Source of the DNA: an uncultured Verrucomicrobiota bacterium
GTDB lineage: Bacteria > Verrucomicrobiota > Verrucomicrobiia > Limisphaerales > UBA9464
Assembly: GCA_903907995.1 (NCBI GenBank)
Contig: CAIVQH010000037.1
Location: 1-64,000 of the forward strand
Length of the DNA: 64,000 bases
Direction of reading: 5' to 3'
The number at the start of each line of letters is the position of its first letter. The stretch's first letter is position 1. Of this stretch, positions 1-64,000 are shown piece by piece. The translations under genes and the position numbers were made by a program. Below the pieces are notes generated by a model that searched no databases, was not told the DNA's origin, and saw nothing but the letters and a program-made list of their open reading frames with translations.

Positions 1-91
1 CCTTGCCCGCCTCAGAATAGACCAATTCCAGCGCCACCTTCTCCGTAAGCCGGACAAGGGCGGTGATCGGATCGGCGGCAAAGTCAGTCAT
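1..91 (-). CDS. N-terminal fragment of an unidentified protein, cut by the window edge
   Basis: An ATG on the minus strand at 91 opens a frame of 30 codons that runs off the left edge, beginning MTDFAADPITALVRLTEK. It lies 69 bp downstream of the hybrid histidine kinase stop on the same strand, so the two may be co-transcribed. The fragment is too short to assign a family; a signalling partner of the kinase is possible but is only inference. Confidence 0.45.
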   Translation of the reverse strand, partial: MTDFAADPITALVRLTEKVALELVYSEAGK

Positions 92-160
92 AGAAGCGTA
101 ACCGGCGCTCCGTATATCGGCAGACTGCCAGCACGCTTAAGGACTATCCTTACTCCGGGA

Positions 161-1927
161 TCACCTAACGGAGATCGCTTTGCCGGAATCAGAACCCATC
201 AATTCCGAAATCAAGCTGACCGCTTCGTTGATGCTGTATGGTTTTCGTAGGATACGGGCCTTAAAAACCTGCTCAACCCGTTGCCGTTTGGCATCTTCCA
301 GATAACCTGTCACGAGCACACAGTGCAAATCAGGGCGAACTGTCCTGGCTCGATGAATCAAATCGATACCGTTAACGCGCGGCATGTGATAATCCGTCAG
401 AAGCACGTCAATGGTCTGCTCGGTATCCTGCAACAGTTTCATCAGGGCTTCCTCGCCATTACTGGCGAGCACCACCTCGAAACCGGACGCTTCCAGCACC
501 CGTTCATTGAACTGGCGGATGAGTTCCTCGTCATCGACCACCAGCAGGCGTCCCGACCCTTGGGGACGCTCCTGGGTGGTCATGGTTTCCGGTGCCGTCA
601 ACTCGGACGACTCGATGGGAAGGTAGATGTGAAACGTGGTGCCTTCACCGACGGTGCTGGTCATCTCAATAAATCCGCCGGCCTGGGTCACGACACAGTG
701 CACGATGGAAAGTCCGAGGCCGGTCCCCTTGCCGGCCCCCTTGGTGGTAAAGAACGCGTCGAAAATACGCCGCTGCATCTCGGGCGGAATGCCGACACCG
801 GTATCCTCCACGCTGCAACGCAGGAACGGCGTGCCCACCGGCCGACCGATTCGCAGGGATTGCTCCGGGGTGAGCTGGACCGGCGCGTTGGTGATCGTGA
901 GGTGACCGCCTCCCGGCATGGCATCCTGTGCATTGACACAGAGGTTCAGCAGCAGCTGGTGGGCGCGGGTGGCGTCCATCCGCACGGTCAGCGGCTGATC
1001 GGCGAGCTGGAGCCGGACCTCGGTCTCGCGGTGCAGGGTGCGCCGGGTAAGCTGCGTGGCCTCCTGCACCAGCTCGTTGAAATCGAACACGGTGATACTC
1101 TCGCTGCTGGCATGGCTGAAGGACAGCAGCTGGCGCGTGATGTCGGCCGCCCGGCGTGCCGCCTGCTCAATTTGCTGCAAGTGCGGGAGCAGGTCCCGGG
1201 GCATCTGCGGTTCGAGCCGGAGCAGGTCCACGTTGCCCCGCACCGCCTGGATCAGGTTGTTGAAATCATGCGCCACCCCTGCCGCCAGGGTGCCGATGGT
1301 CTCCATCTTCTGCGCCTGAAACAGCTGGTTCTGCAGCTCCCGATAGGAAGTCTGATCGGTGACCGCGTAAACCAGGCCGACGATTTCCTCGTGCTTGACC
1401 CACGGCGAAATGCGGATGGCCCAGTGGCGGTGATCCGGCGAGGACGCCTGAAATTCCCGGGAATGGCCGGTCGCCAGCACGCTGGCGAGAATTTCACGCA
1501 GCTCGCCACGCCGGGATGGGTCGGCCACGTAGTCCAGAAAGGACCGCCCCGCCTCCGGGGCCTGATCGAGCTTCAGCCCGCCATGCTCCGGGGGCATCTT
1601 CTGCCAGCCGCTGTTGATGCTCGTGAGGCATAGATCCCGGTCCATCGTATAGATGACCGCATCGAGCGAGTTGATGATGCTGCGGGCGAAATCGCATCCC
1701 GCCCCGTCATCATCCACCGGCCCGGGCCGGCTGAACGCCCCATGTTTTCCCTCCCCCGCTGGTTCCCAGCCCGGAATGGTCTTGGGCAAAAGGCCGGTCG
1801 TCTCGGAAAAGAGCGGCAACACTCCGCCCTCAGCCGTAAGCCGGAAACCTGGCGCCGGATCTTCGAGGTCGATCGTAAGCAGGGGGGAATAGGCGGCACT
1901 GGCCAGTGCATCGGGGTGGGGGTTCAT
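161..1927 (-). CDS. Hybrid sensor histidine kinase (PAS, HisKA, HATPase, receiver)
   Basis: A probable cytoplasmic signalling kinase of about 588 residues with no clear membrane segment. A PAS-like region (about 80-190) precedes the H-box GVAHDFNN with the phospho-accepting His near residue 220. The HATPase region follows, with the N-box LCVNAQDAMPGGG and G-boxes DTGVGIP and GKGTGLGLSI. A C-terminal receiver domain has the DDEE acidic pocket, the phospho-acceptor Asp in TDYHMP (about 512) and the conserved Lys in LRKPY (about 562). The VAHDFNN H-box and fused receiver are typical of NtrB-like hybrid kinases in Verrucomicrobia and Planctomycetes. I chose the ATG at 1927; the frame stays open to 2038, but that extension reads like non-coding sequence. 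The input signal is unknown. Confidence 0.9.
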   Translation of the reverse strand: MNPHPDALASAAYSPLLTIDLEDPAPGFRLTAEGGVLPLFSETTGLLPKTIPGWEPAGEGKHGAFSRPGPVDDDGAGCDFARSIINSLDAVIYTMDRDLCLTSINSGWQKMPPEHGGLKLDQAPEAGRSFLDYVADPSRRGELREILASVLATGHSREFQASSPDHRHWAIRISPWVKHEEIVGLVYAVTDQTSYRELQNQLFQAQKMETIGTLAAGVAHDFNNLIQAVRGNVDLLRLEPQMPRDLLPHLQQIEQAARRAADITRQLLSFSHASSESITVFDFNELVQEATQLTRRTLHRETEVRLQLADQPLTVRMDATRAHQLLLNLCVNAQDAMPGGGHLTITNAPVQLTPEQSLRIGRPVGTPFLRCSVEDTGVGIPPEMQRRIFDAFFTTKGAGKGTGLGLSIVHCVVTQAGGFIEMTSTVGEGTTFHIYLPIESSELTAPETMTTQERPQGSGRLLVVDDEELIRQFNERVLEASGFEVVLASNGEEALMKLLQDTEQTIDVLLTDYHMPRVNGIDLIHRARTVRPDLHCVLVTGYLEDAKRQRVEQVFKARILRKPYSINEAVSLISELMGSDSGKAISVR

Positions 1928-2504
1928 GGTTGGTTGGGCAAGGCATCCAGCCATCTGAATCTGAATTTCGGGGCGACCGCAATATCGCCCCGGATTCGTC
2001 AGGATTGGCAGAACGAGGGAGGAGGTGAGTAGTCCCACAGGCGACCGTTCCCCGGATCTGGGCCATGCTTCGCGACAGATCCAAAGCAGTCCCGGTCAGC
2101 AGATATGCCAAAGGCATTGGTCCGACGGGCTGCAATGGCTGTTTTGAGGGCAAGGCTCGGGGTCCGGCAACCATATGGGATCAAACTGCGTCACTAGGGA
2201 ATCGGACTAACAAGGACACAACAATCACTACTTATGATTAAGGAATGCATTACGAAATCGTGAAATCATTCAGATTCCTTCGATTTTTCAGCAATGGCGC
2301 CCCGATTGACCATGAGAGGCACCTTCTGGTAATTAAATCTACTATCTCGACTTTTTTGTTAATATCGTTTTGGCGGCAGTTACACTCCGGCTGGTAGCAT
2401 GGCCTTTCCATGCCACCATATGAGCCGTTTGCCTGCTGCGGTCGGTGGAAATTTCGTCAGAACGTCCACTTGAGTCTGACGTTACCCTGCCGTAACAACG
2501 CCTC
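1928..2504. other. Intergenic region between divergent kinase and CotH genes
   Basis: About 577 bp, with a stretch around 2200-2400 visibly richer in A/T than its surroundings. It separates the leftward kinase gene from the rightward CotH gene and so should hold both promoters. I see no convincing ORF, tRNA or strong terminator hairpin. Short open frames around 1999-2184 have no start context or recognisable content. Confidence 0.5.
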
Positions 2505-4103
2505 GTGCGTTCCCCCTGGTCCCTGCTGCCGAAGTCCGGCTGGAAGCGTTGGCTGGCCATTTTCTTCGTGGTCTTCGGCAGCCTTTTCCTGCTGCTGGTC
2601 ACGCTGATTGTGGCCGCAATCCTGGCCTGGCGTTCCCCCAATTTTCAGGCCTGGGTTTTCAGCAAGATGATCGAACGCCAGGGTGCCACCTTTCCGGAAA
2701 CCGGCCTCAATGCTCCGCCACCGGTGCCGTCCTACAATGGTTTCGAGCCGGATGCACACCCGGTTACCTCGGCGGCCGAACTGTACCGCACCACCAATCT
2801 CTGGAACATCCATCTGCGCTTCACCGAGCAGCAATGGAAGGCGCTGGGCCCGAACCATGTCCCGCCGCTGTCCGGCTTCATGCAGGAGGACGGCCGGCCG
2901 CTGCTGCGCAACCCCAAGGCGCCCCGGGCCGGTCTCGCGGGCGTGCTCGGGTTGGATTACCCATGGTCCAGGGGCGACGTGGAATTCGGCGGTGTGACCT
3001 TCACGAACGTTGGCATCCGCTACAAGGGCAACGGCACGTTTTTGAACTCGATGGGCACCTACAAGCGGCCTTTCAAGCTGGACCTGAACCACGAGGTGAA
3101 AGGCCAGAGGCTGGGCGGCGTCTCCACCATCAACCTCGGCAACCTGGCGGCGGATTTCTCCTGCCTCGGCGACACGCTGGGTTACGAATTCTTCCGCGAG
3201 GCGGGCATCCCGGCATCCCACACGGCCTTCGCCCGCCTGTTCCTCACCATCACGGGCAAGACGGATCACCGGCTCGTCGGCCTCTATGTGATGGCCGAAA
3301 ATCCGGACGACACCTGGGCCAAGGCACAGTTTGGCACCAAGGGAGTCGGGCTGTTCAAGCCCGTGACCTACGAACTCTTTGCCGACCTCGGCACCAATTG
3401 GTCCGCCTACAAGGAGGTGTATGATCCCAAGACCAAGCTCAGCCACGAGCAGGAAGAACGGCTGATGGCCCTCACCCGGTTTGTGACGCATGCCTCGGAT
3501 GACGAGTTTGCGGCCAAACTGGGCGACTACTTCGATTTCGACGAGGTGGCGCGTTATTTTGCCTGCGAGGTGCTGCTCTCCAACTACGACGGCATCCTTT
3601 CCAACGGCCAGAACTTCCTGGTTTACCTCGATCCGCGCAGCAACCACTTCGGCTTTATTCCGTGGGACCTCGATCATTCCTGGGGCGAATTTGGCTACCT
3701 CGGCACGGCCGACGAACGCGAGCACGCCAGCATCTGGCACCCATGGCTGGGGCAGAACCGCTTCTTGGAGCGCCTCTTCGCGGCGCCCACTTTCAAGGCG
3801 GGGTATCGTCAGGCGCTGGAACAGCTGCTGGCCACCCAGTTTGTCCCGGACCGCCTCAAACAGCGCGTGGACACCTTGGCCCCGCTGATCCGCCCGGCGG
3901 TGGCGGAATGGTCCACCAACCGGCTCAGCCGCTTTGATACGGCCGTCTCGTCGAAATACTACTCGGGCTCGCGCGATGGCAACCCGGAAGGCCCCAACCA
4001 TCCCGTGTGGCAGCTCAAGCGCTTTTTCGAGAACCGAGCCGCCAACGTCCGCGAACAGCTCGACGGCAAAAGTGAAGGTGTGATCATTCGGCGGAAGAAA
4101 TAG
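2505..4103 (+). CDS. CotH-family protein kinase, membrane-anchored
   Basis: CotH proteins are atypical kinases first known from Bacillus spore coats; in other bacteria they act on exported or surface proteins. This 532-residue protein has an N-terminal membrane segment (about 16-40, FFVVFGSLFLLLVTLIV) after a positively charged start. The CotH core follows: the GIRYKGNGTF glycine-rich motif, a KRPFKLDLN segment with the likely nucleotide-binding Lys, an INLGN segment, the EFFREAGIPASHTAFARL helix, and the metal-binding DLDHS motif at about 388-392. The start is GTG at 2505; no in-frame ATG comes before the membrane segment. The lamin-tail protein at 59.7-61.5 kb is of a type often fused to CotH domains elsewhere, but the two are not neighbours here. 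The substrate is unknown. Confidence 0.85.
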   Translation: MRSPWSLLPKSGWKRWLAIFFVVFGSLFLLLVTLIVAAILAWRSPNFQAWVFSKMIERQGATFPETGLNAPPPVPSYNGFEPDAHPVTSAAELYRTTNLWNIHLRFTEQQWKALGPNHVPPLSGFMQEDGRPLLRNPKAPRAGLAGVLGLDYPWSRGDVEFGGVTFTNVGIRYKGNGTFLNSMGTYKRPFKLDLNHEVKGQRLGGVSTINLGNLAADFSCLGDTLGYEFFREAGIPASHTAFARLFLTITGKTDHRLVGLYVMAENPDDTWAKAQFGTKGVGLFKPVTYELFADLGTNWSAYKEVYDPKTKLSHEQEERLMALTRFVTHASDDEFAAKLGDYFDFDEVARYFACEVLLSNYDGILSNGQNFLVYLDPRSNHFGFIPWDLDHSWGEFGYLGTADEREHASIWHPWLGQNRFLERLFAAPTFKAGYRQALEQLLATQFVPDRLKQRVDTLAPLIRPAVAEWSTNRLSRFDTAVSSKYYSGSRDGNPEGPNHPVWQLKRFFENRAANVREQLDGKSEGVIIRRKK

Positions 4104-4200
4104 ACCGCCCTACCACGGAGGCGAATCGGTTGATTCGACGCCGGGATAATCGACCGGACCTATTCAATCACGACGGTCGCCCGTCCTGCTTTGGAAAGGC

Positions 4201-5454
4201 TCAGCCGAGGAAGAGGGGCACCAGATGCCGGTCGTAGATGTTCTCGGTCACGTTCTTCGCGACGATGGCCTCATTTGCTTTCAGCAGGTCGAGATAAGCT
4301 GCGCCCTTTTTTGCGGCGAGCTTGAAGGAGACGTGCAGCAGCTGGCGGAGGCTGGGATTGAATTCCGGATGGCTCGGGATGTGCCGGAGCGCGTTGGCGA
4401 ACTGCTCCCCGCGCCAACCTTTCACGGTTACGGCGGCGGGAAGCTTCGCGCGGTCAATGTCGATGACGGAGGCATAGGGCGCGCAAAGCTCATCCACGTG
4501 CTCCAAGGCGTAGGCGTAGATGTCCTGCGCCAACGCGAGACCCGCACCGCCGGCCTCGGCGAGGCCAATGAGCTCCTCCAGCCAGGTCGTGCCGGCGGTC
4601 TTGAGGTGCAGGCCGGCCCCCGTGCGGGCCAGCGCGCGGCGGATGATGGGATAGAGGGAGAACTTGTCGCTGCCGCTGTGGACGCTGAGCTTCAGGTTCG
4701 CGGGCAGACCGTAACGGTCCACCGCATGGGCAATGACCGCCAGGTCGTCATTGAACTCGCGCTCGAACTGCACGAGGTCGCCCACGTAATCCACGCCCTT
4801 GTTGAAGCGGCCGGTGAACTTGGGCGCGATCGTCTGGGCCCGGACGCCCTCGTCGGCGAGCAGCGCAAGGATGACGAGCAGTTCCGGCGGCGTCTGGGGC
4901 GCGTCCGTCTCGTCCATGGAGACCTCGGCGATGAAGTTCCCTTCCCCGCCCTTCCGCGTGGCGATGTGCCGGTAGATCTTCCCGGCATCCTGCACCGCCA
5001 GCAGGTACTTGCCCGCAATGCGCCGGATGTCGTCCGCCGTGGTCTGAAACGGCGTGGCAATGCCCGCGAGGGCGATGGTTCCGACCAGCTCCGGATGCCG
5101 CACCATGAAGGCCGCCAGCGCCTCGGGCGCGGCGGGTTTCCCGATGCTGTCCGCGACGTCGATGGTGAAGAAGTCCGAGCACGACAGGAAACGGTCCACC
5201 GTCTCCAGGCGGATATGATCGGCATCGACATGCCAGCCCCCCGTCCAACCGAGCGCCTTCACTGCCGCCTGCGCGGCGTCGAAGACGCTCTGCGGTTCCG
5301 AGCCGATAAAGGTGTGTTCGCGGTTCGACTTGTTCCAGACCGGCACCGCCGCGACGCCATGGGAGGCGAGCTTTTGGAAGGCCTGAAGCTGGGCGCGCGC
5401 CTGATGGGCAAACCGATCTCCGACGCCGATGGTGAAACGTTCCAACGTGAGCAT
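4201..5454 (-). CDS. Tagaturonate epimerase family (UxaE-like) sugar epimerase
   Basis: A 417-residue cytoplasmic enzyme of the UxaE family, whose founding member in Thermotoga converts D-tagaturonate to D-fructuronate. Family landmarks visible are GVGDRF at the N-terminus, VDADHIRLETVDRF, SMDETDAPQTP, GRFNKGVDYVGDLVQFERE, SVHSGSDKFSLYP and HLKTAGTTWLEE. The acids and histidines in these motifs are probable metal ligands. It is shorter than the Thermotoga enzyme (about 480 residues). It is the last gene of the rhamnose-type cluster, 124 bp after the small membrane protein. No other uronate genes (uxaA, uxaB, uxaC, kdgK) are nearby, so its substrate may differ. The start is the ATG at 5454; upstream in-frame codons to 5490 look non-coding. 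Confidence 0.8.
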   Translation of the reverse strand: MLTLERFTIGVGDRFAHQARAQLQAFQKLASHGVAAVPVWNKSNREHTFIGSEPQSVFDAAQAAVKALGWTGGWHVDADHIRLETVDRFLSCSDFFTIDVADSIGKPAAPEALAAFMVRHPELVGTIALAGIATPFQTTADDIRRIAGKYLLAVQDAGKIYRHIATRKGGEGNFIAEVSMDETDAPQTPPELLVILALLADEGVRAQTIAPKFTGRFNKGVDYVGDLVQFEREFNDDLAVIAHAVDRYGLPANLKLSVHSGSDKFSLYPIIRRALARTGAGLHLKTAGTTWLEELIGLAEAGGAGLALAQDIYAYALEHVDELCAPYASVIDIDRAKLPAAVTVKGWRGEQFANALRHIPSHPEFNPSLRQLLHVSFKLAAKKGAAYLDLLKANEAIVAKNVTENIYDRHLVPLFLG

Positions 5455-5578
5455 GGGAACGAGGATGACCGCTCGCCGCCAAGGTCGCAATGACCTTGGC
5501 GGCGCGTCCGAAAGGACAAGCTGTGGAAGACGGGCGAGACGTGCTGTCCTTCGGAAGGGCCAAAGGCCTGCTCTCCTC

Positions 5579-5881
5579 TCACCGCTTAACCGGCAGGGAC
5601 AATCCCCAGAGAAAAAAGGCGAAAGCCATCAGCCATCCGGTCGAGGCAACCCACTTTAGTTTGCGTAGGAAGAAGGGTGCGACCAGGAAGAGCACCGGCC
5701 AAGAGATCCACAACGCCGGCGCAGCAACCCATTCAAAGGCAGTTGACCAGGGGCTGAGGCGGGGAAGCAAATACACATCACAGACACCGCAGAGCCACGC
5801 GAAGGCCAATAGCGCTTCCATCACAATGAACAGAATGCGCCAGCGAGAATACTCGCCACTCCGTTTAATGACTTCGTTCAT
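5579..5881 (-). CDS. Small integral membrane protein of unknown function
   Basis: About 100 residues starting MNEVIKRSGEYSRW, with three likely transmembrane segments (RILFIVMEALLAFAWLCGV; FEWVAAPALWISWPVLFLV; ASTGWLMAFAFFLWGL) and a basic C-terminus LPVKR. It lies between the UxaE-like and UPF0261 genes on the same strand with sizeable gaps (124 and 153 bp), so it may be transcribed separately. The frame can be extended to 5953 but the extra 24 residues are not hydrophobic or conserved-looking. I recognise no family. It is less GC-rich than its neighbours, compatible with recent arrival. Confidence 0.5.
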   Translation of the reverse strand: MNEVIKRSGEYSRWRILFIVMEALLAFAWLCGVCDVYLLPRLSPWSTAFEWVAAPALWISWPVLFLVAPFFLRKLKWVASTGWLMAFAFFLWGLSLPVKR

Positions 5882-6034
5882 TGGAGCAAACCATACCTTG
5901 CCTCGCAGACCGTCCAACACACGTATACGCGGTGCCCAAGGAAAGCGAGTCAAAGACCCAGGCCGGGGTCTCCGTCCCTCTTTGTTCCTTGGTTCCTTTG
6001 CTGTTTAGCTACCCCCCTTCTCCGCGCTCAAATC

Positions 6035-7255
6035 TCACCGCTTCGCCACGGCCGCCATATTCTTCAGCAACTCCCGCACGCAGACGTCGGCGAAGGCGGG
6101 GTCATTGATGTTGCCGTCATATTCGAGGATCGGAATGCCCGGGCGCAGGTGGCGCTTCCATTCGTCGAAGAGCGCCGCATCGGCTTCGGGCCAGTAAAAC
6201 GGCTGGCCGGGGGCACTGATGACGCTGATGCCCTTCAGCGGTAGGAGCACTGTCACCGGGCCGGTCGAGAGATTGCACTTCTCCGCCAGGATGCTGCCGA
6301 GCTGCGCGCATTCCTCGGGGGTGGTGCGCATGAGGGTCACCTGGGCGTTGTGGTGGTAGAAGCGGCGGCCCGCGTACTTGGCGGGCACACTGGCGGGTTC
6401 ACCGAAGTTCACCATGTCGAGGCAGCCAGGCGTGAGAATGGCCGGCACGCCGTGGCGGGCGGCGGCTTCGCAGCGGGTCGGCCCGGCGTTCAGCACGCCG
6501 CCGACCAGCTCGTCGGCCCACTCGGTGGTGGTGATGTCGAGCACACCTGCCGGGATGCCGGCCTCGATGAGCGATTCCATGGTGCGCCCGCCGTTACCGG
6601 TGGCGGCGAAGATCATCACCTCGTAGCCGGCGGCTTCCAGCAGGCCGCGCGCGTGCGTGACACAGGGCGTGGTGTTGCCGAACTGCGACGCGACGATCAC
6701 CGGCCGGTCGGCCGCGCCCGCCGGCACCTGTGCCTCGACCATGCCGCAGATAGCTCCGGCGGCCTGCGCGAGCAGTCTGCGCGACAGGCGGTTCAGGCCC
6801 GCGACATCCACGACGCTCGGCATCATCACGACGTCCTTCACGCCCACGTAAGGCGCGGTGTTGCCGCTGGCGAGGGTGGAGACCATCAGCTTGGGGAAAC
6901 CGACCGGCAGCGCGCGCATCGCGGCGGTGCAGATGGCCGTGCCGCCGCCGCCGCCGAGCGAGATGACGCCGTCAATGCGCCCCTCGCGCTGGAGCCGGGC
7001 CAGCACGATAGGGGCACCCTTGGTCATGGCGGCCACGGCCTCGCCCCGGTCGCGCCGGGCGACGATGGCGGCCAGGTCCGCACCGGCCGCCGAAGCGATC
7101 TCGGTCCGCAGCACGTCGGGCTGGACGCGGGGCGCGTCAAGCGCGCCGACATCGACGAGCAGCGTGTGGTGGCCGCGCGCACGGATGAGTTCGGCAACGT
7201 AGCCGTGCTCTTCGCCTTTGGTGTCGAACGTGCCGAGAACTGCGATGGTGGCCAT
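6035..7255 (-). CDS. Tm-1-like / UPF0261 ATP-binding domain protein
   Basis: A 406-residue protein opening MATIAVLGTFDTKGEEH, the hallmark start of the Tm-1-like (UPF0261) family. Other family features are the glycine-rich ISLGGGGGT loop, a KLMVSTLASGN segment, the FGNTTPCVTHARGLLE motif that opens the second half, and FAATGNGGRTMESLIEAG. In the plant Tm-1 protein the equivalent domain binds ATP and blocks viral helicase; the bacterial role is not settled. Bacterial members often neighbour a TIM-barrel PEP-hydrolase-like gene, which is absent here. Instead it lies downstream of rhaM, separated by 175 bp containing a 6-bp repeat island, so a role in sugar-acid metabolism is only suggested by context. 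Confidence 0.8.
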   Translation of the reverse strand: MATIAVLGTFDTKGEEHGYVAELIRARGHHTLLVDVGALDAPRVQPDVLRTEIASAAGADLAAIVARRDRGEAVAAMTKGAPIVLARLQREGRIDGVISLGGGGGTAICTAAMRALPVGFPKLMVSTLASGNTAPYVGVKDVVMMPSVVDVAGLNRLSRRLLAQAAGAICGMVEAQVPAGAADRPVIVASQFGNTTPCVTHARGLLEAAGYEVMIFAATGNGGRTMESLIEAGIPAGVLDITTTEWADELVGGVLNAGPTRCEAAARHGVPAILTPGCLDMVNFGEPASVPAKYAGRRFYHHNAQVTLMRTTPEECAQLGSILAEKCNLSTGPVTVLLPLKGISVISAPGQPFYWPEADAALFDEWKRHLRPGIPILEYDGNINDPAFADVCVRELLKNMAAVAKR

Positions 7256-7352
7256 AGGAGTGCCGCTAGGTTAGGACGACCGGCGCGTCGCCGACAACCA
7301 ACTCCCGCTGCGTCGGATGCAACGGGAAAAGCGGCGCGGCTGCGAGGGCTCC

Positions 7353-7425
7353 TTCATAATCGTAATCTTAATCCTCTTTGCAGCAGACAATGCGATTACG
7401 ATTAGGATGAAGAGTAAGATTAAGA
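7353..7425. repeat. Inverted pair of 6-bp tandem repeat arrays (GATTAN units)
   Basis: Positions 7394-7425 read as hexamers GATTAC, GATTAG, GATGAA, GAGTAA, GATTAA, GAA. Positions 7353-7380 read, on the other strand, as GAGGAT-TAAGAT-TACGAT-TAT, i.e. the same GATTAN unit inverted. A spacer of about 13 bp separates the arms, so the RNA could fold into an imperfect hairpin. The island fills the gap between the rhaM stop and the UPF0261 start. Confidence 0.7.
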
Positions 7426-7430
7426 ACCGG

Positions 7431-7751
7431 TCACACCCGCCCCATGTGGAACACTTCGGGCAGTTCCCCGGACACCGGACTGTTGTCCGGATTCGTCGGC
7501 ATCAGCTTACGCATGTGCGCCCACCAGCGCCGGCAGACTTCGGTCTGCGCGACCGCGTTCCACTGCGCCTCGTCAGCAAACTCGACATAGGCGAAAAGCT
7601 GTCGCGTCTCCGGATGAAGGAAGATCGAGTAGGTTGCCACGCTGTGTGCGATCAGCACGGCTTCCAGCTCTGGCCAAATCGGCTGATGCCGCCGCACGTA
7701 CTCGGCCTCCTGGCCAGGATGCACGGACATGACGAAAGCTTTACGGATCAT
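7431..7751 (-). CDS. rhaM: L-rhamnose mutarotase
   Basis: RhaM interconverts the alpha and beta anomers of L-rhamnose so that the isomerase receives its preferred form; it acts in the cytoplasm. The 106-residue product is the usual family length (E. coli about 104). It carries [10 protein letters not shown] at the start, [17 protein letters not shown] with the catalytic Tyr and His, [16 protein letters not shown] with the sugar-stacking Trp pair, and the near-invariant [11 protein letters not shown] motif. The ATG at 7751 matches the family start and overlaps the end of the upstream gene by 11 bp, implying translational coupling within the cluster. Confidence 0.95.
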
Positions 7752-8163
7752 GGGAGCGAAGCACCGGGCCTCGCTTCGGGTCAGCGTTGTAAACACTGAC
7801 TGTTAGCGTGGCCCCCAGGCCGGCGATGCGTTCCAAACTGTCGGTTCGCAGGCTGAAGCGAGCCGCCATATGCTCCGTGGTCGCATCGAAACCGACATCA
7901 AACGTGCGACGACAAGCGTACTGCCAGCCTTGGCGGCCCGCCGGCGACAGCGCCTCAATGAGCTGGCAAAGCTTGTGAATCCGCTCGTCAGGCCCGTCCG
8001 TGTCAGCCGAGGCGCTGTTCAGTTCGAGGTTCAGCAGATACCCGTCGGCCACAGGGCCGCAATAAAGCGCGAACGCGTCCGGTTCCAATGCAGCCGCCAA
8101 GGAAGCCAGATCGGTCTTCGATTCGATCTCCAGATCGACGTTGAGAAAGTTTCCGACAGTCAT
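7741..8163 (-). CDS. Hypothetical protein in the rhamnose cluster (possibly DUF4279-like)
   Basis: About 140 residues, soluble, acidic, with an LDVGFD-like core (RRTFDVGFD) and a C-terminal stretch [20 protein letters not shown] reminiscent of DUF4279 proteins; that match is from memory and weak. It begins 22 bp after the substrate-binding protein stop and overlaps rhaM by 11 bp, so it is embedded in the transport/mutarotase operon. The ATG at 8163 is preceded by an in-frame GTG at 8166. Its function is unknown; co-transcription suggests a role linked to rhamnose use or simple hitch-hiking. Confidence 0.6.
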
Positions 8164-8185
8164 CACTCGTGAGCGGGTCCCCGGT

Positions 8186-9205
8186 TCAGAAGTCGAACTG
8201 GTCGATGTTGTCCTTCGTGAACTTGAAGGGTTCGCCCAGCAGGATGTTGTCGCCGGCTATCTTGAAGTCGCCGAGCTTGCCGCTGTGGAAGCTGGTCGCC
8301 CCGGCCTTCAGCTCACCCTTGGCCAGAGCCACCGCCGATTGCACGGTCAGGTAGCCGAGGTCCACCGTCTTCCAGAGAATGACCGTGTCGGTCGCGCCGT
8401 CCTTCACGTAGCGGCGGTTCTCATTGGGCAGGCCGAGGCCGATGACCTTCACCTTCCCTGCCTTGCCGGCCTGCTTCACTGCCTCGGCCGCACCAGGCAC
8501 GGCCGGCGAGCAGATGTTCATGAGCAGTTTCAGGTTGGGATAGGCGCTCAGCAGCGTGGTCGCCTCGGACTGCGCCTTGTCCTTGAGGTCGTCGCAGGGC
8601 CGCAACGCCACCATCTTCATGCCGGGATATTTCGCGACCCGGCGGGCCTCGATGAACTTCTGCCACTCGATCATGTTCTGCGCGGTGAGCGAGGCCGTGA
8701 TGATCGCGAACTCGCCCTCGTTGCCGCACAGCCGCGCGGCCTCGTCCATAAGCGCGTTGCCGATGTCCTCAGGAGTCGCCTGGTTCACGAAGAAATCGCG
8801 CGCGTCGGGGTTCGCGTCGGAATCGTAGGTGACGACCTTGATGCCCTTGTCCCGCGCCTTCTTCAGCGCGGTGGAGATGCCGTCCTTATTTTCACAGGCA
8901 GCGGCGATGACATCCACGCCGAGGGTGATCCAGTTCTCGATGATCTCGTTCTGCTTCGCGGGATCGGGATTGACCGGGCCATCGAAGATCAGCTCGACGC
9001 CGAGGTCCTTGGCCGCCTGTTCCGCGCCCTGCTTGCAGGAGACGAAATAGGCGTTGCCCTTCGACTTCGGCATGAGGGCGACAGTGAGCCGCTTGCCAGC
9101 AGGCGCGCCTCCGGCGGGCGCGGCGGCGGAATCGGGGCCGGATTTGTTGCAGCCCGTGAGCATGACGAGCCCAAGGCCGAGTGTGAGGGCGAGAAAACGG
9201 AACAT
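8186..9205 (-). CDS. Sugar ABC transporter substrate-binding lipoprotein (RhaS-type)
   Basis: A 339-residue periplasmic-binding-protein type I of the ribose/AI-2/rhamnose class. The lipoprotein signal ends in LTGC (Cys 19), giving a membrane-tethered binder outside the inner membrane. The mature part starts with a small Ala/Gly/Pro linker, then LTVALMPKSKGNAYF, GVDVIAAACENKDG and VVTYDSDANPDARDFFVNQ, the pattern of RhaS/LsrB-like binders. It lies 87 bp downstream of the two permease genes and upstream of rhaM, which supports L-rhamnose as ligand. Rhizobial rhamnose clusters contain the same set of components. Confidence 0.88.
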   Translation of the reverse strand: MFRFLALTLGLGLVMLTGCNKSGPDSAAAPAGGAPAGKRLTVALMPKSKGNAYFVSCKQGAEQAAKDLGVELIFDGPVNPDPAKQNEIIENWITLGVDVIAAACENKDGISTALKKARDKGIKVVTYDSDANPDARDFFVNQATPEDIGNALMDEAARLCGNEGEFAIITASLTAQNMIEWQKFIEARRVAKYPGMKMVALRPCDDLKDKAQSEATTLLSAYPNLKLLMNICSPAVPGAAEAVKQAGKAGKVKVIGLGLPNENRRYVKDGATDTVILWKTVDLGYLTVQSAVALAKGELKAGATSFHSGKLGDFKIAGDNILLGEPFKFTKDNIDQFDF

Positions 9206-9292
9206 AGGCGTGTGCCCGTGTCTTTAGCGAAACCGGCAGAGGACGCGAAGCGCAAACCGCCGGAAGCCCGATTTCGGATTTCTGGCGAGGGA

Positions 9293-10312
9293 TCAGACTC
9301 CGCTCGTCGCCGGTACGCTTGGGGTTGCGTTTCGACGGCCCCGGCGCGCGGCAATCCATCCCGGCAGCGCCCCGCCGGCGAGAGCCACGATCAACAGCAC
9401 GCCCGTCAGCAGGCCAGAAAGCTCGGCGGCGTTGCTCATGGTGGCGGGCAGTCGCGACAGGCCGTTGCTCAGCACCGCGATGGCGGCCACACCCAGCAGG
9501 GTTCCATGCACCGAACCGACACCGCCAAAGATGCTGGTGCCGCCCAGCACCACGGCGGTGATCGCGGCCAGTTCGTAGCCGGTGCCCGCGTCGGCCTTCG
9601 CCGTGCCGAACCGCGCCGTGTAAGTAATCGCGGCGAGACCCGCCATCAGTCCCGCCAACACGTAGGCGAATGTCAGCCGGCGACCGACCGACAGCCCCGC
9701 GTAGCGGGCCCCTTCCGGCGAAAAACCGATCGCCCGCCAGGACCGGCCGAAGGTCGTCCGGTGAACCAGCAACCATACAGCTATTGCCAACACCACGAAG
9801 ATCCATGCCTGCGTCGGCACCCCGGCAATCCGGCCGGTGCCGAGAAACAGGAACGTCTCAGGAAACCGGGTGAAAGCATCCGTGCCATGCGTGATGGCTT
9901 CGGCGAGTCCGCGAAAGAGCGAGTAGGTGCCAAGCGTCACGATGAGCGGCGGTAGGCGAAGCCCGGTGATAAGGGCCGCGTTGAATCCACCCGCCAGCGC
10001 GCCGAGGCCGAGGGTTGTCAGTGCGGCCACTTCCCACGGCAGCCCAGCATCACGCCACAGCTTGCCGAAGAGCACGGCGCACAGCCCGAGCAGCGAACCG
10101 ACCGAGAGGTCGATGCCGCCCGTGAGAATGACCGGCATCATCACGAGCGCGAGCAGCCCGATCTCGACCGAGTGCCGGACGATGTTGGCCACATTGTCCA
10201 CCGTGCCGAAGTTCCGGCCCGCCACCCTGAAGAACACGACTTCCAGCACCAGCACGAGCAGCAGGATGGCCTCATGGCGGAGGACAGCGGATTTTGGGAA
10301 GCGAAAGCTCAT
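9293..10312 (-). CDS. Sugar ABC transporter permease (RhaQ/RbsC-type)
   Basis: A 339-residue inner-membrane permease of the CUT2 (ribose/rhamnose) class with about ten hydrophobic segments. Family marks include the LTGGIDLSVGSLLGL motif near residue 65, GLLTGVLLI near the C-terminus, and the AAITAVVLGGTSIFGGVGSV coupling region that contacts the ATPase. It starts 19 bp after the other permease gene, so the two form a heterodimeric pore as in rhizobial RhaP/RhaQ. The C-terminus is an extended arginine-rich tail (ARRGRRNATPSVPATSGV). Confidence 0.88.
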   Translation of the reverse strand: MSFRFPKSAVLRHEAILLLVLVLEVVFFRVAGRNFGTVDNVANIVRHSVEIGLLALVMMPVILTGGIDLSVGSLLGLCAVLFGKLWRDAGLPWEVAALTTLGLGALAGGFNAALITGLRLPPLIVTLGTYSLFRGLAEAITHGTDAFTRFPETFLFLGTGRIAGVPTQAWIFVVLAIAVWLLVHRTTFGRSWRAIGFSPEGARYAGLSVGRRLTFAYVLAGLMAGLAAITYTARFGTAKADAGTGYELAAITAVVLGGTSIFGGVGSVHGTLLGVAAIAVLSNGLSRLPATMSNAAELSGLLTGVLLIVALAGGALPGWIAARRGRRNATPSVPATSGV

Positions 10313-10331
10313 AAATGCGGATCAGTGCTGA

Positions 10332-11261
10332 TTAGCGGTTCAACTTCCGTCGCCTCACCCCGTCCGCCACGATGGCGAGAAGGATGACCGCGCCCTGGAT
10401 GGCCTTGTCCCAATACGGCTTGACATCGAGGTAAGTGAGCGCGGGCGTGATGCAGGCGAGCAGGAGGAACCCGGCCAGCACACCCCACACATTGCCGCGC
10501 CCGCCCGACACCGCCACGCCACCGACGACGACGGCGGCGATGGCTTCCAGCTCCAGCATCCGGCCGGTGCCGGGGTCCACCTGGGGCGACTGCACGAGGT
10601 TCATCACCGCCGCCAGCCCCGTCAGCGCACCGAGCAGCACGAACACGCCGAACGTCACCAACCGCGGCCGGATGCCCGCCAGTCGCGCCGCTTCGGCATC
10701 GGAGCCGACCGCGTACACGAACCGACCCACCGAGAGGAACCGCAGCGCATACGCCAGCGCCAGCAGCACCGCCAAGGCAAGTCCGCAAACGATCCCCTGA
10801 CCCGCCGCCATCGGCAGGCCGAACCACTGCACGCCGTCAGGCAGGTTCACAAACACGCCCTGCTGCGTGAGCCGCAACCCTTCCCGCCACGTCACCATGG
10901 TCGCCAGCGTGACCACGATGGAGGGCAGCCCCACTCCGGCGACGAGCGCGCCATTCAGCGCCCCGCCCACGGCTCCCAGTGTCACCGAAGCGATCACCGC
11001 GACCGGCAACGGCAGCTTTGCCGCTGCCAGCAGACCCGCGCTCACGCTGCACACCGCGAACAGCGATCCCACCGAGATGTCGATCTGGCGACAGAGGATG
11101 ACCAGCGCGATACCGCACGCGACGACGAGCTTGGGCGCGGCTGCCGTGAGCCGGGACAACAGAGGCTGCGGCTCGAAGAAATTCGGTGCGAAAATGGCCA
11201 GGCTCAGGAGTAGCAACAGCAACGCCCCCGTGACCGAAAGTTCGCGGAAGTGGCGCTTCAT
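10332..11261 (-). CDS. Sugar ABC transporter permease (RhaP/RbsC-type)
   Basis: A 309-residue CUT2-class permease, paralogous to the gene that follows it. It shows ILCRQIDISVGSLFAVCSV (the counterpart of the family GGIDLSVGS motif, with an RQ variant), a GALNGALVAGVGLPSIVVTL segment and the LEAIAAVVVGGVAVSGGRG loop that docks the ATPase. Its ATG overlaps the ATPase stop codon by four bases (11258-11261), indicating translational coupling. Topology suggests nine or ten membrane helices. Confidence 0.88.
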   Translation of the reverse strand: MKRHFRELSVTGALLLLLLSLAIFAPNFFEPQPLLSRLTAAAPKLVVACGIALVILCRQIDISVGSLFAVCSVSAGLLAAAKLPLPVAVIASVTLGAVGGALNGALVAGVGLPSIVVTLATMVTWREGLRLTQQGVFVNLPDGVQWFGLPMAAGQGIVCGLALAVLLALAYALRFLSVGRFVYAVGSDAEAARLAGIRPRLVTFGVFVLLGALTGLAAVMNLVQSPQVDPGTGRMLELEAIAAVVVGGVAVSGGRGNVWGVLAGFLLLACITPALTYLDVKPYWDKAIQGAVILLAIVADGVRRRKLNR

Positions 11262-12985
11262 GATTCCCCCCTGTCCTGGCCCAGGGCGGCGGCCATCACG
11301 GCGTGCGCGTCACTGCCGCCCGGCATCATCGCGACGATCTCGCCGCCACGCATCACGGCGATGCGGTCACTCATCCCGAGTACTTCGGGAAGGTCGCTGG
11401 AAATCAGCAGCACGGCCATGCCCTCCTGCGCAAGGCGGCGGATGATCTTGTGAATCTCGCTTTTCGCGCCCACATCCACGCCCTGGGTTGGCTCGTCAAG
11501 GATGAGCACGCGGGGTCTCGTCGCGAGCCAGCGGGCCAGCGCGACCTTCTGCTGGTTGCCACCGGAGAGCGAACCGCCGAGCGCGTCCGGTCCGGCCGCC
11601 TTCACCGCCAGATCGTGCATGGCTTCGAGAGCGTGAGTCCTTTCTGCGCCAAAGCGCAGCCAGGTGCCCGGAAACAGACGTGGGTGTATTGCCATCGTCA
11701 GGTTGTGCGCGATGGGCATTTCCAGAATGACGCCGTGGCGGCGGCGGTCTTCCGGCACATAGGCGATCCCTTGGGTGACGGCTTCCTGCGGCGACCGGAT
11801 CGAAACGGGGTGGCCATTGAGCTGGATCTCACCTGAGTCGGCCGGCGTCAGCCCGAAGAGGACTCGCGCGAGTTCAGTGCGTCCCGCCCCCACGAGTCCG
11901 GCGAGGCCGACGATCTCGCCGGCCCGGAGGTCGAGGGTGATCTTTTTTACCCCGCTGGCGGTGCAGCCGAGCTCCCGCAACGATAAGACGACTTCGCCAG
12001 GTTCGCTTTCGGCGGCCGGGTAAATGGACGAAACTTCGCGGCCGACCATCAATCGGATAAGTTCAGACTCGGTGATCGGCGGTGGTGACGAGTCGGAGAG
12101 GCCGGCTGGTTCCAGCACGCGTTCTCCCTGACCCCGGCCCTCTCCCGCTGGGAGAGGGAGAATGGTCGTCAGCGGGTCGGCGAAAGTGGCGTGTTTGGTT
12201 AGTCCTGTGGCGGGCTGACTTACCTCCTCTCCTTGGGGGAGAGGGCCGGGGTGAGGGCGGGCGGAGCGTTCATTTGGCACGCGCCTTACAACCGAGGAAG
12301 GACGCGCTACGACGTCGCGCGTGCCCACACTCTCCCCGTCGCGCAGAACCGTCACGCGGTCGGCGAGCGCGAAGATTTCGTCGAGGCGGTGGGAGATGTA
12401 GATGACACCAACGCCATCGGCCCGCAGGTCGCGCACGACGGCAAAGAGGCGGTGCTGCTCTGTCTGCGTCAGCGAGGCGGTCGGCTCGTCCATGATCACG
12501 ATGCGGGCACCGGCACCGAGCGCGCAGGCGATCTCGACCAACTGCTGCTCGGGCATGGACAGGGAGCCGGCTTCGGCGTCTGGTGAGATGTCCGCGCCGA
12601 GGCGTTGCAGGAGTTGTGCGGCGCGTTCGCGGCGGGCGGCCCAGTTGATCCGGCGCAGCAGCGAGATGGGTTCAAGCCGCAGGCCGATGTTTTCCGAAAC
12701 TTTAAGGTCGGGAAACAACGCGGGCTGCTGGTAGATGCATGCGATACCGAGCCGGTGCGCGGCCTGCGGCGTGAGCTGCGTGACCCGCTGGCCGCCGATC
12801 TCCAGAGTGCCGCCATCGGGCTGGTGCGCACCGGCGATGACCTTGATGAGTGTGGATTTGCCGGCCCCGTTTTCCCCCAGCAACGCATGCACCTCGCCCG
12901 CCCGCAGGTCAAACGACACGCCCTTGAGCGCACGCACCGCGCCGAAGGATTTGGTGACGGAGGTGAGCTTGAGGAGCGGGCTCAT
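11258..12985 (-). CDS. Sugar ABC transporter ATP-binding protein (RhaT/RbsA-type) with in-frame repeat insertion
   Basis: A 575-residue twin-cassette ATPase powering rhamnose-type import. Cassette 1 has Walker A GENGAGKST (37-45), signature SMPEQQLVEIA (about 143-153) and Walker B VIMDEPTAS. Cassette 2 has a degenerate Walker A (GLVGAGRTELA), signature LSGGNQQKVALARWLA and Walker B LILDEPTQGVDVG, the normal asymmetry of RbsA-type proteins. Family length is near 500; the excess of about 75 residues sits at 226-303, between RDGESVGTRDV and ITESELIRLMVGRE, and is the translation of a palindromic repeat (see 12077-12310). The start ATG at 12985 follows an AAGGAAG element. It sits 64 bp after rhaA and overlaps the next permease. 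Confidence 0.92.
   Translation of the reverse strand: MSPLLKLTSVTKSFGAVRALKGVSFDLRAGEVHALLGENGAGKSTLIKVIAGAHQPDGGTLEIGGQRVTQLTPQAAHRLGIACIYQQPALFPDLKVSENIGLRLEPISLLRRINWAARRERAAQLLQRLGADISPDAEAGSLSMPEQQLVEIACALGAGARIVIMDEPTASLTQTEQHRLFAVVRDLRADGVGVIYISHRLDEIFALADRVTVLRDGESVGTRDVVARPSSVVRRVPNERSARPHPGPLPQGEEVSQPATGLTKHATFADPLTTILPLPAGEGRGQGERVLEPAGLSDSSPPPITESELIRLMVGREVSSIYPAAESEPGEVVLSLRELGCTASGVKKITLDLRAGEIVGLAGLVGAGRTELARVLFGLTPADSGEIQLNGHPVSIRSPQEAVTQGIAYVPEDRRRHGVILEMPIAHNLTMAIHPRLFPGTWLRFGAERTHALEAMHDLAVKAAGPDALGGSLSGGNQQKVALARWLATRPRVLILDEPTQGVDVGAKSEIHKIIRRLAQEGMAVLLISSDLPEVLGMSDRIAVMRGGEIVAMMPGGSDAHAVMAAALGQDRGES
12077..12310. repeat. REP/BIME-like palindromic element inserted in frame in the sugar ABC ATPase
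   Basis: Within the ATPase gene, CCCTGACCCCGGCCCTCTCCC near 12126-12146 is answered by the inverted GGGAGAGGGCCGGGGTGAGGG near 12237-12257. The left copy also folds on itself (CTCTCCC-GCT-GGGAGAG). The translated stretch contains PHPGPLPQGEE and LPLPAGEGRGQGER, the peptide signature of a repeat family widespread between genes in many bacteria. Boundaries 12077-12310 are inferred from where the protein departs from the RbsA pattern. The frame is kept and no stop is introduced. Confidence 0.8.
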
Positions 12986-13049
12986 GGGGCATGCTTCCTT
13001 GCGCTCAAATGGAAGGCTGTATAGGGGGCCGTCACTAAGGATCAAGCCG

Positions 13050-14321
13050 CTAGACGCGCTGGCTCAGCACGTTCTGCTCATGCGCCCGGACTTCGCCCAG
13101 CCACGCTTCACCCACTGGCACTCCCTTGCTCTCGCAGTAGAAGTCCCAGATGGCGCCGAAGGGGAGCGAGCGGCTCTCCTCCTGCAACGCGAGCCGGGCC
13201 GTGGGGTCATCGGCCAGTTCGGCGGCATGGATGTCGGGCGGTTCGAGCAGCGCCACCAACAGGGCGCGCATCAGGTTCCGCGAGCCGATGACCCACGCCG
13301 CGAGGCGGTTGATGCTCGCGTCGAAATAATCGAGCCCAAGATGGACGCGCTCGGACTGTCCGGTGGCGATGACCTCGCGGGCGATGGCCAGCAGATCGTC
13401 GTTGAAGGTCACGACGTGGTCACTGTCCCAGCGGACGCCGCGGCTGACGTGCAGCAGGAGTTCCGGGAGGTACAGCAGCAGGCTGGAAATCTTGTCGGCC
13501 ACGCTTTCGGTGGGATGGAAATGCCCCGCATCGAGGCACAGCAGCTTGCTGCGGGTGACCGCGTACCCGAGCAGGAAATCATACGAACCGACGGTGCAGC
13601 TCTCTGCGCCGATCCCGAACAGCTTGGGCTCCACGGCGTCAAGCTGGTGCTCAGGCGGCAGCGACTTCTTGAACACGGCATCGAGCGATTCGACCAGCCG
13701 CTCACGGGGCGCGGAGCGGTCGGCCGGCGTGTCCTTGAAGCCATCGGGGATCCATACATTGGTCACGCACGGCGTGCCCAGCGCCTTGCCCATCGCAGCG
13801 CCGATCTCGCGCGAGCGGCGGCAATGCTCGATCCAGAAGGAGCGGATGCCCCGCTCGCAGTGTGACAGCGTGAACCCGTCGGCGGCCTTCGGGTGGGCAA
13901 AGCAGGTGGGATTGAAATCGAGACCCAGCCCGCGCGCAGCGGCCCAGTCGATCCAGCCCTGGAAATGCGTAACCTCGATGGCATCGCGGTCCACGGGCCG
14001 GCCGCCAAATTCGCCGTACATCGCGTGCAGGCTGACACGGTGCTGGCCAGGGATGAGGGATAGCGCCTTTTCGAGGTCCGCCCGCAGCTCCTTCGGCGTT
14101 CGGGCCTTGCCGGCTTGGTTGCCAGTGACCGCCAGCCCGCCACCGAGCGGGTTGCCCGTCGCTTCGAAGCCGCCCACATCATCCCCCTGCCAGCACTGGA
14201 GGGAGATGGGCATCCGGCCGAGCAGCTTCAGCGCGGTGTCCACATCCACGCCCAGCGCGGTGTAGCGTTCGTGGGCCAGGGCGTAGGCCCGGGCGATGGC
14301 GGAAGACTGGGACGGCTTCAT
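13050..14321 (-). CDS. rhaA: L-rhamnose isomerase
   Basis: Converts L-rhamnose to L-rhamnulose in the cytoplasm using two divalent metals. The protein follows the E. coli RhaA pattern end to end: [96 protein letters not shown] (metal ligands) and RWDSDHVV. I chose the ATG at 14321, which aligns with the usual family start; an ATG at 14348 and a GTG at 14360 are in frame and would add 9 or 13 residues. It is the first gene of the leftward cluster, 64 bp before the ABC ATPase, with a repeat-bearing leader shared with the divergent xylose isomerase gene. Confidence 0.96.
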
Positions 14322-14378
14322 GGCGCGGCCGAAGGGTGTGGCAACCATGGAGATTTTCACAAGCGGACAAGGAAGTGG

Positions 14379-14436
14379 CGAGTGACGAGTTTCGAGTTTC
14401 GAATTCCTAGGGAGCAGCAGTCAGTAATCAGTGATC
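14379..14436. repeat. Two adjacent heptanucleotide repeat arrays (CGAGTTT and AGTAATC families)
   Basis: Positions 14379-14406 read CGAGTGA, CGAGTTT, CGAGTTT, CGAATTC. After a 16-bp gap, 14423-14436 read AGTAATC, AGTGATC. Both have a strict 7-bp period but unrelated units. They lie in the 238-bp divergent region between rhaA and the xylose isomerase gene; both unit families recur elsewhere in the window (32489, 28087, 44474). Confidence 0.75.
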
Positions 14437-14559
14437 CGTTTGCCACGGAGGGAACACCGGACGGATTGTCGTTTTGCCCCGACCGCTCAACGAGTGAAGC
14501 TGCGCTTGCCCCGGCTTCGTCCCTCTCATTACGCTACGCAACTCTATTTAATTACGTCT

Positions 14560-15600
14560 ATGGCCAAGCCCACCACTTATCGTTTCTGTGTCGGACCCTG
14601 GAATTTCAGCGAAGGCGGCGACCCCTACGGTCCGACCACCCGCCCCGCGAAGTCGTTTGACTGGAAGCTGGCCGCGCTGAAGGAGCTGGGCTTCGAGGCG
14701 ATGATGTTCCACGACGACGACGCCGTGCCCGACATCGACACGAAGTCCGCCGCGCAGGTCCTGAAAGAGGCCAAGGAGCTGAAGAAGCGTCTCGATGGCG
14801 AGGGCATCGTGGCAGAGATGGTCGCCCCGCGCCTGTGGTTCGCCCCGCAGACGATCGATGGCGCGTACACCTCGAACGACAAAAAGCAACGCCGCTACGC
14901 CATCGATCGCTCGAAGCAGACGATCGACATCGCCAACGTCCTCGGCACCGACCTGATCGTGCTCTGGCTGGCGCGCGAGGGCACCTACCTGCGCGAGTCG
15001 AAGTCCTGCGCCCGCTCGACCGAGCTGCTCGTCGAGGCGCTGGACGCCATGCTGGCCCACGACAAGAAGGCCCGCCTGTGCATCGAGCCCAAGCCGAACG
15101 AGCCGATGGACCACGCGTACATCCCGACGATTGGCCACGCCCTGGCCATCGCCCAGCTCACGCGCGATCCGAAGCGCGTCGGCGCGCTCATCGAGTCCGC
15201 GCACTCAATCCTTGCAGGGCTGGACCCGGCGGATGAGATCGATTTTGCCATGACCTTCGGCAAGCTGTGGTCGCTCCACCTGAACGACCAAAACGGGCTG
15301 AAATTTGACCAGGACAAACCCTTCGGCTCCGCGAACCTGCGGGTGGCCTTCAACCAGGTCCGCGCGCTCGAGCGCAACGGTTACGGCCGCAAGGGCGAGT
15401 ATGTCGCCTTCGATGTGCATCCGTTCCGTACCACGCGCGAAGAGCACTTCCTCAAGCACCTCGACAACTCGCGGAAGACCTTCCTCCGGCTCGTCGAAAA
15501 GGCGCGCACCTACCCGGCCAAGGAAGCCGACGCCCTGATCGCCGACCGCAACTACCAGGATCTCGACCAGCTCGTGCTGGAGCACCTGATGGGAAAATAA
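14560..15600 (+). CDS. xylA: Xylose isomerase (class I, Streptomyces-like)
   Basis: Interconverts D-xylose and D-xylulose (and glucose/fructose in related enzymes) in a TIM barrel with two metals. The 346-residue protein starts PTTYRFCVGPWNFSEGG and shows the short, Actinobacteria-type arrangement. Catalytic His is in FHDDD (about residue 49), Lys and Glu in IEPKPNEP, the ESAHSILAG metal site follows, then HLNDQNGLKFDQD with metal-binding Asp residues, and the last Asp is in FDVHPFRT. All expected residues are present. No xylulokinase gene is adjacent; the gene diverges from rhaA, so co-regulation or a related substrate is possible. The start is the ATG at 14560, after a 238-bp repeat-bearing leader. 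Confidence 0.88.
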   Translation: MAKPTTYRFCVGPWNFSEGGDPYGPTTRPAKSFDWKLAALKELGFEAMMFHDDDAVPDIDTKSAAQVLKEAKELKKRLDGEGIVAEMVAPRLWFAPQTIDGAYTSNDKKQRRYAIDRSKQTIDIANVLGTDLIVLWLAREGTYLRESKSCARSTELLVEALDAMLAHDKKARLCIEPKPNEPMDHAYIPTIGHALAIAQLTRDPKRVGALIESAHSILAGLDPADEIDFAMTFGKLWSLHLNDQNGLKFDQDKPFGSANLRVAFNQVRALERNGYGRKGEYVAFDVHPFRTTREEHFLKHLDNSRKTFLRLVEKARTYPAKEADALIADRNYQDLDQLVLEHLMGK

Positions 15601-15604
15601 GCAC

Positions 15605-15723
15605 CAAGGCTCAAGCTACAAGCATCAGAGAAGCAGCAAGCAGCAAGCTTCAATCGCGTCTCCGCCTTTGAAGTTTGAAGTTTGGTGTTTCATTGGAAGT
15701 TGGCGGTTGGGTTTTGGAGCTTT
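15605..15723. repeat. Heptanucleotide repeat island with two unit families
   Basis: Just after the xylose isomerase stop. 15609-15650 shows a degenerate 7-bp pattern around CAAGCTA, CAAGCAT, GCAGCAA, GCAGCAA. From 15668 the units are TTGAAGT, TTGAAGT, TTGGTGT, TTCATTG, GAAGTTG, GCGGTTG, GGTTTTG, GAGCTTT in unbroken 7-bp register. The island ends about 60 bp before the ATPase gene that starts the exporter operon. Confidence 0.65.
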
Positions 15724-15785
15724 TGTACAAGTCATGGGGTTCTCGTTTGCCACGCGGGCACACGGCTCGCATCCTCCCTCGCAGC

Positions 15786-16490
15786 ATGGCCGCGCCGCCT
15801 CCCGTACCCATCGTCGTCGTTCGTGACCTCTCGAAGATCTACCGCCAGGGCGACATCAATGTCACCGCCCTGAACTCGGTCTCGCTCGACATTGCGCCCG
15901 GCGAGTTCGTGGTGCTGATGGGGCCGTCCGGCTCCGGCAAGTCCACACTGCTGCACATTATCGCGGGCATTGACCAACCGACGAGCGGTTCGGCGAAGGT
16001 GCAGGGCATCGACATCGCGCGGCTCAACCAGTCGCAGCTCGCCGACTGGCGGAACCAGAACGTCGGGTTCGTCTTCCAGAGCTTCAACCTCATCCCGGTG
16101 CTGACCGCCGCCGAGAATGTCGAACTGCCCCTGCTCCTGACCAACCTCAGCCGGAAGGAGCGCCGCCAGCAGACGCTGACCGCGCTGGAACTCGTCGGAC
16201 TGGCGGACCGTGGGCATCACCGGCCCGACCAGCTGTCCGGTGGCCAGCAGCAGCGAGCCGCCATCGCGCGGGCGCTCGTGACTGATCCCGCCCTGATCGT
16301 CGCCGACGAACCGACCGGCAACCTCGACGCCAAGTCCGCCGGGGATGTGCTCGAAATCTTGCAATCCCTCACGCGGACGGCCGGCAAGACCGTCGTGATG
16401 GTCACGCACGATCCCAAATCGGCCAGCTACGGCAGCCGTGAATTGCACTTGGAAAAGGGCGAACTGGCTCCGGGGCCCGGGCCGAAATGA
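15786..16490 (+). CDS. ABC transporter ATP-binding protein (MacB/LolD type)
   Basis: A 234-residue single-cassette ATPase. It has [20 protein letters not shown] at the start, Walker [10 protein letters not shown], the Q-loop in [20 protein letters not shown], signature [15 protein letters not shown], Walker [13 protein letters not shown] and switch His in VMVTHDP. This is the LolD/MacB group that drives FtsX-like permeases, exporting or extracting periplasmic substrates rather than importing sugars. It overlaps the following permease by four bases (ATGA). The ATG at 15786 fits the family; the frame extends to 15675 only through repeat sequence. Confidence 0.92.
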
Positions 16491-17797
16491 AGCGCTTCCT
16501 CCAGTTCTGCCGCCATGGGCTGTGGCTGCTGTTCCGCCCGTTATGGTGGCTGTTGGTCTGGGTTTGGCGCGCAGTGCTGTTCCTCCTTTGGCTGGTCAAT
16601 CCGCTCACCTGGATTGAGTGGGTCACGCGAACATGGGTGCGCAAGTTCGGGATTGGCCACTTCTCCTTCGTGATCGTCAACGCGGTCCGGAACCAGCGCC
16701 GGGCCACGCTGACCATGCTGAGCGTGGCCATTTCCTCCGGCCTGCTGGTCTCGCTTCTGACCATGCAGCGCGAGCTGACCGTTCCGCCCGAGTCGGAAGC
16801 CGCCTCGCTCCGCGTCATTGCCCGCAACAAGGTGTCTATCACCCAGCCGCTGCCGGCAAAGCAGCTGCCCGTCATCGAGAAAATCCCCGGCGTCGTCGCG
16901 GTGTCGCCTTTCACCTTTTTTGGTGGGAATTTCCGCGAGGAGACGGTCACCAGCTTTGCCCAGTTCGCGGTGGACCCGGTGCGTTTCAAGGGGATCATCG
17001 TTGAAGGACGGATTGCGGAAGGAGCCTACGAGGATTTTGTCAAAGATCGCACCTCGTGTTTCGTCGGGGCGGACACGATGAAGCGTTACGGGTTGAAAAT
17101 CGGTGACCGGATGCGCTTTACGGGCACTTTCTATCCGGTGGACCTCGACCTGAAGATCGTCGCCGTGTTTCAGGGCACGGTGGATGATCGCGGCGTGTTC
17201 TTTCACCACAAGCTGCTCGACGAGCTGACGGGTGACCCGGGCACAGTGGGCACATGGTATCTGCGAGTGGCCTCGGCAGAGGTCGCCAACGATGTCATCG
17301 CCCGGGTGAACCGCGCATTTGAGAACACCTCCGCCGAGGTCCGTACGGAGACGGAGCGCGCCTTCCAGATGAGTTTCATGAGCATGCTGGGCAATGTGAA
17401 ACTGATCATCGGACTCATCAGCAGCATGGTCGTGATCACCTTGCTGCTGATGACCGTCAGTACCATGAGCATGGCCATCCGTGAACGGTTCCGGGAACTT
17501 GCGGTGCTCAAGGCGCTTGGTTTCCGACGCACCGAGCTGTTCGCCTTCATTCTCGCCGAAAGCTTCGGATTGGCGGCGCTCGGCGCGCTGGTGGGAATCG
17601 GGGGCGCCTGGACCTTCTGGACCTTCATCGACCTGCAGAAAATGACCAACGGCTTCCTGATCTACTTCGAGGTGACGCCCCGGATCATGGCCACGGGGGC
17701 GATCGTCGCGGCGCTGCTGGGAATTGTCTCGGCGATCGCACCGTCGCTCGCCGTGGCCCGGACGAGCGTGGTCGATGGGCTGAAAACCTTGGATTGA
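16487..17797 (+). CDS. FtsX/MacB-type ABC permease with hydrophobic N-terminal extension
   Basis: A 436-residue inner-membrane protein. Unusually, it opens with a Trp-rich hydrophobic stretch (about residues 10-45, [20 protein letters not shown]) before the standard layout: first helix at [20 protein letters not shown], a large periplasmic MacB-like domain (about 90-290), and three C-terminal helices including [20 protein letters not shown], the cytoplasmic coupling motif of FtsX-type permeases. It is translationally coupled to the ATPase and followed 13 bp later by a lipoprotein gene. With the second permease at 18183 it probably forms a heterodimer. Confidence 0.88.
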
Positions 17798-17810
17798 ACC
17801 GGAAACCGCT

Positions 17811-18179
17811 ATGAAAAAATTCCACCCCCTGATGCTGATTTCGATCGTCCTGGCCTCGGGTTGCGCGACTGTTGCGCCGACCCAGTCGGCGCGCGTCGAA
17901 TACACCGCCCAGAATCCCGAACGCACCCAGATCTGGTTCTTTGTGGAAACCGGCTCGCTGGAACAGCCGGCCGTCACCCTCGGGGACAACGCCGGCTTCC
18001 CGAGCGTCCTGGAGATTTACGCGCGGCCGCAGCGCTACGACGGTATGGACGGCGTGCGGGTGAACCTGCGCTTCGCCGGCCCGGCGAGGGGCAAAGGCAT
18101 CGCCGTCAACATCGTCCAGCCCGGCCTGCGGCGCCCCGTGCGCCTGTTCGCCCTGCCGACCGAGATTGTTCCCGAGTGA
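17811..18179 (+). CDS. Small predicted lipoprotein of the exporter operon
   Basis: 122 residues with a lipoprotein signal peptide: KK at the N-terminus, LMLISIVL core, and lipobox ASGC with Cys 18. The rest is a short beta-rich domain with no family I recognise. It sits between the two permease genes (13 bp and 3 bp gaps) and so is probably an accessory part of the same transport machine, anchored in a membrane leaflet facing the periplasm. No catalytic motif is visible. Confidence 0.75.
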   Translation: MKKFHPLMLISIVLASGCATVAPTQSARVEYTAQNPERTQIWFFVETGSLEQPAVTLGDNAGFPSVLEIYARPQRYDGMDGVRVNLRFAGPARGKGIAVNIVQPGLRRPVRLFALPTEIVPE

Positions 18180-18182
18180 CCG

Positions 18183-19364
18183 ATGGCCCTCCCGCTCAAA
18201 TACAACCTCCGCAACGTGCTCATCCGCTGGCGCACGACGGTCTTCACCATCCTCGGCATCGCCGCCGTGGTGGCTGTGTTCCTGGTCTTGCGCGGCATGG
18301 CCAGCGGCATGGAGCACACCAGCGGCAACACGGGCGACCCGCGCAACATCCTCGTGGTGCGCAATGGCTCCCAGGCGGAATCCGGCAGCCTCGTGACCCG
18401 TGACCAGTTTCGAACGCTGCAATACTTTGAGGAGATCGCCCGCAACGAAAAGAACGAGCCGGTCATCTCCGCCGAACTGGTGATGATCGTCAGCGCGCCC
18501 CGTCGCGGCGCCGGCGGTGAGGCCAACACCCTGCTCCGGGGCGTGACGCCGCGGGGCATGGAACTGCGCCCGCAGGTGACATTGAAGGAGGGCCGCTGGT
18601 TCACTCCCGGCAAACGCGAGGTCGTGGTGGCGCAGCGGCTGGCGGCACGGTTCGACGGCTTTGAGCTGGGCGGGACGATCAAGGCCGGACCGGACCGGCT
18701 CACGGTCGTGGGCCATTTCGACGCCACCGGCAGCGCCTTCGATTCGGAAGCCTGGATGGATGCGGACGAGTGCCGCTCGATCTTCGACCGCGAGATGTAT
18801 TCCAGCCTCCTGCTGCGACCGCGGGACGAAGCCGCCCTGACGAATCTGCTCGCCCGCATCCAGTCCGACAAGCGGCTCTCCCTCCGGGCGGAGCGGGAGG
18901 TGGACTACTACGCCAAACAGACCCTCACGGCCAAGCCGCTGAAGTACATTGCCAGCATCCTGGGCGTCGTCATGTCTGTCGGCGCGTTCTTTGCTGCCAT
19001 GAATACCATGTACGCCACCGTGGCCGCCCGGACGCGGGAGATTGGCACGCTGCGGGTGCTGGGCTTCTCGCGCTTTGCCATCGTGCTGTCCTTCCTGATC
19101 GAGGGGACGTTCCTGGCGATGCTGGGCGGGGTGCTGGGAAGCCTGCTCGCCTGGAGCGGCTACGCCGTCCTGTCGCTGTTAGGAGTCAATTTTGGCACCC
19201 TCGATTTCCAGTCATTCGCCGAAACGGTGTTCCAGTTCCGGGTCACCCCGGACATGATGCTGCTGGGCGTGCTCCTTTCCGCGGTCATCGGCTTCACCGG
19301 CAGTTTTCCCCCGGCGTTGCGTGCCGCGCGGCTGCCCGTAATCTCCGCCCTCAAGTCCCTATGA
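18183..19364 (+). CDS. FtsX/MacB-type ABC permease
   Basis: A 393-residue permease of the MacB/LolE type. First membrane helix at TVFTILGIAAVVAVFLVL, a periplasmic domain with LLRGVTPRGMELRP and GRWFTPGKREVVVAQRLA (typical MacB periplasmic motif), then three C-terminal helices beginning ILGVVMSVGAFFAAMNTMYATV and the coupling motif AARTREIGTLRVLGFSR. Its stop overlaps the adaptor start (ATGA at 19361-19364). It lacks the extra N-terminal helix of its partner at 16487. Confidence 0.9.
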   Translation: MALPLKYNLRNVLIRWRTTVFTILGIAAVVAVFLVLRGMASGMEHTSGNTGDPRNILVVRNGSQAESGSLVTRDQFRTLQYFEEIARNEKNEPVISAELVMIVSAPRRGAGGEANTLLRGVTPRGMELRPQVTLKEGRWFTPGKREVVVAQRLAARFDGFELGGTIKAGPDRLTVVGHFDATGSAFDSEAWMDADECRSIFDREMYSSLLLRPRDEAALTNLLARIQSDKRLSLRAEREVDYYAKQTLTAKPLKYIASILGVVMSVGAFFAAMNTMYATVAARTREIGTLRVLGFSRFAIVLSFLIEGTFLAMLGGVLGSLLAWSGYAVLSLLGVNFGTLDFQSFAETVFQFRVTPDMMLLGVLLSAVIGFTGSFPPALRAARLPVISALKSL

Positions 19365-20395
19365 CCGAAGACAAGCTCCAGCAGCTCCGCATCGCCTCGG
19401 AACGCAAGCAGCGCTCGCGCGGCCCCATCTGGTTCATCATCGGCGGGGTGCTCGCGGTCACGGCGGTGGTGGCTTTTATCGCCATTCCCCGGGCTTCGGA
19501 TGACAACCGCGCCGGCCTGACCTCCAGCCATGACAAAAAGGACAAGGTGACTGCCGAGGGCTCCAAGAAGCTGCTCGAAGCGGCGACGAAGCCCTCCGCT
19601 TCGGCGGCCGGGTCCACCAACACCAACCCCTCCGGCAGCGGCGGAAGGGTCGAGGGGTCGATCCTCACGGTCAGCGGGTACATCGTGAACCGGGAGCGCA
19701 TCGAGCTCAGCCCGCGCTTCATGGGCGTGGTGAAGTGGATCGGCGTGAAGAAAGGCGACAGCGTGACCAACGGCCAGACCGTCGTGCTGCTGGATGATTC
19801 CGAGTACCAGGCCCGTTTGGCCGACATCGACGGCCAGATCGGCGTGGCCCAGGTGGCGGTCAAGCGGGCCCATACCGACCTGAAACGCGCGCAGGACCTC
19901 GTCAGCAACAAGGTGGAGATGCAGAAGATGCTCGACGACGCGCAACTGCAGCTGGAGTCCGCCGAGGCACAGGTGAAACAGCTCGTAGGCGTGCGCCGGC
20001 TGATCGAGACGTATCTCGACTGGTGCGTGATCAAGTCGCCGGTGAACGGCGTGGTCCTGGAAAAGCTGGTGGACCCGAACGAGCTGGTCACGCCCCAGAC
20101 GTTCGGCGGCACGCGCGGCCCCAGCACGTCCCTGATCGCCGTGGCCGACCCGAATGACCTGCAGGTCGAGATCGACCTCAACGAGTCCGATCTCGCCAAG
20201 ATTTCCCTCGGCCAGAAATGCAAGGTCAGCCCCGAGGCGTATCCCGAAAAGGTCTATGACGGCGTGGTCGCCGAACGCGCCCCTGAGGCGAGCCGCCAGA
20301 AAGGCACCCTCCAGGTGAAGGTGCAGATCCTGAAGCCGGACCGGTTTCTCACTCCCGAGCTCAGCGCGAAAGTGGATTTCCTGCCGGCGCAGTGA
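19361..20395 (+). CDS. HlyD/MacA-type periplasmic adaptor protein
   Basis: A 344-residue membrane-fusion protein linking an inner-membrane exporter to the outer membrane. One N-terminal anchor (about residues 21-39, IWFIIGGVLAVTAVVAFI), a low-complexity Ser/Gly/Lys linker, then the barrel-sandwich half VSGYIVNRERIELSPRFMG with KKGDSVTNGQTVVLLDD, a coiled-coil hairpin (about 150-210) and the returning SPVNGVVLEKLVDPNELV half. The ATG at 19361 overlaps the permease stop. A longer frame reaching back to 18770 overlaps the permease and is not real. No TolC-like gene is seen in this window. Confidence 0.9.
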   Translation: MTEDKLQQLRIASERKQRSRGPIWFIIGGVLAVTAVVAFIAIPRASDDNRAGLTSSHDKKDKVTAEGSKKLLEAATKPSASAAGSTNTNPSGSGGRVEGSILTVSGYIVNRERIELSPRFMGVVKWIGVKKGDSVTNGQTVVLLDDSEYQARLADIDGQIGVAQVAVKRAHTDLKRAQDLVSNKVEMQKMLDDAQLQLESAEAQVKQLVGVRRLIETYLDWCVIKSPVNGVVLEKLVDPNELVTPQTFGGTRGPSTSLIAVADPNDLQVEIDLNESDLAKISLGQKCKVSPEAYPEKVYDGVVAERAPEASRQKGTLQVKVQILKPDRFLTPELSAKVDFLPAQ

Positions 20396-20445
20396 GGCGG
20401 CGCTCCTTGCCTTGTATTGTGGCCGCACCTCTCCAGAATGGCGGG

Positions 20446-21849
20446 GTGAGATTCAAACAGCTCTTCGCGGCCCTCGCCCTCACACTGTCCTTCGGCACCG
20501 GCATTCGGGCGGTCGAACTTACCCCTGAACAACGCCAGTGGCTGGCCCACAGTCACCGCTTCGAGCGGCACGGCTGGATTTACCTTCATGTCGAGGGTGA
20601 AGCCCCCGCGGTAGGCTTCCAGCACGGTTATCTGCTCGCCCCGGAAATCGCCGAGGCGTTGCGCGTGCATCGCGCGGTCTGGGAATACCAGAGCGGCATG
20701 ACGTGGTCGTGGCTGGTCGGTCGCGCGGCGGAACTCGTGACGCCCAAGGTGGACGCCGAAAATCTCGCCGAACTGGACGGCATCGTCGCCGGCCTGAAGG
20801 CCGCCGGGGTGACGACCACACGCGACGAAATCGTCACCTATAACGCCCAGCTCGAATTCGAGGGCTACTGGTGGCCGCTGGAAAAGAAACGGCTTGCGGA
20901 TGAGAAGCCGGCACCGCCAAAGGATCGCTGCAGCGCCTTCATCGCCACCGGCTCGTGGACGGCCGATCACGGGGTTGTGATGGGGCACAACACGATGTTC
21001 GACTACACAGAGGCCATTGCGAACGTGGTGCTCGACCTCGTGCCAGCCAAGGGCCAGCACATCCTGATGCAGACGCAGGCGGGCTTCATCCACAGCGGCA
21101 CCGATTTCTTCGTCACGGATGCCGGCCTGGTCGGCTGCGAAACCACGATAGGACAGTTTTCCGGCTTCGATACCAACGGGATTCCGGAGTTCGCCCGCTT
21201 CCGCCGCGCCACGCAGGACACGCGCACACTCACCGACTGGTGCGACGTCATGCGGCAGGGCAACAACGGCGGTTACGCCAACGCCTGGCTGGTCGGCGAA
21301 GTGAACTCCGGCGAGATCGCCCGGCTCGAACTGGGGCTGAAATACGTCGCGCTGGAGCGGACAAAGGACGGCTATTTCGCCGGCTCCAACGTCGCCGAAG
21401 ACCGCGCGCTGCTGCATTTGGAAACCGAACGCAGCGAGACCGACATCCGCCGGTCCGCGGCGGCCCGACGGGTACGCTGGAAGCAGCTGATGTCCGAAAA
21501 CAAGGGCCGCATCACGGCGATGGCGGCGGAGAAATTTCTCGCGGACGACTACGACGTCTATCTCCGCAAGCATCAGGCCGGATCCCGCAACCTGTGCGGC
21601 CATTTCGAACTGGATGACGAGCGCTTCGGCGGCCCGGAACCGTTTGAGCCATCGGGCACGTTCGACGGCAAGGTGGTGGACGCGACGATGGCGAAGCGCA
21701 TGAGCTTCCTGGGCCGCTGGGGTTCGGCGGATGGGATGGCTTTCTCGGCGGAGAAGTTCCTCCAGGAACACCCACAATACGACTGGCAGCACGGGCTGCT
21801 GAAGGACCGGCCGTCGCAGCCCTGGGTGCCGTTCCGCGCTGGGGAGTAA
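20446..21849 (+). CDS. Secreted C45-like Ntn hydrolase / phospholipase B-like protein
   Basis: About 467 residues with a signal peptide (FKQLFAALALTLSFGTGIRA). The region DRCSAFIATGSWTADHGVVM fits the autocatalytic cleavage site of C45/phospholipase B-like N-terminal-nucleophile hydrolases, in which Cys becomes the new N-terminus. Downstream GHNTMFDY, QTQAGFIHSGTDFFVTDAGL and GNNGGYANAWLVG are also family-like. These enzymes cleave amide bonds of acyl compounds; the substrate here is unknown. I prefer the GTG at 20446; a GTG at 20392 overlapping the adaptor stop is in frame and would add 18 residues. It ends the exporter operon, so it may process what the pump moves. Confidence 0.75.
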   Translation: MRFKQLFAALALTLSFGTGIRAVELTPEQRQWLAHSHRFERHGWIYLHVEGEAPAVGFQHGYLLAPEIAEALRVHRAVWEYQSGMTWSWLVGRAAELVTPKVDAENLAELDGIVAGLKAAGVTTTRDEIVTYNAQLEFEGYWWPLEKKRLADEKPAPPKDRCSAFIATGSWTADHGVVMGHNTMFDYTEAIANVVLDLVPAKGQHILMQTQAGFIHSGTDFFVTDAGLVGCETTIGQFSGFDTNGIPEFARFRRATQDTRTLTDWCDVMRQGNNGGYANAWLVGEVNSGEIARLELGLKYVALERTKDGYFAGSNVAEDRALLHLETERSETDIRRSAAARRVRWKQLMSENKGRITAMAAEKFLADDYDVYLRKHQAGSRNLCGHFELDDERFGGPEPFEPSGTFDGKVVDATMAKRMSFLGRWGSADGMAFSAEKFLQEHPQYDWQHGLLKDRPSQPWVPFRAGE

Positions 21850-21864
21850 GTCCGGCCACGGCGT

Positions 21865-22713
21865 TCACGACTTGATGTCGCGCACCTGAAACGCCGCAGC
21901 ACCGACCACGAAGAAGGTTACGTTGTACCCGACCAGCAGACAGAGCGATTCCACGATGCGCGTCCATGGCGTGGGCTGGAGGAAGACCCATTGCCAGAGG
22001 TTCAGGTGGTGCGTGATGAACCAGCCCTTGTAGTCCGCAAACCACGGGATGCTCATGAGGATCGCGTTCGCGAAGAGCACTGACAGCGCGAGGATCGTGG
22101 CGGCGGCCGGCTTCATGTTGAAACAGGAGAAAAGGAACGCGAGGCTCATGACACTGATCGCCTTCGACGCGAGGAGCACATGCGCCAGCGCATAACTCCA
22201 AAGGCCATCCGATGGCGCGAGGACGCTAAATCCGCCCGAGCCTCCCAGCTCGACCTGGACGGCGAAAAGCCCGCCCTGCGGAAACCAGAGCGAGGCGAAG
22301 GCAAGGCCGAAGGCGCCGAGACACACCGACAGCATCAATGAGAAGATCAGACCGGCGAGCCATTTCAACGTGAGCAGCCGCAGCCGGGAGACGGGCCGCG
22401 CCAGGATCATCCGCAGGGTGCCGTCCTCGGTCTCCTTCGCCACGAGGTCACCGCCCACGAGCGCGACGTACAGCGGCAGCAGCAGGTACGCGACGGGAAT
22501 CACGACCTGGGTCGCAATCGTCTCGGCCGTGATGAAGTCGGCGACCGGATAGCCACCACCCTCGAGGGTGCGCCGGATGCCGTTCGCGGCGTTACTGAAG
22601 CGGAACATCAGCACGACAGCGTTCGGCGCGAGCAGGAACACCCCGAAGCCGATGTAGGTGCGCTTCTTCCCAAAAAGCTTCCAGAGCTCGTGCTTCAGTT
22701 GCGTGAAAAACAT
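21865..22713 (-). CDS. ABC-2 type permease
   Basis: A 282-residue membrane protein with about six hydrophobic segments. It begins MFFTQLKHELWKLFGKKRTYIGFG, the amphipathic entry helix of ABC-2 permeases of the ABC-2_2 group, and contains the GDLVAKETEDGTLRMILARPVSRLRLL loop typical of the family (shown here in part: ETEDGTLRMILARPVSR). It lies 43 bp downstream of its ATPase on the same strand and is the last gene of a four-gene operon. Substrate unknown. Confidence 0.85.
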   Translation of the reverse strand: MFFTQLKHELWKLFGKKRTYIGFGVFLLAPNAVVLMFRFSNAANGIRRTLEGGGYPVADFITAETIATQVVIPVAYLLLPLYVALVGGDLVAKETEDGTLRMILARPVSRLRLLTLKWLAGLIFSLMLSVCLGAFGLAFASLWFPQGGLFAVQVELGGSGGFSVLAPSDGLWSYALAHVLLASKAISVMSLAFLFSCFNMKPAAATILALSVLFANAILMSIPWFADYKGWFITHHLNLWQWVFLQPTPWTRIVESLCLLVGYNVTFFVVGAAAFQVRDIKS

Positions 22714-22756
22714 GCGGGGTAGGAAGAGGATGGGGCAAACGGTGGTATTCGCCGGT

Positions 22757-23665
22757 TCATTTGGCTGATTCTCCCTCCGGGCGGCGCATGAGGGAGAGAT
22801 AGAAATCTTCCAGGGTCTGCTTTTCCGGTGCGATCTCGTGGACTGGGAAGCCCAGCCCGACCAATCGGCGGACTACGTCGGCCACCGCCCCATCGGGCGT
22901 CAGTGCTATGAACTCGCCGTCACGGTCGGCGGTGATCAGTCCGGCGGCGCGCAGTTCGCGCACGGCTGCCGCAAAGTCATTGGTCTTCAGGCGCACCCAG
23001 CTCTGGCCATGCCGGGCTTCGTCCAGCGTGCCGTCGAAGACTTTCCGACCCTGGTTCAGCACCGCGATGCGGCCGCAGAGCTGCTCCACCTCGCTGAGCA
23101 GGTGCGACGAAAGCAGGATGGTGAGGCCCAGCTCCGCATGCAGGCGGCGGATGGTCTCGCGCATCTCGTGGATACCTTCGGGATCAAGGCCGTTGGTGGG
23201 CTCGTCCAGGATCAGCAGCTCCGGCCCGGGCAGCAGCGCCTGCGCCAGCGCGAGCCGCGCCCGCATGCCGTGCGAATAGGTCCGCACCTTGGACTGCTCC
23301 CGACCCGTCAGGCCGACCCATGCAACCACCTCGCGGATGCGCGCCGGCGGCGTCGGTGCGGTGTAGCCGGCCAGGATTTCTAGGTTCCGCCAGCCGCTCA
23401 GGTAGTCGTAGAAGACGGGCGTCTCGAAAATTGCCCCGACCTTCGCCAAGGCTTGCGCGCGGTCCCGGGTGACGTCGTGGCCGCACACGCGTAGCTCGCC
23501 AGCGGTGGGCCACACCTGCCCGAGGAGCATGCCAATGGTCGTGCTTTTGCCGGCACCGTTGTGACCCAGCAGGCCGAAGATTTCGCCGCGCGGCACGTGC
23601 AGGTCGAGCGCATCCACCGCCACGCGCTCGCCAAACATTTTCCGCAATTGGGTGAGCCGGATCAT
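22757..23665 (-). CDS. ABC transporter ATP-binding protein (ABC-2 partner)
   Basis: A 302-residue ATPase. Walker A GHNGAGKST, a Q-loop in AIFETPVFYDYLSGWRNL, signature YSHGMRARLALAQALL (degenerate first position, common in this subgroup), Walker B LLILDEPTNGLDPEG and switch His in LLSSHLLSEVEQ. A C-terminal domain of about 90 residues (VRLKTNDFAAAVRELRAAG) is typical of CcmA/NatA-like exporters. It starts 7 bp after the pseudopilin gene stop, so the two are very likely co-translated. Confidence 0.9.
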   Translation of the reverse strand: MIRLTQLRKMFGERVAVDALDLHVPRGEIFGLLGHNGAGKSTTIGMLLGQVWPTAGELRVCGHDVTRDRAQALAKVGAIFETPVFYDYLSGWRNLEILAGYTAPTPPARIREVVAWVGLTGREQSKVRTYSHGMRARLALAQALLPGPELLILDEPTNGLDPEGIHEMRETIRRLHAELGLTILLSSHLLSEVEQLCGRIAVLNQGRKVFDGTLDEARHGQSWVRLKTNDFAAAVRELRAAGLITADRDGEFIALTPDGAVADVVRRLVGLGFPVHEIAPEKQTLEDFYLSLMRRPEGESAK

Positions 23666-23672
23666 GCGGGGT

Positions 23673-24212
23673 TCAGGGTGTGGGCGGTTCCAGTTCCACC
23701 GTCGAGAACGTCTTCACGGCGCCATCGGCGTAGAGATAATTCTTGCCCTTGCCCGGACCTCGGGCGATGTGGAATTCGAGCTGGTCGGCGAACAAGGCGA
23801 TGCCGTTTTCCTTGACCGGCCGGCCCATGACGCGCAGGGAGTCGGCCGGCTGGCCGTTGAGCAGGAAGTTCCAGAAATAGCTGGAGCCGGTGTCCTCAAA
23901 ATACCGCTGGCGGTCACTGGGGCAGTGCAGGACTGCCGGATTGCCGAGCTGGCGTCCGAGCACGTCGGCGATGGCATTCGTGATGACGAGGTTCGTGCCC
24001 CGGCTGCGGTTCTGCATCACCGGCATCCGGTTGCCGTTCTCGTCGAGATACAGGCGCAGGGCCACGCCCATCTGCTTGAGGTTCGAGAGGCAGGCGGTGG
24101 ATCGGGCCCGCTCGGTCGCCTGCCCGAGCGTGGGCAGCAGCAATGCGGCGAGCAGCGCGATCACCACGATGACGACGAGGAGCTCGATGAGGGTAAAGGC
24201 GCGGCGTGACAT
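23673..24212 (-). CDS. Type IV pilin-like (pseudopilin) protein with cleavage/methylation motif
   Basis: 179 residues beginning [20 protein letters not shown], the prepilin peptidase recognition and hydrophobic core of pseudopilins. Processing would occur before Phe, with the conserved Glu at +5. The rest follows the verrucomicrobial/planctomycetal pattern: [28 protein letters not shown] and [11 protein letters not shown] near the C-terminus. It is coupled to an ABC-2 exporter rather than to other secretion genes; its peptidase could be the A24 enzyme at 54844. Such proteins are abundant in this group and mostly uncharacterised. Confidence 0.88.
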
Positions 24213-24216
24213 CGCG

Positions 24217-24858
24217 TTACGGGCGGATCCGGCGCATCTCCCGGAAGAGCTTTCCAGACTCCATCGACTGCTGCATCTCCTCCAGCATGGGGGCCAGCTC
24301 CGCCTTCATCTGTGGCGAACCGCTGTCATAAAAGGTCTTCAGACCGAGCTGCACCGCTTTCTCGCGCAATTCGGGCGACAGTTCGGGCGGGCGGTTCGTA
24401 TCGGCCGTGGCCAGTTCCTCCGGTTCGCCCTGCTCCCGCTTTTCCCGCTCCTCCCGCATCCGGCGCACGGAGTCCTCGACGGCTTTGCGGCGCTTCTCGG
24501 GCGTCATCTGCTCGAAGGCGGTCATCATCTGCCGGAAACCCGTGGGCATGGTCGCCTCCATGAAGCCACCCTTCTCGTCGTCGGTCATGGCGGCAAACCA
24601 GTGGGCCATTTCGCCATCCGCCCGCACTTCCCGGCGCTCCTCCAAGGTGAGCGAATTGAGCATCGCGGCCAGTTTGCGGAGGGCCTGGGCGCGCTCCGGG
24701 CCGGTCAGGTGCGAAAAATCTACGGCGTGCAGATAGGCCCGCACTTTCTCTGGCGTGACCTTGAGATGCCGGGCAATGCCAAAACCCGCAAACGCCAATG
24801 CCCACGCCACGCCAAGCACGGCCAAACCGATGAGCAGAGGGCGGTTACGTGCGGACAT
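24217..24858 (-). CDS. Single-pass membrane protein of unknown function, charged C-terminal region
   Basis: About 213 residues: one N-terminal membrane helix ([22 protein letters not shown]) followed by a highly charged, helical region rich in Arg, Glu and Met ([26 protein letters not shown], in part). Segments [36 protein letters not shown] and [17 protein letters not shown] look like three diverged copies of one helical unit. It stops 4 bp before the pseudopilin start and heads that operon. I recognise no family. The ATG at 24858 is chosen; another ATG lies at 24864. Confidence 0.7.
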
Positions 24859-24917
24859 GCACATAGGCTAGCGGCCCCCGTTCCAACATGCCAACCTGAG
24901 TCTGGCAGAAAAATCCC

Positions 24918-24945
24918 TTGCACCGAAGGCTCCGGTTCTTATGCT
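24918..24945 (+). promoter_or_regulatory. Candidate sigma-70-like promoter for rpmI-rplT
   Basis: TTGCAC at 24918-24923 and TATGCT at 24940-24945 with a 16-bp spacer, placing a start site near 24952 and a leader of about 28 nt. GAAGG at 24969-24973 is a good ribosome site six bases before the rpmI ATG. This is pattern matching only; no second line of evidence. Confidence 0.4.
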
Positions 24946-24979
24946 GCGCGCTCTTTTACGTCGAAATCGAAGGTTCATT

Positions 24980-25186
24980 ATGCGTCGCCCGAAGGGAATC
25001 AAAACTAAGAAATCCGTGATCAAGCGGTTCAAAATCACCGCCAGCGGCAAGGTGATGGCTCGCCATGCCGGCATGCGCCACCTTCTGTCCAGCAAGAACG
25101 CCAGCCGCCGTCGGCGCTTGGGCAAGGATTTTCAGATCGACAAGACCCAGGTCTACAAGATCACCCAGAACCTGCCCTTCCACTGA
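24980..25186 (+). CDS. rpmI: 50S ribosomal protein L35
   Basis: A 68-residue basic protein of the large ribosomal subunit. MRRPKGIKTKKSVIKRFK, TASGKVMARHAGMRHLLS and KNASRRRRLGK are standard L35 motifs, and the length is normal. The ATG at 24980 has GAAGG six bases upstream; an upstream in-frame ATG at 24941 would add a non-homologous 13-residue leader. rplT follows after 55 bp. The usual upstream gene infC is absent: the preceding gene is the divergent membrane protein. Confidence 0.97.
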   Translation: MRRPKGIKTKKSVIKRFKITASGKVMARHAGMRHLLSSKNASRRRRLGKDFQIDKTQVYKITQNLPFH

Positions 25187-25241
25187 ACGGACCGGGCACC
25201 ACCGCTTCACTCACAATTTAATTTCAACGATTTAACGAACC

Positions 25242-25640
25242 ATGCGCGTAACCAACGCAGTTGCTTCCCGCCGTCGTCGCAAACGGATGCTGGAGATGGC
25301 CAAGGGCTATCGCCTCAAGCGCAGCAAACTCTACCGCTATGCGAGCGATGCCGTTGACCACGGCCTACAGTACGCCTACCGCGATCGCAAGACCAAGAAG
25401 CGGAACTACCGCATGCTCTGGCAGATCCGCATCAATGCGGCCGCCCGCGCCGGTGGCATCACCTACAGCCGCTTCATGGAGGGCCTGAAGGCCGCCCAGA
25501 TCACCCTGGACCGCAAGGTCCTGGCCGATCTCGCCGCGACCGACGCCTCCGCGTTCACGAAGCTGGTCGAGCTCTCCCAGAACGCACTGAAGGCCAAGGC
25601 CTCGGCCGCCCCGGCCGCCGCCGCTCCGGTTGCTGCCTGA
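25242..25640 (+). CDS. rplT: 50S ribosomal protein L20
   Basis: A 132-residue basic protein that nucleates 50S assembly and, in many bacteria, represses its own operon. MRVTNAVASRRRRKRMLEMA, KGYRLKRSKLYRYASDAVDHG and KKRNYRMLWQIRINAAAR are typical L20. The C-terminal tail is Ala/Pro-rich (KAKASAAPAAAAPVAA), longer than the E. coli protein (118). It is followed by a clear intrinsic terminator. Confidence 0.97.
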   Translation: MRVTNAVASRRRRKRMLEMAKGYRLKRSKLYRYASDAVDHGLQYAYRDRKTKKRNYRMLWQIRINAAARAGGITYSRFMEGLKAAQITLDRKVLADLAATDASAFTKLVELSQNALKAKASAAPAAAAPVAA

Positions 25641-25664
25641 GCTGAGCTGCAGCCAAGTTTTACC

Positions 25665-25698
25665 ACGGGCGACCTTCACCGGCCGCCCGTTTTTGTTT
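25665..25698 (+). terminator. Intrinsic terminator after rplT
   Basis: ACGGGCG at 25665-25671 pairs with CGCCCGT at 25684-25690, followed by TTTTGTTT (25691-25698). It lies 24 bp after the rplT stop and 64 bp before pheS, so pheS is either read through attenuation or has its own promoter. Confidence 0.8.
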
Positions 25699-25761
25699 CC
25701 AGGCTCCATTCGCCGCCGTTCTGCTGGCTTCTGCCGGCTGTCTGCTGAATCCTTTCCCGCC

Positions 25762-26766
25762 ATGTCCCTGCTCGACCGCATCGAGTCCGTAAAACAGGCC
25801 GCGCTCAATGAGCTGCGCGCCGCCAAGGAACTGCCCTCGCTCGAACGCGCCAAAGGCGCCTTCCTCGGCGGCGAGGGCCAGTTCACGGCGCTGATGAAGG
25901 AACTCGGCACCCTGGCCAAGGACGTGCGCCCGCTGGCCGGCAAGGCCATCAACGCCGCCAAGCAGGAGCTGGAGTCCATCGTGGCCGAAAAGCGCGCCGA
26001 GCTGGAGCTGCGCGCCGCGCTGCCCAAGGAGCCGACCGACTTCACCCTGCCCGGCCGCCGCCGGTCATTGGGCAAGCTGCACCCCCTCACGTTGGTCACC
26101 GACGACATCGTGAAGGCCTTCCGCCGGCTGGGCTTCGCGGTCGCCGATGGCCCCGAGATCGAGGACGAATACCACTGCTTCGACGCGCTGAACACGCCCG
26201 CCGACCATCCCGCCCGCGACGCGCAGGACACCTTCTTCCTGGATGTGCCCAGCAAGCCGCTGCTTCGCACGCACACGTCGTCCGTGCAGATCCGCGTGAT
26301 GAAGTCGCAGCCGCCGCCCATCCGCATCATCGTGCCCGGCCGCGTGTATCGCCGCGACAACGCCGACGCCACGCACAATCCAACCTTCCACCAAATCGAG
26401 GGCCTCTACGTGGACAAGGGCGTCACCGTGGGCGACCTCAAGGGAACGGTCGAGGCGGTGTTTCAGGAACTGCTCGGCAAGGACGTGAAGCTGCGCTTCC
26501 GCCCGCACTACTTCAGCTACACCGAGCCGAGCCTGGAGATCGACTTCACCAACGCGCTGGTGAAAAAGCTGGGCAAGGACTGGCTCGAGATCGCCGGCTG
26601 CGGGATGGTGCATCCGCAGGTCTTCGAAAACGTGGGCTACGATCCCGAGGTGTGGAGCGGCTGGGCCTTCGGCTTTGGCATCGAGCGCATCGCGATGCTC
26701 CGCTACGGGATCACGGATATCCGGCTGTTCTACGAAAACGACGTGCGGTTTTTGAGGCAGTTCTGA
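25762..26766 (+). CDS. pheS: Phenylalanine-tRNA ligase alpha subunit
   Basis: Catalytic subunit of the (alpha-beta)2 enzyme that charges tRNA-Phe. The 334-residue protein has an N-terminal coiled-coil (residues 1-85) for tRNA contact, then class II motifs: HPLTLVTDDIVKAFRRLGF, DTFFLD, RTHTSSVQIR, GRVYRRDNADATHNPTFHQI (motif 2) and GFGIERIAMLRYGITDIR (motif 3). Length matches E. coli (327). The ATG at 25762 is the family start. Its partner pheT begins only 730 bp later, with a toxin-antitoxin pair on the other strand in between. Confidence 0.98.
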   Translation: MSLLDRIESVKQAALNELRAAKELPSLERAKGAFLGGEGQFTALMKELGTLAKDVRPLAGKAINAAKQELESIVAEKRAELELRAALPKEPTDFTLPGRRRSLGKLHPLTLVTDDIVKAFRRLGFAVADGPEIEDEYHCFDALNTPADHPARDAQDTFFLDVPSKPLLRTHTSSVQIRVMKSQPPPIRIIVPGRVYRRDNADATHNPTFHQIEGLYVDKGVTVGDLKGTVEAVFQELLGKDVKLRFRPHYFSYTEPSLEIDFTNALVKKLGKDWLEIAGCGMVHPQVFENVGYDPEVWSGWAFGFGIERIAMLRYGITDIRLFYENDVRFLRQF

Positions 26767-26819
26767 AGCCGACAATACGTATGTCGGATCGCCTTAGGAC
26801 TCACCGGGCGGCGTGTCGG

Positions 26820-27185
26820 CTAAATCTTGTACGGCACACGGATGCCGGCATCCTTCTCGGGAAAAGCCTTCGTGTTGCGCGTGACGAGAATCCGACCCAG
26901 TTCCTTCGCCGTCGCCCAGATGATCGCGTCCGGCAGTTTCAGTCTGTGCTGTCGCCGGATCTTGATCGCGCGCTCGGCCACGGCCTTTTCCAGCGGCTGG
27001 GTTTTGAAACGTGAGAGAAATTCACGGATGACGGCCTCTTCTTCCGCATCATCCGCACCGGCCAGGACTTCCATCCACGTCACCATGCTGACGGCTATTT
27101 CCTCGTACTGGTCCAGTTCACGGCTGGCGGCGGGAATGCCATTCAGATAATCCACGAGAATGTTCGTGTCGAAAACGGCCTTCAT
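26820..27185 (-). CDS. PIN-domain toxin (VapC-like)
   Basis: A 121-residue PIN-domain ribonuclease, the toxin half of a type II toxin-antitoxin pair. Acidic metal ligands are visible: Asp in FDTNILVDYLNG, Glu in MEVLAGADD, Asp in LPDAIIWATA, and the VTRNTKAF segment where Asn takes the usual fourth place, a common variant. The start is the ATG at 27185, overlapping the antitoxin stop by four bases (ATGA); the open frame continuing to 27251 is simply antitoxin sequence in another phase. It sits antisense between pheS and pheT. Confidence 0.9.
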   Translation of the reverse strand: MKAVFDTNILVDYLNGIPAASRELDQYEEIAVSMVTWMEVLAGADDAEEEAVIREFLSRFKTQPLEKAVAERAIKIRRQHRLKLPDAIIWATAKELGRILVTRNTKAFPEKDAGIRVPYKI

Positions 27186-27406
27186 GGCCTGGTCCATTCC
27201 GCGCGGAGCCTGGATTCGTATCTGAGCGCGCTGACCTTTTTCTTTTTCCAAAGGCCAAAAGCGCTCCGGCCTCTGCCCGCCTGTTTTCCCAGGAGGTAGC
27301 TTCCCACCGCGCGCCGGATGATTTCCGCACGCGACGCCTTCTCCTGCGAGCAGATCTTGCCGAGCGCTTCCAGCTGTTCATCGGGCAGTTCCACGATCGT
27401 TCTCAT
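27182..27406 (-). CDS. Ribbon-helix-helix antitoxin (VapB/CopG-like)
   Basis: A 74-residue protein opening MRTIVELPDEQLEALGKIC, then QEKASRAEIIRRAVGSYL: the beta strand and two helices of a ribbon-helix-helix DNA-binding domain. The C-terminal half (GLWKKKKVSALRYESRLRAEW) is the likely toxin-neutralising tail. It precedes and overlaps the PIN toxin, the standard order, and would repress its own promoter located just before 27406, i.e. within the pheT leader on the other strand. The ATG at 27406 is the start; a longer frame to 27442 has no domain support. Confidence 0.85.
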   Translation of the reverse strand: MRTIVELPDEQLEALGKICSQEKASRAEIIRRAVGSYLLGKQAGRGRSAFGLWKKKKVSALRYESRLRAEWTRP

Positions 27407-27496
27407 GGCGTCATCATGGCACGTCATCATTCGCCCTGGCAAGAATTTGATTCCGAACGGGACGTCTTTGGTGTTTCAGTTTCCGACTGTTTTGAA

Positions 27497-29938
27497 ATGA
27501 AGGTCACGCTTAACTGGCTCAAGCGATATGTCGCGTTCGACTGGTCGCCCGAAGAACTCACGGAACGGCTCACCATGCTCGGCCTGGAGGTCGAGGGCGT
27601 GCAGAAGCTCGGTGGCGAGTTCACGGGCATCGTCGTCGCGCAGGTGCTCTCGCGCGACAAGCATCCCAATGCGGACAAACTCTCCGTCTGCCGTGTGGCC
27701 GACGGCACTGGCGAGCGCCAGATCGTGTGCGGCGCGCAAAATTTCCAGGCGGGCGACAAGGTTCCCCTGATCCTGCCGGGCGCCTCCCTGCCCCTGAAGC
27801 CGGGTGACAAGGAGCCCTTCACGATCAAGATCGGCAAGATTCGCGGGGTCGAATCGCACGGCATGCTTTGCTCCCCCGCCGAACTGGGCTTGCCCGACCA
27901 GGTGGACGGCCTGCTCATCCTTCGGCCGGATGCCCCCGTCGGACAACCCTTCGCCGAATATCTCGGCCGCGCCGGCAGTGACGTGGTGTACGACCTCGAG
28001 GTGACCCCGAACCGCCCGGACTTGAACTCGGTCATTGGCATCGCGCGCGAGATCGCGGCGGTGACGGGGAACGCGTTGCAGGTGCCAGTAATCAGTGATC
28101 AGTCATCAGTAATCAGTGGGGAGAAGGCGGCGGACCTCGTCGTCGTCCATCTGGAGGCGGCGGATCTGTGTCCGCGGTATACGGCGCGAGTGGTGAAGGG
28201 CGTGAAAGTCGGACCGAGTCCGGATTGGCTGCGGTCGGCCCTGGAACGGGTCGGGGTGCGCAGTATCAACAATGTCGTGGACGTCTCGAACTTCGTGATG
28301 CTGGAGACCGGGCAGCCGTTGCACACGTTTGACTACCATCTCATTGGCGAGGCCAGCGACGAACGTCCGACGATTGTCGTTCGCCGGGCTGCGGCCGGGG
28401 AGAAATTCGTCACACTGGATGGCAAGGAGCACACGCTCACGACGGAGAACCTCCTCATCGCCGACTATGCCAAAGGAATTGCCCTCGCGGGCGTGATGGG
28501 CGGCCAGAACACCGAGATCAACGACGCAACGGTGGACGTGCTCATCGAATCCGCCTACTTCGTGCCCACGAAAATCCGGCGCACAAGCAAGGCGTTGGGG
28601 CTGCGTACGGATGCCAGCTACCGCTTCGAGCGTGGCGCGGACATCAACGCCTGCGACTACGCCAGCCGGCGTTGCGCCCAGCTCATTTTGGAAACAGCGG
28701 GCGGCACGCTCGCCCAAGGGGTGGTGAATGCGCACCCGGAACCGGCCAAGGTGAAGCAGATCACCTTGCGGCACGAAAAGACGGCGGCCTTACTGGGCGT
28801 CAATATCCCGGCCGAAACGCAGGGCAAGATGCTCACAAGCCTGGGACTGACCCAGCAAACTGGCAGCACCGAGGCGGGCGCCAGCAGCTGGTCCATCCCC
28901 TCGTGGCGCGTGGACATGAAGCGCGAGGCCGATCTGATCGAGGAGATCGCCCGCCTCTTCGGCGTGGACAAGATTCCGTCCACCACGCCGCGCGGTGCGA
29001 CCGGTTCGCACCCGTTCGACGCCGTCGTGGACCAGTTTGCCGAAGTCCGCCGCCTGCTCACCGGCCTTGGCCTGAATGAGGCGCAGGGGCAGACGCTGAT
29101 CAACGACGCGGCGGCGAAGCTGGTCACGCCCGACCTGGTGATGCTGGCGAACCCGCTCAGCAGCGAGATGAACGCGCTGCGTCCCTCCCTGCTGCCGGGT
29201 CTGCTCGACACGCTGCACCACAACCTCGCGCGCAAGAATGGCGACGTGCAGCTCTTCGAGATTGGCCGCGTGTTCACCCAGGTGAACGGCCAGCCGAAGG
29301 AAGGCTGGCGCGTCGCCGTCGCGCTGACCGGTGCGCGTGTGCCCGGCTTCTGGACGGGTGAGGAGCGTGGCGCGAAGTGCGATCTCTACGACCTGAAGGG
29401 CATCCTGGAAGAATTCTTCGAGCAGGTAGGCTTGCGGGGCATCGCCTACGGGAAGCGGGCCGACAGCACGGCACTGTTCCTCGAATCCGCCAACGTCGCC
29501 CTCGGCGGCAAGCTGGAGCTGGGACAGCTCGGGCAGCTCCTGCCCCGGCTCGCCAAGCAATACGACCTGCGCGATGCCGTGGTGTTGGCCGAGCTGAATC
29601 TCGACCTGATCCTGTCCAAGCGGAACGCGAGCAAGTCCTTCAAGCCGCTGCCGCAGTTCCCGGCCATCGGGCGCGATCTCGCGATGATCGTGCCGGAAGC
29701 GACCACGCACGACGCCGTGCTGCAGGTGGTCCGGCAGACCAAGCCCGCGAATCTGGAAACCGTCGAGCTGTTCGACGTGTTCCGGGGCAAGCACGTGCCG
29801 GCCGGCGAGAAGAGCCTGGCATATGCCTTCACCTACCGCGCGGCGGACCGCACGCTGAAGGATGAGGAGGTCACCGCCGCCCACGCCCGGCTGGTCGAGG
29901 CCTTCAAGCTTTCGCTGAAGGCCTCCCTGCGGGATTGA
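27497..29938 (+). CDS. pheT: Phenylalanine-tRNA ligase beta subunit
   Basis: 813 residues, the editing and tRNA-binding subunit partnered with PheS. Visible domains: N-terminal MKVTLNWLKRYV, OB-fold tRNA-binding (about 40-150, with KHPNADKLSVCRV), B3/B4 editing region (about 208-400, CPRYTARVVKGVKVGPSPDWL in part), B5 (about 400-480), catalytic-like core (NPLSSEMNALRPSLLPGLLD) and the C-terminal anticodon-binding FDX-ACB fold (FPAIGRDLAMIVP to the end). Residues 197-207 are encoded by a heptanucleotide repeat array (28087-28114) inserted between domains. The ATG at 27497 fits the family; an upstream in-frame ATG at 27416 runs through the antitoxin promoter. Confidence 0.97.
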   Translation: MKVTLNWLKRYVAFDWSPEELTERLTMLGLEVEGVQKLGGEFTGIVVAQVLSRDKHPNADKLSVCRVADGTGERQIVCGAQNFQAGDKVPLILPGASLPLKPGDKEPFTIKIGKIRGVESHGMLCSPAELGLPDQVDGLLILRPDAPVGQPFAEYLGRAGSDVVYDLEVTPNRPDLNSVIGIAREIAAVTGNALQVPVISDQSSVISGEKAADLVVVHLEAADLCPRYTARVVKGVKVGPSPDWLRSALERVGVRSINNVVDVSNFVMLETGQPLHTFDYHLIGEASDERPTIVVRRAAAGEKFVTLDGKEHTLTTENLLIADYAKGIALAGVMGGQNTEINDATVDVLIESAYFVPTKIRRTSKALGLRTDASYRFERGADINACDYASRRCAQLILETAGGTLAQGVVNAHPEPAKVKQITLRHEKTAALLGVNIPAETQGKMLTSLGLTQQTGSTEAGASSWSIPSWRVDMKREADLIEEIARLFGVDKIPSTTPRGATGSHPFDAVVDQFAEVRRLLTGLGLNEAQGQTLINDAAAKLVTPDLVMLANPLSSEMNALRPSLLPGLLDTLHHNLARKNGDVQLFEIGRVFTQVNGQPKEGWRVAVALTGARVPGFWTGEERGAKCDLYDLKGILEEFFEQVGLRGIAYGKRADSTALFLESANVALGGKLELGQLGQLLPRLAKQYDLRDAVVLAELNLDLILSKRNASKSFKPLPQFPAIGRDLAMIVPEATTHDAVLQVVRQTKPANLETVELFDVFRGKHVPAGEKSLAYAFTYRAADRTLKDEEVTAAHARLVEAFKLSLKASLRD
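28087..28114. repeat. Heptanucleotide repeat array inside pheT (AGTAATC units)
   Basis: Reads AGTAATC, AGTGATC, AGTCATC, AGTAATC, then AGTGGGG, all in 7-bp register. It encodes the PheT linker peptide VISDQSSVIS. The same unit occurs between genes at 14423-14436 and 44474-44494, so an otherwise intergenic repeat has become part of an essential protein. Confidence 0.85.
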
Positions 29939-29968
29939 ACGGCGGAAACGCCGGAACTGCGTGCGAAC

Positions 29969-30082
29969 TCAGTGCTGGGGCTGGGAGTCCGATTCGTTGC
30001 CCAGCCAGCAGCAATGGAGCAGGGTCACGAAGGAGACCACGAGGGCAACGCAGAAACCGAAGACGAGAAAAGTGGCAAGCAT
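29969..30082 (-). CDS. Possible 37-residue single-pass membrane peptide
   Basis: An ATG at 30082 opens a 37-codon frame beginning MLATFLVFGFCVALVVSF, one hydrophobic helix, followed by TLLHCCWLGNESDSQPQH and a TGA at 29971-29969. It ends 30 bp past the convergent pheT stop. No strong ribosome site is seen. Strong hydrophobicity and a clean stop favour a real small protein over chance, but there is no family evidence. Confidence 0.4.
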   Translation of the reverse strand: MLATFLVFGFCVALVVSFVTLLHCCWLGNESDSQPQH

Positions 30083-30230
30083 GGTGTGATATCGTTGATG
30101 TCCTGCCGGTCCCGGCGACCGCATCCGCGACCGCCGTCCGACGCGACCATCACATCTGCTCGCCCGCGCCCGCGCTCACCCTGGTTTGCCGGAGATTTGC
30201 CAGGATTTGCCATCGTCCAGGCCACCCGAA

Positions 30231-30527
30231 CTACTTTTTGCCCGCCTTGCTGCTCCGCGGCTGGCCGCCGCGTTCCGCCGTCTTGACGGAAGCGCGCGGG
30301 GCCGACACCCGGGGGGCTTCGCGACGGATATCGGTCCGGGTCGCCTTGCCACCGGAATCACGTGCGCCCACGTGTTCGCGCGGCGCGAGCGGATGCTTGC
30401 TGGGGAGGGCCTTGGCGGTGGCGTTTTTGGCCAAGACGGAGGGAAGCGGCTCAGGGGTGGGAACCGACAACAGACCTTTTTTAGCTTTCACTGCGGCACC
30501 ATCCGCCTTCTTCGGTCGAACCGCCAC
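30231..30527 (-). CDS. Possible basic, Lys/Ala/Pro-rich low-complexity protein
   Basis: A 98-codon frame with a GTG start at 30527 (MAVRPKKADGAAVKAKKG) and ending RGGQPRSSKAGKK. The composition (Lys, Arg, Ala, Pro, Ser) resembles disordered histone-like tails. The frame is also open upstream (KAFKKWLIFAKVLVAV) without an ATG, so the true start may be elsewhere. Coding on this strand is plausible because no other frame explains 30.1-30.6 kb, but low-complexity GC-rich DNA can give such frames by chance. Confidence 0.35.
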   Translation of the reverse strand: MAVRPKKADGAAVKAKKGLLSVPTPEPLPSVLAKNATAKALPSKHPLAPREHVGARDSGGKATRTDIRREAPRVSAPRASVKTAERGGQPRSSKAGKK

Positions 30528-30620
30528 GAGGACTTTGGCGAAGATGAGCCATTTTTTGAAGGCCTTCCCCGGCGCGAAACAACTTCCGGCGCGGGTGTAA
30601 CCACGCCCAGTGGGGTTGGC

Positions 30621-31040
30621 TCAGATGTCGAACATCAGGTGTTTGCCGGTGCCCATCTCGAGAATCTGCTGGAAATTGATTGCGGCCGCCTCGTTTTCCA
30701 CGGCGGCGCGGAGACGGTTCCAGCAGTCGCGGAGTTCGGGTGGGCAGGTGTCGTCGGTAAAGGCGGGCGAATCGAACAGCTGCCCGTGAATGCTGCGGAG
30801 CACGTCGCCAAAGGTGATCTGCGCCGGCGGCCGGGCCAGCAGGTAGCCGCCCTCCTTGCCGCGCACGCTTTTCACGATCCCGCCGGATTTCAGCTCGATC
30901 AGTATCTGCACCAGATAGTTCGGCGGGGTGCTGTTTTCCTCGGCGATGACGTCGATCCGCGTGACCTCATCTCGACCATAACGGCGGGCAAGGGACAGCA
31001 CGGCCCGGGCGGCGTAGTCGCTTTTGACGGAGAGCTTCAA
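30621..31040 (-). CDS. Rrf2-family transcriptional regulator
   Basis: A 139-residue winged-helix regulator. It starts (TTG at 31040) [22 protein letters not shown], the Rrf2 recognition region, followed by [48 protein letters not shown] and a C-terminal dimer helix. Family members such as IscR and NsrR hold a cluster through three Cys; only two are present here (TCPPELRDC, six residues apart). It diverges from pyrH with a 110-bp gap and may control it or itself. A longer frame to 31106 also starts with TTG but has no homology. Confidence 0.85.
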
Positions 31041-31150
31041 GTTCGGCCCGGAGTGTGGCGGAAGCGGAACCGCCGACAAGGCGCATGTGCCATCGGGCGG
31101 GAGCAAGTTTGACGGCCCCGTGCCATGCCTGTTACACCACCCCTGTGCCG

Positions 31151-31888
31151 ATGACGAAGAAAGCCAGCCCCAAGCCCGTACCCAAATACCGCCGCATCCT
31201 CCTCAAGCTGAGCGGTGAGGCGCTCGGGGGCGAGGCGGGGTTCGGAATCAACCCCGAGGCCGTACACGACATGGCCCGGCAGGTGAAGGAAGTGCAGGAG
31301 CTGGCCGTGGAAGTGGTCATCGTGGTCGGTGGCGGCAACATCTTCCGTGGCCTCGCGGGCAGCGAACGCGGCATCGAGCGTGCGACCGGCGATTACATGG
31401 GCATGCTGGCCACGGTCATCAACGCCCTCGCCCTGCAGGACGCGCTGGAAAAGCAGAACGTCCACACCCGCGTGCTCAGCGCGATCACCATGACGCAGAT
31501 CGCCGAGCCGTTCATCCGCCGCCGCGCGGTGCGCCACCTGGAAAAGGGCCGCGTCGTCATTTTCGCCGCCGGCACCGGCAACCCCTTCTTCTCAACTGAC
31601 ACCGCCGCCGCGCTCCGCGCCAACGAGATCAATGCCGAGGTGGTGCTCAAGGCGACCAAGGTGGACGGCATCTACGACAAGGATCCGAAGAAGTTCAAGG
31701 ACGCCAAGCGCTACACGCAGCTCACCTACGGTGAAGCCCTGCAAAAACAGCTCAAGGTGATGGATGCCGCCGCCTTCGCGCTCTGCCAGGACAACAAGAT
31801 GTCGATCATCGTGTTCGACTTTTTCAAGGCCCACAACCTGATGAGGGTCGTCATGGGCGAAACCATCGGAACCGTTGTCACGGGCTGA
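31151..31888 (+). CDS. pyrH: UMP kinase
   Basis: Phosphorylates UMP to UDP, feeding all pyrimidine nucleotides; a hexamer regulated by GTP and UTP in other bacteria. The 245-residue protein has [72 protein letters not shown] (in part) and [13 protein letters not shown], all standard. The ATG at 31151 is preceded by a short leader. frr follows after 42 bp, the common pyrH-frr pairing; tsf and rpsB are not in the window. Confidence 0.97.
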
Positions 31889-31930
31889 TTCCCGATTTTT
31901 AAACCGTTAGCACCCTTTCCCTCTCACGCC

Positions 31931-32488
31931 ATGGCCATTGACGAAATCCTGTTGGATACCGAAGAAAAAATGCTCAAGACCGAGGAGCATGTCGTGCATC
32001 AGTTCTCCGGCGTGCGCACCGGCAAGGCCTCACCCTCGCTCATCGAGAACGTGATGGTCGAGGCCTACGGCTCCCACATGCGGCTCAAGGAGCTGGCCAC
32101 CATCAGCGCCCCTGAATCGCGGATGCTCATGGTGCAGCCCTTTGACATCAGCAACGTGAAGGCCATCGAAAAGGGCATCCAGGCCGCCAACCTCGGCCTG
32201 AACCCGGCGACGCAGGGCAAGTTCATCCGCATCGTGCTGCCTGACCTAAGCGCCGAGCGCCGCCAGGAATTCGTGAAGATCTGCAAAAAGATGGCCGAGG
32301 ACGGCCGGGTGGCGATCCGCAACGAACGTCGCCAGGCCATGGACCTGCTCAAGAAGGCCAAGGCCGATGGCACCTCCGAGGATGATGTGAAGGGTGGCGA
32401 AACCGAGGTGCAGAAGCTCACCGACCAGTACATCAGCAAGCTGGACGTACACCTGGCCCACAAGGAAAAAGAAATCCTGACGGTGTAG
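31931..32488 (+). CDS. frr: Ribosome recycling factor
   Basis: Splits post-termination ribosomes together with EF-G. The 185-residue product has the family features: RTGKASPSLIENVMVEAYG, L-KELATISAPESRMLMVQPFD (in part), LGLNPATQGKFIRIVLPDLS, RRQEFVKICKKMAEDGRVAIRN (in part) and the C-terminal helix ending HLAHKEKEILTV. Normal length. A perfect seven-copy CGAGTTT array begins at the base after its stop codon. Confidence 0.97.
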   Translation: MAIDEILLDTEEKMLKTEEHVVHQFSGVRTGKASPSLIENVMVEAYGSHMRLKELATISAPESRMLMVQPFDISNVKAIEKGIQAANLGLNPATQGKFIRIVLPDLSAERRQEFVKICKKMAEDGRVAIRNERRQAMDLLKKAKADGTSEDDVKGGETEVQKLTDQYISKLDVHLAHKEKEILTV

Positions 32489-32551
32489 CGAGTTTCGAGT
32501 TTCGAGTTTCGAGTTTCGAGTTTCGAGTTTCGAGTTTCGAATTGCGAGTGG
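32489..32551. repeat. Perfect heptanucleotide tandem repeat, CGAGTTT x 7 plus degenerate copies
   Basis: Seven exact CGAGTTT copies fill 32489-32537, then CGAATTG and CGAGTGG. The array starts immediately after the frr stop codon TAG (32486-32488). The same unit appears in degenerate form at 14379-14406 and, as CGAATTA/CGAATTT, at 41211-41238. Confidence 0.95.
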
Positions 32552-32789
32552 CGGGAGGGAGCACCGGAGTACCGGCCACCGGTCCGGTAGTCGAGATCGC
32601 GGGCGGTCACGCTTACTCCCCCGCCCTTCCTGCTCTTGCTCTTGCTCCAGTCCCCCAAGCCAGCCGGTTCGCAGCACGCTGGCTTCGGCCTGACTTTTTT
32701 GCTGGTTTGATGAGCGAGGCGTTGCACGCCTTGGCGCTCAGGTGAAATGCTGGCGCTGTAGCAGTCATCGCCCCCTATCCGAGCATTCC
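32552..32789. other. Intergenic region between frr repeat and symporter gene
   Basis: About 240 bp. It holds CACCGGAGTACCGGCCACCGGTCCGG-type short inverted GC blocks and, near 32610-32645, a CT-rich stretch (TCCTGCTCTTGCTCTTGCTCC) with partial 6-bp periodicity. An open frame to 32742 leads into the symporter but shows no homology before the ATG at 32790. No terminator-like T-tract is seen. Confidence 0.4.
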
Positions 32790-34595
32790 ATGCATCTGAC
32801 CTGGTTCGACTGGTCCGTCATTGCGGCCTACTTCCTCATCAACCTGCTCATCGGGCTCTGGTACCGGAAGCGCGCCACCGGCTCGACGGATGAGTTCTTC
32901 GTCGGCGGACGCAGCGTCTCCTGGTGGCTCGCCGGCACCAGCATGGTGGCCACCACCTTTGCCGCCGACACCCCGCTGGCGGTCACCGGCCTGGTCGCGG
33001 CCAATGGCATCGCGGGCAACTGGGTCTGGTGGAACATGCTCCTCAGCGCCATGCTCACCGTTTTCTTCTTCGCGCGGCTCTGGCGACGGGCCGGCGTGCT
33101 GACGGATGTGGAGTTCACGGAAATCCGCTACGGCGGCAAACCCGCGGCCTTTCTCCGCGGCTTCCGCGCGCTCTACCTCGGGCTGCCGATCAACTGCATC
33201 ATCCTCGGTTGGGTGAACCTCGCGATGGTGAAGATCCTCACGATCATCTTCCCCGACCTTTCGCTCACCGCCCTGGGAATCACCGATCCCAAAGTGGCCG
33301 CCCTGGTCGTTGTCTTCGCCATCATGGTCGTCACCTCGCTGATCTCGACGCTGTCGGGACTGTGGGGCGTGCTGGTCACGGATCTGTTCCAGTTCGTGCT
33401 GAAGATGGGCATGGTCATTGTGCTCGCCTATTACGCGGTCAAGGCGGTCGGCGGCATGGGTGAAATGAAGACCAAACTGCTCGCCATGGATGCCGCCAAA
33501 GGCGGTGGCTCCATCCTGTCGTTCACGCCGGATCTGAACTCGGCCTGGATGCCCATGATCACCTTCTGCGTGTATCTCGGCGTGACCTGGTGGTCCACCT
33601 GGTATCCCAGCGCGGAACCCGGCGGCGGCGGCTACGTGGCGCAGCGCATGTTCAGCGCGAAGGATGAGCGGCATTCGCTGCTGGCCACGCTGTGGTTCAC
33701 CATCGCGAACTACGCGATCCGGCCGTGGCCGTGGATCCTCACCGCGCTCGCCTCGCTCATCCTGTATCCGACGCTCCAGGACAAGGAGTCCGGTTTCGTG
33801 AAGGTCATCGTGGACCCAGCCGTGTTTCCGCCGGCGCTGGCGGGCCTCATGGTTGCCGCCTTTGCGGCCGCCTACATGTCCACCGTCGCCACGCAGCTCA
33901 ACTGGGGTGCCTCGTACCTGGTCAGCGATTTCTACCGGCGCTTCGTCTCGCCCGGCCGGACCGATGCCCACTACGTCCGCGCCGCCCAGGTCGCCACCCT
34001 GCTGCTGATGGTGGTGTCGTCCGTCGTCACCTATTTTCAGAGCTCCATCTCGGGCGCGTGGCAGTTCCTCATGGCCATCGGTGCCGGCACTGGCACCGTG
34101 CTCATCCTCCGGTGGTTCTGGTGGCGCATCAACGCCTGGAGCGAAGTCGCCGCCATGGTCACGTCGTTCGTGGTGTCGATGTTCCTGAAGTTCGGGCTGA
34201 ACTGGGACACCTCGAACCCCCGACAGTTCGCCTATACGATGCTCGTCACCGTCGCGTGCTCCAACATTGTTTGGCCGATCGTGACCCTGCTCACCCAGCC
34301 GGAGTCGCGGGAGACGCTGCTCGCCTTCTATCGTCGTGTGCGTCCCGGTCCCCTGCTCTGGGGTGACATCGCCCGCGAGGCCAGCGAGATCAAATCCAGC
34401 GGCGACGGCATGCTCAACCTCCGCGACTGGATCGCCGGTTGCGTGATGGTCTATCTCACGCTGTTCGGCACCGGCAAAATCATCTTCGGCGAATGGGGGA
34501 TGGGGCTGGGGTTGCTCGCCGGTGCCGTTTGTGCGGGCGCACTCGTCTATTGGGACCTGAGCAGCCGCGGCTGGAAGGTGCTGGACGACAAATGA
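32790..34595 (+). CDS. Sodium:solute symporter family protein
   Basis: A 601-residue inner-membrane transporter of the SSS family with about 13 hydrophobic segments. Entry region DWSVIAAYFLINLLIGLWYR, the TDEFFVGGRSVSWWLAGTSM motif characteristic of SSS carriers, ADTPLAVTGLVAANGIAGNW, and the later MVAAFAAAYMSTVATQLNWG motif that binds sodium are visible. A Trp-rich loop (WSTWYPSAEPGGGGYVAQRMFS) and a long C-terminus resemble sugar or sialic-acid type members. No catabolic gene is directly adjacent, so the substrate is open. The ATG at 32790 starts the conserved part. Confidence 0.9.
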   Translation: MHLTWFDWSVIAAYFLINLLIGLWYRKRATGSTDEFFVGGRSVSWWLAGTSMVATTFAADTPLAVTGLVAANGIAGNWVWWNMLLSAMLTVFFFARLWRRAGVLTDVEFTEIRYGGKPAAFLRGFRALYLGLPINCIILGWVNLAMVKILTIIFPDLSLTALGITDPKVAALVVVFAIMVVTSLISTLSGLWGVLVTDLFQFVLKMGMVIVLAYYAVKAVGGMGEMKTKLLAMDAAKGGGSILSFTPDLNSAWMPMITFCVYLGVTWWSTWYPSAEPGGGGYVAQRMFSAKDERHSLLATLWFTIANYAIRPWPWILTALASLILYPTLQDKESGFVKVIVDPAVFPPALAGLMVAAFAAAYMSTVATQLNWGASYLVSDFYRRFVSPGRTDAHYVRAAQVATLLLMVVSSVVTYFQSSISGAWQFLMAIGAGTGTVLILRWFWWRINAWSEVAAMVTSFVVSMFLKFGLNWDTSNPRQFAYTMLVTVACSNIVWPIVTLLTQPESRETLLAFYRRVRPGPLLWGDIAREASEIKSSGDGMLNLRDWIAGCVMVYLTLFGTGKIIFGEWGMGLGLLAGAVCAGALVYWDLSSRGWKVLDDK

Positions 34596-34669
34596 CGGGT
34601 CGTCAGGAATAACGGACGGTACGGGATCATCGGCCGGGTATTGAGGGCTGGAAGCTCGTCCGAATAATG

Positions 34670-34880
34670 CCTGGGGTGGAGCGAGCCCTGCGAGCGTAGC
34701 CCCAGGATGCCCGGAATAAGGAGACGAGCGCTGTAAGCGCGTCCCAAAAATGTCCGTCCATCCGTCCGTCAAGCTTGTATCAGGCCTTCAGCCCTTGGTC
34801 CGATTGGGGGCTCGTACCTGGGGCTCCGCTCATTACATTCGCTCCACCCTAGGCATTACTCAGACGCGCTTTCAGCGCTG
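34670..34880. repeat. Composite inverted repeat (REP/BIME-like), TGGAGCGA family
   Basis: A hairpin at 34670-34706 (CCTGGGGTGGAGCGA ... AGCCCCAGG) and an inverted counterpart at 34817-34853 (CCTGGGGCTC ... TCGCTCCACCCTAGG). Outside these, ATAATGC before the left unit and GCATTACT after the right unit also pair. Inside, GAGCGCTGTAAGCGCGTCC (about 34726-34744) matches GACGCGCTTTCAGCGCTG (34863-34880) inverted. The two units face each other in the 450-bp gap between the symporter and PEP-CTERM genes. Confidence 0.7.
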
Positions 34881-35045
34881 CGGCCCAGAAGATGTGTGGG
34901 AGGTTCATGGAATGGGCTGGGGTGCGTGGGAAGGTAACTTGCGCCCATCTGGGACACGACCCCCAGCGACGATTTCCAAATGGCGAATCTGGAAGCGAAA
35001 ACGGATGCGGGCCAGCCCGAGTCAGGATATGAATTCCTCGGAGCT

Positions 35046-35735
35046 ATGAGAACGAATCCCTGCGCCTGCCTTGCCTTCGCCGTGCTGTGGTCATCGACCC
35101 TGTTGGCTGGCGACTTTGTCAATCTGGGCTTCGACGACCCTGACTTATCCCACGCCACAAGTTTCCAATCTGGGCCGCTCGTTGGGCAAAGTGCGCCGAC
35201 AAGCGAGGCGATTCGAGGCTGGACTTTCTTTTCGGCGAACTCGCCCACGCCAGATCGAACCTATATCGGCGTAGCTACAACACCTCCTGTGGCGTTGATT
35301 GGAGTAGGCAGAATTCCAGGCACAGGTGTGGATTTCGGCAAGTATGGCCTATATCTGGCCAACCCCTCCTTGGCTCCTGACTCTCTACAACCTATTTACC
35401 ATTTAAGCCAATTTGGCACCATCCCAGCCGGAGCTACTGAACTGGTCTATTACCGAAGTCCAGGGACATCATCGCCGGGAACTCCCGGAGCTTTTCAAAT
35501 CCTCATCAACAACCTCCCTGTGCCTTACACAGAGGGGCGTTTCACCAGCATTGGTATTGCGGACGTCTCTGGTTTTGCCGGCCAACAAGTAAATCTAGAA
35601 TTTGTGTTTCCGAAGGGCGGAAGTGAATTCGACATCGCTGGCTTCACGATCGCGCCCGAGCCCTCCACGTACGCCTTGTTTGCGGTCGGCGCGGTCGGCC
35701 TCTGGTGGCAATGCCGGCGGCGCTCCAGTCCCTGA
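35046..35735 (+). CDS. Secreted PEP-CTERM sorting domain protein
   Basis: A 229-residue exported protein: signal peptide (CACLAFAVLWSSTLLAGDF), a beta-rich body with NLGFDDPDLS and VSGFAGQQVNLEFVFPKGGSEFDI, and a PEP-CTERM tail (APEPSTYALFAVGAVGLWWQCRRR): the PEP motif, a hydrophobic helix and a basic end. Such tails are cut by exosortase, an enzyme linked to exopolysaccharide export; none is encoded here. The ATG at 35046 begins a plausible signal sequence. The gene is visibly less GC-rich than its neighbours and is flanked by repeats. Confidence 0.85.
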   Translation: MRTNPCACLAFAVLWSSTLLAGDFVNLGFDDPDLSHATSFQSGPLVGQSAPTSEAIRGWTFFSANSPTPDRTYIGVATTPPVALIGVGRIPGTGVDFGKYGLYLANPSLAPDSLQPIYHLSQFGTIPAGATELVYYRSPGTSSPGTPGAFQILINNLPVPYTEGRFTSIGIADVSGFAGQQVNLEFVFPKGGSEFDIAGFTIAPEPSTYALFAVGAVGLWWQCRRRSSP

Positions 35736-35948
35736 GCGGGCCAAATTGAAGGTGCGTCGCGCACGTCCACCAGGCAGCTCGTTTTCGGGGCGCGGCTGTG
35801 TCCAACGGACCAGCCGCAGCAAATTCCGCCTGCAGGACCTGCCTTGGAAAACCCGGGCGCTCTCGGCGCAAGTCAGCTTGCTGCCGCTGGTCCTCCGGAT
35901 TCCAAATCCGCGATGCAGCCGGACAAAACCCGGCGCTGCTCCGCAGGG

Positions 35949-36971
35949 CTACGGCTTTTCCAACCACCGGGCAAAGCCGACGGTTTGGCGCTCTTCCACC
36001 TGCGTGGAGGGACGACGGAGCGCCAGAGCTTCCACTCCTGGAAATGCCCGGAGTCGAGGCAGGCCCCGATCCGGGCCGAGCACGCTGACCACTTTGGAGA
36101 GTGCGTCGGCCGTAATGCCTGTTGGAGCGAGCATCGTCACAAGGCTATGATCGGTGAGTCCGAGGCCCGTGTGCGGGTCTACGATGTGCGAGTAGCGAAC
36201 GCCGCCGATTTCGGCGCGCTGGAACACGTCGCCGGATGTGGCCAGCGCGTAATTGCGCAATGAGACAAAGCGCGGCGACGGCGCATTCGTTGTGTCGAAC
36301 ACACCAACTTCCACTCGCCAGCCGTGCTGCTCCGGAGGCGCTTCGCCCGCGACCATGTCGCCGCCGCCGCTGACCAGAAACCGGCTCACCCCGTGCGCCC
36401 GCAGCACTTTCGCCGCCTCATCCAGCGCGTAGCCCTTGGCGATGCCGCCGGGGTCCAGGCGCATGTGCGGCCCGCGCAGGAGGGCGGTGTGCCAGCGCGC
36501 ATCCAGCTCGACGAACCGCCAGCCGACCGCTGCCCGCGCCGTCTCGATCTGGTTGGTGGTCGGCAGTTCGCGTTGCCGGCGCGCTCGTTTCCAGAGCTGC
36601 ACGAAAGGGCCCACCGTCAGGTCAAAGGCCCCATCGCTCGCCCGTGAAACCTCCTCCGACTTCACCAGCACCTTCCACAGATCGGGGCTGACTGGCACCG
36701 CCTGTCCGCTGCCGCTGCTGCGGGAGAGCCGGCTGAGTTCGGAACCTTCCTCGTAGTCACTCAGGATGGAGTTGAGTTCCGCGATGCGCGCAAAGGCGGC
36801 CTCGGCGGCATTCGTGGCCATTGTGCCATTGGCGGCATGGAGCACGATCCGGAATGGCAGGCCCATCTCCGGCCGCTGAAACTCGAACCGCTGAAGGGCC
36901 ACCGGATTTGAAGCACAGCCGGCCCATAAAACAGCGATCAAGGCGATGGCAAGGAGGGCGTATCGTTTCAT
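35949..36971 (-). CDS. apbE: FAD:protein FMN transferase (ApbE), lipoprotein
   Basis: ApbE attaches FMN through a phosphoester to Thr/Ser of periplasmic flavoproteins such as NqrC and RnfG. The 340-residue protein has a lipoprotein signal ending WAGC (Cys near 18), then MGLPFRIVLHA, LNSILSDYEEGSELSRLSRS, VGPFVQLWKRA, RLDPGGIAKGYALDEAAKVL (the FAD site), FLVSGGGDMVAGEAP and YSHIVDPHTGL. All family motifs are present. The target flavoprotein is not in the window. The last 20 residues (RRPSTQVEERQTVGFARWLE) go beyond the usual end. ATG at 36971; GTG at 36974 is also possible. Confidence 0.93.
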   Translation of the reverse strand: MKRYALLAIALIAVLWAGCASNPVALQRFEFQRPEMGLPFRIVLHAANGTMATNAAEAAFARIAELNSILSDYEEGSELSRLSRSSGSGQAVPVSPDLWKVLVKSEEVSRASDGAFDLTVGPFVQLWKRARRQRELPTTNQIETARAAVGWRFVELDARWHTALLRGPHMRLDPGGIAKGYALDEAAKVLRAHGVSRFLVSGGGDMVAGEAPPEQHGWRVEVGVFDTTNAPSPRFVSLRNYALATSGDVFQRAEIGGVRYSHIVDPHTGLGLTDHSLVTMLAPTGITADALSKVVSVLGPDRGLPRLRAFPGVEALALRRPSTQVEERQTVGFARWLEKP

Positions 36972-37038
36972 CACATGCAGCTGGTCAAGATCCCCTTGGC
37001 CATGGCGAAAAGTCCTGCTGACGAACTAAAGAAAGGCC

Positions 37039-37114
37039 GGTGGGGCGAGCGTCCTCGCGAGCCGAGGCGGCGGGGAACCGGGGTGGCCCGGCTCGCGGGG
37101 ACGCTCGCCCCACC
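37039..37114. repeat. Near-perfect 26-bp inverted repeat element
   Basis: The left arm at 37039-37064 and the right arm at 37089-37114 are reverse complements at 25 of 26 positions (GGTGGGGCGAGCGTCC core), with a 24-bp GC-rich loop. It lies between the apbE start and the PfkB kinase stop on the same transcript side and could act as a transcript-stabilising or terminating hairpin. Confidence 0.9.
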
Positions 37115-37224
37115 ACGCGCCAAGTGCCGCCGGCTTGAAAGAACAGAGTCATCGGCGATGAACATCTGCGCTCCTGCCATGGCATATCTGCTTTCCATCC
37201 TTCGCGGCTTCGCTCCTTGGCGGT

Positions 37225-38298
37225 TCAAAACAGGACCTTCCGCAACTGCGCCACGCTGGCTGTGCCAGTAGTGCCGAGCTGATGGATGACAATGCTCGCG
37301 GCGGCCATCGCCAGCTCCATCGCCTCGCGGATGGTGGCTCCGGCAGCCAGCGCGGCGGTGAGGTTCGCCGTGACGGAGTCGCCTGCCCCGACGATGTCGA
37401 TCGGGCCGCGCACCGGCAGCGAAGGCACGTGCTCCACCTCGCCCGACGGCATGGCCCCGACGATGCCGCGCTCCGCGAGCGTGACGAACGCAGGCTGCCC
37501 ATTGGTCTTCGCCATCGAAGCACACGCGGCCTTGATCTCATCCAGCGAATCAACCGGTGCTCCCGCCAGGGCACCGAGTTCCTTGGCGTTCATCTTGAAG
37601 ATGACGTGCGGCCATTCGCGCAGGCCGCGCCGACTGTCGGCCACGATCGGACATCGGGCTTTATTCTCAGAATAGGCGTGTCGGATAAGCCCGACAGCGT
37701 GAAGAAGCCAATGCGAGACGACTCCCGTACCTGCAATGTCCACCTGGTCCAGGACGATCAGGCCATCCACGGGCTTGGTCTGCTGGGGGAGACGGCGATC
37801 GGCGTCCAATGAGGGCTCGCTTAGGCATGTTCCGGTCAATTTTCGAGCCAACTGCTTTTGCAATTCTTTGGGCGTCTCCGTCCAGTTCTTGAGATCCAGC
37901 CGGCTCAGTTCCTCCGGCGGCTGGCCGGCACGATGCAGCAAAGGTTTGCTGTAGGTGAACGTGTGCCGTTCCGGCGTGGTGAGAAAGCCGTCGAGCTTCA
38001 CCCCCGGCAGCGCTGCCAACGCGCGACGCAGTTCCCAGCCCTCCCCGTCATCCCCGCAGAAACCCACCGGACGCAATTCGCCCACGCCAAGAGCGACGAG
38101 GTTGTTCAAGATGGTGCCCGCACCGCCGGGCTGGCAGCGCACGCGGGTGATGTTGTGTACCGGCAGGTTCGTCTCGATGGAGATTTCCGACCGGGCCGGA
38201 TCGATGTCGAAATAACGGTCGAGACAGAAGTCGCCCACGACGGCGAGTCGCAGCGACGGATAGCGCGAGGTGATCGCTTCAAAGCGCGTGAGGTTCAT
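37225..38298 (-). CDS. PfkB-family carbohydrate kinase (RfaE/HldE N-domain-like)
   Basis: A 357-residue ribokinase-fold kinase. It begins RYPSLRLAVVGDFCLDRYFD, the pattern of the ADP-heptose pathway kinase HldE/RfaE1, then RCQPGGAGTILNNLVALG, a C-terminal lid with VTLAERGIVG, and the PfkB signature GPIDIVGAGDSVTANLTAAL with the catalytic Asp. No nucleotidyltransferase half is attached, unlike E. coli HldE. It follows the MGH1-like glucosidase by 38 bp and is probably co-transcribed, so it may instead phosphorylate a sugar released by that enzyme. The ATG at 38298 begins the conserved part. Confidence 0.85.
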   Translation of the reverse strand: MNLTRFEAITSRYPSLRLAVVGDFCLDRYFDIDPARSEISIETNLPVHNITRVRCQPGGAGTILNNLVALGVGELRPVGFCGDDGEGWELRRALAALPGVKLDGFLTTPERHTFTYSKPLLHRAGQPPEELSRLDLKNWTETPKELQKQLARKLTGTCLSEPSLDADRRLPQQTKPVDGLIVLDQVDIAGTGVVSHWLLHAVGLIRHAYSENKARCPIVADSRRGLREWPHVIFKMNAKELGALAGAPVDSLDEIKAACASMAKTNGQPAFVTLAERGIVGAMPSGEVEHVPSLPVRGPIDIVGAGDSVTANLTAALAAGATIREAMELAMAAASIVIHQLGTTGTASVAQLRKVLF

Positions 38299-38336
38299 CG
38301 GAAGCCGGTGCCATGCTGCCGGTCGGGCGGCGGAAA

Positions 38337-41207
38337 TCAAACGCTGCCGCGTCGCTTGGCCACGTTTTCCAGACCACGCAGCACCAGGGCGGTCCAGCCG
38401 GTCTGGTGGTTCGCCCCGAGTCCACGCCCCGTATCGCCATGGAAATACTCGTGGAAAAGCACGAGCTCCTTCCAATACGGGTCGGTCGCAAAGCGCACAT
38501 CGTCGCCGTGGCACGGGCGCCGGCCATTCTTGTCCGGCAGGAAAAGCGAGCCGAGCCGCAGCTCCAGGTCGGCGGCAATTTCACGGAGGTTGCGCTGTTT
38601 GCCCGAACCGGTCGGGTATTCGACGGTGAACTCCGGCCCGTAGAAGTGGTGGTAGCGTTCGAGCGCCTCGATCAGGAGGTAGTTCACCGGGAACCAGATC
38701 GGGCCGCGCCAGTTCGAGTTGCCGCCGAAGAGCCCCGTGGTGCTCTCACCCGGTGAATAATCCACACGATATTCCTCCTCGCCGCATCGGACGATGAAAG
38801 GGTCCTTGGCGTGGGCCTTCGAAACGGATCGCAGCCCGTGGGGTGAGAGAAATTCGGCCTCATCGCCGAGATAACGGAGCACACGGCGCAACCGGTCGCG
38901 CGTGGGGATGGCAAGCAGGAGGCGTTCGCGGCTGCCACTCCGTCCGAGGGCGACGCCGCGGTTGAGGTCGTGGCGGTGCTTCACGAACCACGCGAGGCGC
39001 TTCTTGAAGCCGGGCAGATGATCCACCTCGGCCTCTTCCAGCACCTCCACGGCGATCAGCGGAAGCAGCCCGACCATGCTGCGCGAGCGGAGCGGCATGA
39101 CATTCCCCCCGCCCAGGTCGAGCTGGTCGTAGTAAAAGCCATCCTCCTCGTTCCACAGCCCGGTACCGCCGAGCGTGTTCATCGCGTCGGCGATCTGGAC
39201 GAAGTGCTCGAGGAACTTGCTCGCCATGTCCTCGTAGGCGGAGTGGATCTTGCCGGTCGCGCTGTCACGGGCGAGTTCGAGCGCCATCGCGAGCATGGTG
39301 GCGGCGTAGAAGGCCATCCACGCCGTGCCATCCGCCTGCTGCAGCGAGCCACCGGTGGGCAGCGGCTTCGAGCGGTCGAAGACGCCGATGTTGTCGAGCC
39401 CGAGGAAACCGCCGGAGAACAGGTTTTTGCCGGCGGCATCCTTGCGGTTCACCCACCAGGTGAAGTTGATGAGCAGCTTCTGGAAGGTGCTTTCCAGAAA
39501 GTCGCGGTCACGCGCGCCGTGCGGCCCGGTCAGCTTGTAGATGCGCCAGGCCGCCCAGGCGTGGACGGGCGGATTTACGTCACCGAACGCGAACTCGTAC
39601 GCGGGCAGCTGGCCATTCGGATGCATGTACCACTCGCGCAGGAAGAGCCCGAGCTGCTGCTTGGCAAACGCGCCGTCGATGCGCGCGAACGGGATCATGT
39701 GGAACGCCAAGTCCCAGGCGGCAAACCAGGGATACTCCCACTTGTCCGGCATGGAGATGATGTCGCGGGCGTACAGGTGCCGCCAATCGGCGTTGCGGCC
39801 ACCGAGGCGCGAGGCCGGCGGTGTGGGCGTGGCCGGATCGCCATCCAGCCAGTCGGCGACGACGTAGTGGTAGAACTGCTTGGACCAGAGCAGGCCGGCA
39901 TAGCCCTGCCGTACGACGTTCCGTTCCGCCGGCGTGAGCTGGGAAGGCAGCTTGGTGCGATAAAACTCGTCGGCCTCCGCGATCCGCTGGGTAAAAACGG
40001 CATCGAACAGCGCCGTGTCCTTCATCACGGGGCTGAACTCCTCCCGGGACACGACCGGGCGCTTGCGGACCACCGGCTGCACGGGCGCCTCGTCACAGCG
40101 CGTGCGGCTGAGATCACCGGCGGCCACCAGGCGAAGACGGATCACCTGGGTTTCATAGGGCGCGAGCGTCAGCTGGTACCAGGGGGCGGCCTTGGTGCCG
40201 AGGTCCTCCGGATTCGTGGCGGTCGTGAGGCCGTGGACCACCTGTTCGTGGAACGCGTCCTTCACGAACGGCGTCGCGCTGGGCGTGTTGAAGAGCCGCG
40301 CGGCATTCGTCTCGTTCTCCGTGAACAGCACGCGCGGGATCGTGCCGTCGGGCGCCGGCCCCGCCTCGAAAATGAAATCGCCCAGCGTCTCGTGCGAAGA
40401 CCGCAGGCGACCGGTGGAAGTCAGACGCAGCAGGGGTTTCATCACACTCCCCTCGCGCGGGCAGCCCCAGGACCAGGTGTTGCGGAACCACAGCGTGGGC
40501 AGCAGGTGCAGCGTCGCGGCTTCGGAACTGCGGTTGGCCACGGTGATCCGGATGAGGATGTCGTCCGGGCCGGGCTTGGCATATTCGGCGATGATGTCGA
40601 AATACCGGTCGCCATCAAACACGCCGGTGTCGGTGAGCTCGTATTCGCGCTCCTCGCGACCCCGGCGGCGGTTCTCCTCCAGCAGTTTCGCGTAGGGGAA
40701 CTCGGCCTGGGGATATTTATAGAGCGCCTTGGCGTAGGAATGGGTCGGCGTCGAGTCGAGGTAGAACCATTCCTCCTTCACGTCCTCGGCATGATTGCCC
40801 TCGTTGCCGGTCAGGCCGAACAGGCGTTCCTTCAGGATCGGGTCGCGGCCGTTCCATAGGGCTAGTGCGAAGCACAGGCGCGCCTCGCGATCGCAAAATC
40901 CGAGCAGGCCATCCTCTCCCCAGCGATAGGCGCGGCTGCGCGCGTGATCATGCGGGAAATAATCCCAGCAGGTGCCCCACTCACTGTAATCTTCCCGGAC
41001 CGTGGACCACTGGCGTTCGGCGAGGTAGGGACCCCAGCGTTTCCAGTTCGCCCGGCGGGCACCGTCCTCGGCCAGCCGGTGACCTTCGGCGGTCGAGGCC
41101 GACTTGCGGATCACGGTGGTGTTACCGGTGATGTCGTTCGGGGCAGCTGGCACGACCGAAGTAAACGGCAAGGGGACCACAACGCAAAGGTGGAATCCCC
41201 TGTCCAA
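38337..41207 (-). CDS. MGH1-like glycoside hydrolase (GH63-related glucosidase)
   Basis: A large protein of up to 956 residues that lacks a signal peptide, so probably cytoplasmic. Its (alpha/alpha)6 barrel resembles the mannosylglycerate hydrolase/GH63 group: AEDGARRANWKRWGPYLAERQWSTVREDYS (in part), WGTCWDYFPHDHARSRAYRW, DNIGVFDRSKPLP, NWRGPIWFPVNYLLIEAL and the late NHQTGWTALV. Family members hydrolyse alpha-glucosidic bonds of compatible solutes or oligosaccharides. The start is uncertain: no ATG is present before the conserved region, with TTG at 41207 and GTG at 41153 or 41114 as options. It precedes the PfkB kinase by 38 bp. Confidence 0.85.
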   Translation of the reverse strand: MDRGFHLCVVVPLPFTSVVPAAPNDITGNTTVIRKSASTAEGHRLAEDGARRANWKRWGPYLAERQWSTVREDYSEWGTCWDYFPHDHARSRAYRWGEDGLLGFCDREARLCFALALWNGRDPILKERLFGLTGNEGNHAEDVKEEWFYLDSTPTHSYAKALYKYPQAEFPYAKLLEENRRRGREEREYELTDTGVFDGDRYFDIIAEYAKPGPDDILIRITVANRSSEAATLHLLPTLWFRNTWSWGCPREGSVMKPLLRLTSTGRLRSSHETLGDFIFEAGPAPDGTIPRVLFTENETNAARLFNTPSATPFVKDAFHEQVVHGLTTATNPEDLGTKAAPWYQLTLAPYETQVIRLRLVAAGDLSRTRCDEAPVQPVVRKRPVVSREEFSPVMKDTALFDAVFTQRIAEADEFYRTKLPSQLTPAERNVVRQGYAGLLWSKQFYHYVVADWLDGDPATPTPPASRLGGRNADWRHLYARDIISMPDKWEYPWFAAWDLAFHMIPFARIDGAFAKQQLGLFLREWYMHPNGQLPAYEFAFGDVNPPVHAWAAWRIYKLTGPHGARDRDFLESTFQKLLINFTWWVNRKDAAGKNLFSGGFLGLDNIGVFDRSKPLPTGGSLQQADGTAWMAFYAATMLAMALELARDSATGKIHSAYEDMASKFLEHFVQIADAMNTLGGTGLWNEEDGFYYDQLDLGGGNVMPLRSRSMVGLLPLIAVEVLEEAEVDHLPGFKKRLAWFVKHRHDLNRGVALGRSGSRERLLLAIPTRDRLRRVLRYLGDEAEFLSPHGLRSVSKAHAKDPFIVRCGEEEYRVDYSPGESTTGLFGGNSNWRGPIWFPVNYLLIEALERYHHFYGPEFTVEYPTGSGKQRNLREIAADLELRLGSLFLPDKNGRRPCHGDDVRFATDPYWKELVLFHEYFHGDTGRGLGANHQTGWTALVLRGLENVAKRRGSV

Positions 41208-41210
41208 TTT

Positions 41211-41311
41211 CGAATTACGAATTTCGATTTGCGAACGGACGGCCGCAGGTCATGGGCTCCTCCCCTGCCACTTTTCTCTCTTTCTCCCTGCTCCGCGTTC
41301 CCCGTTCCACG
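41211..41311. repeat. Heptanucleotide repeat island after the zinc-ribbon gene
   Basis: 41211-41238 reads CGAATTA, CGAATTT, CGATTTG, CGAACGG. 41291-41311 reads CTCCGCG, TTCCCCG, TTCCACG in 7-bp register. A CT-rich tract (TTTTCTCTCTTTCTCCC) lies between. The island fills the gap between the zinc-ribbon stop (41318) and the glucosidase start. Confidence 0.65.
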
Positions 41312-41317
41312 CTCAGG

Positions 41318-41791
41318 TCAGGCCTTGTAAACGATCAGCACGCCGAAGTCGTTCAGCAGCTTCTGGGTGCCCATCTCGACGTAACTGTAGTTGATCGTGT
41401 TGATGCTGATGATGGCTTCCTCGCCAATCTTACCCAGGGCATCGGTGACGATCTTGTCGAAGTTGTCGTGGCCAACCTCCTTGCAGTCGATGTGCCGGAT
41501 GGTCTTGATGTGAAGCTGGCGCGGTCCGGTCGAAGCGACCACATCAAGCAGGGCCTGCGATTTCTGGATCAGCGGTGCGCTGGGACCGGCAGTTACGGGC
41601 ACTGAGAAATGCTTCGCCTCTTTGGCCGGAGCCGGTCCGCTGGGCGGCGGCGGGGCCTTGGTATTGGCCGGCTCGGGCTGGGGCACGGTGATCAGCCGGG
41701 AACAGGTTGGGCAGCTGAGCTGCTGGCCGGCGGCACCGAGATCCACCTCGAGCTCCTGCTGACAATGGGGACACTTAAACGCGATATCCAT
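41318..41791 (-). CDS. Zinc-ribbon protein of unknown function
   Basis: 157 residues. An N-terminal zinc ribbon (FKCPHCQQELEVDLGAAGQQ, then LSCPTCSRLITVP: two CxxC pairs), a Pro/Ala-rich linker (about 40-62) and a C-terminal alpha/beta domain (QLHIKTIRHIDCKEVGHDNF, ALGKIGEEAIISINTINYSY, NDFGVLIVYK). The C-terminal domain looks like a ligand- or protein-binding fold found beside such ribbons in Verrucomicrobia; I know no characterised member. It lies downstream of the murA operon on the same strand (82-bp gap). Confidence 0.75.
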   Translation of the reverse strand: MDIAFKCPHCQQELEVDLGAAGQQLSCPTCSRLITVPQPEPANTKAPPPPSGPAPAKEAKHFSVPVTAGPSAPLIQKSQALLDVVASTGPRQLHIKTIRHIDCKEVGHDNFDKIVTDALGKIGEEAIISINTINYSYVEMGTQKLLNDFGVLIVYKA

Positions 41792-41873
41792 AACGTCTTT
41801 GCCGGGATGGCCATGACTTAGCCGACGCGGAAGGTTTTGGAAACAGAAGACTGCGCGTAAATCCGGCGATCCG

Positions 41874-42275
41874 CTATTCGAACAGCCGGCCCAGGCCCTT
41901 CAGCTGGTCCGCCACCGGCGAATCCGCCGGCGTGCGTGCCTTCACCGCCTGGTAGATCCGCTTGGCCCCGGCGGGGTCGGAGCGCACCAGCAACCGCGCG
42001 TAATCCAGCTCGATCGCCGCCTTGCGGGGATCGCGGAGATACGGCTGGTTGGCCGCCAACCAGTCCTTCATGGCGTCGGCACCGCCGGCCTTGGCCTGGG
42101 CGAGCGAGGCTTCGAGGGCGGGCGACAGGGCTGGCAGGGCGTCCGCCGGGGCGGCAACCTGCTGGACCTTTTGAGGCCCCTCCGACTCCAGCTTCGTCTT
42201 GTTGTAAAGCCTCAGGATTTGGAAGAAACCCCAGAAACCGGCCACGATGATCAGGACTCCGATTAGTTTGCTCAT
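41874..42275 (-). CDS. Small membrane-anchored protein overlapping murA
   Basis: 133 residues: one N-terminal membrane helix (LIGVLIIVAGFWGFFQIL), a linker, then a helical region (ALEASLAQAKAGGADAMKDW; AAIELDYARLLVRSDPAGAK) resembling one or two degenerate TPR-like hairpins. Its ATG overlaps the murA stop by four bases, so it is translationally coupled to the peptidoglycan precursor enzyme. A role in envelope assembly is suggested by that coupling only. Confidence 0.7.
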   Translation of the reverse strand: MSKLIGVLIIVAGFWGFFQILRLYNKTKLESEGPQKVQQVAAPADALPALSPALEASLAQAKAGGADAMKDWLAANQPYLRDPRKAAIELDYARLLVRSDPAGAKRIYQAVKARTPADSPVADQLKGLGRLFE

Positions 42276-43534
42276 TCTCCCTCCACTCGTTCGATGCGGG
42301 CACCAAGCTTGCGGAGCTTTTCCTCCATCCGTTCGTAGCCCCGGTCAAGATGATAGATGCGGTGTACCTGGGTCGTGCCAGTGGCCGCGAGCCCCGCGAT
42401 GACCAGTGCTGCACTCGCCCGCAGGTCGCTCGCCATGACCGGCGCGCCGCTCATTGGCCGGCCACCCTTCACAATGGCACTGGGGCCCTCGATGGAGATT
42501 TCCGCCCCCAGCCGCGCCAGCTCCGCCACATGCATGAAGCGCGACTCGAAGATGCGCTCGGTGATGACGCTGATGCCCGGCGCCCGGCACATCAGTGCCA
42601 TGAACTGCGCCTGCACATCGGTCGGAAAACCCGCGTAGGGCAGCGTTGTGACATCCGTCGGCTTGATCCGCGCGGTGGACTTCACCAGCAGGCCGCCCGC
42701 CTTGCGTTCCACCTTCACGCCGGCCTCGCGCAGCTTGTCGAGAACCGCCGCGAAATGTTCCGGCCGCGCGCCATGCACCAGCACCTCGCCCTTGGTCGCC
42801 GCCGCCGCGCACAGGAACGTGCAGGCCTCGATGCGGTCGGGAATCACCTCGTAATCGGTGCCGTGCAGGCGGTCCACGCCGGTGATCGTCAGCGTCGGGC
42901 TGCCGATGCCGGTGATCTTCGCACCCATGCTGACCAGGAAGTTGGCGACGTCGCAGACTTCCGGCTCGCAGGCCGCGCTTTCAATGACGGTGACGCCTTC
43001 CGCCAGGGTCGCCGCCATCATGATGTTGGCCGTGCCCAGCACGGTCGGCCCCGCGCGCCCACCGAGGAACAGCATCGTGCCGACGAGGCGCTTGGTCTTG
43101 GCGTTGATGTAGCCGTTGGCGATGTCGAGCTTGGCCCCCAGGGCCTTGAGGCCCTTCAGGTGCAGGTCGATTGGCCGGGTGCCGATCACGCAGCCGCCGG
43201 GCAGCGAGACACTCGCCTCCCGCAGCCGTGCCAACAGGGGCCCGAGGATGCAGATGCTTCCGCGCATTTTGCGGATCATCTCGTAGTCGCCGAAGCCCTT
43301 CACCTTGGCGGCGCGGATCGTCAGGGTGCCGTCCGCGAACTTCACCTCGGCCCCGAGCGATTCGAGGATCTTGCCCATGAACCGCACGTCGCTGAGGTCG
43401 GGCACGTTGCGGATGACGCAGGTGTCGGCCGTGAGCAGCGTCGCCGCCATGAGGGGCAGCACGGCGTTCTTGGAACCGCTGATCGTGACTTCGCCGTGGA
43501 GCGGCACGCCGCCCTTGATGAGAAAACTGTCCAT
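42272..43534 (-). CDS. murA: UDP-N-acetylglucosamine 1-carboxyvinyltransferase
   Basis: Catalyses the first committed step of peptidoglycan synthesis, joining enolpyruvate from PEP to UDP-GlcNAc; target of fosfomycin. The 420-residue protein has [40 protein letters not shown] with the active-site Cys present, [14 protein letters not shown] and [20 protein letters not shown]. Presence of Cys predicts fosfomycin sensitivity in this enzyme. The ATG at 43534 is the family start. It lies 48 bp downstream of prmC on the same strand, a pairing seen in many bacteria. Confidence 0.97.
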
Positions 43535-43582
43535 TGTTCGTTGGTCGCTGAGGACGGAATCGGAGAACTGGGACAACCCCAC

Positions 43583-44458
43583 CTAATTCAGCGGACGCCG
43601 CACGATGAGAACGCGCTCCCGTCCGCTCAAGTCTTTCTCGACACCTTCGTACAGCCAACCGTGAGCGCCGAATAGCAGCTTCGCTGCCATCGCCTGCCCA
43701 TCGCCCAGTTCGGTGAGCAGCCAGCCGCCGGGTTTCAGCCAGCTCCCGGCCTGCGCGGCGAGAATCCGGTAGCAGTCCAACCCGTCAACACCACCATCGA
43801 GGGCCAGCCGGGGATCGAACTCGCGCACCTCGGGGTCCAGCGTGGCGATTTCCGCCGTCGGGATATAGGGGGGGTTGGTGACGATCAGATCGAACTGATA
43901 CGGCTGACCGAGCGCCGCAAATCCGTCGCCCTCGTGAAAGGTGATGCGTGCTTCCACCTGGTTGCGCGCTGCGTTCTCCCGCGCAATGGCCAGGGCGGAC
44001 GGAGATTTATCGAGGGCGTGCAGCTCTGCCTCCGGACAGCCGGCGGCCAAGGCGATGGCCAGGCAGCCCGAACCGGTGCCGAAATCGAGGGCGCGCAAGA
44101 CGGCTGACGGTTCGGCATTCCCCTCTTGTTCCGCCAGCTTGGCCAAAGCGAGCTGCGCCAAAACCTCCGTTTCGGGCCGGGGCACCAGGACATCCCGTGT
44201 GACCTTCAGCTCATGGTCCAGAAAGGCGGCCGAACCGACAATATGCTGGAGCGGTTCCCGCTGGCCGCGGCGCTTCACCAGCTCGCGCAGCGGGTCCAGT
44301 TCCGCCCCGGTCAGCACGCGGTCAAATTGCAGGTAAAGCTTCAGGCGCGGCAGCTTCAGCACATGCGAAAGCAGCAGCTCGACCTGCAGGCGCGGCGAAT
44401 CGACCCCGCGTTCCGTGAGGAAATCGGTGCTGCGCCGGATGACTTCAAGGATGGTCAT
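43583..44458 (-). CDS. prmC: Peptide chain release factor N5-glutamine methyltransferase
   Basis: Methylates the Gln of the GGQ motif in release factors RF1/RF2. The 291-residue product has an N-terminal helical domain (about 1-85), LVPRPETEVL, the SAM-binding LDFGTGSGCLAIALAAG and the catalytic NPPYIP motif, followed by the conserved YRILAAQAGSWLKPGGWLL region. Usual partner prfA is not in the window; murA follows. A heptanucleotide repeat array lies 15 bp upstream of the start. Confidence 0.95.
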   Translation of the reverse strand: MTILEVIRRSTDFLTERGVDSPRLQVELLLSHVLKLPRLKLYLQFDRVLTGAELDPLRELVKRRGQREPLQHIVGSAAFLDHELKVTRDVLVPRPETEVLAQLALAKLAEQEGNAEPSAVLRALDFGTGSGCLAIALAAGCPEAELHALDKSPSALAIARENAARNQVEARITFHEGDGFAALGQPYQFDLIVTNPPYIPTAEIATLDPEVREFDPRLALDGGVDGLDCYRILAAQAGSWLKPGGWLLTELGDGQAMAAKLLFGAHGWLYEGVEKDLSGRERVLIVRRPLN

Positions 44459-44473
44459 GCGGGGAGAGTAGGC

Positions 44474-44494
44474 AGTAATCAGTGATCAGTAATC
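44474..44494. repeat. Heptanucleotide repeat array (AGTAATC x 3)
   Basis: AGTAATC, AGTGATC, AGTAATC in exact 7-bp register, in the 111-bp divergent gap between prmC and the carbonic anhydrase gene. Same unit as the array inside pheT (28087) and at 14423. Confidence 0.85.
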
Positions 44495-44569
44495 AGAATT
44501 GTCGCCATGAGCTAGAAGCGCCTTGGGCAGACTGGATATCGCGCGCCAAATGAACGACGCTTCGGGCCG

Positions 44570-45124
44570 ATGGATGCACTCTTGCAGCAGCTCGACACGT
44601 TCCTCCGCAAGCAGCCGGTGCTCGGTCGTGAGGTCTATCTCGCCTCGACCGCTGTCGTGCTTGGCGACGTGACGCTTGGCGACCATAGCAGCGTGTGGTA
44701 CGGCGCGGTGCTGCGGGGCGACATCAACCGCATCGTGGTCGGCCATCATTCCAACGTGCAGGACAACGCGGTACTGCACCTCGCCGACGAATACCCCTGT
44801 CTCGTTGGAAACTGGGTCACCATCGGACATTCGGCCAACGTCCATGCCTGCACGATTGGCGACGAATGCCTGGTGGGCATCGGGGCGACGGTGCTCGATG
44901 GCGCGGTCATCGGTGAACAGAGCCTCATCGGCGCGAATGCCTTGGTCACCCCCAGAACCCAGATCCCGCCCGGCTCACTGGTCGTCGGCGCGCCGGCGGT
45001 GGTGAAGCGCGCCCTAACTCCCGAGGAACGCGCCGGTCTGAAGCATTGGGCCGAAAAATATGTGGTGAACGGCGCCTACTGCCTGAAGCACGGAATCAAT
45101 GTGGGCCAGCCGCTGAATACGTGA
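44570..45124 (+). CDS. Gamma-class carbonic anhydrase family protein
   Basis: 184 residues forming a left-handed parallel beta helix. Hexapeptide-like repeats run through GDVTLGDHSSVWYGAVLRGD, INRIVVGHHSNVQDNAVLHL, and GHSANVHACTIGDECLVGIG. Zinc ligands of the CamH/YrdA type are visible: His in QDNAVLH and both His of GHSANVH. Related proteins are active or inactive carbonic anhydrases, or PaaY-like thioesterases. It diverges from prmC and has no obvious partner. Confidence 0.9.
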   Translation: MDALLQQLDTFLRKQPVLGREVYLASTAVVLGDVTLGDHSSVWYGAVLRGDINRIVVGHHSNVQDNAVLHLADEYPCLVGNWVTIGHSANVHACTIGDECLVGIGATVLDGAVIGEQSLIGANALVTPRTQIPPGSLVVGAPAVVKRALTPEERAGLKHWAEKYVVNGAYCLKHGINVGQPLNT

Positions 45125-45183
45125 GTTTCACCTGCGGCCGGCCAGCTCAGTTCCCTTGCCCTCCCTTTCCTTGGCCTCATTCC

Positions 45184-45331
45184 GCTAGCACCGGGCTTTC
45201 AGCCCGGTGTCCGGTCCGCTCCTTTGACTCAGCCGTTTCAACGGCTTACCGGGAGCCACCACCGTCAGAAAACGGTTGAAACCGTTGCGCTTCGTGGCGG
45301 CTTTCCTACCGGGCTGAAGCCCGGTGTTAGC
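45184..45331. repeat. 148-bp nested inverted repeat (REP/BIME-like)
   Basis: The outer arms GCTAGCACCGGGCTTTCAGC (from 45184) and the inverted GCTGAAGCCCGGTGTTAGC (to 45331) match with one change and one extra base. Each arm is itself a hairpin (CCGGGCT-TTC-AGCCCGG). Between them lie CAGCCGTTTCAACGGCT and AACGGTTGAAACCGTT, two further palindromes. It lies in the 414-bp gap between the carbonic anhydrase and HAD-Nudix genes; the rest of the gap shows nothing else. Confidence 0.85.
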
Positions 45332-45538
45332 GAAATTTCAACGTCACTGTGTCCAGCTTGCGCGAGGCAAAGGGAAGCGAAGGAAGGCGTTCTTCCGTGG
45401 GCTGACTTCTTTTCGTCCCGGGCATCGTTCCACTTATCTCCCGCCCAATGGCCATGGCAGTTTTGAAAACGCCATAGCCGCATTCCTCCTGCATTCCCCT
45501 TCGACTTCGCGTCGGCCCGACCTAACCTTGCGCCGCAC

Positions 45539-46615
45539 ATGATCCGCAACGTCATCTTCGACTGGTCCGGCACGCTGGTGGACGATCTGCCGGCGGTCTG
45601 GGAGGCCAGCAACCACTGCTTCGAGCGCGCGGGCGTGCCGCCGCTCTCGCTGGAGGAGTTCCGGGCGGAGTTCCGGCTGCCCTACCGGGATTTTTACGAC
45701 AAGTTTGTGCCCAATGTGCCGCTCGACGAGTTGGAGGGCTGGTTCCGGACGAAGTTCATGACGTGCCAGGAATCTGTGGTCGCGCTGCCACATGCCCGCG
45801 AGTTCCTCGAGTTTTGCGCGGCCCGCGAACTGCGGACTTTTTTGCTGAGCACCGTGCATCCGCTGGCCTACGCGCACCAGGCCCGGGCCACGGGGCTGGG
45901 CGGATTCATCCAGACACCCTACGCGGGCATCGCTGACAAGCGGGCGAAGATCGCCGAGCTGCTCGCCGACCACACGCTCGCCGCCGAGGAAACGGTGTTC
46001 ATCGGCGACATGGAGCATGACATCGAAACGGCGCGGCATGGCGGCATCCACAGCGTGGCGGTACTCACGGGCTACAATTCGCTCGCCCAGCTCCGGGCCG
46101 CGCAGCCGGACCTTGTGGTCGAACATCTCGGCGAGCTGCGCGCGGTGCTGGAGCGCAATGACGGCCAGTTGCCGGTGGTCAAAACCGGCTCGTTCATCCC
46201 CGCCGCCAAGCGCTGGCCGCTGGCCACGGTGGGCGCACTCGTGTTCAACGACGCCGGCCAGGTGCTGATGATCCGCACGCACAAGTGGTCGCATCACTGG
46301 GGCATTCCGGGCGGCAAGATCGAATGGGGCGAGCGCCACGAGGACGCGCTGCACCGCGAGGTGAAGGAGGAGACCGGCCTCGACGTGACGGACGTGCGCT
46401 TCGTGATGGTGCAGGATGCCATCCAGCCGCCGGAGTTTTACAAGGACGCCCACTTCCTGCTGTTGAACTACACCTGCGTCGCCCATGGCGCACAGCCGCT
46501 GCAGCTCAACGACGAGGCCGAGGAATGGCTGTGGGTGACAATGGACGAGGCCTTCGCGCTGGAGCTGAACGGACCGACGCGGGTGCTGCTGGAGGAAGTA
46601 AAAAGGAAAAATTAA
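45539..46615 (+). CDS. HAD-like phosphatase fused to a Nudix hydrolase
   Basis: A 358-residue two-domain enzyme. Residues 1-205 are HAD-like: motif I FDWSGTLVDD (nucleophile Asp 8; the usual second Asp is Ser 10), motif II in FLLSTVHP, motif III Lys in IADKRAKIAEL, motif IV FIGDMEHD. Residues 220-358 are Nudix, with a perfect box GG-KIEWGE-x7-REVKEETGL, preceded by HKWSHHWGIPGGK. Nudix enzymes cut nucleoside-diphosphate-type bonds. folB starts 73 bp later, and folate synthesis needs a pyrophosphatase plus a phosphatase before FolB, so the fusion is a candidate for dihydroneopterin triphosphate breakdown (inference). The Ser 10 change weakens the phosphatase half. Its last codons lie in a heptanucleotide repeat. 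Confidence 0.85.
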   Translation: MIRNVIFDWSGTLVDDLPAVWEASNHCFERAGVPPLSLEEFRAEFRLPYRDFYDKFVPNVPLDELEGWFRTKFMTCQESVVALPHAREFLEFCAARELRTFLLSTVHPLAYAHQARATGLGGFIQTPYAGIADKRAKIAELLADHTLAAEETVFIGDMEHDIETARHGGIHSVAVLTGYNSLAQLRAAQPDLVVEHLGELRAVLERNDGQLPVVKTGSFIPAAKRWPLATVGALVFNDAGQVLMIRTHKWSHHWGIPGGKIEWGERHEDALHREVKEETGLDVTDVRFVMVQDAIQPPEFYKDAHFLLLNYTCVAHGAQPLQLNDEAEEWLWVTMDEAFALELNGPTRVLLEEVKRKN

Positions 46616-46682
46616 AAAGGAAAAATGAATGCGGTTTCCCCGATTCACGCATCACTCCCGCCTTCATCCATAATTCATAATT
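46600..46682. repeat. Heptanucleotide repeats spanning the HAD-Nudix stop and the folB leader
   Basis: 46600-46627 reads AAAAAGG, AAAAATT, AAAAAGG, AAAAATG; the stop codon TAA (46613-46615) lies within it, so the repeat supplies the C-terminal KRKN. A second array, CATAATT, CATAATT, fills 46669-46682, ending five bases before the folB ATG. Two unrelated 7-bp units flank a 41-bp spacer. Confidence 0.75.
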
Positions 46683-46687
46683 CCCCC

Positions 46688-47035
46688 ATGGATCTGATCA
46701 CCCTGACCGATCTCGAAGTTAGCTACCACGTCGGCGTTCCGGACGCGGAGCGGGCCGCGCCGCAGCGGCTGCTGCTCACCATCGAAATGCGGAGTGACTT
46801 CACCGCTGCAGCCGAGGGTGACGACCTAACCAGGACTATCGACTACTACCGGGTGAGCCGCCGACTCCTGACCTTCGGCGAGGGGCGCAGCTGGAAGCTG
46901 ATCGAGAAGCTCGCGGTGGACATCGCGGAATTTGTGCTTGCGGAATTCCAGCCGGCGGGCGTTAGCGTCGAGGTGAAGAAGTTCATCCTGCCAGAGACCC
47001 GGCATGTGTCGGTGAAGGTGGAACGGAATCGGTGA
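46688..47035 (+). CDS. folB: Dihydroneopterin aldolase
   Basis: Converts 7,8-dihydroneopterin to 6-hydroxymethyl-dihydropterin in folate synthesis. The 115-residue protein has LTDLEVSYHVGVPDAERAAP with the catalytic Tyr/Glu region, RLLLTIEMRSDFTAAAEGDD, TIDYYRVSRRLLTFG and the pterin-binding Lys in VEVKKFILPETRHVSVKVER. Length is typical (about 120). It follows the HAD-Nudix gene with a 72-bp repeat-filled gap. folK and folP are not in the window. No Shine-Dalgarno is visible since the leader is repeat sequence. Confidence 0.93.
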   Translation: MDLITLTDLEVSYHVGVPDAERAAPQRLLLTIEMRSDFTAAAEGDDLTRTIDYYRVSRRLLTFGEGRSWKLIEKLAVDIAEFVLAEFQPAGVSVEVKKFILPETRHVSVKVERNR

Positions 47036-47037
47036 TG

Positions 47038-47155
47038 CGCCAAAGTAGGACGGGGCGTCCCGCCCGTCTTCCATCTTCTTCTTGCACCCGAAACGTCTTG
47101 GGATTGAAAAAGCACATTTTGAGGACGGGCGGGGACGCCCCGTCCTACTTTGGCG
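47038..47155. repeat. 118-bp inverted repeat with 31-bp arms, between convergent genes
   Basis: CGCCAAAGTAGGACGGGGCG (from 47038) is matched inverted by CGCCCCGTCCTACTTTGGCG ending at 47155; pairing continues inward through the CCGCCCGTC block with one extra C on the right arm. The loop is about 55 bp. It begins three bases after the folB stop and ends 42 bp before the M42 peptidase stop, so it may terminate both convergent genes. Confidence 0.9.
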
Positions 47156-47197
47156 GCTCCCTCGCGTCAGAGCCGTCGCCAGCAGGCAAGGCTCGTA

Positions 47198-48268
47198 TCA
47201 AATCCTGACCTTGAACTCCTCCCCTTTCTTCACGCTGAGGACAAACTCCGCCATCAGCACCGGGATCTGTTCGAGGTCCTTGAGTGAGACCATCTCGACC
47301 GGGGAGTGCATGTAGCGATTGGGCAAGCTGATCAGTGCGCTGGCTATGCCGCCACGCGTCCAGAAGATCACGTCGGTGTCGGTGCCGCTGCTGGCGCTCA
47401 TGGCCTCGTGCTGCAGGGAGATTTTCTTTTTCGCCGCTACTTTCTCAATGCGTTCGACGACCTCGGGATGGTTGCAGCCGCCGTGGGTGAGCGCCGGTCC
47501 CTGCCCTAGTTTGATGTCGCCGTGCTGGCGCTTGTCGATGGTCGGGTAATCGGTCGCGTGGGTGACGTCCACGACCAGCGCGATGTCAGGCTTCAGGGAG
47601 TAGGCGATCTGGCGGGCACCGAGCAGACCGACCTCCTCCTGCACGTTGGACACGGCACAGACTTCCGCCGCGAACTTGCCGACGTGCGCCTTCAGCAGCC
47701 GGAGCGTTTCCGCCACGGCCCAGGTGCCGATACGGTTGTCGAAGGCTCGCGCCACCGCGAGATCGCCGCGCAACATTTCGAAGCGGTCACTCAAGGTGAT
47801 CGGATCGCCGATGCGGACGAGCTTCATCACTTCCGCCTTGGAGCTGACGCCGATGTCGAGAAACAGGTCGTGGATCTTGGGCAGCTTGCCGTCGTCATCG
47901 CCCTTGGTCAGGTGCGGCGCGACCGAGCCGAACACGCCCGGCACCGGACCTCCCCGCGTGTGGATGACCGCCCGCTGCGCCCGGGTGATCGCCGGGTTGA
48001 TGCCGCCGGAGCGACGCACGTAGATGAAACCTTCGTCGGTGACGTAATTCACCGACATCGCGATCTCATCCGCATGGGCCGCGAGCATGATGCGCGGGGA
48101 ACCGCTCTTGTTGGCCACCGCCACGCAGTTGCCGTAGGCATCGCTGAAGGACTCAGTGGCGAACTGCTTCGCGTAGTCGAGCCAGACGCGCTGGCCCCGG
48201 GTCTCGTGGCCGACGGGACTGGGGGTGTTGACGAGGGTTTCGAGAAACTGGAGCGATTCAGGGCGCAT
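47198..48268 (-). CDS. M42-family metallopeptidase
   Basis: A 356-residue di-zinc aminopeptidase/glutamyl-peptidase type enzyme, cytoplasmic. Metal and catalytic motifs of the M42 family are all there: LAAHADEIAMSV, FDNRIGTWAVAE, NVQEEVGLLGAR (catalytic Glu pair), VVDVTHATDYP and the C-terminal EAMSASSGTDTDVIFWTRGG with a late zinc ligand. Members of this family form large tetrahedral complexes that trim peptides. The ATG at 48268 begins SPVGHE-containing conserved sequence; the frame to 48385 is spurious. Confidence 0.93.
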   Translation of the reverse strand: MRPESLQFLETLVNTPSPVGHETRGQRVWLDYAKQFATESFSDAYGNCVAVANKSGSPRIMLAAHADEIAMSVNYVTDEGFIYVRRSGGINPAITRAQRAVIHTRGGPVPGVFGSVAPHLTKGDDDGKLPKIHDLFLDIGVSSKAEVMKLVRIGDPITLSDRFEMLRGDLAVARAFDNRIGTWAVAETLRLLKAHVGKFAAEVCAVSNVQEEVGLLGARQIAYSLKPDIALVVDVTHATDYPTIDKRQHGDIKLGQGPALTHGGCNHPEVVERIEKVAAKKKISLQHEAMSASSGTDTDVIFWTRGGIASALISLPNRYMHSPVEMVSLKDLEQIPVLMAEFVLSVKKGEEFKVRI

Positions 48269-48377
48269 GGGCGGCGAGCGTAGTGGCCGGACGAAGGCAG
48301 GCAAGCGGTACCCGTGTGCGACCTTGACCTGAACGCCCCCGGGGGTCAGAACAGCCGATGAAATACCCTGCCCTAAC

Positions 48378-49523
48378 ATGATCAAGAACCCAAACCGCCT
48401 TCCCGTATGGCTGCTTCCGGCTCTCGGCCTCGTGCCGCTCAGTGCCTCAGCCTTGTCCTATACCCTGACCGACCTCGGCACCTTTGGCGGCACCGCGAGC
48501 GAGGCCTTCGGCATCAACGCCGCCGGCACGGTCGTCGGCGATGCCAACTTTGCCGGTGATACTTCTAGCCACGCCTACAGCTATAGCGGGGGGATAAAGA
48601 CCGACCTTGGCACCTTGGGTGGCACTGCCAGCGCCGCCTACGGAATCAATGCCGGCGGCACGGTGGTCGGCAGCGCCTACCTCGCAGGCGACAATGTCAG
48701 CCATGCCTTTCTACATGACGGCACCACGATCTCCGACCTCGGCACCTTGGGCGGCACTTTCAGCGAGGCCCTGCATATCAATGCCGCCGGCACGGTAGTC
48801 GGCGATTCGAACATCACCGGCGATGCGGTCACTCATGCGTTCCGTTATAGCGGCACCACGATGACCGATCTCGGCACCTTGCCGGGCGGGGCCAACAGCT
48901 ATGCTGTCGGCATAAACACGGCCGGCACGGCGGTCGGCGCTTCTGACATCACCGGTGGGGCCCAACACGCCTTCAGCTACAGCGGTGGCGTGATGACCGA
49001 TCTCGGCACCTTGCCCCAAGGCGCTTACAGCTACGCCAGCGGGATCAATGCCGCCGGCACCGTGGTCGGCACCTCCAATATCGGCGGCAGTGCCTACCAT
49101 GCTTTCAGCTACAGCGGCGGGGTGATGACCGATCTGGGCAGCTTGAGTGATGGACTGGGCCATCATGGCAATCAGAGTCAAGCCTTCGCCATCAACTCCC
49201 TCGACATGGTGGTCGGGGATTCCAACGACCGTGCTGGTCACCCCCAACATGCCTTTGTTTATGAAGGAGGGCTCATGGTGGACTTGAACACGGCCATTCC
49301 CGGATCGCCAGGTTGGCTGCTCGGTCAGGCCACGGATATCAATGACGACGGCCTGATCGTCGGCATCGGGACCGATCCGGAGGGTGACACCCACGGCTTC
49401 CTCCTCACGCCCAACGCGACGCCGGTGCCCGAACCCGGCGAGTACGCGGCGGTGGCCGGGATGGCGCTGGTCGCTTTCGGAGCCTGGCGGCACACACGCC
49501 TGGCGTCCGTGCGGAAGAACTGA
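48378..49523 (+). CDS. HAF-repeat protein with PEP-CTERM anchor (copy 1)
   Basis: A 381-residue secreted protein. Signal peptide (LPVWLLPALGLVPLSASA), then about seven HAF repeats of roughly 40 residues with the pattern TDLGTLGG-x-SAAYGIN-x-GTVVGSA-x-SHAFSYSGG, and a C-terminal PEP-CTERM tail (VPEPGEYAAVAGMALVAFGA, then WRHTRLASVRKN). HAF repeats are predicted beta-propeller-like extracellular modules of unknown function; the tail implies exosortase processing. Its paralogue follows after 22 bp, so the two form an operon. It diverges from the M42 peptidase gene. Confidence 0.9.
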   Translation: MIKNPNRLPVWLLPALGLVPLSASALSYTLTDLGTFGGTASEAFGINAAGTVVGDANFAGDTSSHAYSYSGGIKTDLGTLGGTASAAYGINAGGTVVGSAYLAGDNVSHAFLHDGTTISDLGTLGGTFSEALHINAAGTVVGDSNITGDAVTHAFRYSGTTMTDLGTLPGGANSYAVGINTAGTAVGASDITGGAQHAFSYSGGVMTDLGTLPQGAYSYASGINAAGTVVGTSNIGGSAYHAFSYSGGVMTDLGSLSDGLGHHGNQSQAFAINSLDMVVGDSNDRAGHPQHAFVYEGGLMVDLNTAIPGSPGWLLGQATDINDDGLIVGIGTDPEGDTHGFLLTPNATPVPEPGEYAAVAGMALVAFGAWRHTRLASVRKN

Positions 49524-49544
49524 ACTTCCAACCCTCCATCCTTC

Positions 49545-50675
49545 ATGAAACCACTCCTGTCCCTCGCCAGCCTGCTTCCGGCCCTCGGCCTCCTGCCCTT
49601 CGCCGCCTCCGCGCAGACCTACACGCTGACCGACCTCGGCACCTTGGGCGGTTCTCAAAGCGGTGCCTATGGTATCAACGCCGCCGGCACGGTGGTCGGC
49701 TATTCCAATCTGGCCGGCGATGTCGCCGCCCATGCCTTCAGTTATGGCGGCGGAGTGATGACCGACCTCGGCAGCTTGGGCGGTTCTTATAGCAGCGCCG
49801 CTGCCATCAACGCCGGCGGCACGGTGGTCGGCAGTTCCGTATTGGCCGACAATGCCACCACGCATGCCTTCAGTTCCAACGGCGGGGTGATGACCGATCT
49901 CGGCAGCCTGGGCGGTTCTAATAGCAGCGCCGCTGCCATCAACACCGGCGGCACGGTGGTCGGCGGTTCCTATACCGCCAGCGATGCCGCCTACCATGCG
50001 TTCAGCTACAGCGGCGGGGTGATGACGGATCTTGGCACCCTGGGCGGTGCCACCAGCCTGGCCGTCGGTATCAACGCCAGCGGCACGGTGTTCGGTCTTG
50101 CCACCACCGTCGGCGATGAGAACACCTACCATGCGTTCAGTTCCCTAGGCGGGGTGATGACCGATCTCGGCATCTTCGGCGACATCAACAGCACTGCCGC
50201 GGCCAGCAACGCGGCCGGCACGCTGGTCGGCGCTTTCTCGCCTGACGGTGCGGGTGCCACCTTCCACGCGCTCAGCTTTAGCGGCGGCGTGCGGAGGGAC
50301 CTTGGCACCTTGGGTCTCGGTAAGCTCAGCTTTGCCAACGCCATCAACAACGCCGGCACGGTGGTCGGAAAATCCACGACCGACTCTCTTGGCAACACTC
50401 AACATGCCTTTATCTTCCGCGGCGGCTTCATGCTGGATTTGAACGGAGCGATCCCCGGTGCTCCGGGCTGGGAACTTACGGATGCCAATGGCATCAACGA
50501 CGCCGGCCAGATTGTCGGCGTCGGGGAGAATCCTCAGGGACATCTCGATGCCTACCTGCTCACGCCCATAACGGCCGTGCCCGAACCCGGCGAATACGCA
50601 GGGCTGGCGGGGCTGACTCTGGTCGCCTTCGGAGCCTGGCGGCGCACACGCCATGCGTCCGTGGCGAGGAACTGA
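49545..50675 (+). CDS. HAF-repeat protein with PEP-CTERM anchor (copy 2)
   Basis: A 376-residue paralogue of the preceding gene: signal peptide (LLPALGLLPFAASAQ), seven HAF units (MTDLGSLGGSYSSAAAINAG, HAFSSNGGVMTDLGSLGGSN and others), and the tail VPEPGEYAGLAGLTLVAFGA then WRRTRHASVARN. The tails of both copies are almost identical while the repeats differ in detail, suggesting tandem duplication followed by repeat shuffling. Both are presumably displayed on or released from the cell surface together. Confidence 0.9.
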   Translation: MKPLLSLASLLPALGLLPFAASAQTYTLTDLGTLGGSQSGAYGINAAGTVVGYSNLAGDVAAHAFSYGGGVMTDLGSLGGSYSSAAAINAGGTVVGSSVLADNATTHAFSSNGGVMTDLGSLGGSNSSAAAINTGGTVVGGSYTASDAAYHAFSYSGGVMTDLGTLGGATSLAVGINASGTVFGLATTVGDENTYHAFSSLGGVMTDLGIFGDINSTAAASNAAGTLVGAFSPDGAGATFHALSFSGGVRRDLGTLGLGKLSFANAINNAGTVVGKSTTDSLGNTQHAFIFRGGFMLDLNGAIPGAPGWELTDANGINDAGQIVGVGENPQGHLDAYLLTPITAVPEPGEYAGLAGLTLVAFGAWRRTRHASVARN

Positions 50676-50711
50676 GCTTCAACCAATCGTTTTAGCACGC
50701 GGTGTGATGAA

Positions 50712-50848
50712 CGCGATATGGTCTTGGAGTGCGGTGGCTTGACACCGCTTTCGGCCGCCGGACGCGTTGGCAAATTGCGATTCGTGCTAATCCCCTCCAT
50801 CGCTCCCTTTCGAAAGCGGCGGCTGCGCTCAGCGGATGCACCGAGACA
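50712..50848. repeat. REP-like element of the GCGGTGGCTTGACACCGC family
   Basis: The gap between the HAF operon and the convergent DUF1552 gene holds GGAGTGCGGTGGCTTGACAC-CGCTTTCGG (about 50725-50753), answered inverted by CGAAAGCGGCGGCTGCGCTC near 50812-50831. On the minus strand it reads ESGVKPPHSK, a peptide signature seen in spurious ORFs of many genomes that carry this repeat. Confidence 0.55.
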
Positions 50849-50855
50849 CCACCGC

Positions 50856-52238
50856 TCAGGCCGTGAGCTGGTTCAGCCGGCCCGTGCTGTCGCCGAAGCG
50901 TTCGGCGGACATGCCCATGCGGTCCATCATCGAGAGGAAGAGGTTCGCCATGGGGGTTTCCTTGGGCGAACGGATGTGGCGGCCCTGGGTGATGGTGCCA
51001 CCGCCGTGACCGGCGAGGAGGATCGGCAGATCCTCGTGGGCGTGGGCGTTGCCATCGGCCAGACCGCTGCCGTACACGATCATCGAGTTGTCCAGCAGCG
51101 TGCCCTGCCCTTCCTTGATGGACTTCAGCTTGCCGAGGAAATAGGCGAACTGCTCCATGTGGAACTTGTTGATCTGGGCTATCTTGCGGCGCTTTTCAGT
51201 GTCGTTCTGGTGGTGCGAAAGGTCGTGATGGCCGTCCCGGATGCCGATCTGCGGATAGGCGTCGTTGCTGCCGTCGTGCTTCATCACGAAGGTGATGATG
51301 CGCGTCGAGTCGGTCTGGAAGGCGAGCGTCATGATGTCGAACATCAGCCGCGAATGGGCGACAAAATCGACCTTGCCCTCGGCATTGCGCGGGATGCCGG
51401 TCGGCCGCTGGAAGCCGGGCAACTGCTGCTCGATGTCCTTCGCGGACTCGATGCGCCGCTCCAGGTCGCGCACGGAGGTGAGGTATTCGTCGAGCTTGCG
51501 CTGGTCGGTGCGGCCCAGCTTCGAGTTCAGCGACTTCACGTCGTCCTGCACGAAATCGAGGATGCTCTTTTCGTAGCGCTCGCGGCGGGCGCGCTGCTCG
51601 ACGGTTTCCTTCAGGCTGGAGGCGGAAAAAAGGCGTTCAAAGGCCAGCGCCGGGTCCACCTCGGGCGGCAACGGTGCGGACGGTGTGCGCCAGGCGATGT
51701 TGAACGAGTAGGCGCAGCTGTAGCCGGAATCGCAGTTGCCGGAGGTCTGGCCCCGGTCGCAACCGAGTTCCAGCGAGGCAAAGCGCGTTTCCTTGCCGAC
51801 GCGCTGGGCGGCGAACTGGTCGGCGGAGACGCCAGCATGGATGTCCACACCGTTCGTCTTGCGGATACGTGTCGAGGTCAGCCACGTAGCGGAGGCACGG
51901 GCATGGTCACCGGCACCGTCCATCTTCGCGCGACCGGCATCCTGGGTCAGGCCGCTGAGGACGCTGAAGTCGGAGCGGAAATTGGCCAGCGGCTCCAAGG
52001 TGGAAGGCAGCTTGAAGTTTGAGCCCACCTCGGTCGGCGTCCAGTCGGGCATGTTGGCGCCGTTGGGGACGTAAATGTACGCCATGCGGCGCGGGGCGGC
52101 CCCGGCGGCCGCAGCCAACGGCGAAGCGGGGTCGGCCAGCAGTGACATCGTGCCGAGCGACTCGAAGGCCGGCAGGGCCATAAGCGTGCCGAGACCCTTC
52201 AGAAAGGTGCGCCGGGGAACATTGAGACGGATGGCCAT
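50856..52238 (-). CDS. Tat-exported DUF1552 family protein
   Basis: 460 residues with a twin-arginine signal (VPRRTFLKGLGTLMALPAF), so exported folded. The body has MAYIYVPNGANMPDW, VLSGLTQDAGRAKMDGAGDHARASATWL (in part), SADQFAAQRVGKETRFASLELG and a late HDLSHHQND / MANLFLSMMDRMG region, the pattern of planctomycetal and verrucomicrobial DUF1552 proteins related to DUF1501 sulfatase-like folds. Usually a large DUF1592-type cytochrome gene lies directly upstream; here the upstream gene is a divergent protease, so the partner is missing. Function unknown. Confidence 0.92.
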   Translation of the reverse strand: MAIRLNVPRRTFLKGLGTLMALPAFESLGTMSLLADPASPLAAAAGAAPRRMAYIYVPNGANMPDWTPTEVGSNFKLPSTLEPLANFRSDFSVLSGLTQDAGRAKMDGAGDHARASATWLTSTRIRKTNGVDIHAGVSADQFAAQRVGKETRFASLELGCDRGQTSGNCDSGYSCAYSFNIAWRTPSAPLPPEVDPALAFERLFSASSLKETVEQRARRERYEKSILDFVQDDVKSLNSKLGRTDQRKLDEYLTSVRDLERRIESAKDIEQQLPGFQRPTGIPRNAEGKVDFVAHSRLMFDIMTLAFQTDSTRIITFVMKHDGSNDAYPQIGIRDGHHDLSHHQNDTEKRRKIAQINKFHMEQFAYFLGKLKSIKEGQGTLLDNSMIVYGSGLADGNAHAHEDLPILLAGHGGGTITQGRHIRSPKETPMANLFLSMMDRMGMSAERFGDSTGRLNQLTA

Positions 52239-52389
52239 AATTCTTTTAATCCAAGCCTTCGACGAAACTAAGCACGCGTAGCTTCAAGGCAAGTCGGCTT
52301 TGGTGAATTTTGGCCGCCGCCGGCAACTTCCCGGCTCCCATGGTGTTCGCCTTCGCGGCGGTTTCTGCTAGGTTGCCGCCGTGCCGTCC

Positions 52390-53787
52390 ATGGGCCGCCT
52401 CATTTCATGCCTGTTTGCGCTCCTCGCGCTGGCCGCCACGCTGCGCGGCGCGGAACCCATGTCCCTGCGCTGGCAGGCCAAGTCGAACCGGGTGGATGCG
52501 GCGCTCCATGACGTGCCCCTGCCCAAGGTGCTCGCCAAGATTGCCAAGGCGACCGGCTGGCAGATTTTCCTGGAACCCGGCACGCAGCGGACCGTTTCCG
52601 CCACCTTCACCAACCTGCCGCCGCGCGTGGCCCTGGAGCGCCTGCTGGGCAGCCTCAGTTTTGTGCATGTGCCGCAGGGAAAGGCCGGCAAGCTGCTGAT
52701 CTACCGCTCGTCCATCGATGCCGCGACGGAAGAGGTCGAGGCCGGCGGCGAGGATGAATACACCCTGGAGCCCGGACCCATCCCGAATGAGCTGATCGTG
52801 CGCCTGAAACCGGGCGCAAAAATCACGCCGGAAGACCTGGCCAAAAAGCTCGGCGCCAAGCTGGTGGGGCGGATGGACGGGCTGAACACCTACCGCCTGC
52901 GCTTCGAGACGGCCGAGGCCGCCAACGCCGCCCGCGACGAATTGCGGCAGCGCCAGGATGTCGCGGGCGTGGAAAACAACATCCGCTTGCCGGCGCCGGG
53001 CCAGCCCGACCAGCCGAGCAGCGTCGCCGCCTCCGGCCTCAACCTGAAACCGCGCGTGGTCGGGGACAAGGACAGCATCGTCATCGGCCTGATCGACACC
53101 CTGCTCCAGCCCCAGCCGATGGAATACGAGCAGTTCATCAAGGAGCGGCTGTCGGTGGTGGAGGGCAAATTCGAGGTGGACAACTCCCAGCCGATGCACG
53201 CCACGGCGATGCTTCAGGCGATGCTCGACGCGGTCGCGCAGATGGATTCCTCCGACCAGGGCACCAAGGTGCGCGTGCTGCCGATCAACATCTACGATCC
53301 GACCGCCGCCGGCCAGGAGCCGACGACCTCGACCTGGAATGTCATGCTGGGCCTGCAGCTGGCCGCCAGCCGGGGGGTCACAGTCTTCAACCTCAGCCTC
53401 GGCGGACCCAACGACAGCCCGATGCTCGACGAGATGATCTACAACATCCACGCCCAGGGGGGGCTGGTGCTGGCGGCCACCGGCAACACGCCGGGCAAGG
53501 ACCTGACCTACCCGTCGGCCAGCCCGGGTGCGATGGGCGTGACGGCGGGGGATCGCAACGGACAGGTGGCTTCCTTTGCCAATACGGGCCCGCAAACCGA
53601 GCTGATCGGTCCCGCCACGACCTATTTCAATTTTCAGGGCCGTACTTGGATGGCGCAGGGCACTTCCAGCGCCACCGCGTGGACGTCAGGTCTAGTGGGG
53701 GGTGCCATATCGTCCGGCTCTTTGACTCCCGCCCAGGCCGAAGCGTGGCTGCTTTCGACCGTGCCGTATAAGCCCGGCAAACCCTAG
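52390..53787 (+). CDS. Secreted S8 (subtilisin-like) serine protease with N-terminal STN-like domain
   Basis: About 465 residues: signal peptide (LISCLFALLALAATLRGAEP), a secretin/TonB-short-N-like domain (about 30-110, VPLPKVLAKIAKATGWQIFL), an inhibitor-like region (NELIVRLKPGAKITPEDLAK), then the subtilase core. The triad is Asp in VIGLIDTLL, His in PMHATAMLQ and Ser in GTSSATAWTSGL; the oxyanion Asn lies in LAATGN. The Asp and His surroundings are unusual, and the core is short, so activity is likely but unproven. The combination with an STN-like domain is uncommon. ATG at 52390; GTG at 52381 is an alternative. Confidence 0.85.
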   Translation: MGRLISCLFALLALAATLRGAEPMSLRWQAKSNRVDAALHDVPLPKVLAKIAKATGWQIFLEPGTQRTVSATFTNLPPRVALERLLGSLSFVHVPQGKAGKLLIYRSSIDAATEEVEAGGEDEYTLEPGPIPNELIVRLKPGAKITPEDLAKKLGAKLVGRMDGLNTYRLRFETAEAANAARDELRQRQDVAGVENNIRLPAPGQPDQPSSVAASGLNLKPRVVGDKDSIVIGLIDTLLQPQPMEYEQFIKERLSVVEGKFEVDNSQPMHATAMLQAMLDAVAQMDSSDQGTKVRVLPINIYDPTAAGQEPTTSTWNVMLGLQLAASRGVTVFNLSLGGPNDSPMLDEMIYNIHAQGGLVLAATGNTPGKDLTYPSASPGAMGVTAGDRNGQVASFANTGPQTELIGPATTYFNFQGRTWMAQGTSSATAWTSGLVGGAISSGSLTPAQAEAWLLSTVPYKPGKP

Positions 53788-53914
53788 CAGGGGAGAAAGG
53801 GTGCAGCGGTGCAGAGGAGCCACTCGTCTTGTTTCACCCCCGCTCCCCTGCTCTTCTGCAGCCCCTGCCCAGACTTGCACCGAGCCCACCGGCTCCGCAC
53901 GCTCACGCGGTCCA

Positions 53915-54847
53915 ATGCCTGTCACCCCGGAATTCTCCAAGCCCCTGTCCGCCGCCACCCGTCTGTGCGCGGTCTTTGGCGCGCCCATCCGGCATTCGGC
54001 CTCGCCGGCGATGCACAATGCCGCACTGGCCACCCTCGGGCTCGACTGGCGGTACGTCGGTTGCGAGGTCGCGCCGGAGCACCTGTCCGCCGCCATCGAC
54101 GGGGCACGGCACATGGGGTTCGTGGGACTCAATCTCACCGTGCCGCACAAGCTGCTGGCGTTGGAACTGATGGATGAGTTGGACGTGTCCGCCCGGTCCT
54201 GGGGCGCGGTCAACACGGTCGTCTTTGAAGCACAGGATGCCGAAGGCGAATGGCGGCCGGTCGGGCAGCTCGCCGAAGTGCGCGGCCCGGTGCGGTCGAA
54301 GGGCTACAACACCGACGCCGACGCCATCATCCGCGCCCTGCGCGAGGACCTGGGTACGGAGCCGCGTTCCGCGCGCGTCCTGCTGCTCGGAGCTGGCGGG
54401 GCCGCCCGCGCCGCCGCGCTGCGGCTGGCGGACGAAGGCGTCCAGGAGCTCTGGTTGGTCAACCGCACCGAAGCCAAGGCGGTGGAGCTGGCGGAGGAAA
54501 TCCGCGAACGCTTCCCGGTGGTGGATGTCGCGGTCGGCTATCCGGAAACCCCGGTCGAGATCGTCCTGAACGGCACCTCGCTCGGCCTTAAGCGGGACGA
54601 CGGCTCCCCGCTGGATGAATCAAAATTTTCCCTCAGCCAGGCCGACAGCGTGTACGACATGATCTACCGGCCCGCCGAAACGCCCCTGCTGCGCGCGGCC
54701 AAGGCTGCCGGCTGCCGCACCGCCAACGGCCTCGGGATGCTGCTCTACCAGGGTGCGACCGCGCTGGAACTGTGGACCGGCCGGCCCGCTCCCACCGAAG
54801 TGATGCGGGAGGCGCTGGGACGCGAGATTTACGGGAGGCCGGCGTGA
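53915..54847 (+). CDS. aroE: Shikimate dehydrogenase (NADP+)
   Basis: Reduces 3-dehydroshikimate in aromatic amino acid synthesis. The 310-residue protein has FGAPIRHSASPAMHNAAL, GFVGLNLTVPHKLLAL with the catalytic Lys, GYNTDADAIIRAL with the catalytic Asp, the nucleotide-binding LLLGAGGAARAAALRLADEG, WLVNRTEAKAVELAEEIRER and NGLGMLLYQGATALELWTG. The NRTxxK pattern favours NADPH. It is slightly longer than E. coli AroE (272), with an extended mid-loop (AQDAEGEWRPVGQLAEVRG). Its stop overlaps the prepilin peptidase GTG start. Confidence 0.95.
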   Translation: MPVTPEFSKPLSAATRLCAVFGAPIRHSASPAMHNAALATLGLDWRYVGCEVAPEHLSAAIDGARHMGFVGLNLTVPHKLLALELMDELDVSARSWGAVNTVVFEAQDAEGEWRPVGQLAEVRGPVRSKGYNTDADAIIRALREDLGTEPRSARVLLLGAGGAARAAALRLADEGVQELWLVNRTEAKAVELAEEIRERFPVVDVAVGYPETPVEIVLNGTSLGLKRDDGSPLDESKFSLSQADSVYDMIYRPAETPLLRAAKAAGCRTANGLGMLLYQGATALELWTGRPAPTEVMREALGREIYGRPA

Positions 54848-55998
54848 GCGGGGCGGACACGACCTACCTCGGCCTGCCGCTGGAGTTCTGGTTCACCGGG
54901 CCGCTCGGCCTGCCCTTCCACCTGTGGACCCTGTTCTTCACCGTCCTGGGCCTGATGGTGGGAAGCTTCCTCAACGTGGTGATCCACCGGATGCCGCTCG
55001 ACGAGAGCATTGTCACGCCGCCGTCTCACTGTCCGAAGTGCGGCTATAGGATCCCGCTGCGGCACAACCTGCCCATCCTCTCCTGGCTGGTGCTGCGGGG
55101 CCGGTGCGCCAATTGCGGCGCCGGCATTTCGCCGCGCTACCTGACCGTCGAGGCGCTCACCGGCGTGGTGTTCCTCACCACCTGGCTGACCTTCGGCCAG
55201 ACCGAACCGCTGATGGCGGTCGCGCTCTGCGTGCTGCTGGCCGGGTTCATCGCCGGCACCTTCATCGATTTCGAGCACCTCATGATCCCGGACGAAATCA
55301 CCATCGGTGGCATCGTCGTCGGCTTCCTCTTTTCGGCGGCGGCCCCGGCGTTGCAGGGTGCGACCGACATGCCGACCGCGCTGAAAGGCAGCGCATTGGG
55401 CATGCTGGTCGGCGGCGGCGTGGTCTATGGCGTGCTCCGGCTCGGCAAGCTGCTGTTTGGACGGCAAAAGGTGCAACTGCCGCCGAATTCGCTGGTGGTT
55501 TTCCACGAGGCCGGGGTGGTGCTGCCGGACGGCGAGATGCCCTATGAGGAATTGTTTTACCGGAAGTCCGACGCGGTGGTGCTCCACGCCAAACGGGTGG
55601 AACTGGCCGATCGCTGCTACACCGACGTGCCCGTGCGGCTGGAACTGCTCCGGGATCCGCCCGTGCTGCGCGTCGGCGAGGAGACCCTGAGCGCGGATGA
55701 ACAGCCCTGGATGTCGGTCATCACCGACCGCCTAACCCTGCCGCGGGAGGCGATGGGCTTTGGCGATGTGAAGTTCATGGCCGCCGTCGGGGCCTTTCTG
55801 GGCTGGCGGGCGGCCGTGTTCTCGCTGGCGGCCAGTTCCTTCCTGGGTGTCCTCGTGGCGTTCACCTTGATCGCCCTGCGCCGCCAGAAATGGTCCGGCC
55901 GTCTCGGCTACGTGCCCTATCTCGCGACGGCGGCAACGATCTGGATCTTTGGCGGCCAGACGCTCGTGCAGCGGTGGTTTGCCACGCTGGGCTACTGA
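54844..55998 (+). CDS. Prepilin peptidase (A24) with a large insert between catalytic aspartates
   Basis: A 384-residue membrane aspartic protease that cleaves and methylates type IV prepilins. N-terminal methylase part: GSFLNVVIHRMPLD and the zinc-type cysteines HCPKC (63, 66) and CANC (88, 91). Peptidase part: first catalytic Asp in GTFIDFEHLMIPDEIT (142) and the GFGD motif with the second Asp (308). Between the two lies an extra soluble stretch of about 90 residues (208-298), giving a protein about 100 residues longer than PilD. It starts GTG at 54844, overlapping the aroE stop (GTGA). The pseudopilin at 23673 is a possible substrate. Confidence 0.93.
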   Translation: MSGADTTYLGLPLEFWFTGPLGLPFHLWTLFFTVLGLMVGSFLNVVIHRMPLDESIVTPPSHCPKCGYRIPLRHNLPILSWLVLRGRCANCGAGISPRYLTVEALTGVVFLTTWLTFGQTEPLMAVALCVLLAGFIAGTFIDFEHLMIPDEITIGGIVVGFLFSAAAPALQGATDMPTALKGSALGMLVGGGVVYGVLRLGKLLFGRQKVQLPPNSLVVFHEAGVVLPDGEMPYEELFYRKSDAVVLHAKRVELADRCYTDVPVRLELLRDPPVLRVGEETLSADEQPWMSVITDRLTLPREAMGFGDVKFMAAVGAFLGWRAAVFSLAASSFLGVLVAFTLIALRRQKWSGRLGYVPYLATAATIWIFGGQTLVQRWFATLGY

Positions 55999-56384
55999 TA
56001 CCAATTCTCTTTAATAATCGGTTGAATGAGCCAGGCCGTAGCGTTTGCTTGGTCGCGGAGCCAGTGGTGAACGAGGGATAAAACCCGTGTTGGCGTCTCC
56101 CAGAAGGGACGCAGGGCGGTGGTGAGGGTCTTCTCGAGGGCGGCGAAGGTGTCATGGCGGCGGTTGCAGGTGACAATCCTGCACCTGATCCCACCGGCCT
56201 TCGGTCGGATTGGGTTCGGAACTATAGGGTGGCAGGGGCAACAGATGGATGCGTCCGGGCAGACGGGGATAGCTTGTCCGGGGATGAAAGTCTGCGGGGA
56301 GCGGCCGGCGCGAGCTGGTTTACCACTCGTAACGGAGAGGATGGACTGCGAAGCGCCGTCGTCTGTGGCGACCGCATCCGTCAA
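55992..56384 (-). pseudogene. IS630-family transposase remnant (frameshifted C-terminal part)
   Basis: On the minus strand, one frame near 56270-56180 reads RIHLLPLPPYSSEPNPTEGR, then W, the DDE-type C-terminal motif of IS630 transposases with its catalytic Glu (NPTE). A second frame continues CNRRHDTFAALEKTLTTALR and PFWETPTRVLSLVHHWLRDQ to a stop at 55992-55994. A DDGAS motif upstream (about 56335) may be the second catalytic Asp region. The two frames are not continuous, so the gene is broken by at least one frameshift and lacks its N-terminal half. No intact terminal repeats are identified. Confidence 0.75.
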
Positions 56385-56488
56385 TGGACGTACATCGGCA
56401 ACTATTCCACGCTGCGCTGTAATTCCGCCGGGGTGTTTCCGGGATTAGAGGACAAAGGGAGATTGTCTCCCTTGTCACAACGATTCCT

Positions 56489-59400
56489 ATGCACTTCAGC
56501 TTCCGCTCCTGCTTCGCGGGCCGCCTTTGGCACCACGGCTTATGCCGGCCGGGTCTTCTCACCCTCCTGTTTGCGCTGGCCGTCAACCCCGTCCTGGGCA
56601 GTTCGCCCCGGCCTCTGGCGACCCAATATGCCACCCTGGATTCACTCACGACCGGCACGCCATATTCGAAGACCGTGACCGCGATCGGCGGCAAGCCGCC
56701 CTACACCTGGTCCATCACCGGAGGGCCGGTCGCCCCTGGCATGGCACTTGCCCCCGCCGGCGTTTTCAGCGGCACGCCCACCACGCCAGGCGATTACAAA
56801 TTTTCACTGGTCGTGACCGACTCTGCGGGTGCCACGGCCAGTGCCGCCCAGGAAATCTGGGTGGGCGGCAAGGCCATCACGCCCCCGTCGTCCGGCGGTA
56901 GCGATGGCTCCGGCGGAACGCCCCCTCCGGGCACACCGCTCGCGACCCAATACGCCACGCTTGATCCGCTGACCGTTGGCACACCTTACACCCGCACCGT
57001 AACCGCCGTCGGCGGCAAGCCGCCTTACACCTGGTCGATCACCGGGGGGACGGTCAGCCCAGGCATGTCGATCTCCCCGGCCGGCATTTTCAGCGGCACG
57101 CCCACCACGGCGGGCGACTTCAAGTTTTCCCTGAAGGTCACTGACTCCCTCGGCGCGACCGCGAGCGCGGCACAGGACCAGTGGGTCGGCGGATCGGCGG
57201 CCGGCTCCGGCGGTGGCACCACTCCCGGAAGCGGCACGGGCACGCCGCCGACGCCGCCCGCGACCTTCTTGCTGACGGTAGTCAATGGCACCGGCAGTGG
57301 CAGTTATGCCGCTGGCACCACCGTGATGATCACGGCTAATGCCCCGGCGGCGGGGTCCGCCTTCGCGCAATGGACCGGCGGGACCGTGGCGGCGGCCACC
57401 TCGGCCAGCACGTCGTTCGTCGTGCCCGCCGCCAATGCCGTTTTGACCGCGACGTATGCCGCCCTCCCGCCGCCCGCACCAGTGGCGCCGGCCGATCCTG
57501 TGAATCCGATCCTGTTTGTGACCCAAGTTCCGATGGGATTCGATTTCACCACCATCGGCTCCGTCTTCGGCAACCAGCGTGCCGGCAGTGACGCAGTCCC
57601 CCGCGGCGGCGATCTCTACATCCGCTATCCGGACGGCACGCTCCGCAATCTCACCGCCACCGCCGGCTATGGCGACCCCAGCGGCTACCAAGGAACCAAT
57701 TCCATCGCCGTGCGCGACCCGGCCGTGCATTGGAACGGGCAGAAGGCGGTGTTCAGCATGGTCGTGGGATTGCCGCTGGACACGACGACCACTTGGCAGC
57801 TGTACGAGATCACCGGGCTCGGCCAGAGCGAGACGCCGGTCATCACGCGTGTGCCGAACCAGCCCGCCACGTTCAACAACATCGCACCGTGCTATGGGAC
57901 CGACGACCGCATCATTTTCACCAGCGACCGTCCGCGCAATGGGGAGGCGCAGCTCTACCCCCAGCTCGACGAGTATGAACTGGCACCGACGGTCACCGGC
58001 CTGTGGAGCCTCGATCCTGTGACGGGCGATCTGTTCAACCTGAATCACACGCCGTCGGGTGCCTTCACCCCGATCATCGACAGCTTCGGCCGCGTGATCT
58101 TCACGAGGTGGGACCACCTCCAGCGCGACCAGGAGTCCGACATCGATGTGGACAACATCGCCAAGGGCCAGGTCCCGCCCTACGGCACCTTCAACTACTC
58201 CGATGAAACGGCCAACGCCCAGATCCTCAGCCGGGCGGAAGTCTTCCCGGAGCCCCGGGTCGCCACGGGGAACGAAAATGGCCATCTCTTCAACGTGTTC
58301 TTCCCTTGGATGATCCAGGAAGACGGCACGGATGAGGAAACCATCAACCACGTAGGCGCCCACGAGATCGGCAGCTTCGCGGTGCATTCCTTCCGCGACG
58401 ACGGCAACCTGATCGACGGGTTCAATTTCGCCCTGCGCGCCAAGCCCACTTACCTGACCACAATCCTCCAGATGAAGGAAGATCCCCTTCACCCGGGCCG
58501 TTACTACGGGGTCGATTCCCCGGAATTCGGCACCCACGCCAGCGGCATGGTCGTCGCCCTCGACGGCGCCCCAACCCTCAACCCCGACCTCATGGGCGTG
58601 GATTATATCACCTATCCGGCGACCCGGTATGACGCCCCGCTCCCGGCCCCTGCGGCGGTGGGTCACTATCGCGAACCGCTGCCGCTTTCCAACGGCACGC
58701 TGGTCGTCGTCCATGCCGATACCGAGGCCATTGAATCCCAACGGGGCGTCGGTTCTGACTACGCGTTCCGCCTGAAAACCACCTGGCTGGTCAATGGTTT
58801 CATGCAGCCTTACAAGTTGCTCACCGGCGGCATCCAGAAGAGCGTGAGTTACCAGCCCAACGCGGGCGGGTTCGTCTACAGCGGTCCGTTGTGGGAATTG
58901 AATCCCGTGGAAGTGCGCGCCCGCCCGATTCCCTTAGGGGCCAAGCCGCCGCTGCCCCAGCGGGAGCAGCAGGTCTTTGCCGAGGTCGGTGTCTCCATCC
59001 CCACCTTCCAGGAGTATCTCCGGACCAACAACCTGGCGCTCGTCGTCAGTCGCAACCTGACGACCCGCGATCACGCCGACCGGCAGCAGCCGTACAATCT
59101 GCACGTTGCAGGCACCGCGACGCAGACGCTCGGCGCCGGCGGCAAGATTTATGATATCGCCGCGCTGCAGTTCTTCCAGGGTGACCAGATCCGCGGCTTC
59201 GGCCTGCGCACGCCCGGCTCGACCCCGGTCGCCGGTCGGCGCGTGCTCGCGGAACCGCTGCACGATTCCGCCGCCGTGGAGGCGAATCCCGCCAACCCCT
59301 CCGGCCCGGCGGGCAGCGTTGCCCTCGGTACGGATGGCTCGATGGCGGCGTTTCTGCCGGCCCGTCGCGCGATGACGTGGCAGCTCACCGATCCTGCCGG

Positions 59401-59575
59401 CACCCCCGTCGTACGCGAACGCTATTGGCTCACCTTCCAACCCGGCGAAATCCGCAGCTGCACCAGTTGCCACGGCGTCAACACTTACGACCAGGCGAAC
59501 AACCTGCCGCCCATCAACAAGCCAGAGGCCCTGCGCAGCCTGCTCCAGGCCTGGAAAATTCAGACGGGCAACTGA
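56489..59575 (+). CDS. Giant secreted protein: Ig-like repeats, beta-propeller-like region and single c-type haem motif
   Basis: A 1028-residue exported protein. Signal peptide (LLTLLFALAVNPVLG), then two near-identical putative Ig (He_PIG) modules of about 110 residues (ATQYATLDSLTTGTPYSKTV and ATQYATLDPLTVGTPYTRTV), a Gly/Pro-rich linker, a bacterial-repeat/InlB-type module (about 255-330, LTVVNGTGSGSYAAGTTVMI), a long region with IRYPDGTLRNLTATAGYGDP, IIFTSDRPRNGEAQLY and similar blade-like repeats (about 340-950), and a C-terminal haem motif CTSCH at 991-995. The last half resembles hydrazine-synthase-alpha-related proteins of Planctomycetota and Verrucomicrobia, from memory. A strong terminator follows. 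Electron transfer at the cell surface is inference. Confidence 0.8.
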   Translation: MHFSFRSCFAGRLWHHGLCRPGLLTLLFALAVNPVLGSSPRPLATQYATLDSLTTGTPYSKTVTAIGGKPPYTWSITGGPVAPGMALAPAGVFSGTPTTPGDYKFSLVVTDSAGATASAAQEIWVGGKAITPPSSGGSDGSGGTPPPGTPLATQYATLDPLTVGTPYTRTVTAVGGKPPYTWSITGGTVSPGMSISPAGIFSGTPTTAGDFKFSLKVTDSLGATASAAQDQWVGGSAAGSGGGTTPGSGTGTPPTPPATFLLTVVNGTGSGSYAAGTTVMITANAPAAGSAFAQWTGGTVAAATSASTSFVVPAANAVLTATYAALPPPAPVAPADPVNPILFVTQVPMGFDFTTIGSVFGNQRAGSDAVPRGGDLYIRYPDGTLRNLTATAGYGDPSGYQGTNSIAVRDPAVHWNGQKAVFSMVVGLPLDTTTTWQLYEITGLGQSETPVITRVPNQPATFNNIAPCYGTDDRIIFTSDRPRNGEAQLYPQLDEYELAPTVTGLWSLDPVTGDLFNLNHTPSGAFTPIIDSFGRVIFTRWDHLQRDQESDIDVDNIAKGQVPPYGTFNYSDETANAQILSRAEVFPEPRVATGNENGHLFNVFFPWMIQEDGTDEETINHVGAHEIGSFAVHSFRDDGNLIDGFNFALRAKPTYLTTILQMKEDPLHPGRYYGVDSPEFGTHASGMVVALDGAPTLNPDLMGVDYITYPATRYDAPLPAPAAVGHYREPLPLSNGTLVVVHADTEAIESQRGVGSDYAFRLKTTWLVNGFMQPYKLLTGGIQKSVSYQPNAGGFVYSGPLWELNPVEVRARPIPLGAKPPLPQREQQVFAEVGVSIPTFQEYLRTNNLALVVSRNLTTRDHADRQQPYNLHVAGTATQTLGAGGKIYDIAALQFFQGDQIRGFGLRTPGSTPVAGRRVLAEPLHDSAAVEANPANPSGPAGSVALGTDGSMAAFLPARRAMTWQLTDPAGTPVVRERYWLTFQPGEIRSCTSCHGVNTYDQANNLPPINKPEALRSLLQAWKIQTGN

Positions 59576-59625
59576 GCGCCCGAAGTTCCTCCGGCGTCAC
59601 CCTCACCGGTGCCCCGGCCGATCCA

Positions 59626-59656
59626 GCCGCGGCAGATCTTCTGCCGCGGCATTTTT
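59626..59656 (+). terminator. Strong intrinsic terminator
   Basis: GCCGCGGCAGA (59626-59636) and TCTGCCGCGGC (59640-59650) form a perfect 11-bp stem with a 3-nt loop, followed by ATTTTT. It lies 50 bp after the stop of the giant haem-motif protein. The T-tract is on the plus strand only, so it serves that gene rather than the convergent lamin-tail gene. Confidence 0.92.
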
Positions 59657-59715
59657 CTGGGCGGATCCTCAGGAGGTCGGTCCTCACAACAGATCCGGCT
59701 GGGAGGACTTCTGAC

Positions 59716-61494
59716 TCACCGCACGCGCAAAAACTGCCGCGTTCCGGTCACCGCAACCGGCAGGTTGACCGTCGAGCCGTTCACCGTCGGGTCCAGCACC
59801 TGCAAGGTCTTCCACGTGGAGGCCGAGGAGACATCGGTGGTGGATTCGACGACATAGCCCTGACCGGGTGCGGCGGTGAAACTGAGTTGGACGGTCGTCG
59901 CGTTCAGCTGCGTGATGCCCACCACGGGCGGAGGCAGCACATCCACCGTCCAGTTGGACGGGTCATTGGCGTAGAGGGACGGGTTCTTGCGCAACAGGGC
60001 CGCCCCGGTGCCGTCGGCCTCGACCGGCCAGGGCGCGGCCGGCAGGTAGCTGACCTTTTCCACCAGGATATACGGCACATACCCGGCGTCGGGATGCGGC
60101 GGCGCCTGCGGCGGGTCCGAGCGGTAGAGCTCGATCGTGTCGCCCGAGTTGCCCAGGGAGTTGGTGTAGGGGCCGAAGATCTGGACCGCCGCCGGAATGC
60201 CGTACTTGGCGCGAAACGCGTCCGGAGTGGTGGGGACCACCAGCAGTTTGGCCCCGGCGGCGAGGTAATTGTTGGTCGGGAAGACAAAGTCGATGGCCTT
60301 GCTGAGCAGCCAGGTATTGGTCGGGGCAAACGGGTCAAACAGCGGCGTGTTGGTGGTGGCAATGTTCAGCAGCTCAACAAACTCGTCCCCGTTCGTCAGC
60401 GGGTGATACATGATCCGGTTGATCACCAGCGGGCCGACCTTGGGCAACGAGTTCGACGCGCCCGTGCCCATGCGAAAGGTGGTGAGAAACTCGGGCGGAT
60501 AGGTCGCATCCACGGACGTGCCCAAAGTGAGATGATCCATCAGCACCGTCGGCCCGGTGAAGTCGGGATAGCGACCGAAGCTGACCCCGTGCGGGGCGGA
60601 GCCAAAGCTGACCGCATCGACCCAGTACTGGAGGTTGGTGCCACCGGTGGTGGAAAGCAGGACGGCTTCGTCCCCATGGGCCGAGTTGAAGGTGAACTCC
60701 GGGTCGGTACCCGAACCCGTGGAATTGAAGCCGGCGGGCGAGCCCGTATCGCGCAGCTCATAGAACACCTTGAACGTGTGGGGCGGCACGACCGTGCCGG
60801 CGGGGACGTGGAACTTCTTGGGAACGGCCCGGTTGTTGGAAATGTACCAGTTGCTGAGGTCCACATTGGTGGCGGCGAGATTGTAAAGCTCGATGGCATC
60901 CTCGAGCGGCGGGTCGGTATGGCTCAGCACCTCGTTGATGACGATCGTGTTGAGCGGACCAACTCCGGCGCGACCCGGCGAGCCGTTGTATTCGGTGCTG
61001 GAGCGCCAGTTGAGCGGGTCGTTGAGGTCGCCTGCCGGGTCGATGCACTCCAGCGAGCTGCCCAGCCCGTTGGCGCGGGAGGGCCAGGCACCGCTGCTGG
61101 AATAGGTGAACTTCAGCAATTGCGCGCCGCCCCCGCTCACGAGCACCAGCGTGTCACCGGTGTCGCTGAGTTTGCCGCTGTAGGAACCCGAGGCCAGGGT
61201 GATGCCCGAGGAACCATAAAGTGTGGTAAAGGCGCTGCGGGTGCGGCAGACCACGATCCGGGCGCCCGGCGCCAGGGTCACGCCGGCCTTGAAGGTGTAG
61301 CTGACGCCATTGGTGAAGCTGGCCCCGCTCAGGTCAAAGGACGTCGCACCGAGGTTGACCAGCTCGATGAATTCGTAATCCGAGCCGCCCAAGGGGTTGT
61401 AGTTCAGCTCGGACACCGAGATGACCCGGGCCGCCTCGGTCCTCGGAGCCAGCCACAGGGCGGCCAAAACCAGCAGCAGACGGAGATGCTTCAT
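59716..61494 (-). CDS. Secreted lamin-tail domain (LTD) protein
   Basis: 592 residues with a signal peptide (LRLLLVLAALWLAPRTEA). Three lamin-tail-like beta modules are visible: RVISVSELNYNPLGGSDYEF-IELVN near the start, TIVINEVLSHTDPPLEDAIE-LYN (about 195-220) and LVINRIMYHPLTNGDEFVEL-LN (about 360-385). Each is followed by a strand run such as SFDLSGASFTNGVSYTFKAG and VDLSNWYISNNRAVPKKFHV. The C-terminus ends in a fibronectin-like module (VQLSFTAAPGQGYVVESTTD). Such proteins bind surfaces or carry CotH domains; this one has no CotH part. It is convergent with the haem-motif protein. Confidence 0.88.
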   Translation of the reverse strand: MKHLRLLLVLAALWLAPRTEAARVISVSELNYNPLGGSDYEFIELVNLGATSFDLSGASFTNGVSYTFKAGVTLAPGARIVVCRTRSAFTTLYGSSGITLASGSYSGKLSDTGDTLVLVSGGGAQLLKFTYSSSGAWPSRANGLGSSLECIDPAGDLNDPLNWRSSTEYNGSPGRAGVGPLNTIVINEVLSHTDPPLEDAIELYNLAATNVDLSNWYISNNRAVPKKFHVPAGTVVPPHTFKVFYELRDTGSPAGFNSTGSGTDPEFTFNSAHGDEAVLLSTTGGTNLQYWVDAVSFGSAPHGVSFGRYPDFTGPTVLMDHLTLGTSVDATYPPEFLTTFRMGTGASNSLPKVGPLVINRIMYHPLTNGDEFVELLNIATTNTPLFDPFAPTNTWLLSKAIDFVFPTNNYLAAGAKLLVVPTTPDAFRAKYGIPAAVQIFGPYTNSLGNSGDTIELYRSDPPQAPPHPDAGYVPYILVEKVSYLPAAPWPVEADGTGAALLRKNPSLYANDPSNWTVDVLPPPVVGITQLNATTVQLSFTAAPGQGYVVESTTDVSSASTWKTLQVLDPTVNGSTVNLPVAVTGTRQFLRVR

Positions 61495-61613
61495 GCGTAT
61501 GCTGTGAACTTGTCTGCGAATTGCGCGCTGGAAAGGGCAAAGTTACCCCAAATCAGGGTGCCCCTGGCCCGACCTACAGCCGAAAAACGCGGCGGATGGT
61601 GCTGCCCTGAGGG

Positions 61614-62726
61614 TCAGATAACCGATCGGTCAGCCGGCCCCGCCAGCTGTCCGGGAGGAACCAAGGTGGCCGGCAGACGGACGGTCACGGTGGTCAGCAC
61701 TCCAGGCTGCGAGCCGAACCGGATATCCCCGCCGTGGGCGCGCACGATCCATTGGGCGATGCTCAGTCCCAGACCACAGCCTTCCGTTTCGTGGTTGTGG
61801 CTCGCGTCACCGCGGAAGAACCGTTCAAACACGCGCGGCTGCAACTCCGGCGCCAGCCCGGGTCCGGTGTTGCTCAGGATCAGCTCCGCCGCACCCTGGT
61901 TCTGGCGCAGGGCAAAGCTCACTTCGCCCCCGACCGCACAATACTTCACGGCATTGTCGGCCAGGGTCAGGAGCAACTGGCGGAGGCGATGACGATCCCC
62001 GTTGACCATCGCCGGTTCGAGCGTCGTCAAGGCCACCCGCAGCTGGCGCGGTCGTCCCAACGTCTGGGCATCCTCAAAGCTGTCGCGGACCAGCTCGTCA
62101 AATCGCACGGGCTCGGACTTAAGCTGGATCTGACCGGCGTCGGCCTTGGTCAGCAAGGTCAGCCCGTCCACGATCTGGGTCAGGCGCTGGATCTCATCGA
62201 GCTGGCTGAACAGCCGCTCGCGCTGGGTTTCCGTGAGCTGCTCCTCGCGCAAGGCCGTTTCAAATTCACCGCGCAGGATGGTCAGCGGCGTCTTCAGCTC
62301 GTGGGAGGCGTGCAGCGTGAATTCGCGGATGTGCTGAAAGGAATGGTCCAGCCGGGCGGTCATGCCGTTGAACACTTCCGTCAGGCGGTCCAGTTCGTCA
62401 GCGCCGCCCCCGTGCGGGAGACGTTCGCCCAGATTGGATTCCGTGAGCCGGCCGGCGGCCTGGGTCAGCTGCGCGATGGGGGCCAGCGCCTGCCGTGTCA
62501 GCCACCAGCCACCACCCAAGGACAGCAGCAGAGCCGGCAGGCCGACGGTGATGAGAATGCGCGCCTCATCGCCCATTTCCTCGCGCGCCTGCTGCTCCGG
62601 GGGGACGGTTTCCTTCTCGGACAGCCGTTCCACCACCAGTTCATGGTAGGACAGGCCGGCGATGAGCAGCAGGGAAACGAAGAGCGCCGCCGCATACCAG
62701 AACGTGAGCCGCGCGCGGATGCTCAC
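61614..62726 (-). CDS. Sensor histidine kinase (CusS/CzcS-type)
   Basis: A 370-residue membrane kinase. Two membrane helices (about 8-26 and 55-74) flank a short periplasmic loop; a HAMP linker (LAPIAQLTQAAGRLTESNLG) follows. The H-box HASHELKTPLTILRGEFE carries the phospho-His; N-box TLADNAVKYC and G-boxes NTGPGLAPE and EGCGLGLSIAQWIVRAHGG are intact. Its ATG overlaps the regulator stop by four bases. With the adjacent RND pump gene it fits the heavy-metal CzcRS/CusRS layout, though the short loop shows no obvious metal site. Confidence 0.92.
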   Translation of the reverse strand: MSIRARLTFWYAAALFVSLLLIAGLSYHELVVERLSEKETVPPEQQAREEMGDEARILITVGLPALLLSLGGGWWLTRQALAPIAQLTQAAGRLTESNLGERLPHGGGADELDRLTEVFNGMTARLDHSFQHIREFTLHASHELKTPLTILRGEFETALREEQLTETQRERLFSQLDEIQRLTQIVDGLTLLTKADAGQIQLKSEPVRFDELVRDSFEDAQTLGRPRQLRVALTTLEPAMVNGDRHRLRQLLLTLADNAVKYCAVGGEVSFALRQNQGAAELILSNTGPGLAPELQPRVFERFFRGDASHNHETEGCGLGLSIAQWIVRAHGGDIRFGSQPGVLTTVTVRLPATLVPPGQLAGPADRSVI

Positions 62727-63397
62727 GACCGGATCTCCATCACGTAGCCCATGCCCCGGACGGTGTGGATCAGCTTGGGCTCGAAGTTTGTGTCCACCTT
62801 TTCCCGCAGCCGGCGCACATAGACATCCACCATGTTCGTGCCGGGGTCGAAGTCATAGTCCCAGACCTTTTCCAGGATGGTCATCCGTCCGCACAGGCGT
62901 CCCGGCGAACGCATGAGAAACTCCAGCAGCCGATATTCGCGTACCGCCAGCTCGATCGTCTGCCCGCCGCGCTGGGCCTTCCGGGTGATGGTGTCGAGCG
63001 TGAGGTCGGCGAGCTTGAGCACCACGTGGGAAGGCCCATGGGCGCGCCGTCCCAGGGCCCGGACCCGCGCGATCAGCTCGTCCAGTGCGAACGGCTTGGC
63101 GAGGTAATCGTCGGCGCCGGCGTTCAGCCCCTCGACGCGCTCGCTGACCTGTCCACGGGCGGACAGGAGCAGCACGGGAGTGGTGTTCCGGCTCTCGCGC
63201 AGTGCGCGCAGGACACTCAGGCCGTCGCGGCCCGGCAGCATGATGTCGAGCACGAGGGCGTCGAAAGGCGTCGCCGCCGCCAGCGCCAGGGCATCCTCAC
63301 CATTGTGGACCACGTCCACGGCAAAGCCCTCCGACAGCAGCGCCTTGCGGACGAAGGAAGCCGTCTTCCGTTCGTCTTCGACGATGAGCACGCGCAT
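62723..63397 (-). CDS. OmpR-family response regulator (CusR/CzcR-type)
   Basis: A 224-residue regulator starting MRVLIVEDERKTASFVRKAL, the CusR/CzcR-like opening. Receiver: acidic pocket ED, phospho-Asp in LVLDIMLPGRDG and Lys in LAKPFALDEL. DNA-binding winged helix: LTLDTITRKAQRGGQTIELA, REYRLLEFLMRSPGRL and VYVRRLREKVDTNFEPKLIH. It probably activates the RND operon upstream. The ATG at 63397 is chosen; an ATG at 63406 would add three residues. It is coupled to its sensor kinase by an ATGA overlap. Confidence 0.94.
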   Translation of the reverse strand: MRVLIVEDERKTASFVRKALLSEGFAVDVVHNGEDALALAAATPFDALVLDIMLPGRDGLSVLRALRESRNTTPVLLLSARGQVSERVEGLNAGADDYLAKPFALDELIARVRALGRRAHGPSHVVLKLADLTLDTITRKAQRGGQTIELAVREYRLLEFLMRSPGRLCGRMTILEKVWDYDFDPGTNMVDVYVRRLREKVDTNFEPKLIHTVRGMGYVMEIRS

Positions 63398-63415
63398 TGG
63401 GTCCATGTCGGTAAA

Positions 63416-64000
63416 CTAAATCGGGGTGGTTGCCGAATCCTTTTCCGCGAGACCAAACCGGCCAAAGCGCAGCGCCAGCGGCGGCAGCACCAACAGGTTC
63501 AGCACGGTCGAGCTGACCAGCCCACCGAGGATGACCAGCGCCATCGGGCCCTCGATCTCCCGGCCGGCCTCGTTGCCGCCGAGGGCGAGCGGCAGCAATC
63601 CGAGCGCGGTGACGAGGGCGGTCATCAGGATCGGCCCCAACCGTTCGCCGGCGCCGCGCAGGGCGGTCTCCAGGTTCCATGACTGTCCCTCGCGCGCCAC
63701 GAGATGCTCGTAATGCGCGATGAGCATGATCGAGTTGCGTGTGGTGATGCCAAAGAGCGTCACGAAGCCCACCAGCGCGCCCAGTGAAAGCAGCCGCTCG
63801 TGGAAAAAGACGGCCACCACGCCGCCGACGAGGGCAAAGGGCAGGTTCGCCAGCACCAGCAACAGGTTCCGCCAGTGCGCCAGCACAACGGACAGCAGCA
63901 GCAGGATGCCGACGCCCGCAAAGGCCGTGTGCAGCAGGAGTTCGTTCCGGGCGGCCCGGGCCTGTTCCGCCGCGCCGGTGAACACGGCATAGACCCCGGC
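63416..64000 (-). CDS. C-terminal part of an RND heavy-metal efflux transporter (CzcA/CusA-type)
   Basis: The frame is open from the right edge of the window to a stop at 63416, about 194 residues. It shows the last membrane helices of an HAE-RND/CzcA-like pump: HTAFAGVGILLLLSVVLAHW, NLPFALVGGVVAVFF, LGALVGFVTLFGITTRNSIM, LGPILMTALVTALGLLPLAL, EIEGPMALVILGGLVSSTVL and the end NLLVLPPLALRFGRFG. The signature GFVTLFGITTRNSI(M) is typical of CzcA. The start lies beyond the window. It precedes the two-component genes by 19 bp on the same strand. Confidence 0.9.
   Translation of the reverse strand, partial: AGVYAVFTGAAEQARAARNELLLHTAFAGVGILLLLSVVLAHWRNLLLVLANLPFALVGGVVAVFFHERLLSLGALVGFVTLFGITTRNSIMLIAHYEHLVAREGQSWNLETALRGAGERLGPILMTALVTALGLLPLALGGNEAGREIEGPMALVILGGLVSSTVLNLLVLPPLALRFGRFGLAEKDSATTPI

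Follow-up and report, generated by a model that had tools for sequence, protein, structure and literature searches.

The window analysed here, a stretch of 64,000 nucleotides from an uncultured member of the Verrucomicrobiota, carries on its plus strand a gene (45539..46615) that encodes a HAD-Nudix fusion protein of 358 amino acids in one unbroken frame. From its Pfam domains and its relatives we propose that the product is a bifunctional dihydroneopterin triphosphate pyrophosphatase / dihydroneopterin monophosphate phosphatase. Pfam places HAD_2 at residues 5-175 (2.6e-15) and NUDIX at residues 229-344 (7.2e-26), both well above the cut-off. An AlphaFold2 model made with 21 aligned relatives has a mean pLDDT of 90.5 and a pTM of 0.64, with residues 215-224 loose. 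In a Foldseek search with this model the first half resembled HAD phosphatases (best match 2ah5) and the second half NudI-type Nudix enzymes. On these three lines of evidence the HAD domain comprises residues 1-206 (45539..46156, plus strand) and the Nudix domain residues 225-358 (46211..46612, plus strand). The HAD domain contains motif I, D8-W9-S10-G11-T12 (45560..45574, plus strand), with Ser at the acid/base position, and motif IV, G156-D-M-E-H160-D161 (46004..46021, plus strand), in which H160 is invariant. The Nudix box, defined by residues conserved in full-length relatives, spans residues 259-281 (46313..46381, plus strand). A search of the whole fusion protein against its own genome returned this locus and three weaker partial matches.

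The gene for FolB, dihydroneopterin aldolase (115 aa; 46688..47035, plus strand; Pfam FolB, 5.6e-24), follows after a gap of 72 bp. Its start is likely ATG 46688 and not 46625, since the alignment of most homologues begins at the residue that this ATG encodes. The protein scores over the cut-offs of Pfam FolB (85.3 bits vs 31.8) and of the NCBIfam FolB domain (79.1 bits vs 45.05), and under that of the TIGR00525 folB equivalog (66.4 bits vs 72.15). The single frame, the Pfam domains and the folB gene 72 bp downstream confirm the first-pass annotation, which had described a HAD-Nudix protein directly upstream of folB. The fusion is not due to chance, because the full-length HAD-Nudix arrangement was found in 66 of 72 loci that were fetched from a scan of genome contigs (67 rows with the window protein).

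A short tandem duplication, AAAAAGGAAAAATT / AAAAAGGAAAAATG, runs from the end of the fusion gene into the start of the gap before folB (window 46600-46627). The promoter/terminator scan gave no promoter-like site, and four terminator-like sites vs 2.6 expected. Directly 3′ of folB lies a perfect 24-nt inverted repeat with arms 70 nt apart (window 47038-47155). Its core has 18 copies in the genome at up to two mismatches, compared with one for the reversed control pattern, and 14 of the 18 copies are facing pairs approximately 90-113 nt apart; the repeat is thus a member of a dispersed repeat family. Further downstream (window 48378-50675), two similar adjoining proteins were recognised by sequence reading that have many DLGTLGG-like repeats and, at the C terminus, a segment similar to a PEP-CTERM anchor.

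Distribution of the family and linkage to folB

According to their titles, 64 of the 72 loci come from Verrucomicrobiota or a group of it, and six are named plainly 'bacterium'. L076 belongs to Clostridia by title and encodes a remote HAD without Nudix; L074 is titled 'Deltaproteobacteria bacterium' and was labelled Myxococcota by the tree tool. In a draw of Verrucomicrobiota genomes, the fusion protein was matched at 1e-15 in 57 of 387, with three matches (G134, G189 and G222) weak or partial. FolB was present in 345 of the 387, including all 54 genomes with strong matches to the fusion query, the window genome among them. Since FolB occurs in far more genomes (345) than the fusion query matches (57), other enzymes must perform these steps elsewhere. 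Many of the rows are close relatives, and L020 and L077, both of length 82644, are apparently one contig, so the locus set and the phylum survey are not wholly independent.

In 61 of the 72 loci a folB gene on the same strand follows the matched stretch at a distance of 9-868 bp from its end; in four of these it is part of the same chain. Three of the 11 loci without a downstream folB sit at a contig end (L011, L067 and L071); two others are the remote HAD of L076 and L074, in which folB lies farther upstream within the same cluster. The fetched stretches of the remaining six fusion loci (L012, L013, L014, L029, L040 and L056) contained no folB. We applied the same test to 11 other genes of the window, for which the flanks of at most 8 kb, often shorter, are a fair test only of near genes and not of far ones: the M42 peptidase gene recurs in five of the 72 loci and each of the others in at most two, the gamma carbonic anhydrase gene directly upstream of the fusion recurring in one. 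In the phylum survey, 13 of the 15 HAD-Nudix loci besides the window had folB close by, and none was found in the fetched stretches of the other two (L083 and L087). As a control, 20 folB loci of Verrucomicrobiota genomes that lack the fusion, chosen non-randomly among the top-scoring FolB matches, were tested with the family's own profiles at 1e-3; none matched the HAD or the Nudix profile within approximately 3 kb on each side. Sequence reading of the neighbours of these control genes gave folK-like genes in six, folP-like in five and SDR-type in five.

In three relatives (L033, L065 and L075) HAD, Nudix and FolB are encoded in one frame, and in L073 the HAD is followed by FolB in one chain without Nudix. 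The survey also gave 38 HAD-only matches, of which 22 loci were fetched and the other 16 were not. Among the 22, 10 are HAD-FolB single chains and eight have folB beside the HAD gene; the other four, all of one family (L106, L107, L108 and L110), have no folB nearby. We also used a tree of 112 HAD domains including two outgroups, for which three of 115 rows had been dropped (L116, one short row and one copy). The triple fusion required three changes on this tree and the HAD-FolB chain two to three. Because of these change counts, joining to FolB probably arose several times, with some of the rows on long branches. The use of gene fusion as a hint of consecutive steps is established reasoning and has been applied to B-vitamin genes (excerpt of PMC4921024).

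In 21 genomes that have HAD-FolB or the HAD alone, no close ortholog of the Nudix domain was found, the best match being 3e-9; three HAD-Nudix genomes included in this search had matches of 1.2e-45 or better. This suggests that another enzyme removes pyrophosphate in the 21 genomes or that the HAD does more than one step. In two genomes that have the HAD without a fused Nudix, a search with the NudB model gave Nudix genes at 3e-10 (G024) and 1e-8 (G389), which are possible candidates for pyrophosphate removal. The earlier idea that one protein carries out both steps fits the window lineage; it does not fit the relatives that keep the HAD without Nudix.

Genomes from the phylum of the L074 genome were also searched, and six of 46 matched, five with the full fusion (L074 included) and one with Nudix alone (L163). 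Each of the six loci (L074 and L159-L163) has genes for FolE and PTPS immediately upstream, and the Nudix-only gene of L163 takes the same position after them as the full fusions do. A folB gene lies within the cluster in five of the six: in L074 it shares the strand, and in L160, L161, L162 and L163 it diverges from folE; none was found within the 8.3 kb examined around L159. Pfam identified FolB, FolE, PTPS and Nudix in L163, FolB, FolE and PTPS in L074, FolE and PTPS in L160, and FolE in L162. In every one of these loci the PTPS family gene separates folE from the (HAD-)Nudix gene, and those read have a CxxxHGH-type motif; the L074 cluster also includes a RibD_C-type gene. A survey of the fusion relative to folate genes, which had been suggested at first, places it mostly beside folB and, in this second phylum, after folE and PTPS.

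A stand-alone relative of the Nudix domain (45% identity) was noted in one Verrucomicrobiota genome (L114, 4277-6310). The gene is located downstream of a radical SAM gene resembling queE, and its end meets the start of a divergent DHPS-like gene; a stronger DHPS is encoded elsewhere in that genome.

Catalytic residues of the two domains

In HAD motif I, all 111 rows that cover DWSGT have Ser at position 10, so that the second Asp of DxDGT is absent; the window protein was aligned to 2ah5 to place Ser10 at this position. The HAD counts leave out L076, L115 and L116, and one further row is gapped at motif I. Ser in place of the acid/base Asp, pointed out in the first-pass annotation for the window protein, is hence real and family-wide. 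The other residues that characterise the HAD superfamily are present, namely the nucleophile Asp, the Ser/Thr of motif II, the Lys of motif III and the acidic residues of motif IV, and in the window protein these motifs (S104, K134 and G156-D157...D161) are intact. Across the family D8 is kept in 111 of 111 rows; S/T104, K134, D157 and D161 are each kept in 112 of 112, and G156 in every row covering motif IV. His160 of motif IV is likewise invariant (112/112).

The Nudix box of the window protein is intact and contains the catalytic Glu residues and the Arg-Glu pair that define the Nudix superfamily. G259, E265, R273, E274, E277, E278 and L281 are invariant in all 67 full-length rows, a count made without L067, L069, L071, L072 and L076 and also without L073. 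The Gly at position 280 of the box varies among relatives.

In HAD motif I the second Asp has been described as the general acid/base (excerpt of PMC8069645). The Ser removes this usual group, and the phosphatase may for this reason be slow or work differently. In a HAD of Staphylococcus, activity was kept and even raised when the second Asp was replaced by Ala (excerpt of PMC11084212), and since that enzyme stayed active the Ser does not exclude a phosphatase. His160 is a candidate for standing in for the missing Asp, as judged from few cases. Among the remote HADs (L076:143-727, L115 and L116), two have Asn at the position of the second Asp of motif I, together with His in motif IV (GDMEHD and GDTTHD), and the one with Asp has Tyr in place of this His.

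Proposed role in folate synthesis

The window genome encodes FolE2, FolK, FolP and one FolB, and a type I FolE was not found in it. Taking gene context and sequence together, we consider it likely that the fusion is a hydrolase dedicated to folate synthesis that takes dihydroneopterin triphosphate to dihydroneopterin in two steps. The original suggestion that it is a candidate for the missing folate steps is thus supported by the gene context, which may fit dihydroneopterin triphosphate or a close pterin phosphate equally well. In the proposed route FolE2 would make dihydroneopterin triphosphate, and the Nudix domain would cleave it to dihydroneopterin monophosphate and pyrophosphate, which is the substrate and the order of steps that we infer. 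The HAD domain would then take the last phosphate off dihydroneopterin monophosphate via a phospho-Asp8 intermediate; its site would have to work without the second Asp, with the invariant His160 as one candidate helper. FolB, encoded by the next gene or in the same chain in some relatives, would convert dihydroneopterin to 6-hydroxymethyl-dihydropterin, which would pass to FolK and FolP.

With somewhat less confidence, we think it probable that the HAD founds a family of dedicated dihydroneopterin monophosphate phosphatases, marked by DWSGT and the invariant His of motif IV. The HAD-Nudix and HAD-Nudix-FolB proteins would then place two or even three consecutive steps between dihydroneopterin triphosphate and 6-hydroxymethyl-dihydropterin on one chain, and would perform HAD phosphatase chemistry without the usual acid/base Asp.

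It seems unlikely that the Nudix domain alone acts in the pathway and that the HAD is a weak, regulatory, structural or side-product module, with dihydroneopterin monophosphate left to non-specific phosphatases. The Ser in all 111 rows would agree with such a division, as would L163, which keeps the Nudix without the HAD after folE and PTPS. However, it is the HAD and not the Nudix domain that is kept and joined to FolB in many loci, D8, K134, G156, D157 and D161 are found in every row covering them, and the HAD with the Asp-to-Ala exchange remained active (excerpt of PMC11084212).

A separate NudB gene over the cut-off was found in none of the nine genomes tested, compared with one of 14 control genomes. 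Weaker Nudix matches to the NudB model are present in all nine, and in the window genome the best of them is the fusion itself; some other Nudix enzyme could therefore share the work. The initial idea could have failed had the fusion never occurred near folate genes while a separate NudB-like gene existed; instead, 61 of 72 loci adjoin folB. The missing NudB hits also speak against a damage control function, in which the protein would destroy pterin or nucleotide phosphates that are oxidised or otherwise defective in the vicinity of the folate pathway and not make the main intermediate. Although NudI-type nucleoside triphosphatases are the closest Nudix enzymes of solved structure by fold, which would suit this function, the in-frame fusion with FolB and the place after folE suggest a main-line step, and we regard damage control as very unlikely.

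The single PTPS of the window genome has a Cys-type CxxxHGH motif, which we take to be that of QueD. PTPS-III carries Glu in its motif. Because the motif here is of the Cys type, a bypass of FolB by PTPS-III is unlikely in this genome; PTPS-I, II and III differ in their motifs (excerpt of PMC5041015). That the fusion serves another pterin route using dihydroneopterin, for instance to a reduced neopterin or monapterin cofactor, and not folate, is highly improbable. The window genome has one FolB found together with FolK and FolP, and the same two chemical steps would be carried out either way, but the fusion does follow a PTPS family gene in the second phylum, with the RibD_C-type gene in the L074 cluster, and FolB misses the cut-off of the folB equivalog by a small margin (66.4 vs 72.15).

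We give almost no credence to a chance neighbourhood or an inherited gene order without functional meaning, and reject it: 64 of the 72 loci are of one phylum by title and six fusion loci have no folB nearby, but the other neighbours are scrambled and not kept, joining to FolB takes several changes on the tree, and the fusion follows folE in the second phylum.

The proposed two-step hydrolase resembles NudB and FolQ in its Nudix box, in the reaction proposed for it and in its placement with folate genes; FolQ sits in the folKEPQC cluster of Lactococcus (excerpt of PMC1971073). Unlike NudB it is fused to a HAD, and it scores 27.8 bits vs a cut-off of 103 (NF006961 equivalog). With COG0546-like HAD phosphatases (phosphoglycolate phosphatase; 2ah5) it shares the fold and motifs II to IV, whereas it differs from them by the Ser that replaces the second motif I Asp and by its tie to folate genes; it also falls below the phosphoglycolate phosphatase model TIGR01449 (47.3 bits vs 180). 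A phosphonatase (TIGR01422, 31.1 bits vs 220) was rejected as well, the best stretch covering residues 2-47 with likeness mainly in motif I. In a different vitamin pathway a HAD phosphatase, tabulated among domains whose function was recognised through fusion to a vitamin gene, likewise fills a missing phosphatase step; the table row on it has no Nudix partner.

A survey of 2007 listed the pyrophosphatase gene as missing in most genomes and the phosphatase as non-specific (excerpt of PMC1971073). NudB of E. coli was assigned around that year (cited in an excerpt of PMC5389931), and an algae/plant paper of 2019 still names a non-specific phosphatase (excerpt of PMC6451014). We found no description of a HAD-Nudix or HAD-FolB folate enzyme among the matches listed in the open-access literature, a scope that most subscription journals fall outside. 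Both folds and the Nudix reaction have been known before; what looks new is their combination, the linkage to FolB and a candidate phosphatase dedicated to the pathway.

Bacterial folate synthesis is poorly assigned at the two dephosphorylations that lead from dihydroneopterin triphosphate to the FolB step. A family that is repeatedly linked or fused to FolB offers a concrete, testable gene for both steps, together with natural single-chain constructs. If the proposed function is true, annotators could close the gap for some of the Verrucomicrobiota and some of the second phylum.
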